From positions 1-38,662 of the IMG/VR virus record IMGVR_UViG_3300010153_000025: a stretch of 38,662 nucleotides of DNA. One strand, 5' to 3'. Below the pieces are notes generated by a model. That model searched no databases. It saw only the letters and a list, made by a program, of their open reading frames with translations, and had not been told where the DNA came from. This stretch comes from a virus. The position numbers were made by a program, and so were the translations under genes. Shown here piece after piece: positions 1 through 38,662 of the stretch (positions are counted from its first letter, which is position 1; every line of letters begins with the position of its first letter).

Positions 1-53
1 AGAAGTATAACATCAAGCCAGTAGTAAAGAAAGAGTTGTCTAAGAACGTTTAG
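1..53 (+). CDS. C-terminal end of a gene cut by the left edge
   Basis: An open frame enters from the left edge and ends at a TAG at 51-53, giving the last 16 residues, KYNIKPVVKKELSKNV. The next gene starts 2 bases later, as in a tight operon. The residues are lysine-rich and unrecognisable. Because the partner gene is a recombination-type exonuclease, a recombinase or ssDNA-annealing protein would be a natural neighbour, but that is only inference from context. Confidence 0.55.
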   Translation, partial: KYNIKPVVKKELSKNV

Positions 54-55
54 TC

Positions 56-793
56 ATGAATAGTGTTTTAACTAAACTAAAGGACGATAACCATTACTAT
101 GGTGATTTCGGCAAGCAGTACCTATCCAACTCTGACATCATTACGCTTATGAATGATCCTAAAAGCTTTCGTAAGCCAAAGGAGATGACTAAAGCTATGT
201 TACTGGGTAGGTACTTCCATACGGCCATGCTTGAACCTCATAAGATTGAGAGCGAGGAGTACAAAGCCATTCACGCTTCGACCAGGAACACCAAGGCATA
301 TAAGGATGCATTGGTTGAGCATGATCACAAGATCATGATGCTCAGCAAGGAGAAGGCTGACATGAGCAAAGCAATTGGCGAGATGAAAGGCAACCTTGAG
401 TTCTATGAAGCGATATACGCTGAGGAGAATGAGTTTGAGGTTCCGGCTGTTGCGGAGGTGATGGGTGTACAATGGAAAGGCAAGGCTGACATCGTAGGAT
501 CAGATATGCTTATTGATCTAAAGACTACGTCAAACATCAAGGACTTTAAGTATAGTGCTAAGAAGTATAACTACGATAGCCAGGCCTATCTGTACGAGTG
601 CTTCTTTGGCAAGCCGTTGGTGTTCTATGTGGTTGATAAGATAACCCTTGAGCTGGGTATCTTTTATCCCTCACCTAACTTCTTGATGAATGGTAAAGCG
701 AAGGTCGAGAAGGCAGTTGATATATTTAATCGCTTCTTTATAAAGGGAGCGAAGGATGACATCCATGATTTTATTATCAAGGAAACATTATAA
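56..793 (+). CDS. PD-(D/E)XK exonuclease, RecE/Cas4-like
   Basis: This 245-residue protein carries the signature of PD-(D/E)XK nucleases of the RecB/RecE/Cas4 type. GRYFHTAMLE (51-60) matches the GxxxH motif with H55. KGKAD (141-145) supplies the first acidic metal ligand, D145. IDLKTT (153-158) is the catalytic D-x-K, with D154 and K156. QAYLY (176-180) matches the downstream QxxxY motif. The family degrades or resects duplex DNA ends. In phages it usually works with a single-strand annealing protein in replication-linked recombination. The length fits phage exonucleases of this class. The ATG at 56 is the first codon after the upstream stop, so the start is well constrained. It could have another end-processing role, but the nuclease fold is well supported. 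Confidence 0.85.
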   Translation: MNSVLTKLKDDNHYYGDFGKQYLSNSDIITLMNDPKSFRKPKEMTKAMLLGRYFHTAMLEPHKIESEEYKAIHASTRNTKAYKDALVEHDHKIMMLSKEKADMSKAIGEMKGNLEFYEAIYAEENEFEVPAVAEVMGVQWKGKADIVGSDMLIDLKTTSNIKDFKYSAKKYNYDSQAYLYECFFGKPLVFYVVDKITLELGIFYPSPNFLMNGKAKVEKAVDIFNRFFIKGAKDDIHDFIIKETL

Positions 794-801
794 GTTGCGA
801 A

Positions 802-845
802 CCTTGGCCGATCGTTCCAGCGGGTCAAGGGTAGCATTTTTTTTT
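802..845 (+). terminator. weak hairpin and T tract after the exonuclease
   Basis: CCTTG (802-806) can pair with CAAGG (826-830) across a 19-base loop, and nine T residues follow at 837-845. The stem is short and the loop long, so this is at best a weak intrinsic terminator. The T tract also lies in the leader of the next gene. Confidence 0.25.
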
Positions 846-873
846 AAGCTGGGACACAATTAAATTAAATCTC

Positions 874-1125
874 ATGGAAGATAAAATTTATGTAGGTAGT
901 GGAGTCGCTAAGTTTGATGGCGATCTGATTTCTTGTAGTCTATGTTTGACTGACTTACCCCAAGAACATATGTTCGAGTACCAGGGTAAGAAGTACATCA
1001 AGTTGAATGTATCTGCGAAGAAGAATGGTGCTGATGAGTATGGTAAGACACACTATGTGGCTATCGATACTTGGAAGCCCGAAGCTAAGGCCGAAGAGAA
1101 GGCTGAGGCTAATCTTCCGTTCTAA
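874..1125 (+). CDS. small phage protein with SSB-like acidic tail
   Basis: This 83-residue protein has a beta-rich look. Near its centre is a segment with GKKYIKLNV and, 14 residues later, THYVAIDTW. A charged linker (KAEEKAEA) leads to the end, NLPF. The last residues resemble the acidic, hydrophobic-tipped tail (…DIPF) through which single-stranded DNA-binding proteins recruit partners. The position between an exonuclease and a primase-helicase fits a replication accessory role. I do not recognise an OB-fold with confidence, so an SSB function is inference. The start is preceded by TAAATTAAAT and has no Shine-Dalgarno sequence. A strong terminator follows the stop. Confidence 0.75.
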   Translation: MEDKIYVGSGVAKFDGDLISCSLCLTDLPQEHMFEYQGKKYIKLNVSAKKNGADEYGKTHYVAIDTWKPEAKAEEKAEANLPF

Positions 1126-1147
1126 TAACGGAGGATCTTCAATTGGC

Positions 1148-1174
1148 AGGGGGAGTAATATCCCCCTTCTTTTT
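1148..1174 (+). terminator. strong rho-independent terminator
   Basis: A perfect 7-bp stem, AGGGGGA (1148-1154) with TCCCCCT (1161-1167), encloses the 6-base loop GTAATA and runs into TTCTTTTT. It lies 23 bases after the stop of the small SSB-tailed protein. It separates that transcript from the primase-helicase operon. Confidence 0.85.
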
Positions 1175-1183
1175 GGATATGAC

Positions 1184-1290
1184 ATGTTAAAATGTTAAAC
1201 TTGCGTGGCAATATAACAACTATAAAAAATAATCTATTCCTACTAAAACTCTTTACTACTATTCTTACTCTATTTTTAACATTTCAACAT
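1184..1290. repeat. inverted pair of tandem octamers in the main early gap
   Basis: ATGTTAAAATGTTAAA (1184-1199) is a perfect tandem of the octamer ATGTTAAA. Its reverse complement recurs at 1275-1290 (TTTAACATTTCAACAT) with one mismatch in 16. The result is four octamers, two facing two, around a 75-base A/T-rich spacer. The gap 1175-1353 lies between a terminator and the primase-helicase start and holds no gene. No TAnnTTTG box was found in it. The arrangement suits a regulator operator or replication-initiator binding sites. Confidence 0.6.
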
Positions 1291-1353
1291 AAAAGAATAG
1301 GAAAGATATATATAGTAAGGGTTTAGGTAAAATCAAATCAACATAATTGTAAC

Positions 1354-3765
1354 ATGGAAATAACAATATTTAAAGACATTAAGGATACAGCACAGCCTTT
1401 CTTTAGAGATGTGGCTATAATACTGGATAGAATAAAGGACGGAGCCTCCAGGGATATAGTAAAGGCAATACGAGACGAGAAGGACAAGGCTAAGCGAAAT
1501 GAACTAAAGCAGAAGCTACCGGCAGTATGCTTTAGTGGCAAGTTCACCAAGCGTAATGATGCATCGATCACTGAGCATAGTGGTTTGATCTGCCTGGACT
1601 TTGATGGGTATGATAACGACAAGACGATGCTGGAGGAGAAGGAGAAGCTAACCAAGGATCGATATGTATACTCAGTATTTATCTCTCCGAGTGGCCTGGG
1701 GTTGAAGGTGCTGGTCAAAATACCGGCAGAGGTAGATACTCATAAGAGTTTCTTCAACTCATTGCAGATGCACTTTGCTTCACCAAACTTTGATGAAACG
1801 TGCAAGAATATAAGTAGGGTTTGTTACGAAAGCTATGATCCCCTCATATACATTAACGAGCAGTCATCGGTGTTCAATCAGATAACCGAGGAGAAGTACC
1901 AGGTCAACACTAAGCACAAGGATGTGCAGACGATACCAATCACAGACGAGAATAAGATTGTAGAGATACTTATGAAGTGGTGGGAGCGTAAGTACGGCCT
2001 CAAGAGTGGAGAACGAAACCACAATGTGTACATTTTAGCCTCAGCTTTTAATGACTTTGGCGTTAACAAAACATTGGCCGAGTATATCATGTCCAACTTC
2101 GACTCCGAGGACTTCACTCAGGACGAGATCAAGCGAACCATTCACTCCGCATATGCCCAGGTGCAGAACTTTGGGACTAAGTACTATGAGGACGAGGAGA
2201 TCGTAAAGGATGTAAAGCAGAAGCTACGCAAGGGAGTGGCCAAGGGTGAGATAAAAAACCAATTGGAGGATCAGACCGAGGTTAACGATGTTATACTGGA
2301 CAATGTGATCCGAAGGCTGGAGGAGGAGCAAGACGAGCAGAAGTTTTGGACGAAGAGCGAGAAGGGTGTCATCAAGATAGTTCACATATCATTCAAGAAG
2401 TTCCTGGAGGACAATGGGTTTTACAAGTTTAATCCGGAGGGAAGCAAGAACTATGTGTTTGTTAAGGTGACCAACAACTTGATAGACCATACCTCAGAGA
2501 AGGAAATCAAAGACTTTATCTTAGACTTTCTGATCGACCTTGATGACATCTCGGTATATAATTACTTCGCTGAATGCACTCGATACTTCAGAGAGGAGTT
2601 CCTTACTTTGCTATCATCTATTGACGTTTTCTTTATCGAGGATACCAAGGATTCGGCATACCTATACTACACCAACTGTGCAGTTAAGATTACCCGTGAC
2701 AACATTGAGCCGATTGACTACCTTGACCTGGGTGGTTACGTTTGGAAGGATCATGTAATCGATAGGGTGTTTGACATCTGCGACGTTACGGACTGCGACT
2801 TCAAAACCTTCGTGTCCAACATCGCTGGATCAACAGACAAGAGAGTCCGATCGATGGAGTCTACTATTGGATTCCTGTTGCACGGATGGAAGAACCTATC
2901 TTACTGCCCGGCAACGATATTAAATGATGAGGTGATCAGCGACAACCCTGAGGGTGGCACCGGTAAGGGATTGTTTATGAATGGCATTGCTCAGATGAAG
3001 AAGCTCGTGGTTATAGACGGCAAGTCATTTAACTTCGAGAAGTCTTTCGCCTATCAGCTGGTATCCGCAGACACTCAGATCCTATGCTTTGATGATGTGA
3101 AGAAGCACTTCGACTTTGAGCGATTGTTCTCGGTTGTTACCGAGGGTTTAACGTTGGAGAAGAAGAACAAGGATGCGATCAAGATTCCTTTCAGTCGATC
3201 GCCAAAGGTGGCCATCACTACCAACTACGCCATCAAAGGTAAGGGTTCTTCATTTGAAAGACGTAAGTGGGAGCTGGAGCTAACTCAGCATTACACCAAG
3301 GAGTTTACACCGTTGGTTGAGTTTGGTAAGCTGATGTTCGGTGAGTGGGGTGACAATGAATGGTGTCAGTTCGATAACTATATGATTAGCTGTTTGCAGT
3401 TGTACTTAGACAAGGGATTGCTGAAGAGTGACTTCGTTAATCTTAAGATACGTAAGTTCTCTGCTGAAACATCGCATGAGTTTGCTGAGTGGTGTGGCGT
3501 TATAGGTGGTCAGATTAATGATAAGATACATAGCAAGGGTAAGATACATATGAATGATCTTTATAATGATTTCATTAATGATTATCCTGACTATGCACCT
3601 AAGGCCAAGATGACTATTAGTAGGCAGCGGTTTTCAAAGTGGGTGCTGGCGTACTCCAACTTCAAGCACGAGTGTCCACCGGTAAGCGGAAGAGATCAGT
3701 CGGGTAAGTGGGTTGAATTTGTCAACAAGCACTATTATGAAACGCAAAGTCAGATGCCACTATGA
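1354..3765 (+). CDS. primase-helicase (BT4734/VirE-N-like domain + SF3-type helicase)
   Basis: This 803-residue replication protein has an N-terminal domain (about 1-175) resembling the BT4734/VirE N-terminal family. That domain carries LICLDFDG (78-85), with the paired acids D82 and D84 expected of an archaeo-eukaryotic-type primase palm, and SPSGLGLK (111-118). A helical segment (about 205-275) resembles a primase C-terminal domain. The C-terminal half is an SF3/AAA-type motor: Walker A GGTGKG (534-539), Walker B ILCFDD (576-581), the sensor-like KVAITTN (618-624) and Arg-finger candidates R636/R637. The product would prime and unwind phage DNA. The next gene overlaps its stop by 4 bases (ATGA), so the two helicases are probably co-translated. 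The start is the first ATG after the repeat-rich leader. Confidence 0.85.
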   Translation: MEITIFKDIKDTAQPFFRDVAIILDRIKDGASRDIVKAIRDEKDKAKRNELKQKLPAVCFSGKFTKRNDASITEHSGLICLDFDGYDNDKTMLEEKEKLTKDRYVYSVFISPSGLGLKVLVKIPAEVDTHKSFFNSLQMHFASPNFDETCKNISRVCYESYDPLIYINEQSSVFNQITEEKYQVNTKHKDVQTIPITDENKIVEILMKWWERKYGLKSGERNHNVYILASAFNDFGVNKTLAEYIMSNFDSEDFTQDEIKRTIHSAYAQVQNFGTKYYEDEEIVKDVKQKLRKGVAKGEIKNQLEDQTEVNDVILDNVIRRLEEEQDEQKFWTKSEKGVIKIVHISFKKFLEDNGFYKFNPEGSKNYVFVKVTNNLIDHTSEKEIKDFILDFLIDLDDISVYNYFAECTRYFREEFLTLLSSIDVFFIEDTKDSAYLYYTNCAVKITRDNIEPIDYLDLGGYVWKDHVIDRVFDICDVTDCDFKTFVSNIAGSTDKRVRSMESTIGFLLHGWKNLSYCPATILNDEVISDNPEGGTGKGLFMNGIAQMKKLVVIDGKSFNFEKSFAYQLVSADTQILCFDDVKKHFDFERLFSVVTEGLTLEKKNKDAIKIPFSRSPKVAITTNYAIKGKGSSFERRKWELELTQHYTKEFTPLVEFGKLMFGEWGDNEWCQFDNYMISCLQLYLDKGLLKSDFVNLKIRKFSAETSHEFAEWCGVIGGQINDKIHSKGKIHMNDLYNDFINDYPDYAPKAKMTISRQRFSKWVLAYSNFKHECPPVSGRDQSGKWVEFVNKHYYETQSQMPL

Positions 3766-4994
3766 TTAAGTTTAGAGACTATCAACTTGATATTATTGGG
3801 CGAGGCCTGGAGATAATCAAGAAGCATCGGTTCCTGTACTTAGCTATGGAGGTTAGGACTGGCAAGACTTTAACCAGCATGGGAATATGCCAGGAGCTGG
3901 GCGTGAAGAATGTTCTATTCCTTACCAAGAAGAAAGCCATATCCAGTATTCAAGGTGACTACGATCTCCTCAATCCATCGTATGAATGCACGGTGATCAA
4001 CTACGAGTCGATCCACAAGGTGCCTCGCAAGGGTTGGGATATGATTATATGTGATGAGTCGCATGGCATGGGTGCATTCCCTAAGCCAAACGGCAGAGCT
4101 AAAAAAGTAAAAGAACTGGCACTTAAAAACCACTCATACATTATTCTGCTTAGCGGTACGCCAACACCGGAGTCATACTCACAGATGTACCACCAGGTGT
4201 ACTTCATTCCCAACAATCCTTTTAGAGAGTTCCAAAACTTTTATAGGTTCTCAGACTCCTATGTAAGCGTGGTAAAGAAGAAGGTCAATGGCATGTTCAT
4301 TAACGACTACTCAAAGGGTAATCTAAAAATATTGGAGAGGATGAAGCCTTTTACGATCAGCTTCTCACAGAAGGATGCCGGCTTCGTGGTAGATACCAAT
4401 GAGCATATACTGGATGTGGAGATGGAGGATCGGACCAGGAAGATGATCAGAGTCTTGAAGAAGGACTTGGTAATACAGGGCAATGAGGAGGTGATCCTGG
4501 CTGATACCGCGATTAAGCTTATGACCAAGGTACATCAGTTATGTAGCGGTACGATCAAGTTTGAGAGTGGCAACTCAATGGTAATCGATACCACCAAAGC
4601 TGAGTTTATCAAGAAGCACTTCGCCAAGAAGAAGATCGGAATCTTTTACAAGTTCAAGCAAGAGTTAAATGCTTTGAAGGAGGTGTTTGGTGATATGCTA
4701 TGTACTGAGATTGACGAGTTCAATGACACCAACAAGAACATTGCGTTGCAGATCTTGAGTGGACGCGAAGGGATTAGCTTGAGGAAAGCTGATGCATTGG
4801 TGTACTACAATATTGACTTTAGTGCCACATCGTACTGGCAGTCCAGGGATCGAATGACAACCAAGGACCGGCTGAAGAACGAGGTGTACTGGGTGTTCAG
4901 TAAAGGGGGCATTGAACGCGAAATCTACAAGGCCGTTGTGAAGAAAAAGGATTACACATTGACACACTTCAAAAAGGATTTGGTAAATTTATAA
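3762..4994 (+). CDS. SF2 DNA helicase/translocase, SNF2-like
   Basis: This 410-residue ATPase has the motifs of a small phage SF2 helicase in order: a Q-motif-like FRDYQ (4-8), Walker A VRTGKT (31-36), motif II ICDESH (96-101), motif III LSGTPTP (130-136), motif V LSGREGIS (332-339) and motif VI QSRDRM (360-365). Motif II reads DESH rather than DEAH. The compact size and the SGREGISL/QSRDR region resemble phage SNF2-type translocases. It lacks extra accessory domains. It probably remodels or unwinds DNA beside the primase-helicase. It begins inside the preceding stop (ATGA overlap), and its own stop abuts the GTG of the next ORF. Confidence 0.88.
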   Translation: MIKFRDYQLDIIGRGLEIIKKHRFLYLAMEVRTGKTLTSMGICQELGVKNVLFLTKKKAISSIQGDYDLLNPSYECTVINYESIHKVPRKGWDMIICDESHGMGAFPKPNGRAKKVKELALKNHSYIILLSGTPTPESYSQMYHQVYFIPNNPFREFQNFYRFSDSYVSVVKKKVNGMFINDYSKGNLKILERMKPFTISFSQKDAGFVVDTNEHILDVEMEDRTRKMIRVLKKDLVIQGNEEVILADTAIKLMTKVHQLCSGTIKFESGNSMVIDTTKAEFIKKHFAKKKIGIFYKFKQELNALKEVFGDMLCTEIDEFNDTNKNIALQILSGREGISLRKADALVYYNIDFSATSYWQSRDRMTTKDRLKNEVYWVFSKGGIEREIYKAVVKKKDYTLTHFKKDLVNL

Positions 4995-5204
4995 GTGTGG
5001 AGTTTTATAAGGTTTACTTTAATATGGATTAGTCAGAACCTGGCTATACCCTTTTGGATCGTTGGTCACATACATCTATCCATACACAACTTCCACGATA
5101 TACTTGAATTGATTTCATCTATTGGAATGAATGTGATTGTTGCGGTAGGTTTTATAATGGACTATCGAAATGTCAGAGCAACAGATACAAGCCAAGAGGA
5201 TTAA
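4995..5204 (+). CDS. small two-helix membrane protein (GTG start)
   Basis: This 69-residue ORF starts with GTG directly after the helicase stop and overlaps the next gene by 35 bases. It has two hydrophobic segments, roughly residues 4-23 and 40-55, and ends in a charged tail. The only in-frame ATG codons are late (residue 45 onwards), so the start must be GTG if the whole ORF is used. The size and topology resemble a small phage inner-membrane protein. A holin is conceivable, but this is far from the lysis genes. No family is recognised, and chance remains possible. Confidence 0.5.
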   Translation: MWSFIRFTLIWISQNLAIPFWIVGHIHLSIHNFHDILELISSIGMNVIVAVGFIMDYRNVRATDTSQED

Positions 5205-5409
5205 AGAACTGGAAGCTGAGGGCTATTACGTCATCAAGCTAATTAAGACAAACAAGAACGGCATACCGGATCTCGTTGCTATTGGTCCAGGATCTAATGT
5301 GTTGTTCTCTGAAATAAAAACCAAGAAGGGGAGGATAAGTAAGCTACAAGAGTATAGAATGACAGAACTAAAAAATCATGGAGTCAGAACAGAAGTATAT
5401 AGGGGATAG
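5170..5409 (+). CDS. VRR-NUC domain nuclease
   Basis: This 79-residue protein is almost entirely a VRR-NUC (PD-(D/E)XK-type) fold. GIPDLVAI (31-38) carries D34. FSEIK (46-50) carries E48 and K50. KLQEYR (58-63) carries the conserved Gln, Q60. Stand-alone phage VRR-NUC proteins are structure-selective nucleases thought to resolve branched intermediates. The length is typical of the minimal form. No other ATG occurs before the core, so the 35-base overlap with the upstream ORF and the 32-base overlap with the downstream ORF are real if those ORFs are genes. Confidence 0.88.
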   Translation: MSEQQIQAKRIKELEAEGYYVIKLIKTNKNGIPDLVAIGPGSNVLFSEIKTKKGRISKLQEYRMTELKNHGVRTEVYRG

Positions 5410-5725
5410 CTATTTCGCAGATGATGATTTTGTTATGGCGTTAAAAAAATTTAACACCAGGACAGCTATGAAGATTGCTAATTATATAGACGAAAGCATT
5501 TCTATATTCCCAACCAATGACCTTACCTCTACAATTTTAGGGGGAATGGTGTTTGAGAATACCGACAATCCTGTTACATTTGCCTTAGAAATAATAAAAG
5601 AAGACGGATCTCATCCAACACTAACAGATATCAAAAGCATATCAATGGATGAGTACCTTGATTTATACAACTTAAATTTAATTATAACGAATGGGAAAAA
5701 GAGAAGTACAGAAGGAGACACGTAG
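5378..5725 (+). CDS. unknown acidic phage protein
   Basis: This 115-residue, acidic protein has no recognised domain. A helical stretch at about 15-45 is followed by alternating beta-type segments (MVFENTDNPVTFALEII). It sits between the VRR-NUC nuclease and the DnaA-like protein and overlaps both, by 32 and 35 bases. A second in-frame ATG at 5435 would remove the upstream overlap at a cost of 19 residues, so the start is uncertain. Operon position suggests a replication or host-takeover accessory. Confidence 0.7.
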   Translation: MESEQKYIGDSYFADDDFVMALKKFNTRTAMKIANYIDESISIFPTNDLTSTILGGMVFENTDNPVTFALEIIKEDGSHPTLTDIKSISMDEYLDLYNLNLIITNGKKRSTEGDT

Positions 5726-6239
5726 TGCTGTTTGCGAATCTATATCTAAAGTGTTAGGTGTAGATATCCTGGACAAGCGCCGTAAAAGAGAGCTGATAAA
5801 TGGACGTATGATTTACTACGCTCTGTTGAGAGACATGAACTACTCCTGGACATCAATAGCGCGAAGCGTACATAAGAATCACGCCACTATTATTAACGCA
5901 TACAGAGCTTTTGAGGATTTGGTGTCTCATGATAGGGAGCTTCAATCTGATTACGATATGGTTAAGGCTAACTATTACGAGAGAAACAATGAACATCCCT
6001 TTCAGTACGTATCACGCATGCGCCTAATGGATGATGCTATAGATTTGGAAAAGCAAAATAAAAAACTTACATTACAGATAAACGAGCTGATGCTTGATAA
6101 GGAACAAAACGAAAAGTACTTACCGGTTCTTAATGTATTACATGCGCATAGCGGAGTGCTTGACGATGAAGCGATGGCGGAGGTTGGACGAAAACTAAAT
6201 CATATGTTAAATGGCTTATACAGTAAACGACATAGATAA
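5691..6239 (+). CDS. DnaA domain IV-like DNA-binding protein
   Basis: This 182-residue protein has an N-terminal half (about 12-77) resembling the C-terminal DNA-binding domain of DnaA. A helix with ISKVLGVDIL is followed by an RKREL-type basic stretch. GRMIYYALLRDMNYSW matches the DnaA pattern of 'aR..amyL.r..t..s'. HKNHATIINAYRAF (61-74) corresponds to the DnaA signature helix-turn-helix (RDHTTVLHA). No AAA+ domain is present. The remainder is a charged, probably coiled helix (about 105-140) that could dimerise. DnaA domain IV alone binds specific DNA boxes, so this is a candidate origin-recognition or regulatory protein. It overlaps both neighbours. Confidence 0.75.
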   Translation: MGKREVQKETRSAVCESISKVLGVDILDKRRKRELINGRMIYYALLRDMNYSWTSIARSVHKNHATIINAYRAFEDLVSHDRELQSDYDMVKANYYERNNEHPFQYVSRMRLMDDAIDLEKQNKKLTLQINELMLDKEQNEKYLPVLNVLHAHSGVLDDEAMAEVGRKLNHMLNGLYSKRHR

Positions 6240-6444
6240 GATACTGGAGTTTAAAACTTGGAACGACCGGCAAAAGATTGACGAGTTACTAAGGATAGAC
6301 TGTGAACTGTATACTAACCTGGGCATCGACTCCACCAAAGTAGAGCTTGGTGAGGTGAAGAAAAAGTCCAGGACAATTTACAGGGCGATCAAGCAAGTGA
6401 ACCCTGTGATGGGCACCACGTTTTTAAGAGCAATGGATTCATAG
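6211..6444 (+). CDS. unknown small phage protein
   Basis: This 77-residue, mostly helical, charged protein contains KILEFKTWND near its start and a later KKKSRTIYRAIKQVNP. No domain is recognised. The next in-frame ATG is at residue 67, so the 29-base overlap with the DnaA-like gene is forced. The next gene follows after a 2-base gap. Confidence 0.72.
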   Translation: MAYTVNDIDKILEFKTWNDRQKIDELLRIDCELYTNLGIDSTKVELGEVKKKSRTIYRAIKQVNPVMGTTFLRAMDS

Positions 6445-6446
6445 AT

Positions 6447-6638
6447 ATGCCACCAATTTGTCCAGACGATCACCAAAACATCGAGCACATTAACTATGTG
6501 ACTGGACAGATTCACGACCTCGGAACCGAACTATACGAGTCACTTATGGATAGGGATCATGGTGACGTAAAGCTAAAAGCCAAAGAGCTGATAGCCATTC
6601 TTAACGACCTGGTAGAATGCCTAACGGAGGACATATAG
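6447..6638 (+). CDS. unknown small acidic protein
   Basis: This 63-residue, acidic, helical protein begins MPPICPDDHQNIEHIN and ends in an amphipathic helix (KLKAKELIAILNDLVECL). No family is recognised. It is supported by tight packing: 2 bases after the preceding stop, and overlapped for 22 bases by the HNH gene. Confidence 0.6.
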   Translation: MPPICPDDHQNIEHINYVTGQIHDLGTELYESLMDRDHGDVKLKAKELIAILNDLVECLTEDI

Positions 6639-7006
6639 AAGGGCACAAGGGTTGTGGTCGATGCAAGGAGGTCAAGCCATTTGACCAGTTCTACATAAGA
6701 AAAGACAGGGGGTATCCGGAATCCTACTGCAAAGAATGCAACACCATCCATACGATAGAGAGGCAAAGAAAATTTAAAAAACAATGTATAGAATATAAGG
6801 GAGGACAGTGTTTCAAGTGCGGCTACAAATCCTATGATGGAGCGTTAGAGTTTCACCACCTGGATCCAAATCAAAAGGATGTATCCATATCTCGCATGCG
6901 AACCACAAAGTTTTCAGACAAGACAAAAAAAGAGCTGGACAAGTGTATCCTTCTGTGCTCTAATTGCCATAGAGAAGAACACGCACAACAAAGAGGACTA
7001 TTATAA
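6617..7006 (+). CDS. HNH endonuclease with zinc ribbon
   Basis: This 129-residue protein has an N-terminal zinc-binding knuckle (C13-x2-C16 … C38-x2-C41). An HNH core follows: C65-x2-C68 (CFKC), LEFHHLDP (78-84) with H80/H81, a DKCILLCSNC segment with C114/C117, and CHREEH with H118 and H122. The four cysteines and the HH…N…H layout are typical of phage HNH nucleases. These are either mobile homing-type nucleases or nicking enzymes in packaging. Its place in the replication operon beside a tRNA, away from terminase, fits a selfish or homing origin better than a packaging role. It starts 22 bases inside the previous gene. Its TAA is followed after one base by the tRNA. Confidence 0.88.
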   Translation: MPNGGHIEGHKGCGRCKEVKPFDQFYIRKDRGYPESYCKECNTIHTIERQRKFKKQCIEYKGGQCFKCGYKSYDGALEFHHLDPNQKDVSISRMRTTKFSDKTKKELDKCILLCSNCHREEHAQQRGLL

Positions 7007-7007
7007 T

Positions 7008-7080
7008 GCCCCTGTAGTTAAACCGGATATAACGTTAGACTTCTAATCTTAAGTTCCAGGTTCGAGTCCTGGCGGGGGTA
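7008..7080 (+). tRNA. tRNA-Arg (anticodon UCU)
   Basis: The cloverleaf folds by hand. The acceptor GCCCCTG (7008-7014) pairs with CGGGGGT (7073-7079) with two G-U pairs, and the discriminator is A7080. The D stem GTTA/TAAC is perfect, with GG in the loop. The anticodon loop CTTCTAA (7040-7046) has TCT at 7042-7044, which reads AGA/AGG. The T arm is a perfect CCAGG/CCTGG with loop TTCGAGT. The anticodon stem has one T-T mismatch (7036/7050). No CCA is encoded. It would supplement host decoding of AGA/AGG codons. Confidence 0.9.
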
Positions 7081-7094
7081 CAAAATATCAGATC

Positions 7095-7415
7095 ATGAAT
7101 AAACAAATTGCTATAGAGCTAAAAGGTTTTGCCGAGACGATCGCTAAGCGATTCTCCCGGACAGACCGCCAGGGTAACTTCAACAACGAGACCTTCAGGG
7201 TGGAGGAGATTATCCCAACCTCAGACCACACGGCAATAATAAACTTCAAGAAGAACACCGGTAAGATTGGCGTAGCGTTCTGCTATTACATACCTAATGG
7301 AATGTCAAAAGGATGGAAGTACTTCTTCCCTACCGACTCGCATGTAAATGGCTTCCAAGCGTTCCTCTTCTACAAGCTGGAGGCTGAGCGCAATAATTAC
7401 AAGCACAACTTCTAA
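7095..7415 (+). CDS. unknown small phage protein
   Basis: This 106-residue protein starts 14 bases after the tRNA. It is basic, with an N-terminal helix (LKGFAETIAKRFSR) followed by beta-type segments and FCYYIPNG and KYFFPTDS stretches. No domain is recognised. It is the last gene of the rightward unit. Its TAA (7413-7415) lies inside the stop region of the first leftward gene, so the two units converge without a spacer. Confidence 0.75.
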   Translation: MNKQIAIELKGFAETIAKRFSRTDRQGNFNNETFRVEEIIPTSDHTAIINFKKNTGKIGVAFCYYIPNGMSKGWKYFFPTDSHVNGFQAFLFYKLEAERNNYKHNF

Positions 7416-7591
7416 TGCGGTTTTATCACTTTATAGTGGGTGTTGTTGTCAGAGTTTATGTTCAGTAAGTTGACCATATCAAGAGCTTCTGACAGGTCAT
7501 CGAGTATCAACAACTCACCTAAGCCATCAAGCATATATACTTGGACTACCTCTGAGGCTACCTGAACTTCTTTTAATATCCTATACATCAT
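7412..7591 (-). CDS. 59-residue unknown protein, last gene of the late operon
   Basis: Reading leftward from ATG ATG at 7591, an uninterrupted 59-codon frame ends at TAG (7414-7412). The product begins MMYRILKEVQVASEVVQVYM and ends with an NNTHYKVIKPH tail. It has an alternating beta-strand look and an acidic helix (LDDLSEALDMVNLL). Its ATG overlaps the amidase stop by 4 bases (ATGA), which argues strongly that it is translated. It fills what would otherwise be an unexplained 170-base gap. No function is recognised. Confidence 0.75.
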   Translation of the reverse strand: MMYRILKEVQVASEVVQVYMLDGLGELLILDDLSEALDMVNLLNINSDNNTHYKVIKPH

Positions 7592-8469
7592 AGCTCAGTT
7601 AACATAGTGAGAAGATTCTCCTGAGGAAACATATCGCTTTTCCCTTTGTTGGTGTTTGAGTGCGACCATAGACCCTTTATTCTTCCGTAGTACGCATCCT
7701 CATTCCATTCAAAAGCCTCGGCTCCCTTCTGCTTTATAAGCTCAGGCAATCCTTTTCGAACGTCAATGTTATCACGATCAGCAATAAACAGTATCAACTT
7801 GCGCAATGATTCTATCTGAGCGTCTGAATATTTATGCCAAAACTTATAGCCCTTGAATTTTTTGTCGAGCTCCACGATCTGGTTCTCGTGAACAGTGCTA
7901 CCGGCATATGTCCTACCATCTTTTAGATATCCAAAGTTGCATACCTCTATACCTACGCTGTTGGTGTGCATCTCATTTAATCCATTGCGACCAAGGTGCC
8001 AGGCGTATGCGCCATCCGGCAGGCATCTTACGATATCTCCATCATATTGAAAGTCATTGTTATGTATTGAAGGGCCACCCATAACAAACTCAGTCGCTAT
8101 TCGACCTCTGTTGTCACCGCTCCAATGATCAACAGTTCGGTAAGGGTTATGCCACCCGGCGGTGTGATGAATAAACAGCCACTCTTTATGAGTAGGACCT
8201 GGAAGATACTCACCCTTGGACAGCATGTGATTGTTTATTTCAATACCATGACTAATACCTAATGATTCCTGTACGTCTGTAGTTAGACCAAACAACATGG
8301 CCCATGTCTTTGGGCCCACTATGCCATCGGTTACCAAAGCGTTCTTATACTGAAATTGTATGACAGCTCTCTGTGTTTTATCTCCAAAGATACCATCTAC
8401 AGTAAGGTCCAGATGCTTTTGGATCTCTCGTACCTTGTCTCCTGTGCTACCCTTCTTGATTAACTTCAT
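7588..8469 (-). CDS. endolysin: PG-binding domain + N-acetylmuramoyl-L-alanine amidase
   Basis: This 293-residue protein has an N-terminal peptidoglycan-binding domain (about 1-62; DGIFGDKTQRAVIQFQ, DGIVGPKTW) followed by an Amidase_2 domain (about 90-285). FIHHTAG (99-105) provides the first zinc ligand, AYAWHLGRNG (155-163) lies in the active-site loop, and SH…KSDMFP (269-281) provides H270 and D279. The enzyme cleaves the lactyl-L-Ala amide bond of peptidoglycan at lysis. No signal peptide is seen, so release would depend on a holin or on membrane damage. It overlaps the M23 gene by 23 bases and the next small gene by 4. Confidence 0.92.
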   Translation of the reverse strand: MKLIKKGSTGDKVREIQKHLDLTVDGIFGDKTQRAVIQFQYKNALVTDGIVGPKTWAMLFGLTTDVQESLGISHGIEINNHMLSKGEYLPGPTHKEWLFIHHTAGWHNPYRTVDHWSGDNRGRIATEFVMGGPSIHNNDFQYDGDIVRCLPDGAYAWHLGRNGLNEMHTNSVGIEVCNFGYLKDGRTYAGSTVHENQIVELDKKFKGYKFWHKYSDAQIESLRKLILFIADRDNIDVRKGLPELIKQKGAEAFEWNEDAYYGRIKGLWSHSNTNKGKSDMFPQENLLTMLTEL

Positions 8470-9094
8470 AGCTAAATCCGTTTCTTTTTAATGTTAATGT
8501 ATCACTTACTATCTCTTCGGGGTTGATGGGCACACCAAGGAAGCGCACCTCAAAGTGTAGGTGCGGCCCTGTTGAGTGGCCTGTCGATCCTATTATTCCC
8601 AATCCATCTCCGGCACTTACCGTATCACCTTCTCTAACCAGGAGATCCCAATGGTGAGCATAGTATGTTTCAAACCCATTGAAGTGTCTCACTATAATAA
8701 GGTTACCATACCCCCCGTTATAACCGAAGTTGGCATACCTTACTACACCATCCCATACGGACAGTGATGTGTCTTTGTTACATCCAGCGTAGTCGATACC
8801 GTAGTGCATCCTGCCCCATCTCCATCCATAGCCACTGCTCTTGTGCCCTTCAGTTGGCATAACAAAGGAATCAGTAAATATAGTAACGGAATCCACTACA
8901 CTATCATGGTAGTAATGCAGGTGATCCGAACCACCGACATACATCGTGTCCAAATAAAGAGGCTCCTCAACCACTACGGTATCTGGAGCCTCATAAACAC
9001 AAAAATAATCCGGTTTAAAGGTAATAGTTTTCGTGCACGTAAGTGCTATGTTGACACATGCAATTATTATTATGAGTGTAAGTATTTTTTTCAT
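8447..9094 (-). CDS. M23-family peptidase with signal peptide
   Basis: This 215-residue protein has an N-terminal export signal (MKKILTLIIIIACVNIALTC). The cysteine at residue 20 is preceded by T, so a lipobox is doubtful. A spacer runs to about 75, then a C-terminal LytM/M23 domain. MHYGIDYAG (96-104) gives H97 and D101, YYAHHWD gives H147/H148, and GPHLHFEVR (176-184) gives H178 and H180. M23 enzymes cut peptide cross-links in peptidoglycan. Two peptidoglycan hydrolases side by side imply a two-enzyme lysis strategy. Alternatively the M23 protein acts in the periplasm earlier in infection. It starts 4 bases inside the preceding lipoprotein-like gene (ATGA). Confidence 0.92.
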   Translation of the reverse strand: MKKILTLIIIIACVNIALTCTKTITFKPDYFCVYEAPDTVVVEEPLYLDTMYVGGSDHLHYYHDSVVDSVTIFTDSFVMPTEGHKSSGYGWRWGRMHYGIDYAGCNKDTSLSVWDGVVRYANFGYNGGYGNLIIVRHFNGFETYYAHHWDLLVREGDTVSAGDGLGIIGSTGHSTGPHLHFEVRFLGVPINPEEIVSDTLTLKRNGFSYEVNQEG

Positions 9095-9330
9095 TGTTCT
9101 CTATAGATTATGTAAAGCGGCAGTGTCATGCCTGATTTATACACTAATATAATAGTATCTGTTGATGAATACAAATGGTACACGATGCACTCCCCTTCAA
9201 TACTTGCCACGGATCTATACCCATCATCCTGGCACGCACTATCTATCTCTGTAATTGGGGTTTCAAAGTACGGATGCTGAGCTGTGCAAGACAGGCAGCT
9301 CATTACTAATAATGTAAAGATGAGTTTCAT
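9091..9330 (-). CDS. small exported, probably lipoprotein (lysis cassette)
   Basis: This 79-residue protein has a short export signal, MKLIFTLLVMSCLSCTAQ. C12 or C15 could be lipidated (VMSC or LSC, Ser at -1, tolerated in lipoboxes). The remaining 60 residues are acidic and beta-rich with further cysteines. It begins on the stop of the giant gene (TAATG) and overlaps the M23 start. Its size, signal and position beside two cell-wall hydrolases suggest an outer-membrane lysis factor (o-spanin-like). This is inference, because no spanin partner was recognised. Confidence 0.75.
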   Translation of the reverse strand: MKLIFTLLVMSCLSCTAQHPYFETPITEIDSACQDDGYRSVASIEGECIVYHLYSSTDTIILVYKSGMTLPLYIIYREQ

Positions 9331-12300
9331 TATCTGCGTGTTGAACGCCCTCCCCTACCTGAACGACTTCCTCTATTGCCTCCTCTACCACCTGACGCTC
9401 CGGATGATTTTTTCTTTTTCCCTCCACCTGGTCGATAAGATGGGCTAATTCCCATAATAGTATATAGATCATCCATTTCTCCAGGATCTCCGCTTAATCC
9501 AGCATAATTGTATAGAGCCACAAACGGATCTAAATTTATTCCCAATAAAACCTCAGCCGGTTTAGTGAGATTCAATTCTTTTGTCTCCTCAGCATCTTTG
9601 ACTAACAATCTAAATATCAAAGAATATGGGTTAGGCTTTTCTCTAAATCTATATGGCTTGTCTTTTATCTTAGCTATTGCTTGCTGTGCACCATCTCCTA
9701 CTAAAGGAATCTGATAAATTAGATTCATACCCATTAAGGCTTCTCCTAATATATCTAACACCGCTTCCTTGTCCTCATCATCCCCATGTAGGCGTGCGAT
9801 GTTTGCCATCGTATAAAATAATACGTTAGCAACACCCAAGTTTAAAGTTACTGATCTTACATCCTTTATAACTTGGTTTCGACTAATCTTGCTCGACTTA
9901 CCGTCAGCAACAAGTTGTGCTGATTTCATGAGGTTAGTCATTGCCATCATTACTTTATTAAGCTGTAGTAAAGTAACACTACCAAACATTGTATATACTC
10001 TGATGACTTCAGTTTGAGACAACTGAATATTTGTTTTGTCTGCGGTTCTTCTCGACTGTTGAGTGGCATTGTAGTCAGCAAATATTCTCAATGCCTGATC
10101 CTGAGGCATACCATTTTCAATATTCCTGTAGTAAGTAGCCATAGCTGGCAATACTCCCGCTATATCACCCAATATAGTTGGTGATGCAGCAGCCATTCGT
10201 GTTGTGTTTATTGCCTGCCGATATTTTCTACTTGCTTTTGATACTGATTCAAATTTACGGAGCCTTCCTCCCGTTTCCAGACCATATACATCTCCCTTCA
10301 TACCTTGTTCCCAACGATCTCTAAAGTCAGGTGATAGATTATATGCATCTTTAAATACTGATCTAAAGTTGGCGAAAACTTTCAAGGTGTCAGCTGCGAA
10401 CCCGAGCATATCTACTCCGACTCTTCTCTTACCATCTTTGCTATATACATATTGTTCGTAGTTCTGTATAAAAGATGTAGCCTGCTTGGGTAGTTGAATA
10501 AGCTTGAACGATAAAACATACGAAGTATATCCTTGCAAAGCATTACCGATAACTTTGCTCGATATACTGCTGTTAAGTCCTGACTTAGGATTTATTGCAA
10601 TGTTTAATATATTCTTAGCAGAAGAGGTGATACCCGTTTCATCCATCAATGTTCTAACAGCGGGCACTTTAAATATATCATTTAGTATTTTGGTTCCTTC
10701 TGCATATGCTTTGAATCGCTCCATTTCATCTATGTATGTTTCTAATACATCAAAGAAATCTCTGTTTACTATTTCAACAACTCCATCCGTGTCCGTTCTT
10801 CTTTTAAAAGAACTAAAATATTCAGCGTTAAAAACGCCAGCAAAATCTCCATCTGAAACCAGGTCAGCAACATTCTCCCCTAATGTAGATGTAGGAAAAT
10901 AATTTGGTATAACAGCAAGGTTAACATCATTAACTTCAACATATACATCATCTATTGTTTGGTGGTATGAATTGCTCAACCACTCTACTACATTGCTAAT
11001 AAACTGAACCATCTGAGGACCTATCTCGTTTTCAATTTGATTTAGCACGTCATCAGTGAATCCCATTTTGTCAAGCTTATTCCGGACAATAGAGTTTCTA
11101 CTAAGGGCGTTTATGCTCATCAACTCGCCTACGGTCAAAGTGTTTTTCTTACCGTTTATAATAAACTCTCGTGCTCCTTGAGGTATTGACTTTATTAGGC
11201 CCTTATATCCACCCTCGATACCATCTACCTTATTAGCCAGATCATTTAGATCAACATCTCTAACTTTTTGAGTTCCCCTGATATGCTCTGTATGCATTTT
11301 GTTTACACGATTGTAAACATTTTCAGTAAAGAAATTATTGCCTCGAGGTAGGTTATCTATTAGATTCATTAAGGTATTGAGGTGAGACAAATGATTTTTA
11401 AACAACTCAGCAATCCCAATACCTGTTGTTAATGGATATTGTTTTACCCACTTATCTAACCCGGTCCATAGTTTTCCTTCATTGAAACTCTCCCATATGC
11501 TTCTCCGATCAAACTCTAATTGATTTTTATTCTTTAAATTACCTTGCTCATCAAAAAGTATAGGACGATCCTCCTTAATTTCTAAAGTTGCTTCGGTAGC
11601 CAATGCATCTCTACGATTTGCTCGTTCGAGTCTGTTAGACATTAGCTGTTTAATAGACTCTGATCTTACATCTTCAAGAGATTTTAAAAGTTCTCTTACT
11701 TGATCCACACTTTTATTCTCTATGTCAGCAAACAAATCTATAGCTAACATTTGATTGATTAAGGCATTCTCTCTTTGAGAAAGCTTTTCATTTTTACTCG
11801 CCTTATCAAGAGTTTCTTTTACATTTATTTTTTCTCCAGCTACTTCAACCTCTGGCTGCTGAAGCTTTTGAATTTTTTCCTGAAGCTTTTTCTGATTCTC
11901 AGCAACCACCTTGTCAGTCCTGTTCTGTGTTACTGATAAGTTTAAAATTGATCTAACCGCTGCAAAAAACTGCTGCCCTCTGGCATCAAGACCTTTCGAT
12001 CTTTCTTTGCCGGTTTTAGTTATTTGCTTAGATGCTTTTTTCTTTACTATATCGGTAATCTTTTTTATTAATACTTGCTTTTCTTTATTGTCAAGCATAA
12101 TTTGAACCTCACTTATAAATAAATCGAGAGTGGTTCTCTTTACCCTGTTTAGTTGAGTGAGCAATGAATTAACTTCAGCTCTACTAAATAAAACTTTGGG
12201 AAGATTTTTTGATATATAATTTTTTAATTCCTGCTTTACGGATTGCAAGTCTTTAGCACCCTTCGCTCTCTGGCGAATATCGCTTTTCATTTTTCGTATC

Positions 12301-15300
12301 TGAGCAGGTACGCCTTTAGGTAGCTTTTCTGTTGGAGCCTTTAACGATTCAGTAGTATCAACGTACAGTTTTTGTTGCTGAGTCGATCGAGTTGTTCTGC
12401 CTTTGTCGGCCAACTTTTGGTATTCAGGCTGAGCTTCTAAAAACAGAAGTGTTCGAGATTTTATTTTAGTCGGCGTTAGATCCTTGAGCTTTTTATTTTG
12501 TTCTCTTATTTCTCTATTAAGATCTTTGATCTCAGAAGTAAGTTGACTTTGTTTTTCTTTGTTTGCTTTCGTATCTGGCTTACCATCCAAAGCCTCGAGT
12601 CTTTCTGTAAGCTTCTCCTTCTTTGAAATGGAACTCTTGTTTTTCTTTTCAAGAGACTTACGTTCGCTATCTAAGTTCTTTTTGTACTCATTTATTTTTT
12701 GTAATAAAGAAATACCATCAGATATATTAATTTCCGCAAAGCTTCTCGGTAGTGCAGTTTCAAATTCAAGTTCTAAAAGAGCATTGGCCTGAGCTACAGA
12801 TAAGAATTTATCAGACTCTTTGTCTTTAATGCTTGTAGTCAACACCTCCCGTATTGCTGCGGCAGATATTTTTTTCATTTCGCGAGCTCTGTTAATTACA
12901 TCAATCGCGTTAGCTTCTTTACGAATAGATTTTTGAAGTCGCTCTGCTCCTTCAGTTAAATCATCCCGCTCGCTTCGTACATCCCTTTGACTATCGACTT
13001 CTCTTCCTCGTTCAGTACGTGATCGCTCATCACTTCGCTCATCTCTACGTACTCCTCGAATGTCGGATTCCGCTTCAATATCCCTTGTAACATCTGAAAG
13101 AAGAGATCCCGCCCAAGAGGGGTCTTGGATACCTCCTGCTCTGTCAACTGCTTGTTTTCTTGCTTCATCTATGGTTATTTTTCCTTGTGCATAATTACTA
13201 AATATATTTCGAACATCATTGACATTCTTCTTGCTATTCTTAAATGAGTCCGTAAATAGACCCCTGACAGCTTCCCATGTGACGCTCTGCATCTGCCTCG
13301 GCAATAGCCCTGTTCGCTTTGCTGCATCCGCGTAAGCATCTGCATAAGCATAGTAAACGCCACTAACACCAGCAGCATTTGAGCTGGATGCTTTCTTTGT
13401 CCCAAAATTCTGAGCTACCTCAATAGAGTTACCACTCAAAGGAAGCAATGTAGCTGCGGCAACAGCATGCGTGTCCATTGTAACCTCTCCCTCCTCTGAC
13501 ATAGGATCTACTATATTGTCGTAGAAGTTTCTAATTTTATGAGCCGTCCCAAGCTGAGTGGATATATTCTCAGGCGATCCATTGAGGTATATAGCAACAG
13601 CCTTACCTATCTCAGTGTAACTACCCCAAGCTACCTTTGCGTTGGTTCCGTCATTCTTCTTAGCAACACCCACTCGCTCACCGTCCGGACTTACTATCTG
13701 GTAATCCTTCTGTCCAGTAATTTCTTGAGTTGTTCTTAAGACATAAGGCTGATACTTTGGTTCCACATCCTTTAGCCTCTTACCTATAAGACCTTCCAGT
13801 TCAACAAGTAATTTTTCTGCATTAGCCTTGTTCTTCTTTCCTTTTTCTGTAAGACGTCCCTTGTTTTTCTTCAATGCCGCCTTAACAGCTCTTTCATTTA
13901 TCTCCTTTTGAGTGTCTAATGCTTCCTGTGTAAAGACAGGGTTGGTATCGTACTGCTCCAAAACAAGCTCAGCAAGTCGAACATTTTGATACCAATCTTT
14001 TTGCGGCGATAATGAAGCCAAGATACCTGAGACCTGCTCCAGAGATACGTTATGCTTTTCAGCTAATCCCTGAGCGATCTGGTTGGCACCATCATACCAC
14101 AAGGTAGATATCTCTCTGAACTCATCACCATATAGATCGTGAATGAATACCAGGTTGTCTGACACCTGCTTAACAAAGATGTCATATATCTCATCTGCTC
14201 TTTTAAGTAGAGCTCTACGTTTTGCCGGGCTCATCAGCCTCAACGCTTTCTCAGACTTAGGTATGGGGAGTGGCCTGAATTTTTTCGATCCCTTTACAAG
14301 ATCGAGCTCCCTAAGGAAGTTGGCGTTCTTTATAAATGTAAGTGGCGCAGCTTCCCTTACCTTAGCCACGGACATATTGTCCACTCCCTGCACAACTGGC
14401 TGCCCATCTACTGATCTTATAGACAAGCCCTTGGGTACCTTAGTGCCGGCAACATTTTTGCTTTGAACCTCGGCCGGAACAATCGATCCTCTTTGCATTC
14501 GACCCCTGCCTGTGGGTGGCTTATACATCTTACCTCTGCCATCACGTATGCTATATCCAAATCTCTCTTTCTTGAGATCATAGCCAAGCCTTCTTAGCTG
14601 AGGTCTTAATATACCTGGATTGATTTGCTCCGATAAAAATCCGCTTTCTTCTATGTTATACATAGCTGCAAGTCTCGCCACTTGTTGAGCGGGTGTTTGC
14701 TGCTGTCTTTCTTGTCCTTCTATCTGAGATTGTATAGTGCCTACCTCTGCCTCTTCTAAGGCCTTCCCTTCCTGTATACGCTGTGACACTACGTTAAGTA
14801 GATCGATAACCCCCTGATCAGAATCAATATTAAATATCTTGTCCAAACCAAACAATCGAGCAATAGATTCTATCCATTTTCGAATGGTGCTTTTCTCAGG
14901 CGCATTTAGTTTGGTATAGTTTTGAGATAACATACCCATTAACTCAGAGAGATATTCCTCGTCTTGGAACCTCTGATCATACTGAGCAATAAAATTATCT
15001 AACTCGGCTTGAACCGATTTATCCTTGACCGATTGCCTAACGGTCACTATCATTTTTTTAGTTGCAGCTTCTATTTTAGGATCAGAACCTATTTTGTTTT
15101 TTAGTAAAGCATGAAACGCTTCGTGAGCTGCAGTTCTATTGTTTGCCTTTACACCATTAATATGTATGGTATTTGTCCTTGGTATATATGCGCCTTGAGA
15201 ACCTTGAGCATTTTCGCTAACTGCATTGTTGTAAGATTGCTCGGAACGGTGATATATAAACTTAGTATCGGGCAATACTTTTGATATTGCTTTCGCTGCA

Positions 15301-18300
15301 TTTTTAGTAAGCTTGATTAAGTTGTTCTGCGACTCTGAAACTTTTTCTTCAACTCCTGTAATAGTTAAATTATCTGTCGATGTAGGAGCAGTGGCTCGCT
15401 GCATTCGAGTACCAGCTTGGAGCTTTTCATTAGCTTTTTTGAGATTGTTTATTTTTCTTTGTGATGCTCTGATATCACTTTTCTCACCACTTATATCCTC
15501 CTTATAACTCTGAATAAGAGCTTGTTGATCTTCTACAAAATCTTCTTGCTCGAATTTTAACTCTTCTCTCCTCTCTGCTTTTTCCTCCCTACTAATCTTC
15601 AGGTCTTTAATCGCCGCACGTTTAGCAGCAAAGTTCTTTTTCTCCTCTTTTGTATTCCCTTTCTCCAGCTCGATCTCCATCTCAAGGTCTTCAATCCTAT
15701 TTTCGCTATACGATATATCACTCTCTAAGCGGTCTATATCTTCTTGGTTCTCCTTAAGCTTTAGTTCGATTTCACGGGGAATAAATGGCTTGCTTTCCTT
15801 AGGAGCAGGAGCCTTCTTCTTAGGAGCAGGAGCCTTCTTCTTAGGAGCAGGAGTCTTCTTCTTAGGCTTAGGAGCAGGAGCTGCTTCAGTTACGGCAGGT
15901 TCGGCAGGAGATTTTTTTACTAAATTCTTTAGACTTGATTCAGCCTCTACAAGCTCAGCCTCATAGAATTTTATTGTTTCTTCCTTTTTGGAAATGAATG
16001 ATGGAAGTTCTTTAATTAGCTTTTCTATATAATCTTTTCTTAACTCTTTTTCTTCAGGGCTAAGGTCTTTATCTTCCTTAATCTTCGGTAGATTATCCTT
16101 AGCCTTTTGAACGAATGTTTTTCTATCCTCGATTTCTTCTTTTGATAATTGTATCTCACTTTTTGCCTTCCTTATATCACCTTCAAGTACTTCTTTAAAC
16201 ACAGCATCTCTAAACGATGTTGGCTTTACCTCAATCTCCTCAGCAACAGGTGCTGCCTCCTCAGCAACGGTAGCAGTCTCCTCAGTCACAGGTGCTGCTT
16301 CAGTGACGGCAGGCGCTGTTCGCTCTAACGGTACGAGATCTATTGTTTGCTTTCCCTTTTTCTCGAGCCTCTTATTAGCATCATTGACAAGGTCAATGAG
16401 CTTCTGCATGCCGTTCTCTTGGCTGGTAAGATCTTGTGAAAACGCCCCCTGGCTAAGCTCATCGCTTATAAACAGATCGAAAGTCATACCACCACCTGGC
16501 TCTATCAAATATTTTGTAAAGTTGGGGTCCACATGCTTTCTCCAAAGAGCAGCGAAAGTACGAGACCCTGCATCACCAAGTATGTTATATAAGATATCAT
16601 TAATGTAATCTTCACTATATGCCAAGCCATCTATTCCAGACCGTTGACGCGTCTCATACATAAACTCACGCTGCTCTTCGGTTAACTCAGCAGCAGGCGC
16701 TGCCTCAGTGGTGGTCTCGGTAACGGTGGTCTCTTCAGTGACAGGCGCTGTTCGCTCTAATGGTACGAGATCTACCGTTTGACCTCCCTTTTTAGCAATC
16801 TTCTTATTAGCATCATTGATAAAGTCGATGAGCTTCTGCATGCCGTTCTCATCTGCAGTCACATCTGTTGCAAAACCCCTATCGTAAATCATTTCCGAAA
16901 CAACATAGTCACTGAAATTTTTACCCCGACCTATTTGCAGGTCCCCTGTAAAGTAAGGGTCCACATGCTTTCTCCAAAGAGCATTAAAGCTACGAGTACG
17001 AAGCTCCCCGTATATGTTTTCTAATATGTCGCTAATATAATCTTCCCTATATGCCAAGCCATTCAATGCAGATTTTCTGTTCGACTCATACATAAACTCA
17101 CGCTCCTCATCGGTCAGCGGGCGATCTTCCTCGGTAACGACAGTCTCCTCGGTAACAGCAGGCGCAGCTTCAGTGGTAGTCTCAGCAACGGTAGTCTCTT
17201 CGGTTACAGCAGGCGCTGCTTCAGCTATACCAAGCTCTGCTCTAAGTGCCGCTGCTTCTTCACTTAGCGTAGACGGCGTTTCCTCAACTTGGACTTCGGC
17301 CTCAACCTCTGCGGTAACCGGCCCGGTGGCGTCTCCCTCTCCCACCGCTTCGCTATCTCTGGCAGGTTCTTGTACATCCACCGTCTCTGTGCTTGACTCT
17401 TGAATGGCATCTTGTGGTTTTACTATGTTAAAATCTTGATCTGTATCTATTATGCCAGATACCACATCAGTATCTGTAGACTCAGCAGGGAAGTCACCAA
17501 TTAAAGATGTAGAACCATCATCGTTTACAATGTCTAAACGAATACGGCCGCTTTCCTGAGTAGTCAACTTGACTTGCTTAGTGTTCCCGTCTTTATCTTT
17601 CCCTTCGTATATACGTACCGCTTCGGTCTCTGTAGTTACCTCAGTTGGCTCGTCAAGTATACTGTTTATCTGATCGTTTATTTCTTTTAGACGGCGCTTG
17701 CCTGCCTCAGTAGTGTTGCCACTTAAACCTTGTTTTTCAACTTCAAGTGGTACTATAGCATCTGCTTTATTGTTGTCTATAACACCTGCCTGAGCAAGCT
17801 CAGCTTTTATCTCAGCATTGTTGCGAACACGAGCCTTAGCATCTTCAGCTGCTGTACGTAGCTCAGGATCGTTTTGTATATCCAACTTAGTGCCTGCAAT
17901 ATCAGCATCCGTTCCTGTTTCTAACAATGATATAACTTGCTCCTGTGTAGCAACACCATCATTGATTTTATATTCGCCCTTATTTCTGGCATCCATTAAT
18001 CCGCGCGTAACCGTAAAAGGTGCGGTAGTAATACCACCCACAGTCCCCTCAAAAGCTACCTCAAGAAAATCATCCGCTTGACCGGCAACCTTCCTTCCTA
18101 AAAATTCACCCGTAGCTCCACCCGCACCCTCAACAACAGTACCAGCCAAACCACCTGCCAACTGAGATCCTGTTCTACCAGTAACTAAAGATGTTGCTTT
18201 CACACCTAATCCGGCAGTTAAACCTTCAATCGCACCTATGGTAAGTCCTCGACCTGTAGATTTCCATGTCAACCTATTTTGAATACCAGGCTGACTTAGA

Positions 18301-19865
18301 ACAGCCCTTACATTCTCTATTGTCATTGGAGTGTTTACTCCTATCTCTTCTTGAAGCAACTCAGCATAAGTAAGTGCTGATTCAAGAGCTGAAGACACTG
18401 CCCCTATGCCCAAAACTGCAGCTCCGCCAGGACCTGATACCAAAAAACCAGTACCTGCTGCTGCCGCTCCCGCCACAAGTGAGGCTGGATTAAACATTGC
18501 TGAGGCTGAAGAAACAAATAGTTGCGGAAATACTGAAGGGTTTGATTTAAATCCGTTCCAGAACCCTACAAGCCCGCCGCCCGATTCTTCATATATTTTA
18601 TTAAAGTCTTGCATTTCATCGGAAACTCCTGACTCAAGCATCCTGTCATAAGCCTCAATAAACTGCATAATATCAGCATCGGTCGCGTTAGGACCTTTAC
18701 GCATAAGAGCAATAGCATCATCCACCACAGCTCCCTGTGCCTGACCCTGACCCGCAGATCTATATATATCTCCTATAAAATTTGTAACAGTATTTTTGCC
18801 GAAAACATCTTCGATAAGTGTGTTGTCTTCTAAGCTAAATATACCAAGCTGCCGCTTTAGTTGATCCTCAGCAAACTCTTTCTCCTCTTCCTCAATTCGT
18901 TTCTGAACAGCTTCTTCAGAAGGATCGATCTTTGCAATGTCTGCAGCAGTTTGAGAAAATGTAGCATCAACAGCTGCCGGCTCAAAAGGAGATGGATCGC
19001 TTGGTGATTGCCTCCCAGCCAGCTCTTGAATAGTTATCTCGCGTTCTTCAGGTATTTCAAGGTCGGGTCTAACTACGCCTGTGGCATCTGCCGGAGCAGC
19101 ATCTGGCTGTATTATTTCCTCAGCATCAGGCTGACCAAGCTCTATAAGTTTTGTTCGAGCTTCAGCTTCTGCCTGCTCTTTACGTGCTTGCTCCAAGTCG
19201 GCGATATCTTGCTCCGTCAATGTAGGAACATCCATTGAAGTAGTTACCCTTGGTCTACTTATGGGTGAAGGAGGAAATGTTTGCTGTTCTTGAACAGGCT
19301 CTATTTGGCCAATTGTTTTTGTTATTTCAGATACGGGGTCTGTATCAACCACTAATCCTGGCTGAGAAACTGTCGTTCTATCAAGCTCAAAAGGAATTAC
19401 CTGAAACGCGTCATATGGCTTAATAGGCTCAAGCACTCTTCGCCCACCAAACTGTGGCTGTTCAAAAGTTAATCCTGGCTGAGAAACTGTCGTTGCATCA
19501 CTCTCATAGACATCAAACTGAGGTAGCTCAACCTGGACCGGTTGCGAAGTACCCGAAGTAGTAGTTTCTTGAGGCTGTTGAGATTCGGAAGCCGATGCTT
19601 CTTCGGTTGCAGTAGAAGCGGACTCGTCTTTTTTTTTTGACGCACCTACCTCAGAAAGAAAAGCATCCTCAGACAGACTTGACTTATCTTTCAGCTCATC
19701 CGGCATTAATGATGGATCTTTAGATGATAGGTATCCATATATGTCAGATGCATATCCTGGATCTTTCATTGAAGAAATAAAAGCATCCTTAGACAGACTT
19801 GACTTAAATCTTACATCTTGAGATGATAAGTAATTATATAAACTAAGTATATATTTTTCGTCCAT
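9330..19865 (-). CDS. giant polyvalent internal virion/ejection protein
   Basis: This 3511-residue protein occupies the place of T7-like gp16, downstream of two core-type proteins and upstream of lysis. In order it shows: duplicated 40-residue N-terminal units (1-75); Pro/Gln/Glu-rich linkers; Gly/Ala-rich hydrophobic segments (about 446-501 and 540-600) suited to membrane insertion; two ~130-residue tandem repeats (about 915-1040 and 1059-1185); coiled coil; a KKKAPAP linker (about 1326-1359); an HExxH centre, HEAFH (1581-1585), with E1637 or E1641 as third ligand; a segment with SLSPQKDW (about 1952) and TMDTHA (D2131) like HhH-GPD glycosylases; an RDERSDERS-type patch; long coiled coils; a helical C-terminal third; and an Arg/Gly-rich tail. 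It is probably injected with the DNA. The domain functions are inferred from motifs only. No lytic transglycosylase or RNA polymerase signature was found. Confidence 0.85.
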   Translation of the reverse strand: MDEKYILSLYNYLSSQDVRFKSSLSKDAFISSMKDPGYASDIYGYLSSKDPSLMPDELKDKSSLSEDAFLSEVGASKKKDESASTATEEASASESQQPQETTTSGTSQPVQVELPQFDVYESDATTVSQPGLTFEQPQFGGRRVLEPIKPYDAFQVIPFELDRTTVSQPGLVVDTDPVSEITKTIGQIEPVQEQQTFPPSPISRPRVTTSMDVPTLTEQDIADLEQARKEQAEAEARTKLIELGQPDAEEIIQPDAAPADATGVVRPDLEIPEEREITIQELAGRQSPSDPSPFEPAAVDATFSQTAADIAKIDPSEEAVQKRIEEEEKEFAEDQLKRQLGIFSLEDNTLIEDVFGKNTVTNFIGDIYRSAGQGQAQGAVVDDAIALMRKGPNATDADIMQFIEAYDRMLESGVSDEMQDFNKIYEESGGGLVGFWNGFKSNPSVFPQLFVSSASAMFNPASLVAGAAAAGTGFLVSGPGGAAVLGIGAVSSALESALTYAELLQEEIGVNTPMTIENVRAVLSQPGIQNRLTWKSTGRGLTIGAIEGLTAGLGVKATSLVTGRTGSQLAGGLAGTVVEGAGGATGEFLGRKVAGQADDFLEVAFEGTVGGITTAPFTVTRGLMDARNKGEYKINDGVATQEQVISLLETGTDADIAGTKLDIQNDPELRTAAEDAKARVRNNAEIKAELAQAGVIDNNKADAIVPLEVEKQGLSGNTTEAGKRRLKEINDQINSILDEPTEVTTETEAVRIYEGKDKDGNTKQVKLTTQESGRIRLDIVNDDGSTSLIGDFPAESTDTDVVSGIIDTDQDFNIVKPQDAIQESSTETVDVQEPARDSEAVGEGDATGPVTAEVEAEVQVEETPSTLSEEAAALRAELGIAEAAPAVTEETTVAETTTEAAPAVTEETVVTEEDRPLTDEEREFMYESNRKSALNGLAYREDYISDILENIYGELRTRSFNALWRKHVDPYFTGDLQIGRGKNFSDYVVSEMIYDRGFATDVTADENGMQKLIDFINDANKKIAKKGGQTVDLVPLERTAPVTEETTVTETTTEAAPAAELTEEQREFMYETRQRSGIDGLAYSEDYINDILYNILGDAGSRTFAALWRKHVDPNFTKYLIEPGGGMTFDLFISDELSQGAFSQDLTSQENGMQKLIDLVNDANKRLEKKGKQTIDLVPLERTAPAVTEAAPVTEETATVAEEAAPVAEEIEVKPTSFRDAVFKEVLEGDIRKAKSEIQLSKEEIEDRKTFVQKAKDNLPKIKEDKDLSPEEKELRKDYIEKLIKELPSFISKKEETIKFYEAELVEAESSLKNLVKKSPAEPAVTEAAPAPKPKKKTPAPKKKAPAPKKKAPAPKESKPFIPREIELKLKENQEDIDRLESDISYSENRIEDLEMEIELEKGNTKEEKKNFAAKRAAIKDLKISREEKAERREELKFEQEDFVEDQQALIQSYKEDISGEKSDIRASQRKINNLKKANEKLQAGTRMQRATAPTSTDNLTITGVEEKVSESQNNLIKLTKNAAKAISKVLPDTKFIYHRSEQSYNNAVSENAQGSQGAYIPRTNTIHINGVKANNRTAAHEAFHALLKNKIGSDPKIEAATKKMIVTVRQSVKDKSVQAELDNFIAQYDQRFQDEEYLSELMGMLSQNYTKLNAPEKSTIRKWIESIARLFGLDKIFNIDSDQGVIDLLNVVSQRIQEGKALEEAEVGTIQSQIEGQERQQQTPAQQVARLAAMYNIEESGFLSEQINPGILRPQLRRLGYDLKKERFGYSIRDGRGKMYKPPTGRGRMQRGSIVPAEVQSKNVAGTKVPKGLSIRSVDGQPVVQGVDNMSVAKVREAAPLTFIKNANFLRELDLVKGSKKFRPLPIPKSEKALRLMSPAKRRALLKRADEIYDIFVKQVSDNLVFIHDLYGDEFREISTLWYDGANQIAQGLAEKHNVSLEQVSGILASLSPQKDWYQNVRLAELVLEQYDTNPVFTQEALDTQKEINERAVKAALKKNKGRLTEKGKKNKANAEKLLVELEGLIGKRLKDVEPKYQPYVLRTTQEITGQKDYQIVSPDGERVGVAKKNDGTNAKVAWGSYTEIGKAVAIYLNGSPENISTQLGTAHKIRNFYDNIVDPMSEEGEVTMDTHAVAAATLLPLSGNSIEVAQNFGTKKASSSNAAGVSGVYYAYADAYADAAKRTGLLPRQMQSVTWEAVRGLFTDSFKNSKKNVNDVRNIFSNYAQGKITIDEARKQAVDRAGGIQDPSWAGSLLSDVTRDIEAESDIRGVRRDERSDERSRTERGREVDSQRDVRSERDDLTEGAERLQKSIRKEANAIDVINRAREMKKISAAAIREVLTTSIKDKESDKFLSVAQANALLELEFETALPRSFAEINISDGISLLQKINEYKKNLDSERKSLEKKNKSSISKKEKLTERLEALDGKPDTKANKEKQSQLTSEIKDLNREIREQNKKLKDLTPTKIKSRTLLFLEAQPEYQKLADKGRTTRSTQQQKLYVDTTESLKAPTEKLPKGVPAQIRKMKSDIRQRAKGAKDLQSVKQELKNYISKNLPKVLFSRAEVNSLLTQLNRVKRTTLDLFISEVQIMLDNKEKQVLIKKITDIVKKKASKQITKTGKERSKGLDARGQQFFAAVRSILNLSVTQNRTDKVVAENQKKLQEKIQKLQQPEVEVAGEKINVKETLDKASKNEKLSQRENALINQMLAIDLFADIENKSVDQVRELLKSLEDVRSESIKQLMSNRLERANRRDALATEATLEIKEDRPILFDEQGNLKNKNQLEFDRRSIWESFNEGKLWTGLDKWVKQYPLTTGIGIAELFKNHLSHLNTLMNLIDNLPRGNNFFTENVYNRVNKMHTEHIRGTQKVRDVDLNDLANKVDGIEGGYKGLIKSIPQGAREFIINGKKNTLTVGELMSINALSRNSIVRNKLDKMGFTDDVLNQIENEIGPQMVQFISNVVEWLSNSYHQTIDDVYVEVNDVNLAVIPNYFPTSTLGENVADLVSDGDFAGVFNAEYFSSFKRRTDTDGVVEIVNRDFFDVLETYIDEMERFKAYAEGTKILNDIFKVPAVRTLMDETGITSSAKNILNIAINPKSGLNSSISSKVIGNALQGYTSYVLSFKLIQLPKQATSFIQNYEQYVYSKDGKRRVGVDMLGFAADTLKVFANFRSVFKDAYNLSPDFRDRWEQGMKGDVYGLETGGRLRKFESVSKASRKYRQAINTTRMAAASPTILGDIAGVLPAMATYYRNIENGMPQDQALRIFADYNATQQSRRTADKTNIQLSQTEVIRVYTMFGSVTLLQLNKVMMAMTNLMKSAQLVADGKSSKISRNQVIKDVRSVTLNLGVANVLFYTMANIARLHGDDEDKEAVLDILGEALMGMNLIYQIPLVGDGAQQAIAKIKDKPYRFREKPNPYSLIFRLLVKDAEETKELNLTKPAEVLLGINLDPFVALYNYAGLSGDPGEMDDLYTIMGISPSYRPGGGKKKKSSGASGGRGGNRGSRSGRGGRSTRR
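12956..13168 (-). CDS. possible overlapping gene nested in the giant ORF
   Basis: A second reading frame on the same strand encodes 70 residues starting MKQENKQLTEQEVSKTPLGR. It has the composition of an ordinary soluble helical protein (FFQMLQGIL, PTFEEYVEMSEVMSD). In the main frame the same bases encode a biased Arg/Asp/Ser/Glu-rich patch. AGGA lies 13 bases before the ATG. Chance is a real possibility, because this is one of several short second-frame ORFs in a 10.5-kb gene. Confidence 0.25.
   Translation of the reverse strand: MKQENKQLTEQEVSKTPLGRDLFFQMLQGILKRNPTFEEYVEMSEVMSDHVLNEEEKSIVKGMYEASGMI
16313..17122 (-). repeat. two in-frame ~375-base tandem repeats within the giant gene
   Basis: The stretch of about 16748-17122 and the stretch of about 16313-16692 encode two diverged copies of one domain. 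Both begin LT(D/E)E(E/Q)REFMYE, pass through LWRKHVDP and ENGMQKLID, and end LVPLERTAP. Acidic VTEETT-type linkers follow each copy. The copies have diverged at many positions, so the duplication is old or under selection. Confidence 0.85.
19653..19806 (-). repeat. 34-base direct repeat, 120-base period, 5' end of giant gene
   Basis: Copies at 19653-19686 and 19773-19806 match at 32 of 34 bases and are exactly 120 bases (40 codons) apart. They encode SSLSKDAFIS and SSLSEDAFLS, each preceded by a YxYLSS(Q/K)D unit. The protein therefore begins with two copies of a 40-residue helical module. Confidence 0.85.
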
Positions 19866-19877
19866 ATTTTTATATTA

Positions 19878-21836
19878 TTAATTGCCACCCGGCAATGGAA
19901 CAGGATTATACTCTTGTTGATTTTCTCTTGTGGTGTTGCTTTGAGTATTCCCTGCATTTAGTCTTCTTATCTCCGCATTTATAGCTTTTTTCATAGCTTC
20001 AAACTGACTCTCCGCACTGTCACTAAATTGAAATCCACTTCTACCAATCTGAATAACCCCACCCCCAAATGGATTATTAATTACTTCAAATATACCTGCT
20101 ATCCTATCTTTCAGATCATCCGGCATTAACTGCTCAAGTAAGTTATCTTGTGATGTCTTAATATCAACACCTTCAAACACACCCTCATTATTTTTAGCCA
20201 TCCTTAAATATTCCACAGGGCTTCCTTGAAAGAAGTTATCTTTATCAACTTGATAGATAACCTCACTAAAGTAGTCGGGCGCCTCGATTTTTTCAGCATC
20301 TTCAGTCTCGGGAACAATTTGAGGTAAGCCACTTAAAGCACTTCCTAATCCATACCCGCCTGTCATAGCAACTCCCGAACTTGCTGATCCAAAAGTAGTA
20401 TTGTTGCCAGATAGTTTTAAGTTGTTAAACAACTGCTCAATAATTTCTATTTCAGGTATTATATTGCCTTGAGAATCTACGTTAGAAAATGATGTTGACG
20501 TTCGATCACTAAATCCAATTTCAAAATTAACAGACCCATCAGAGTTCTCTGTTCTGTTTAATGTAGTTAGATACTTATCACCCACTCTTTTACCTTGATT
20601 GTAGTCTCCTGAAATATTTGTCTTTGCTCGATTAGACACATCACTATTCCCCTCAACAAAATCCACAAGGTAGCCCAGGAAAGATGTCGCCTGATCAGCT
20701 TTTAGTCCTGCGGTTCTACCTGCCTCAGTACTGCCTCCCCCTCGAGTTGGTGCAAGGCCTTTAGTAAATTTCTCTTCGTAATCGATTCCTGAAAGTAAAA
20801 TCTCTTTACCAGTTTGCTTGATCTGCTCTTCTTGCTCCTCATTAAAAACCATAACACTCATGCCGCTACGGTTTGGATTTCTTTGCACTAACACCTTACT
20901 CTTGTCTCTGGCTGCTACGTCAGGATCCTCGGTGAAGTTCTCTTCACCATATCCATAATATGTTTGAAGTATGGATATCTTAGAATCCGGGGATTGCGTT
21001 AGCTCGGTGACAAGATTATTTAAGAAAATATCATTTGTTATTGTCTCTCCCGTAATAGGATCTTTATATTCTTTTCGTGTCCAGTCTTCAATGCTTAGTG
21101 CCGATTGACCGGACCCTATTTGCACATCTATCATCGTGCCCAGTTTCTCGATTAATGGAGCTGCATTGTTAGGTACATTCTGATAATCGCTTCGCTGATC
21201 CATCTTAACCCGCATAGTATTAACCGACTGAGTAGCATCTCTATCTTCCAGACTCGGAGGCAACAGCTTGCCGTTCTCATCATACCTGTTCTGAACCATA
21301 ACGACATTGCCATTAGGATCAAACATTGGTCTGAAGTTTCCAGCGTTTGTATAGCCCAACAAACTATTGCCTAAGTATTGCTCAAATATATTGTTTGTGT
21401 TGGCCTCGGTTCGATCTGTAATATCAGTATAATAAGTCTCTATATTGGTATATACATCGCTTACAGCAGACATACCATCCAGCACACTCTGAACATCGGC
21501 CTTATATTGTCTTTGAGTATATCCATTTTTACCGATCTGATTGTAATATCCGTACAATAAATCAGAACCCTGGTACCCCATCTCCATCACGTTCTGATTG
21601 TAGTTTACATTATCATACTCAGTTGCCGCGCTTAGGGCATCAAGACTTTCGTTAGTATACTGATTGGTTTCGTCTCTCCTGCGTTGGCGATCACCCTGTA
21701 TCTGACCAACAGTCTCATTGATCTTATCAGTCGCATTAGTCCAATTCAGCTGCGGCTGAGATAGATCAGTTGCAGTACGATATTCGTAATTTAGCGGATT
21801 GTCTTTTTGCGACCTTGCTGTTAAATCTCTTGGCAT
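19878..21836 (-). CDS. internal virion protein, second of the core cluster
   Basis: This 652-residue protein is polar and rich in Asn, Gln, Thr and Asp. It has no signal peptide or membrane segment. I recognise no catalytic motif. It lies between the 290-residue membrane-active-looking protein and the giant protein, the position of gp15 in T7-like core clusters, so an ejected or capsid-internal role is likely. Near its C-terminus it carries LMPDDLKDR, almost the same as LMPDELKDK in the N-terminal repeat region of the giant protein. The 25 coding bases there match at all but one position. It ends in a Gln/Asn-rich tail. An A/T-rich leader with no Shine-Dalgarno precedes the ATG. Confidence 0.7.
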   Translation of the reverse strand: MPRDLTARSQKDNPLNYEYRTATDLSQPQLNWTNATDKINETVGQIQGDRQRRRDETNQYTNESLDALSAATEYDNVNYNQNVMEMGYQGSDLLYGYYNQIGKNGYTQRQYKADVQSVLDGMSAVSDVYTNIETYYTDITDRTEANTNNIFEQYLGNSLLGYTNAGNFRPMFDPNGNVVMVQNRYDENGKLLPPSLEDRDATQSVNTMRVKMDQRSDYQNVPNNAAPLIEKLGTMIDVQIGSGQSALSIEDWTRKEYKDPITGETITNDIFLNNLVTELTQSPDSKISILQTYYGYGEENFTEDPDVAARDKSKVLVQRNPNRSGMSVMVFNEEQEEQIKQTGKEILLSGIDYEEKFTKGLAPTRGGGSTEAGRTAGLKADQATSFLGYLVDFVEGNSDVSNRAKTNISGDYNQGKRVGDKYLTTLNRTENSDGSVNFEIGFSDRTSTSFSNVDSQGNIIPEIEIIEQLFNNLKLSGNNTTFGSASSGVAMTGGYGLGSALSGLPQIVPETEDAEKIEAPDYFSEVIYQVDKDNFFQGSPVEYLRMAKNNEGVFEGVDIKTSQDNLLEQLMPDDLKDRIAGIFEVINNPFGGGVIQIGRSGFQFSDSAESQFEAMKKAINAEIRRLNAGNTQSNTTRENQQEYNPVPLPGGN

Positions 21837-21841
21837 CTTAA

Positions 21842-22714
21842 TTATTTATTAAAGAAATCTACCACTCTTCCTCTTCGATCATATATCCTGCCGGATCCAG
21901 TAATTGCTTGATTGTACATAGGGGCAGGGGAAAGTGCAGGAACACCAACACCAGGGAACATAGTTAGACCTGCCGTACCCAAAGTAGGCGCTGTGGTAAC
22001 TCCTCCGGAACTCATTAGTCCGCTACCCTGAAAGTCACTTTGAACAGTAAATGGCATAGATAGGTTTTGATTAGCAGGTGTAGTTTCAACGGGTGTGCCC
22101 AAAGAGGTCATAGCCTTATTAGGAATACCTACCATATCTTTAGGTGCCTGTTGGTCTGTACCCAGTTTTTGTTTCATTCCTTCGGGGAAGAATCCAGATG
22201 CAGCCACCATTGACTCACCCAACCCTGCAATACCTTGCTGTAATCCTTGTTGCCGCATCTGCAATGCCTCTCTTCTTTCTTGATCTTTCCTTCGAGCCTC
22301 AGCTACATCCATAGCTATGTTCTGCTGTTTAATATTTTCCTTAGCATCGGCTTTTAGCTTATCTAAGTTAAACATCTCATCACCCATTGCTATACGCATC
22401 TTTTCTGCTTCTGCTTCTTGCTGAGCACCAATTCTACCTACACCTCCTATAAGCGCTCTTGAATCAGCATCTTGAAGGGTTGATAAAGCTTGTATATCGG
22501 CTTGTAGGTTGGCCTCAAATCCTCTTTCGTAAGCGTCAAAAGGAACCGACAGTTCCTCATAGACATTTACATTCGCCCTTCTTCGTGCATCGCCAAATAG
22601 TTTTGCAGCATCTAACTCTGCTTGTCGAGCTGCTTTTTTCGCTTTGACGGACTGTGCAAATCCGCCCGCAGCTTTGGCAATACCTACACCTAAACCCAAA
22701 ATAGCTGATACCAT
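21842..22714 (-). CDS. internal virion protein, gp14-like
   Basis: This 290-residue protein has a Gly/Ala-rich hydrophobic N-terminus (MVSAILGLGVGIAKAAGGF) followed by a long Ala/Glu/Arg-rich helical region (about 25-170, QAELDAAKLFGDARRR, MDVAEARRKDQERREAL). Its C-terminus is Pro/Gly/Thr-rich. This architecture, a short membrane-seeking start and then helices, resembles T7 gp14 and other ejected proteins that line a channel in the outer membrane. The order gp14-like, then a 652-residue protein, then the giant protein supports that reading. A TATCTTTA box lies 16 bases upstream. Confidence 0.7.
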   Translation of the reverse strand: MVSAILGLGVGIAKAAGGFAQSVKAKKAARQAELDAAKLFGDARRRANVNVYEELSVPFDAYERGFEANLQADIQALSTLQDADSRALIGGVGRIGAQQEAEAEKMRIAMGDEMFNLDKLKADAKENIKQQNIAMDVAEARRKDQERREALQMRQQGLQQGIAGLGESMVAASGFFPEGMKQKLGTDQQAPKDMVGIPNKAMTSLGTPVETTPANQNLSMPFTVQSDFQGSGLMSSGGVTTAPTLGTAGLTMFPGVGVPALSPAPMYNQAITGSGRIYDRRGRVVDFFNK

Positions 22715-22729
22715 AAGAAATATATTGAG

Positions 22730-22737
22730 TAAAGATA
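22730..22737 (-). promoter_or_regulatory. possible -7 box (TATCTTTA) before internal virion genes
   Basis: On the minus strand TATCTTTA lies 16-23 bases before the start of the gp14-like gene. That is the same spacing as the TATCTTTG box ahead of the first ring-protein gene. One base differs from the Bacteroidota TAnnTTTG consensus and no -33 TTTG is visible, so support is weak. Confidence 0.2.
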
Positions 22738-22744
22738 GTAAAAA

Positions 22745-23515
22745 CTACGGATAACTTTTCATTATGCTACTACCAACTGCAAATAGCTCTATTGGTTTAG
22801 TGTTAGTATTCTCCAGAGTAAACTGCATAAAGTAACCTCGAGCGCCATGTGACTCTGCCACAGGATCTTTCAATAAGAATATAAAATCACCTGCCGCCGG
22901 TATAGTTCCCGCCGTAAGCAGTACAGGCTCAGGCACCGTAGTGTCTACGGTAATGGTGTTAGTGGTCTGATCAACCGCAGTAACTTGTCCAGTGTACACT
23001 GAAGAAGTGGTGGCGTATATGTAATCACCCACGCTGATGATGCTACCCACAGAGTTAGCAAAGGTTATGGTAGTGGCCGCAGCAACACCCCCAACAGCGG
23101 TGCAAGAAGCAATACCATTTACACTTCGAGACTTGAAGTTTTTCGTTCCCTCATTCTCTCTTAAAAAAGTAAACCACTCCCCTTCCTTCTGTACGAAGTA
23201 GGTGGACAACATTGATCCGCTGCCAAGATCAGTAAACAAGCTTGTACATCCCCACCTATCATCACTTTCGTAAGACATTGTTTTAAATAGCTTGATCGTC
23301 TTAGGCTCAATATTTATTACGCTCGTGATAGTTGAGTTGAACTGTACACCATAGTAGTTGTTTCGAGTTTCGTTTGTGTTATGTCGATATAGTTTACCTT
23401 GGTTCCAGCTATAGAAAAAACCATTCATCCCTATCATGAAGTCAGGGAGAAAAGAATAGAACGAAGGCCATCCTTCGACCCCCTCATCATATGATACTGT
23501 TATTGCGTCTGCCAT
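22745..23515 (-). CDS. tail/virion protein of the Bacteroidota podovirus type
   Basis: This 256-residue protein has an aromatic N-terminal half (EGWPSFYSFLPDFMIGMNGF at 14-33, then FYSWNQGKLYRHN) of a kind I associate with conserved structural proteins next to the stabilisation protein in crAss-like and flavobacterial podoviruses. Residues about 145-216 form a separate beta-type module (SVGDYIYA, VTAVDQTTNTITV, AAGDFIFLLKDP). The chain then returns to the first domain (HGARGYFMQFTLEN). A fibre or tail-hub role is likely. The adjacent genes are a Cys-rich tail protein upstream and internal virion proteins downstream. Confidence 0.65.
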   Translation of the reverse strand: MADAITVSYDEGVEGWPSFYSFLPDFMIGMNGFFYSWNQGKLYRHNTNETRNNYYGVQFNSTITSVINIEPKTIKLFKTMSYESDDRWGCTSLFTDLGSGSMLSTYFVQKEGEWFTFLRENEGTKNFKSRSVNGIASCTAVGGVAAATTITFANSVGSIISVGDYIYATTSSVYTGQVTAVDQTTNTITVDTTVPEPVLLTAGTIPAAGDFIFLLKDPVAESHGARGYFMQFTLENTNTKPIELFAVGSSIMKSYP

Positions 23516-23524
23516 AATTTATTT

Positions 23525-24475
23525 TTAACAAGTTCCTGTACAAGTGGTTACTGCTGTTACAATTCCATCGGCGTTTACCGTCACACACTTTGAGCCTCCT
23601 GCAAAAACAGGAAATGTACCTGCCGGATGTGGAGTAACGCCGTTTACGTCAGAGAAAGCCCAATCATTAACGGAGATGCTTGTTGATATACCTGTAGCAT
23701 TGCCTACGTGAGCGGTATACATAACGGATGAGTACAACCCACACCCTCCCCCGGCCGGACCGGCAGCAAATAAGTTCAATGATATTGGGCAGTTAACCGT
23801 GATACCGGGCTTGCCGCTACAAGGAGACTCAATAACAAATGTTGCTGTGCTCGGTGTTGCATTTGGTTTTGGTATAACCATTACGCAGAAACCAGGGTCC
23901 GCAGTGGTAAGGCTTGTGCCTCCTGCGGCGTTATTGGTATACGGTCCTAATGTTGTGGAGACTGGTTCAGACTCAAACGTATTAGTAGAGGTCTGCCAGT
24001 TGTACTCGGTTACGCTGTAAGTAGCAGCATTACTACCCGTAGCATTATCAATTGTATTTCCACATATTTTTAAATCTGCCCCTGCAGCTATAGTGCCAAC
24101 AACACCCTGCAAATAACCCTCAGTAGACGATGAATATTCAGATGCCGATACACCCCCATAGGTCCAGGTGCATTTAGACGGAACGGCGCCAGGTTGGAAT
24201 CGAACCAAAACGGCACCAGTAGATGTTCCAATATCATAAGTAAAGTTGTACTTGCCTTGGCCAAAGACTATACCCGGTATTTGACTACCACAGCTTACTG
24301 TGCAAGTGTCACAAATTGTTTGCTGTAAAAGCACTCCGCCAACCTTCTGCCTGTAGTACCCTGCCGTTCCGTAGAATCCATCAGGCGCAGGATTAGTTAG
24401 CGCGGCATCCAACCACACGTTTGTGGCAGTAGCGAAGGTTAGTCCATCATAATAAAAAGACGTTGGTAATGGCAT
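23525..24475 (-). CDS. cysteine-rich tail or receptor-binding protein
   Basis: This 316-residue protein has low charge, is rich in Thr, Ser, Gly and Ala, and contains over ten cysteines (including CDTCTVSC and the terminal CTGTC). It reads as beta-sandwich or fibre material. The beginning (LTNPAPDGFYGTAGYYR) resembles the terminal module of the 1613-residue tail protein (YPTAGFYVVDPTAP), and both proteins end GTC. That suggests a shared small tail module or a receptor-facing domain. The leader AATTAAATT before the ATG has no Shine-Dalgarno. The specific function is not recognised. Confidence 0.65.
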   Translation of the reverse strand: MPLPTSFYYDGLTFATATNVWLDAALTNPAPDGFYGTAGYYRQKVGGVLLQQTICDTCTVSCGSQIPGIVFGQGKYNFTYDIGTSTGAVLVRFQPGAVPSKCTWTYGGVSASEYSSSTEGYLQGVVGTIAAGADLKICGNTIDNATGSNAATYSVTEYNWQTSTNTFESEPVSTTLGPYTNNAAGGTSLTTADPGFCVMVIPKPNATPSTATFVIESPCSGKPGITVNCPISLNLFAAGPAGGGCGLYSSVMYTAHVGNATGISTSISVNDWAFSDVNGVTPHPAGTFPVFAGGSKCVTVNADGIVTAVTTCTGTC

Positions 24476-24486
24476 AATTTAATTGT

Positions 24487-27400
24487 TTAACAAGTTCCTG
24501 AATTTATTACTATTCCAAGTGCGCCTATCTCCACCCAGTTTTTTGGGTTGGCTGTAGCAGGAGCAGTAGGGTCTACCACATAAAATCCTGCTGTTGGGTA
24601 TACATCCACACTACAGTTGGTATTTGCATATACAGTATCTCCTAACACCGGTATTGAGCTGTTGCTTGTAAACGCATACTGCTGAGAACCAAAGCTATCT
24701 GTATTCATTGCACAAGCTTGGTTTTGAGTAAACTCTGAGGGGCTAAAGAACGCTGTATTGCAATCCTCGGTACAGTCGCAGCACACATCATCGGCGCTTG
24801 TTGCACTGTAGCAAAGCTTGTTGTATATAATATCGCGCAGATCCCACACTAAGTATAGGTATTGATTACCTATAGGTATATTAAACGCAGTAGCCGTAGC
24901 CTCAAATATATTTGTGGATGGATTGACTATTGGCGTTACATCAGTGGCAGTTGCCAGTAAAGAAGTGATGTCTGATGCAGTGTTTTGATAAAGCACATTG
25001 CTTGATAAAATCTTAAGCTTGTTTGTAGCCAAGTTAAAATTAAAATTGTCAAGACTAATCTTGTTTGTTCGCAATGTTATATCTACTCCGCTATAAGGGA
25101 AACCACCGACAGACCGAATACCTGTTTGAGACGAATAGAACGAACTAAATGTATTACTCAATGCAACAGCATTTTGCAAGATAGGGCTAAATGTCAATCC
25201 GTCATTCCACTCATACTCTATGTGTATGTCCTGACCATTGCTGTTATTTGTGTTAGCCACCACCTGCACTACCGTAAGCTCTTCCTCTGGAGGACAGCTT
25301 ACGGATAGACTGTAAGAAGCCTGTCTCGAAACAGGAGTAATAGTTACTGTCGCTGTTTCAGGACTTGCCGCTGACTTGTTAAAGCTAAATGATCCCACAC
25401 CATTAACAGCCCCTGAAGTAAATGTAGTGCCATTCCAAACCACATCGATTATAATAGGCCCAGTAGACACTCCGTAGCCTATGCTAACCTGACCTATAAC
25501 ATTACTTAGTGTAGCAGTATAAGTAAAAGTATCGCCGTTGTTCACTTGATCTATTCGCTGACCACAAGGTATCTTCACAGGATCCAGCGGTACCTTAATG
25601 TTGTTGCTACTTAGAACATACTCATCCATATACGGATCGTATCCTCCAAGTTTCTGTGTGGTTATCTGATCGTTAAATTGACTTCTGAAATAAGATCGCA
25701 TTCCTTGATCAGATATAACATTCAAAGCATCGTTCATCTGACCTGCTCCCTTAAGATGGAGAACAGCGCCCCTTTTACTGTCAGTAAAAAACATTGATGA
25801 ACCCCAGAAAACAAAGCTCTCAGGGTTAAAACTAATACCGTAATCTTCAGTTCGAGCGATCTGCGTTCCCAATACCTCAGGCACAGAAATAATTGCTCCT
25901 CCACCAGTAGAGTCAGATATTACATTCTTGTTTGACAACACATATGATATCTTATCCTCTTGGAGAACAAGGATATCTGTCTGTCGAGCATATAGCTTCA
26001 TTATAGGACCGAACCTCACCTCAAGGTCCTTGAAGTTGGCCAGACCCAGGTTGAACTCGTTGAGGTTGTTTACGTTGGTCGAGTCGCTATATACACCACT
26101 ATAGCTCATGCCGGCAAAACGATGTGCCTGCTTATAGTCTTGATTTGATACGGCCAACACTCGGTTACCAAGATTGAAACTCTTTCCGTCTATCCTGTCC
26201 TGTATCCTAAAGCTCTCACATCCATTACCAAACGTATAGCAGTTAGCAAAATCCAAAACTGTGGTAAGTGGATTGGTCGGTGTCTGGTCAATACTGCCCG
26301 ATGCAGGAACCTCAGAGTTAGATCCAGGAATAAACTCTCTCTTCGCTCTATGGTAATTTAAACCAGTCCCCGGATCAGTGTATATGTCTAATAAGTTAGA
26401 CGCATCAAAGAACAGGTTAGGGTCAGCTTCGAGTGGCTCAGTCTCAAATAAGAATAAACCATCAGCTCTTGTAATATCAACCTCCAGTCTAACTTTTGGC
26501 TTCCCTCCTCCAGCACCAAAGCACCCAGGGATAGAACCGTTGTTGCACAGAAACTGCTGAATGTTAGGGGCCACACCTGTTTGCCTTACAGCTATTTTAA
26601 TATCAAAGCATGTTGACGGCAATGGTGATGACGTGTATAACGTAGGATCAAAATGTATATCAAGGTTATCATTAACATCAGCATTCGCAGCTATCATTGA
26701 TCCTTGCAAATCATCTCCTATAGCCCAGTCATGGAAATTAGAATAATCTATGCTTGCCGTGTATGTCCGATCAAACAGAAGTTCTAAGTTATCGCACCCA
26801 CCGGTCCCAGGATTATTGTTGCCACCCCTGGTGTTTCGCACTCGTATTCTAACGCGAGATCCTGCAGGGATATCTATAGCGTTACCTGATGATGGATCAT
26901 TAAGGCTCACATTAGTTACTTGAGTATCTCCACAGCCACTTGTTCGCTTACCCTGTTTGGTTTCTTTTTCTCTAAGGTTTATCAGGCCATTTGTGTCCAC
27001 TGACCATCCAGATGGCTTTAGTTTTATGTAGAGCCCAGGCAAGCTACCCGTAGTAATTTGATCACTAAAGCAAGCTTGCTTATCAAGAACCTCAGCCTGT
27101 TCGAAAGTAGTTACAGGTCCACTCGCGTCCATCTTTACTGTAAGAATATCTCCTACTGACACTAACGCCTGGCTATCCCCCTCAAGCTTAAACCAATAGC
27201 TACTCGGATCAGGGACAAAAGATTCAGCCACATTAGTATCTTGATTCTCTCCTTGTTGATAGAATATATAACTGAACACCGTGTTATACGCGCCCTCACT
27301 TGGCTTACACACAAACTTGTAATGCTTAGCCCAATGTGGTGCTACGCTCTGTAGGTTGACTTTTATTTTATTCTTGCTTACAGAAGTAGTTGGAGGGAAG

Positions 27401-29328
27401 AATATCGTATTGGTATCACTAACCTGAACCGTGGAAGCCCTACCATATTCATCCATATATACAATACCCACCTCGTAATCTCTATTGCTATGCAAGCTTA
27501 GGGTGTTCGAGGTGGTAAGGAAAGATGCGTATGTTGCGGCTGCATTAAACGTATAGTAATTATACTGAACACTTATGTTAGCTCCAGAACCATTATCGTG
27601 ATAATATTGTACAGCAGGTAGCTGAACCTTAAAACCATTGGTGGTAGCTGTTATCTTGACCGGTTGCTGCTGACATATTGAAATGGTTGGCGGAAAAGCG
27701 CCGATAGGGTTGGGACACGTACCATCAATTGCTGAGTTAACAAATACCATGCTTGTGCTCGGGTATGGTGTTTGAACTTGCGCATTGAACTTGTCAGTTA
27801 AAGTGCCGCCCTGATCTGTTGTATTAGTTGGTAGTATAGGCTGCATGTTAGCTATAGTACCAAAAGCCTCCTGAAACTCAAGCGAAGATGTAAGAGCGTT
27901 TACAGATGTATAATCGGTAGGACACGTAAAGTTCAGTGTTAAGAAGAATGGAGAGTCAGCCAAGAATGGTGTAGCTGGGATCTGGGGGCCTCCATTGTTA
28001 TTCTGAAAAGAGTTGTTAACCGAGAACCTAAATGTTAGCTGGCTCCCTGCAGGTATCGTAGGGTTGGTAGCTGTCAAAACGCTAAGATCAAACTCTATCT
28101 CACCATCCGGTAGTGACACGATATTAGCAGGATTCTCGATAGACCAGTTTGCAGTTGCAGTTGTGGGTGTAGGGAAAAACTCTCCACCCACTTCAGCAGT
28201 CAACGACTCAAGGTCATATCGAATATCAATAATAGATCCGCCGTCTGTTCGTCTTATATCATACTGCTCTACGTAGTTGCCATACATCAACCTGTTACCC
28301 TGAAGCGTCTGTGCCTTGGCACGAAGAGGTACATTATCATAAAGCCTTAGAAGCTCATCATCTGGAAGCAGAGAATATATCTCGCTGTTTGAAAATCTAT
28401 GAGTATAGAAACTATCATCAGACCACCCCAGGTCACTCTTGTTAAATCTTTTTATTACATATATAGCATTTGATCCGCTTTCCTTATATAGAAGCTGAAC
28501 CTCTTTAACTCTTTTAGAACCAGTAGAAAAAGTAACATCAGCCGCATTGAAGCGATTGATCATGCTATCATTGTTGTAGTTCTGAAAACTAAACCTAAAA
28601 TCAGAAGGCTGAAACGCAGGATTAGTAAACAATGATATGGCGCTGTATCCACCGTCCAGGTATCTATATCGATATGCAAATGAAATAAATCGATACTCCA
28701 TGTAGTTTTCCTGCCCCGCTACATCTATTAGATCCACGTAAGGTGTTCCTAATGGATCAGTCGTGGCCGTAGAATCTTCAAAGCCAGGGATCTTGAGAAT
28801 AACACTAATGTCCTCTTCCTCCAATGGATCAGTAGGATCCGTATCTACATTGTAGTTTCGCTTTACATTTATATAGCGAGGAGGATTTTTATCATCTGTA
28901 AAGTACAGGTACTCATCTATCTTATCGACTCCTGTAATTAAAAATGCAGGATCAAAGTTCAGCACCGTCTCACTGATGACATGGTATAGTAAAGTGCTGG
29001 TGCTGGTCTCAAACGAGAGTATTAAGTCAACCTTGCCGGTTGAAGAAGAAATGTTCGCCGGGTCATGTACAAACCAATATATAGTCTCTTTCATTCCATC
29101 CTGGAACGCACCTATGCATCGAGCAGACGAGGACAATGGATTGCCCAAGTACTCTACGCTTGGCGTAAGAAGAGTGTTCCCTTTTGAGTTCTCTACCGCA
29201 CCTATCTCAGTGGTTTCAGTAGAACCAAGGCGCACGTTTAATGCGTCTACATATTCTCCAAGTGGAACAAGCCGCTCATCAACAGACTTGTTCATGCGAC
29301 CCTTAATAAAATTAGTTTGTACTATCAT
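24487..29328 (-). CDS. large tail/stabilisation-like protein
   Basis: This 1613-residue protein begins with KGRMNKSVDERLVPLGEYVD (residues about 9-28). That motif is typical of the stabilisation or tail-hub proteins (P22 gp10/T7 gp12-like role) of Bacteroidota podoviruses. The N-terminal third is propeller-like in character (repeated YLYFTDD, YWFV and AFRYRYLDGG strands). The centre has several Ig-like, Thr/Asn-rich segments. The C-terminus is Cys-rich (DDVCCDCTEDC) with a small terminal module ending NSGTC. It is unusually long for the role, so receptor-binding domains may have been fused on. It follows the two ring-type genes by 1 base, consistent with head-tail junction assembly order. Confidence 0.75.
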   Translation of the reverse strand: MIVQTNFIKGRMNKSVDERLVPLGEYVDALNVRLGSTETTEIGAVENSKGNTLLTPSVEYLGNPLSSSARCIGAFQDGMKETIYWFVHDPANISSSTGKVDLILSFETSTSTLLYHVISETVLNFDPAFLITGVDKIDEYLYFTDDKNPPRYINVKRNYNVDTDPTDPLEEEDISVILKIPGFEDSTATTDPLGTPYVDLIDVAGQENYMEYRFISFAYRYRYLDGGYSAISLFTNPAFQPSDFRFSFQNYNNDSMINRFNAADVTFSTGSKRVKEVQLLYKESGSNAIYVIKRFNKSDLGWSDDSFYTHRFSNSEIYSLLPDDELLRLYDNVPLRAKAQTLQGNRLMYGNYVEQYDIRRTDGGSIIDIRYDLESLTAEVGGEFFPTPTTATANWSIENPANIVSLPDGEIEFDLSVLTATNPTIPAGSQLTFRFSVNNSFQNNNGGPQIPATPFLADSPFFLTLNFTCPTDYTSVNALTSSLEFQEAFGTIANMQPILPTNTTDQGGTLTDKFNAQVQTPYPSTSMVFVNSAIDGTCPNPIGAFPPTISICQQQPVKITATTNGFKVQLPAVQYYHDNGSGANISVQYNYYTFNAAATYASFLTTSNTLSLHSNRDYEVGIVYMDEYGRASTVQVSDTNTIFFPPTTSVSKNKIKVNLQSVAPHWAKHYKFVCKPSEGAYNTVFSYIFYQQGENQDTNVAESFVPDPSSYWFKLEGDSQALVSVGDILTVKMDASGPVTTFEQAEVLDKQACFSDQITTGSLPGLYIKLKPSGWSVDTNGLINLREKETKQGKRTSGCGDTQVTNVSLNDPSSGNAIDIPAGSRVRIRVRNTRGGNNNPGTGGCDNLELLFDRTYTASIDYSNFHDWAIGDDLQGSMIAANADVNDNLDIHFDPTLYTSSPLPSTCFDIKIAVRQTGVAPNIQQFLCNNGSIPGCFGAGGGKPKVRLEVDITRADGLFLFETEPLEADPNLFFDASNLLDIYTDPGTGLNYHRAKREFIPGSNSEVPASGSIDQTPTNPLTTVLDFANCYTFGNGCESFRIQDRIDGKSFNLGNRVLAVSNQDYKQAHRFAGMSYSGVYSDSTNVNNLNEFNLGLANFKDLEVRFGPIMKLYARQTDILVLQEDKISYVLSNKNVISDSTGGGAIISVPEVLGTQIARTEDYGISFNPESFVFWGSSMFFTDSKRGAVLHLKGAGQMNDALNVISDQGMRSYFRSQFNDQITTQKLGGYDPYMDEYVLSSNNIKVPLDPVKIPCGQRIDQVNNGDTFTYTATLSNVIGQVSIGYGVSTGPIIIDVVWNGTTFTSGAVNGVGSFSFNKSAASPETATVTITPVSRQASYSLSVSCPPEEELTVVQVVANTNNSNGQDIHIEYEWNDGLTFSPILQNAVALSNTFSSFYSSQTGIRSVGGFPYSGVDITLRTNKISLDNFNFNLATNKLKILSSNVLYQNTASDITSLLATATDVTPIVNPSTNIFEATATAFNIPIGNQYLYLVWDLRDIIYNKLCYSATSADDVCCDCTEDCNTAFFSPSEFTQNQACAMNTDSFGSQQYAFTSNSSIPVLGDTVYANTNCSVDVYPTAGFYVVDPTAPATANPKNWVEIGALGIVINSGTC

Positions 29329-29329
29329 A

Positions 29330-30253
29330 TTACTTTATCCATTTGCCTTGGCCACGCAGATTCATTAGTAGTCTGCCCGGATGCATATTGCTGATTCTTA
29401 TCTTCGCGTTACGTAATAAAGATGATTTGTCTTTTTGTGCTCGTCTGACCATATACTCAGGAGCTGCCAATCGATTGTTTAAAAACGCATACTTAATAGC
29501 TGCGTAAATATAATCTTCAAAAAGCTTGTTTACGCTGACCTTGGAGTCATCCCCCTTCTCCATGCCATCAGACACATACTCCAATACCACCGACTTACCA
29601 GACATCCCTGAGCTAAAGTTAATGACGCCGCCTCTTTTATCAATGCCAAACGTAGGGTTGGAATTTGCAGTTTCAGTGTTGAGGCCAAAGCGAGCGCCTA
29701 CTGCGTAATCAAAGTACCAGCAATCATCAACGCAATAGCCCAGGGAATTATTGTACGGGCTGTTGGCGTTCAAGTAAATAGATTTTGATATACCATCTAT
29801 TCTTTCATTTGTAAGCTGAGACTCAGCAGGTGACAAGACATTCCCATCAATATCAAAAAGAATATTGTAGTTGTTGTCTTGTAGGTATGCGTTACTCCAG
29901 TTGGTCTGTATGTTCTCTGTTAATGGGCGTAGGCAACCATTCTCATACATCGATATTCGAACCCAATTTACATAGTCCGGTGGGAATACGTATCTAAGCT
30001 GATCGTTAACCTGAAGCTGAAGAATCTTTATCTCTTTCATCGCATCATAGTTTAGCTCCTGTATGGCACGCTTAGCAAAGAACACAACCTGATATCTATT
30101 GATGTTGTTTATTAGCTCATTGTTGCCTTGGTACATCAACATAAAGTTGTTGACGATATCATCCAAAGAAACATATTGATATGACCCCCAGTTGGTATCC
30201 AAAGGCACTACCTGCCCATTCTCGTAATATTGATAATCATTTATATATGACAT
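29330..30253 (-). CDS. head-tail connector / ring protein
   Basis: This 307-residue protein is of the ring or tail-tube (gp11/gp4-like) type found beside the stabilisation protein in crAss-like and flavobacterial podoviruses. It contains a helical segment (RYQVVFFAKRAIQELNYDAM, about 53-72) followed by LRYVFPPDYVNWVRIS, a pattern shared by such ring proteins, and then a helical C-terminal region (YIYAAIKYAFLNNR). No enzyme motif is present. It lies 1 base before the tail protein and 3 bases after the other ring protein. The assignment rests on fold impression and gene order. Confidence 0.65.
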   Translation of the reverse strand: MSYINDYQYYENGQVVPLDTNWGSYQYVSLDDIVNNFMLMYQGNNELINNINRYQVVFFAKRAIQELNYDAMKEIKILQLQVNDQLRYVFPPDYVNWVRISMYENGCLRPLTENIQTNWSNAYLQDNNYNILFDIDGNVLSPAESQLTNERIDGISKSIYLNANSPYNNSLGYCVDDCWYFDYAVGARFGLNTETANSNPTFGIDKRGGVINFSSGMSGKSVVLEYVSDGMEKGDDSKVSVNKLFEDYIYAAIKYAFLNNRLAAPEYMVRRAQKDKSSLLRNAKIRISNMHPGRLLMNLRGQGKWIK

Positions 30254-30256
30254 GTG

Positions 30257-31198
30257 TTAGCTTGTTTCTTGTGTATCAATAATCTCCTCCTCTTGAGCAA
30301 ACTTTACTACCTCAGCCTCTCTAATCTCTATACCAACATACTGGCATATCTTCATTATAAGCTGTGGCTGATCGGATAGCGGAAGCTCTAAGTCCTGAAA
30401 GTCGGACTGCGATGAATCAAATAATGGCTCACCGCCAGACAGAGATACGAAAGTCCATTTAGGATCCTTCGGGTATCTAATGTACTGTGAATGCACATCT
30501 CCTGCGTTGAGTATTGTTGATGGGTAAACCGTAACAATATTGCCATCTAATACATAGCAAGGAAACTGCTTGGTCGGATAAGTTAAGTTTGAACTTGTAA
30601 GGTTAAATATCTTTCTCTGTGTAACACGCTCCACCTCGGTGATATTGGTATTGCTGTATATACGATAGTTTTCACCTATAGTAAAAATGTTTGCACTAAG
30701 GCCAAGCGTAGAAGTACTTGGTACCGATGTGACGTAAGCCTGTGTAAAGTCAGTAGTGTTAATTACTATTGATCCGATAGGTGGGTTGGGTGATGATGGC
30801 GGCTGATCATTAAATGGGTTTGAACCATCGATCAGCTGATTTAAAGATGTTTGTGTTGACGTTCCGCTAAACAATAAGCTTGGGTAGTAGAACACTTTAT
30901 TTACAAGGTAGTAGTCTGATGGTAGGTTGTATGTATTGGCGTTGTTTTGAGTCAAAAATACCTGCTCAGAAAAACTATCTATAACCTCCTCTAAGCCTTT
31001 TACAATATCCGCATATCCACTGCCAGATGTTCTCTTGTTCTCGCGACTTATCCAGTTGTTATACTGATAGAAGTAATCCTCAAACATATCAAGCTGCGCC
31101 TGCTTAGCATACAGGTTGAAATCCTGAGGTGAGATGTATCCGTAATTGTTTTTGTTGGCGATGGCCAGCACTGTGTTCCTTACGTCATTTATTAGCAT
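30257..31198 (-). CDS. head-tail connector / ring protein with inserted beta module
   Basis: This 313-residue protein starts with a helical region typical of adaptor proteins (YISPQDFNLYAKQAQLDMFE, 21-40). After a Pro-rich linker (PPSSPNPP) comes a small beta module at about 141-182 (GSIVINTTDF, YVTSVPS, IGENYRIYS). A beta domain with RKIFNL and VTVYPSTI follows, and the protein ends with an acidic helix. It is the first gene after the terminator at 31225-31259 and has a TATCTTTG box 16 bases upstream, so it probably opens the tail transcription unit. Confidence 0.65.
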   Translation of the reverse strand: MLINDVRNTVLAIANKNNYGYISPQDFNLYAKQAQLDMFEDYFYQYNNWISRENKRTSGSGYADIVKGLEEVIDSFSEQVFLTQNNANTYNLPSDYYLVNKVFYYPSLLFSGTSTQTSLNQLIDGSNPFNDQPPSSPNPPIGSIVINTTDFTQAYVTSVPSTSTLGLSANIFTIGENYRIYSNTNITEVERVTQRKIFNLTSSNLTYPTKQFPCYVLDGNIVTVYPSTILNAGDVHSQYIRYPKDPKWTFVSLSGGEPLFDSSQSDFQDLELPLSDQPQLIMKICQYVGIEIREAEVVKFAQEEEIIDTQETS

Positions 31199-31213
31199 GA
31201 CTATATCTTTTCA

Positions 31214-31221
31214 CAAAGATA
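31214..31221 (-). promoter_or_regulatory. Bacteroidota-type -7 box before tail genes
   Basis: TATCTTTG on the minus strand matches the TAnnTTTG consensus of the Bacteroidota primary sigma factor, 16-23 bases upstream of the first ring-protein start and just 3 bases past the T tract of a terminator. No TTTG was found at the usual -33 spacing. The context (terminator then box) supports it. Confidence 0.45.
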
Positions 31222-31224
31222 CAC

Positions 31225-31259
31225 AAAAAAAAGAGGCCCCCATTTTTTGAGGACCTCTT
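31225..31259 (-). terminator. rho-independent terminator between head and tail genes
   Basis: In the minus-strand transcript, AAGAGGUCC pairs with GGGCCUCUU (9 bp with one G-U) around an A-rich loop. Eight U residues follow, from the A tract at 31225-31232. It ends the unit that includes the two small proteins. The next gene starts 27 bases further on. Confidence 0.85.
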
Positions 31260-31292
31260 CATTAATGATTGACAATATATGTCCGCGTAGCA

Positions 31293-31568
31293 CTATAAAG
31301 GAGATACTTCTGTAACATCTTGTAAAAGTGTTACAGAGATAGTAGGCTCTGTATAGGGCTGAGACCAACACGCAGCTAATGCTGCATTTATTGCATCCAC
31401 ATCGCCTTGAACCATATCACTCGCTCCAACGACACCAATCCGCTTGCCGGGGTACATTAGAACAACCCTGTGGGGTGTTGATGACGTATCAACTACCGCG
31501 TAAATAGTGTCAGCAGATACATAAAACTGCTCTCCTGAAGCTCCTGATAGAATAATATACTTTTCCAT
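31293..31568 (-). CDS. small virion-associated protein
   Basis: This 91-residue protein starts with ATG at 31568 (MEKYIILSGASGEQFYVSAD). A longer frame reaches 31727, but the extra N-terminal part overlaps the neighbouring gene and is unnatural in composition. It has a beta-rich N-terminal part followed by a helix (DVDAINAALAACWS) and a final strand. This is the same order as in its 100-residue neighbour, so the two may be paralogues. Its place between capsid and tail genes suggests decoration, but no family is recognised. Confidence 0.65.
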   Translation of the reverse strand: MEKYIILSGASGEQFYVSADTIYAVVDTSSTPHRVVLMYPGKRIGVVGASDMVQGDVDAINAALAACWSQPYTEPTISVTLLQDVTEVSPL

Positions 31569-31578
31569 GATTAAAAAA

Positions 31579-31881
31579 TTAAGGGGTTGGAGTAACAACC
31601 TCCACATTCCCACCGGGAAGAGAAGGTAAATCAAATAAAACTTCTGTCCATTTAGAACCCATTGCATCCTTGAGGACACCCTGAGCCACAGCAACATCAG
31701 CAGCGGTGTATGTGGACGTTCCGGCATCGTTTTCCAATTTTACGGCTGCAGTGTCTTCGTAATCAAACCTAATGCCACCTCTATCTATGTAACAACCAAT
31801 AACGCCACTAAGCTTTACTTGGTCGTTTCTTACAAATGCTCCACCTGAAGTATACACGGGAACCTTTAAAAACTTGATCAT
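31579..31881 (-). CDS. small virion-associated protein
   Basis: This 100-residue protein starts MIKFLKVPVYTSGGAFVR. It has a beta-strand series (VRNDQVKLSGVIGCYI, GIRFDYED), a helix (DVAVAQGVLKDAMGSK) and a last strand (EVLFDLPSLPG). The layout matches the next gene. A promoter-like TATCTTTG box lies 32 bases upstream. Small beta proteins here could be capsid decoration or head-fibre proteins. That is inference from position. Confidence 0.65.
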   Translation of the reverse strand: MIKFLKVPVYTSGGAFVRNDQVKLSGVIGCYIDRGGIRFDYEDTAAVKLENDAGTSTYTAADVAVAQGVLKDAMGSKWTEVLFDLPSLPGGNVEVVTPTP

Positions 31882-31912
31882 ATAAAAAAATTATGAGTTA
31901 AAAAATACAGTA

Positions 31913-31920
31913 CAAAGATA
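31913..31920 (-). promoter_or_regulatory. Bacteroidota-type -7 box before the small virion genes
   Basis: TATCTTTG on the minus strand matches TAnnTTTG and lies 32-39 bases upstream of the 100-residue gene, in a 43-base A/T-rich gap. No clear -33 element is present. It would let the two small proteins be made at a level of their own. Confidence 0.4.
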
Positions 31921-31924
31921 ATCA

Positions 31925-32680
31925 TTATTTACTACCGCCCAGAAGCTTCGTAAGACCCTTGTAAACCTCTACACCATCATCGCTCTTTAAGAAGGATGAT
32001 ACCACATGGAAGGGATCCTCTCCGAAAGGAACAGTAAGCATTTTCTTTTTGTTACCAGGGATATTGTAGTACACATCCTTGTTCTTGTTGCGCATCGTTA
32101 GAAGTCGCTCCTCGAATAACTGTCTTACCTCGTCCTGGAACCCAAGCTCCGGATCATTGATGACCTCCATAAAGGTTTCGGGTTCGCGCATAGCAAATAT
32201 TAATATGTCTCTTTTAAGCTCAGCCGTAGACATCTTAGTTGCAGTAGGTCCAATTAGGATTCGAGAGACAGCGATAAGCCTGTCCATTGAAAGCTCTTTA
32301 GCTGCGATCTGTGCATTAAGCCTTGACTCCATTTCAGAGTATTCGGTCGAAGCATCTCTTTCCTTATTTACCTCTTCAAATACATAGTCTCTTGAAGGAT
32401 GATAGTAAAGAAACTCCTGAAGAACCTGATTGGTTTTAGAAACATGCAACATGCCGTCTTCAAATATAATGGGCTCAAGAATAGCATTGCCATCCTGCTG
32501 ATCCACAAAGGGAGACTTTTGGTTGCGAGCGTATCGAAGTTGTTTGTTTTCACCCGTCTCTTCATCAAAGTGTAATAAAGGAGATCTGCGAGTGTGATGA
32601 GAAGCCAGCATATATGTTAAAGGCGCTGCATCTTTTTTTAGTCTGTACACTTTATCAGTGTATATTTTTTTTGTTTTCAT
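31925..32680 (-). CDS. unknown head-associated protein
   Basis: This 251-residue, charged protein sits directly downstream of the capsid gene, after a terminator. The N-terminal half has KKDAAPLTYMLASHHTRRSP and GENKQLRYARNQ. The rest is helical (SRLNAQIAAKELSMDRLIAV, EVRQLFEERLLTMR). No domain is recognised. Proteins of this size next to the capsid gene in related phages are of unknown function. Expression would require read-through of the terminator or its own promoter. The start is preceded by TTTTAATTTTAATCTA, with no Shine-Dalgarno. Confidence 0.65.
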   Translation of the reverse strand: MKTKKIYTDKVYRLKKDAAPLTYMLASHHTRRSPLLHFDEETGENKQLRYARNQKSPFVDQQDGNAILEPIIFEDGMLHVSKTNQVLQEFLYYHPSRDYVFEEVNKERDASTEYSEMESRLNAQIAAKELSMDRLIAVSRILIGPTATKMSTAELKRDILIFAMREPETFMEVINDPELGFQDEVRQLFEERLLTMRNKNKDVYYNIPGNKKKMLTVPFGEDPFHVVSSFLKSDDGVEVYKGLTKLLGGSK

Positions 32681-32701
32681 TAGATTAAAATTAAAATTTT
32701 T

Positions 32702-32727
32702 AAAAAAGGGGAGGGTTGCCCCTCCCC
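32702..32727 (-). terminator. strong rho-independent terminator after the capsid gene
   Basis: A perfect 8-bp GC stem, GGGGAGGG (32708-32715) with CCCTCCCC (32720-32727), has a 4-base loop. On the minus strand a T run follows (A tract at 32702-32707). It lies 11 bases past the capsid stop and probably protects or limits the abundant capsid mRNA. Confidence 0.9.
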
Positions 32728-32738
32728 ATAATTAATGG

Positions 32739-34193
32739 TTACGCATTCTGGAATAAGAAGAAGTTGTTTGCACCTAAAGTACATACAGTTCTCTCAGTCA
32801 AGAAGTGAACCTCCATCGCGTCTAAAGAAGAAGTTCTTGCTCCACCAGCAGAACCAGTGATCCAAGTCTTGTATCTTCTATCTTCAGTTTCGGAAGCGCG
32901 ATATCTTACGTGTAAGAATGGACGCTTGGCGTTCTTACCTAAGATTTGATCGTATACAGTTGTAGAACCTGCAGGAACTAAAAGTCCGTTGATAGCTCCA
33001 CCTGTAAGACCACCTCTCATAGTAGGATCGTTCAAGTATTTCCAATCAGTTTTGTAGAAGTCATAACCTCTGCGGAATCCTGTGAATCCGAGGTTTAATG
33101 CCATCTCTTCGTCATTGTCGAATAGACCATAAGAAGTACCACCAGCTCCGTAAGAGTTTTGAGCGGCCAACATATCATCCATGTCGAATCCAAATTGACG
33201 ATTCAAGAAGATAACGTTTTCCTCGATAGCACCTTGCTTGTCAAGTCTTTGAATGATTGCATCAAAGTCTGCCAAAGCAGTTGGGTTACCACCACCGTAA
33301 ACATTGCCTCGCTCACCGACAACATAGAATACTCCTTCAGTACCACCCTGTCCGTCAGTACCAGTAGCGTTACCGAAGTAAATTGCAGCACCAGACGCAT
33401 TCTCAGCAGGAACAGCCTCTACAAGAGCAGTCTCCATATAATCCTCAAATCGTAGACGAGTATCGTGCTCAGACTTTAGGTACCATAGGTATCCGTTAGC
33501 TCCGTCCTCAGATGTGATTTCAATCCATCCAATTTGAGCCATGTCAGATCCAGATACAGCGTACTTGTCCTTGATGATGATAGGCTTGTTATCAAAGATG
33601 AAGTCATCAGACTCTAAAGAGTTAGCCATTCCTTCAGTCCCTTTCTTAAATTCAGATCCATAAATCCAAACCGTACAAGCCACACCCGCAGCTACAGCTT
33701 GACCAGCAGCTTCATAGTAAGAAACAGTGAATGTTCCTAACGCATAATCTACTGCTGTTACAACAGCTTTGTTGCTTAAGTTTGATCCAGCTGTGTTGTC
33801 AGAAATCATTACTGTCTGACCTACACGGATAGCGATTCCACCTTGTCCCGCAGTAGTAGTACCACCTGGGATAGCTGGAGTTAAGTTATCATTAACCGTC
33901 CATACTGCGCCAGCATCTGTTCCAGCGGCTGCTGCAGACGTACAGTCAACATACTTAATGTGTAGTCTACCTTGCTCTGCCCATTTGATCATGTCAGAGT
34001 TAGTAGGCATTTCGGCACCCACCATTCGTAGGAATGATGAGATTGATCTATTACCATATCTCTCAAACTCTTTTTCATAAGTATCAGGTAGATACTGATT
34101 CAAAAAGTTGAAATCGGTAATATAGTTTGATTCCAGAGTTACCCGTTCTGCCGAAGGTATTAGGTTAAACCCTGGGGTTGCATTTACTGCCAT
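32739..34193 (-). CDS. major capsid protein
   Basis: This 484-residue protein has the character of the HK97-fold capsid proteins of crAss-like and flavobacterial podoviruses. RYGNRSISSFLRMVGAEMP (45-63) and IKWAEQGRLHIKY (69-81) are the N-terminal signature region. A beta module is inserted at about 121-180. The C-terminal half has typical capsid material (VIFLNRQFGFDMDDMLAAQN, DRRYKTWITGSAG). Gene order (portal, scaffold, this gene) and the strong terminator behind it fit the most abundant virion protein. The assignment rests on sequence style and synteny. Confidence 0.85.
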   Translation of the reverse strand: MAVNATPGFNLIPSAERVTLESNYITDFNFLNQYLPDTYEKEFERYGNRSISSFLRMVGAEMPTNSDMIKWAEQGRLHIKYVDCTSAAAAGTDAGAVWTVNDNLTPAIPGGTTTAGQGGIAIRVGQTVMISDNTAGSNLSNKAVVTAVDYALGTFTVSYYEAAGQAVAAGVACTVWIYGSEFKKGTEGMANSLESDDFIFDNKPIIIKDKYAVSGSDMAQIGWIEITSEDGANGYLWYLKSEHDTRLRFEDYMETALVEAVPAENASGAAIYFGNATGTDGQGGTEGVFYVVGERGNVYGGGNPTALADFDAIIQRLDKQGAIEENVIFLNRQFGFDMDDMLAAQNSYGAGGTSYGLFDNDEEMALNLGFTGFRRGYDFYKTDWKYLNDPTMRGGLTGGAINGLLVPAGSTTVYDQILGKNAKRPFLHVRYRASETEDRRYKTWITGSAGGARTSSLDAMEVHFLTERTVCTLGANNFFLFQNA

Positions 34194-34213
34194 AGTTTCT
34201 ATTTTTTAAAATT

Positions 34214-35317
34214 TTATAATCGTTTTGCACTCTTAATGCGAAGTCCTCTTCCACTGCTTGTGTCACCCACAGGACGAATACTTAATCCGTTCTTGTTTAG
34301 CGACTGAGGTGCCTTGCGAACCATATCAATGTTTTTAGATTTCTTAGTAACATTGTCAATGGCCTCCGCCTTGCCTTGCTCATAAAAAAACTGCGCGAAC
34401 TTATCGGGATTCATTGCAATAGATATTGCTCTATGATACCCGGCTGCATCCTTCATCATGCCAGTCTCTGAATCCATAAATCCATTAATGAAATTACTGA
34501 TGTCAGACTGCTTGCTTCGAAGTTCAGCAGCATCGCCCGGCTTATAAGTATAACTCTGATCATTCACAGATACCTCAAAACCTTTGAAGTCCTGTCCAAA
34601 CACATCCTGTGTTTTTTGAACAAACCAGTCATACCGCTTTTTATTCGCCTCCTCCTGAGTTTTGGATTCCTCCATAAAACTTCTATAACGATCAAATTCC
34701 TCCTGTTGCTCCGCAGAACGAGCATCCCCACTTGACTCAAGAGGGACCCTGTATTGTTCTTGTTGCTCCTTTAAGAACTTTTTCGCTTTAGTAAGCTCTC
34801 TTTTTTTTGCCAACTTCCGCTTCTTAATGTCTTTTTCATCGTCAAAGTCTTCATCGAATCCAAACTTGTCCTCCATGAGGTCACGAATATCATCGTTGTC
34901 CAACCCATCCTCTGTCGAAGCATAATAGCTCGTTAGCAAAATATCTTCATCAAGGTCATCGTAGTCTCTCTGTAGCTTTACAAAGTCATCGATTCCCCTG
35001 CCAGTTTCCTTTTTATATTTAAAGAACGCTGATACATCTTCTGGTAAGTCTTCGTTTGCTTCTCTCTGAGTAAACAAGTCATCCACCGAGCTGATGTCTT
35101 TATCGTACCTGCTCTTGATGTAATCAAGAACATCGGTATCTTCTATTTCTTTTTTAACCTCCTGAATATTTTCAGTAGGTTCCACCTTAGCAACTTCATC
35201 CTGCACTACGTCACCTTGTTCGGCTGCGTGCTTCTCTAAAAGTTGTTGCTCTATTTCCTGAGTAGATTTCTCTTCTACTCCTTCCACCACTTTTACTTTG
35301 AATTTCTGATTTTCCAT
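34214..35317 (-). CDS. capsid scaffolding protein
   Basis: This 367-residue protein is strongly acidic in its N-terminal two thirds (DLDEDILLTSYY, GFDEDFDDEKDIKKRK), with a long charged coiled coil (about 165-235). Its C-terminal tail is basic (SGRGLRIKSAKRL). Acidic, helical proteins with a basic C-terminal tail between portal and capsid genes are typically scaffolds, the tail binding the capsid shell. No protease motif is seen, so a scaffold-protease fusion is unlikely. A TAACTTTG box lies 17 bases upstream. Confidence 0.75.
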   Translation of the reverse strand: MENQKFKVKVVEGVEEKSTQEIEQQLLEKHAAEQGDVVQDEVAKVEPTENIQEVKKEIEDTDVLDYIKSRYDKDISSVDDLFTQREANEDLPEDVSAFFKYKKETGRGIDDFVKLQRDYDDLDEDILLTSYYASTEDGLDNDDIRDLMEDKFGFDEDFDDEKDIKKRKLAKKRELTKAKKFLKEQQEQYRVPLESSGDARSAEQQEEFDRYRSFMEESKTQEEANKKRYDWFVQKTQDVFGQDFKGFEVSVNDQSYTYKPGDAAELRSKQSDISNFINGFMDSETGMMKDAAGYHRAISIAMNPDKFAQFFYEQGKAEAIDNVTKKSKNIDMVRKAPQSLNKNGLSIRPVGDTSSGRGLRIKSAKRL

Positions 35318-35333
35318 TTAATTAAATTTTATG

Positions 35334-35341
35334 CAAAGTTA
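35334..35341 (-). promoter_or_regulatory. Bacteroidota-type -7 box before scaffold and capsid genes
   Basis: TAACTTTG on the minus strand matches TAnnTTTG and lies 17-24 bases upstream of the scaffold ATG, in a 41-base A/T-rich gap after the portal stop. No TTTG sits at the -33 position. It could boost scaffold and capsid expression over portal and terminase. Confidence 0.4.
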
Positions 35342-35358
35342 TATAATATATTTTCTAT

Positions 35359-37794
35359 CTATCGAGGCGAAAATTCTGCAAGATCAAATCCATCAAGACT
35401 ATCTTCATTGGACTCAAAATCGAATGCAGGTAAATTGCGTTTACGCTGCTCAATCATTTTAGATTGCTGCGTGTTTGCCATGCTTATTCTGTTTTTCTTA
35501 CCTTGCTCTCGAATCTCTTCACGGTCATCAATCTGAGCCTGCTGCATGCCATGAAGTTGCATGTTGTATTGGAACTCAAGACTCATTAACTGCTTTTTCA
35601 TTGCAGCTTCATTTTCTTTTTTCTTGACATCAAAACTCGCTTCAGCTTGAGCGATTTGTATTTTAGATTGCGTTTCCATTTCAATCTTCTTCATAGCAGT
35701 AGCGGCTGCCATCTGTTGAGATTGCATTTGCATTTGAGCGGTCATCTGCTGCTTCTGCATTTCCTGTTGCTGCTGCTTCTGCATCTGCTGCTTCCTCTTT
35801 ACCTTAAGCAACTGGTTGGCAACTTTGATGTTTTTTATTTCTCTAATATCAATAGCATCCTCAAGGCTAATGTCCTGCTTAGATAATGCCATCTGTATGT
35901 TTTGCTCAAGCATTGCTTTCTGCTCTTCGTCAGGTGACATCTCTATGAATATACCGAAGTCATGTAAGTAAAGATTTCTTATATCTTCCAACATTTTTAA
36001 GTTATACTTACCAATCTGCATAGCAAACTCATCTCTAAAGTCAGCATACTCTAATACATCAGCACATCTTAAAGCAAGAGCTTCAGCTAATGTTTTTGTT
36101 ATAAATAAACTTCCTTGAAGGATGTGTCTTGTGGCTGTGTTTGAATTTAATGCAGCAAGCTTTTGTACGCCCACTAATGAATTAGGATCGGGAGTTGATC
36201 CATCTCTTGCTTCGTTTAGGCCGGTCACTGCTCTAATCATATTAAGGTAATGATTGTAATTACCTATAAGCATTGTCATTTTGGACGCACCACTGTTCGA
36301 TGTTAATTGGGTGATAGGCACTCTTGCGTTATTAAACTCACCATCTTGAGTGTAACTTCGACCAACTACACTACCAGTCTGGAAGTAAAGCCTTAGTGCG
36401 TCCTCCGGATTATAAGCATTACCCGTTCCAAGGTCAACCTCGTTTAATCCATCAGCGTCTATAAATACCCCATCCGGAACAACACGAGAAACTACCTGCT
36501 GTAGCTTTAGGTGTGTAATCTGTATAAGATCCGCAAAAGGAATCATTCGTCTTACCAAAGACTCAACAACACCTTTATACATTCGAGGTGCACAAGCTAC
36601 ATAGTTAGGAAGCGCATATTGATTGGCCGAGTTAGGGCGGACCATGTTCTTCATCATATCCCACTTGAGGATAATATTGGTCCCCATGACCATGACGCCC
36701 TCATACCAAACATCAATTCTTTTTTCTACTTTTTCAAAGTTGCCCTCCTCCATCATCTCTTCTGGTGGATTAAACTGATCGTCTTTTTCTACTGTCTTAA
36801 ATGCACCCTCACTTATTTTTTTCTTTTTGTATACAAAGCTGTTAGTGGTCTTGTAATTAAAATATAAAAGTGTACAAGTATCTCGTGCGAACATACTATT
36901 CTCATACATAGCGGCCACGTTGTAGTAGTCATACCATGATTGACTGTACTGAGAAATCTCTTCAAGATCCTCTGTAGTAAGATCAGGATTTATTTTTAAT
37001 ACCTCTGATATAGGAATGGTTTTTAACTCTCCCCAGTAGAAGCAATCTCTAAAATATGGGTCCTCTGTGTAGCTATACACGACATGCGCCGGATCAACAT
37101 ACTCAACACGTACACCATCTCCTTCTTGAAATGTATGCTTACACATTCCTAATCCTAATGTTGTAATATCGTAATCAACTCTCTTTCTAATATCTGAATA
37201 ATGATTCTCATCCAAAAGAGTGTTTATTGCTACTTCACTTGCTACCTCTATAGCAGGCTTGTAGTTCATCTGCATGTAAAGTTCAAGTTCCGTATCACTT
37301 TCTGGAAGCTCTTCAGGATCTACCTCAAAAAGATCAACTCCAAACTCGTCAGCGATTTTGTCAAACAAGGGTCGAGATATCATATTTTTCTCAACTTTAG
37401 TTTGGAACTCATTTCTTTTTTCTGCCGACAATGCATCCTGTGCATAGCACTTGACATCAAACAATCTGTCTGACATACCATTAACCACAATATCAACAAA
37501 CTTAGGTATGATAGGAACCGGTGTCCAGTCCAGGTTTAGATAACTTAGATCACCGTCAATAGCAAGCTCGTTCTTGTACTTGCCCACCGACTGCTCACCT
37601 CGTGCATATAGGCGAAGCCTATGAAACTCCCTAAACTGATTATAAAATCTGCAGGACAAACCGTCCCGTCTGAACCATTCATACTGAATAGCCTGTCCTA
37701 TCTGTAGACCAAACTCCTCTTTCTTTTTGTCTGCATCCGAGACAAATTGATCAGGGAAGGCCGCAGACTTAATGTCGATCTGGATTCCTTTCAT
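35359..37794 (-). CDS. portal protein
   Basis: This 811-residue protein starts directly at the terminase stop (ATGA overlap), the expected place for the portal. Features include an aromatic N-terminal clip region (IQYEWFRRDGLSCRFYNQFR), LDWTPVPIIPKFVDIVVNGM, central Tyr-rich segments (QYSQSWYDYYNVAAMYENSM) and the motif AVTGLNEARDGSTPDP of crAss-type portals. The last 150 residues are an extreme Gln/Met/Lys-rich helix (KRKQQMQKQQQQEM…) that would form the long barrel or crown. The length is at the upper end for podoviral portals, accounted for mainly by the C-terminal helix. The ring would be the DNA channel and docking site for terminase and ring proteins. Confidence 0.85.
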   Translation of the reverse strand: MKGIQIDIKSAAFPDQFVSDADKKKEEFGLQIGQAIQYEWFRRDGLSCRFYNQFREFHRLRLYARGEQSVGKYKNELAIDGDLSYLNLDWTPVPIIPKFVDIVVNGMSDRLFDVKCYAQDALSAEKRNEFQTKVEKNMISRPLFDKIADEFGVDLFEVDPEELPESDTELELYMQMNYKPAIEVASEVAINTLLDENHYSDIRKRVDYDITTLGLGMCKHTFQEGDGVRVEYVDPAHVVYSYTEDPYFRDCFYWGELKTIPISEVLKINPDLTTEDLEEISQYSQSWYDYYNVAAMYENSMFARDTCTLLYFNYKTTNSFVYKKKKISEGAFKTVEKDDQFNPPEEMMEEGNFEKVEKRIDVWYEGVMVMGTNIILKWDMMKNMVRPNSANQYALPNYVACAPRMYKGVVESLVRRMIPFADLIQITHLKLQQVVSRVVPDGVFIDADGLNEVDLGTGNAYNPEDALRLYFQTGSVVGRSYTQDGEFNNARVPITQLTSNSGASKMTMLIGNYNHYLNMIRAVTGLNEARDGSTPDPNSLVGVQKLAALNSNTATRHILQGSLFITKTLAEALALRCADVLEYADFRDEFAMQIGKYNLKMLEDIRNLYLHDFGIFIEMSPDEEQKAMLEQNIQMALSKQDISLEDAIDIREIKNIKVANQLLKVKRKQQMQKQQQQEMQKQQMTAQMQMQSQQMAAATAMKKIEMETQSKIQIAQAEASFDVKKKENEAAMKKQLMSLEFQYNMQLHGMQQAQIDDREEIREQGKKNRISMANTQQSKMIEQRKRNLPAFDFESNEDSLDGFDLAEFSPR

Positions 37795-38662
37795 TTAATA
37801 AGTTGGCTTACTGAACTATTATTATTATACCTGGCAAAATTAATACTTATTTTTGATTTCTGTTTGGTGGGCGTATATAGATGCTTTTGGTTAGCCATTA
37901 TAGCCAATCCTGAGCTGATAGCTGCATCATACTTAGTCCGGTTGTTAATATCAAACTTTGCCCAATCCTCTAATGTGTTAGTGAAATACATTGTCCCCAT
38001 ATCATCTGACTCTCTAAAAGATCCTGACATGTCAATTCCTATATGCTTTTCAATGTAAGACTCTATAGCGGCCGCGTGTGCTTGCTTTACGTCCTCAGAT
38101 GAGTTAGGTATACCTCCAAGCTCTTTCTCGGTCTTAGAGAGCTTGTTATAGGCCTTGTCGGGCCTGTTTATTGAGAAGCCTCTATACCCTCTATTCTTTA
38201 AATGATATAGCAAGCGAGGCTTATTGTTCTCTGCAAGTATGGGCATTCCATAAAACACACAGGCCATAAGAACCTCCTCAAAGAATATCTCTGCCGTCTG
38301 TGGTCGCGCGATATATTCAAGAAAAAACTCATTGCTCGGCGCATCATCCATATTGAACTTGGTCAGTCCGTGTAACGCACCATTAGACCCCTTGCCTACT
38401 ACCACGCCTGAAATGTCGTAAGAGTCACAGCCAAAACACCCGAGATGATCATTGCCTGGATGTCTAACTCCGTTACGGATATCCACTCTGTTCTGTAGGT
38501 GTGGCGGTGGTGTCCAGCTTACCAGGAAGCGGCCACTCTTGTTGGGGCTCCATACAACCTTACTGTCTTTAATTCCGTTCTGCCACGAGAAAGAACCACG
38601 GGTTAAGTGGTGCGCCGTGATCAACGAATCATTATAGTCAATCTGTTGATAGATCTTTGTAA
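37791..38662 (-). CDS. terminase large subunit, C-terminal nuclease part (cut by right edge)
   Basis: The frame is open to the right edge, with no ATG needed, so only about 290 C-terminal residues are present and the ATPase domain lies outside. The visible part fits an RNase H-like terminase nuclease. GCDSYD (coded at 38415-38432) gives the first Asp, LAENNKP (around 38223-38234) gives the Glu, and KYDAA (around 37926) gives a C-terminal Asp. These three acids would bind the two metals that cut concatemeric DNA during headful or cohesive packaging. It overlaps the portal start by 4 bases. The assignment is well supported by motif order and synteny. Confidence 0.85.
   Translation of the reverse strand, partial: TKIYQQIDYNDSLITAHHLTRGSFSWQNGIKDSKVVWSPNKSGRFLVSWTPPPHLQNRVDIRNGVRHPGNDHLGCFGCDSYDISGVVVGKGSNGALHGLTKFNMDDAPSNEFFLEYIARPQTAEIFFEEVLMACVFYGMPILAENNKPRLLYHLKNRGYRGFSINRPDKAYNKLSKTEKELGGIPNSSEDVKQAHAAAIESYIEKHIGIDMSGSFRESDDMGTMYFTNTLEDWAKFDINNRTKYDAAISSGLAIMANQKHLYTPTKQKSKISINFARYNNNSSVSQLIK

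Follow-up and report, generated by a model that had tools for sequence, protein, structure and literature searches.

Repeat boxes upstream of a phage primase-helicase gene as putative recognition sites of the encoded protein in Bacteroidota phages

Examination of the window, by which we mean the whole stretch of 38,662 nt that was analysed, an IMG/VR virus record, revealed an array of short repeats in the gap 5' of a gene coding for an 803-aa primase-helicase (Table 1). The array begins directly 3' of the terminator of an upstream gene and extends into the primase start codon. Elsewhere in the window, a tRNA-Arg gene (tct, 7008-7081) lies between the rightward and leftward gene blocks, and a leftward ORF of 3,511 aa (9330-19865) is part of a gene block of virion type. 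Two DnaA domain IV-like proteins per phage flank the primase module, as at 5691-6239 in the window and at 5433-5729 in the related locus L004.

Table 1. Features of the box array and of the adjoining primase-helicase gene (window coordinates)
Feature	Position	Strand	Basis and remarks
Intrinsic terminator of upstream 83-aa gene	1148-1177	+	Stem 1148-1167, T-rich tail; same order in relatives
Box 1, ATGTTAA, arm 1	1184-1190	+	Window letters
Box 2, ATGTTAA, arm 1, period 8	1192-1198	+	Window letters; period in relatives
AT-rich spacer, candidate melting region	1200-1274	none	73% A+T
Box 3, ATGTTAA, arm 2	1276-1282	-	Window letters
Box 4, ATGTTGA, arm 2	1284-1290	-	Window letters
Box 5, ATGTTGA, third cluster	1338-1344	-	Window letters, relatives
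Box 6, ATGTTAC, degenerate, third cluster	1349-1355	-	11 nt from box 5; 11-nt period in relatives
Primase-helicase, 803 aa, proposed box binder	1354-3765	+	Pfam, PHROG 28855, covariation
C-terminal domain, residues 664-803, predicted winged helix	3343-3762	+	AlphaFold2, mean pLDDT 83
Wing codons 780-785 (R-D-Q-S-G-K)	3691-3708	+	R780, Q782 and K785 are the proposed specificity residues, by covariation

A perfect tandem box pair, ATGTTAAAATGTTAAA, is found at 1184-1199 and faces, across 75 nt, an inverted copy at 1275-1290, TTTAACATTTCAACAT (reverse complement ATGTTGAAATGTTAAA), to which it is identical at 15 of 16 positions. It is the sole 16-nt inverted repeat with at most one mismatch and arms at most 150 nt apart in the whole window, and when the gap only was shuffled such a repeat appeared once in 2,000 rounds. 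The A+T richness of the spacer compares with 58% window-wide. The first-pass annotation had described this opposed arrangement behind a terminator, and both were confirmed, the former in the window letters and by shuffles, the latter as a terminator-like stem-loop. It had counted four octamers; both pairs are present, but the repeating unit is the 7-mer RTGWYRA, and a third set had been missed. This set, in the same orientation as arm 2, consists of TCAACAT and, 11 nt further on, a degenerate GTAACAT that overlaps the primase ATG at 1354. No RNA family was matched in an Rfam scan of the array gap.

A search against Pfam assigned to the primase-helicase a BT4734-like N-terminal domain (BT4734-like_N), PriCT_1 and a helicase part, DUF5906; a PrimPol-like match of the primase part fell below the cut-off. 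For the C-terminal domain, nothing credible was returned by Pfam and nothing was found for the C-terminal half in a sequence search of the PDB. An AlphaFold2 run on residues 664-803 with 42 relatives predicted helices at 733-743 and 757-772 and strands at 777-781 and 784-788, so arranged that residues 780, 782 and 785 fall on the beta-hairpin wing of a winged helix. Structural matches to this model were of many winged-helix kinds with Z of about 5-6; they include the RFX DNA-binding domain at Z 5.3 (1dp7) and, at Z 5.0 by VIA-align, the domain with which P4 binds its origin (1ka8). As these are ties, they indicate the fold only. The helicase core was poorly predicted, its alignment being shallow.

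Eighty relatives were taken from viral contigs, and further ones were obtained via other queries; relatives also occur in one Cytophagales MAG, in one Flavobacteriales MAG and in the GenBank phage MW202828. A common order was observed 5' of the primase gene: a terminator, one or two plus-strand boxes, an AT-rich stretch of about 75-80 nt, one or two minus-strand boxes and then the third set, with up to three minus-strand boxes adjoining the ATG. Spacing in the third set is 11 nt in 34 of 34 cases; within the arms, adjacent boxes are 8 nt apart in 30 of 50 pairs, 9 nt in 14 and otherwise spaced in 6, and the inner box-to-box distance across the spacer is mostly 82-85 nt. Relatives with as little as about 70% primase identity keep this layout, but their letters vary: ATGTTAA, GTGTTGA, ATGTCGA, GTGTCAA, ATGACGA, ATGATAA and others are found in different phages. 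Conservation of the boxes thus holds for their arrangement and not for their letters, which shift in concert. At the three variable positions, agreement between arm 1 and arm 2 is 2.15 within a phage versus 1.51 between phages, and that between the arms and the third cluster 2.23 versus 1.72; neither within-phage value was reached in 5,000 permutations. Because the boxes of one phage change together, a single DNA-binding protein appears to read all of them.

In a distant clade (L033, L053, L081 and others) no such boxes were found 5' of the primase gene. Instead, loci of a distant boxless clade (L053, L145, L065, L068, L081-L083) carry long terminator-like stem-loop inserts with large loops just 5' of the primase gene, and no Rfam match was obtained in the five loci scanned. 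In L052, L056, L057 and L069, the primase ATG is preceded by TGGAAT-type repeats at 11-nt intervals and the wing ends in GRY; these loci possibly represent the same system with a different box.

The protein that follows the letters was sought among the products of genes surrounding the array, aligned as 12 protein families from 36 dereplicated loci, by correlating each of 2,473 alignment columns with the box letters; the box pattern had been defined after inspecting the sequences, and loci with recognisable boxes were selected. The best columns for box positions 1, 5 and 4 all lie within one six-residue stretch of the primase-helicase, its wing. Position 1 is best followed by residue 782 (N with G; r 0.92, runner-up 0.66), position 5 by residue 785 (R with C, K with T; r 0.79, runner-up 0.67) and position 4 by residue 780 (K with A; r 0.94), the last in a tie with residue 475 because the combination K780/A4 is confined to one clade. 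In 1,000 rounds of label permutation, a null that ignores ancestry, a maximum over all columns at least as high as the observed one arose in no round for position 1, in 6 rounds for position 5 and in 4 for position 4. Ancestry was taken into account with phylogenetically independent pairs, on a tree built from primase residues 1-700 only: the 782 rule holds in 9/9 pairs and the 785 rule in 5/6, L015/L008 being the pair that contradicts it. Among loci added later, L107, L203, L209, L210, L212, L217, L236 and L272 obey the rule at positions 1 and 5, and L176, L179 and L191 have mixed boxes. MW202828, with wing GRDMDGRW and boxes ATGTCGA, agrees with the code, and an exception at position 4 is found in G019/L045, where R780 occurs with A4. 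Box position 6 was rejected as part of the code, its high correlations being scattered across many proteins and therefore taken as clade signal.

A second array is present in most of the complete relatives, about 10 kb 5' of the primase copy (9.4-10.5 kb in three genomes measured), at the divergence of a leftward block with GroEL/GroES-like and virion genes from the rightward early block. Examples are L086 (reverse complement, 6298-6491), L089 (6576-6746) and L090 (4376-4543). A 97% relative (L004, G001) has it as well, and for the genome of the window it would fall beyond the contig start. It shares the DNA orientation of the primase copy, and in the three genomes measured its arm spacing is equal to within 1 nt. 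The second array was located in 15 genomes via the arm-pair pattern and in 4 more via single-copy hits or a conserved motif. It had not been used in finding the code, although the letters of both arrays within one genome share ancestry, and it obeys the code at positions 1 and 5 in 19 of 19 genomes, position 5 being judged in the 16 with R780. G1 makes up at least 86% of the boxes in the N782 genomes (5/5) and at most 17% in all others (14/14); C5 makes up at least 83% in R785 genomes (7/7) and at most 33% in K785/R780 genomes (9/9). At position 4, a single genome, G019, breaks the rule.

In the second array, arm 2 is followed on its right by AATCAATAAGTTA or a close variant and then, in most genomes, by a plus-strand box, both at near-constant distances; examples of the motif are L092 (reverse complement, 6845-6960), L094 (reverse complement, 5740-5860) and L291 (365-500). 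The IHF consensus WATCARNNNNTTR is matched exactly at the second array in 15 of 19 genomes, three of which (G008, G019, G021) had been located through this motif. As a part of the primase-side element the motif was discarded, being exact in only 12 of 64 loci (1.5 expected); in the window none occurs between arm 2 and the ATG.

Taken together, our findings suggest, with a probability of about 0.7, that the phage's own primase-helicase recognises the boxes as its iterons and that they act as a replication origin resembling that of PICIs and SaPIs. The proposal of the first-pass annotation that iteron-like boxes serve replication initiation or autoregulation is supported by the kept geometry, the concerted variation and the covariation with the primase-helicase, which, like the second array, were observed directly in the compared sequences. 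On this basis the primase-helicase is a well-supported candidate for the box binder; origin activity is inferred, and the duplicated array probably also autoregulates the primase gene.

In the mechanism that we propose, the C-terminal winged helix would bind the 7-mer RTGWYRA, and wing residues 780, 782 and 785 would set the letters accepted at box positions 4, 1 and 5, as the covariation indicates. The opposed box pairs flanking an AT-rich stretch would allow subunits to assemble in two head-to-head sets, and the assembled subunits could melt the AT-rich spacer and, loaded as rings of an SF3-like helicase, prime DNA synthesis. The upstream copy may be the main origin, where DNA bending at the IHF-like motif could take part, and the primase-side copy either an additional origin or an accessory site like crr. 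Through the third set, whose 11-nt period runs into the start codon, the protein would repress its own gene via boxes 5 and 6.

The array could instead be an operator only, with the primase-helicase regulating transcription, of the primase gene at the window copy and of the leftward GroEL/late genes at the upstream copy, and with replication starting elsewhere; we regard this as unlikely, though it is the strongest of the alternatives. Boxes 5 and 6 do extend into the start codon, and each copy stands directly behind a terminator, heading a gene block. The GC skew, put forward in the first-pass annotation as a check on the origin, has no sign change at 1184-1290, as an operator there would have it; a sign change does occur close to the upstream array, some 10 kb away, where the direction of the genes flips too, and skew was set aside as an origin locator since gene direction confounds it. 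The same pattern speaks against the primase-side copy as the main origin. A pure operator role is disfavoured because the second array keeps the orientation and arm spacing of the primase copy despite neighbours that are transcribed the other way. Moreover, the apparent binder is a replicative primase-helicase, and paired inverted sets at fixed spacing around an AT-rich core exceed what an operator needs.

The 182-residue DnaA domain IV-like protein favoured earlier as the binder, or its 98-aa paralogue upstream, would make the boxes sites of a DnaA-type initiator or regulator. The presence of two DnaA_C-like proteins per phage in the module fits such a role, but their columns do not follow the box letters and stand at background level: at position 1 the best |r| is 0.51 for the 182-residue protein and 0.37 for the second one against 0.92 for primase residue 782, and over positions 1, 4 and 5 their values of 0.37-0.62 compare with 0.79-0.94 for the primase wing, which argues against binding and leaves this reading very improbable. 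Slightly less credible again is an RNA or cruciform hairpin formed by the inverted arms and regulating primase expression. Both strands allow the arms to pair (z -3.1 and -3.6) and the arms covary, yet the boxes of the third cluster are unpaired direct repeats that change along with the arms, the design is unaltered at the second copy although its neighbours are transcribed oppositely, and the letters follow a DNA-binding wing. A chance or compositional artefact of a gap that is indeed AT-rich can be dismissed, as dinucleotide shuffles give an expectation of 0.07 such inverted repeats in the window and the geometry is kept in dozens of relatives.

Reading the boxes as iterons of the primase-helicase leads to a broader picture, which we put forward tentatively, at slightly below even chances: widespread Bacteroidota phages would have two copies of a PICI-like origin served by one primase-helicase, a simple, repeatedly rewired three-residue code (782 for position 1, 780 for position 4 and 785 for position 5), and a second copy that is at the same time an operator for feedback control of the initiator gene. 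An initiator, together with its sites and the residues that set its specificity, is here proposed for a family of Bacteroidota phages, and natural protein pairs allow a direct test of the residue-by-base recognition code. The origin layout, which has been described as unique to PICIs, would then also exist in free-standing phages. This is relevant to the origin of satellite replication modules and raises the question why one phage keeps two arrays some 10 kb apart.

Several known systems share parts of this design. Iteron plasmids of the pSC101 and R6K type have initiator sites both at the origin and at the initiator's own promoter; their Rep proteins, however, are not helicases and recruit DnaB, whereas here the initiator itself is helicase and primase. 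Phage P4 has a second binding region, crr, which is distant from ori and needed in cis, and with the second array the present phages would likewise have two separate binding regions per genome. In the P4 alpha protein, helicase and primase are joined in one polypeptide and a winged helix binds the origin repeats (PMC4234260). The primase-helicase described here resembles it in its C-terminal winged helix, as predicted by AlphaFold2, but the primase of P4 is of the TOPRIM type and the one here BT4734-like/PrimPol-like, and the P4 domain 1ka8 scores only Z 5.0, tied with unrelated winged helices and without detectable sequence similarity. Cch2 of SCCmec is a D5-type helicase whose C-terminal domain binds repeats adjoining its gene (PMC7581432); these differ in being three 5-nt direct iterons 3' of the gene, an inverted second set not being required.

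The closest likeness in layout is to PICIs and SaPIs, which have two iteron sets around an AT-rich core and a self-loading initiator helicase, sometimes fused to a primase, that reads the iterons through its C-terminal domain (PMC6092414, PMC7581432), as SaPI Rep does (PMC7581432); in the present phages, reading by the C-terminal domain is indicated by covariation. Known PICI origins lie 3' of rep, whereas here the array lies 5' of the primase-helicase gene with a copy about 10 kb further upstream, and a third box set of 11-nt period abuts the initiator start codon. PICIs and SaPIs are also satellites, with int and a master repressor and without virion genes, while the phages considered here have structural genes of their own, and the window encodes a terminase and long leftward ORFs of virion type. 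The present system would work like those of PICIs/SaPIs and P4 but belongs to neither, since it is not found in a satellite, has its array 5' of the initiator gene, has a primase domain other than TOPRIM and has the array in duplicate.
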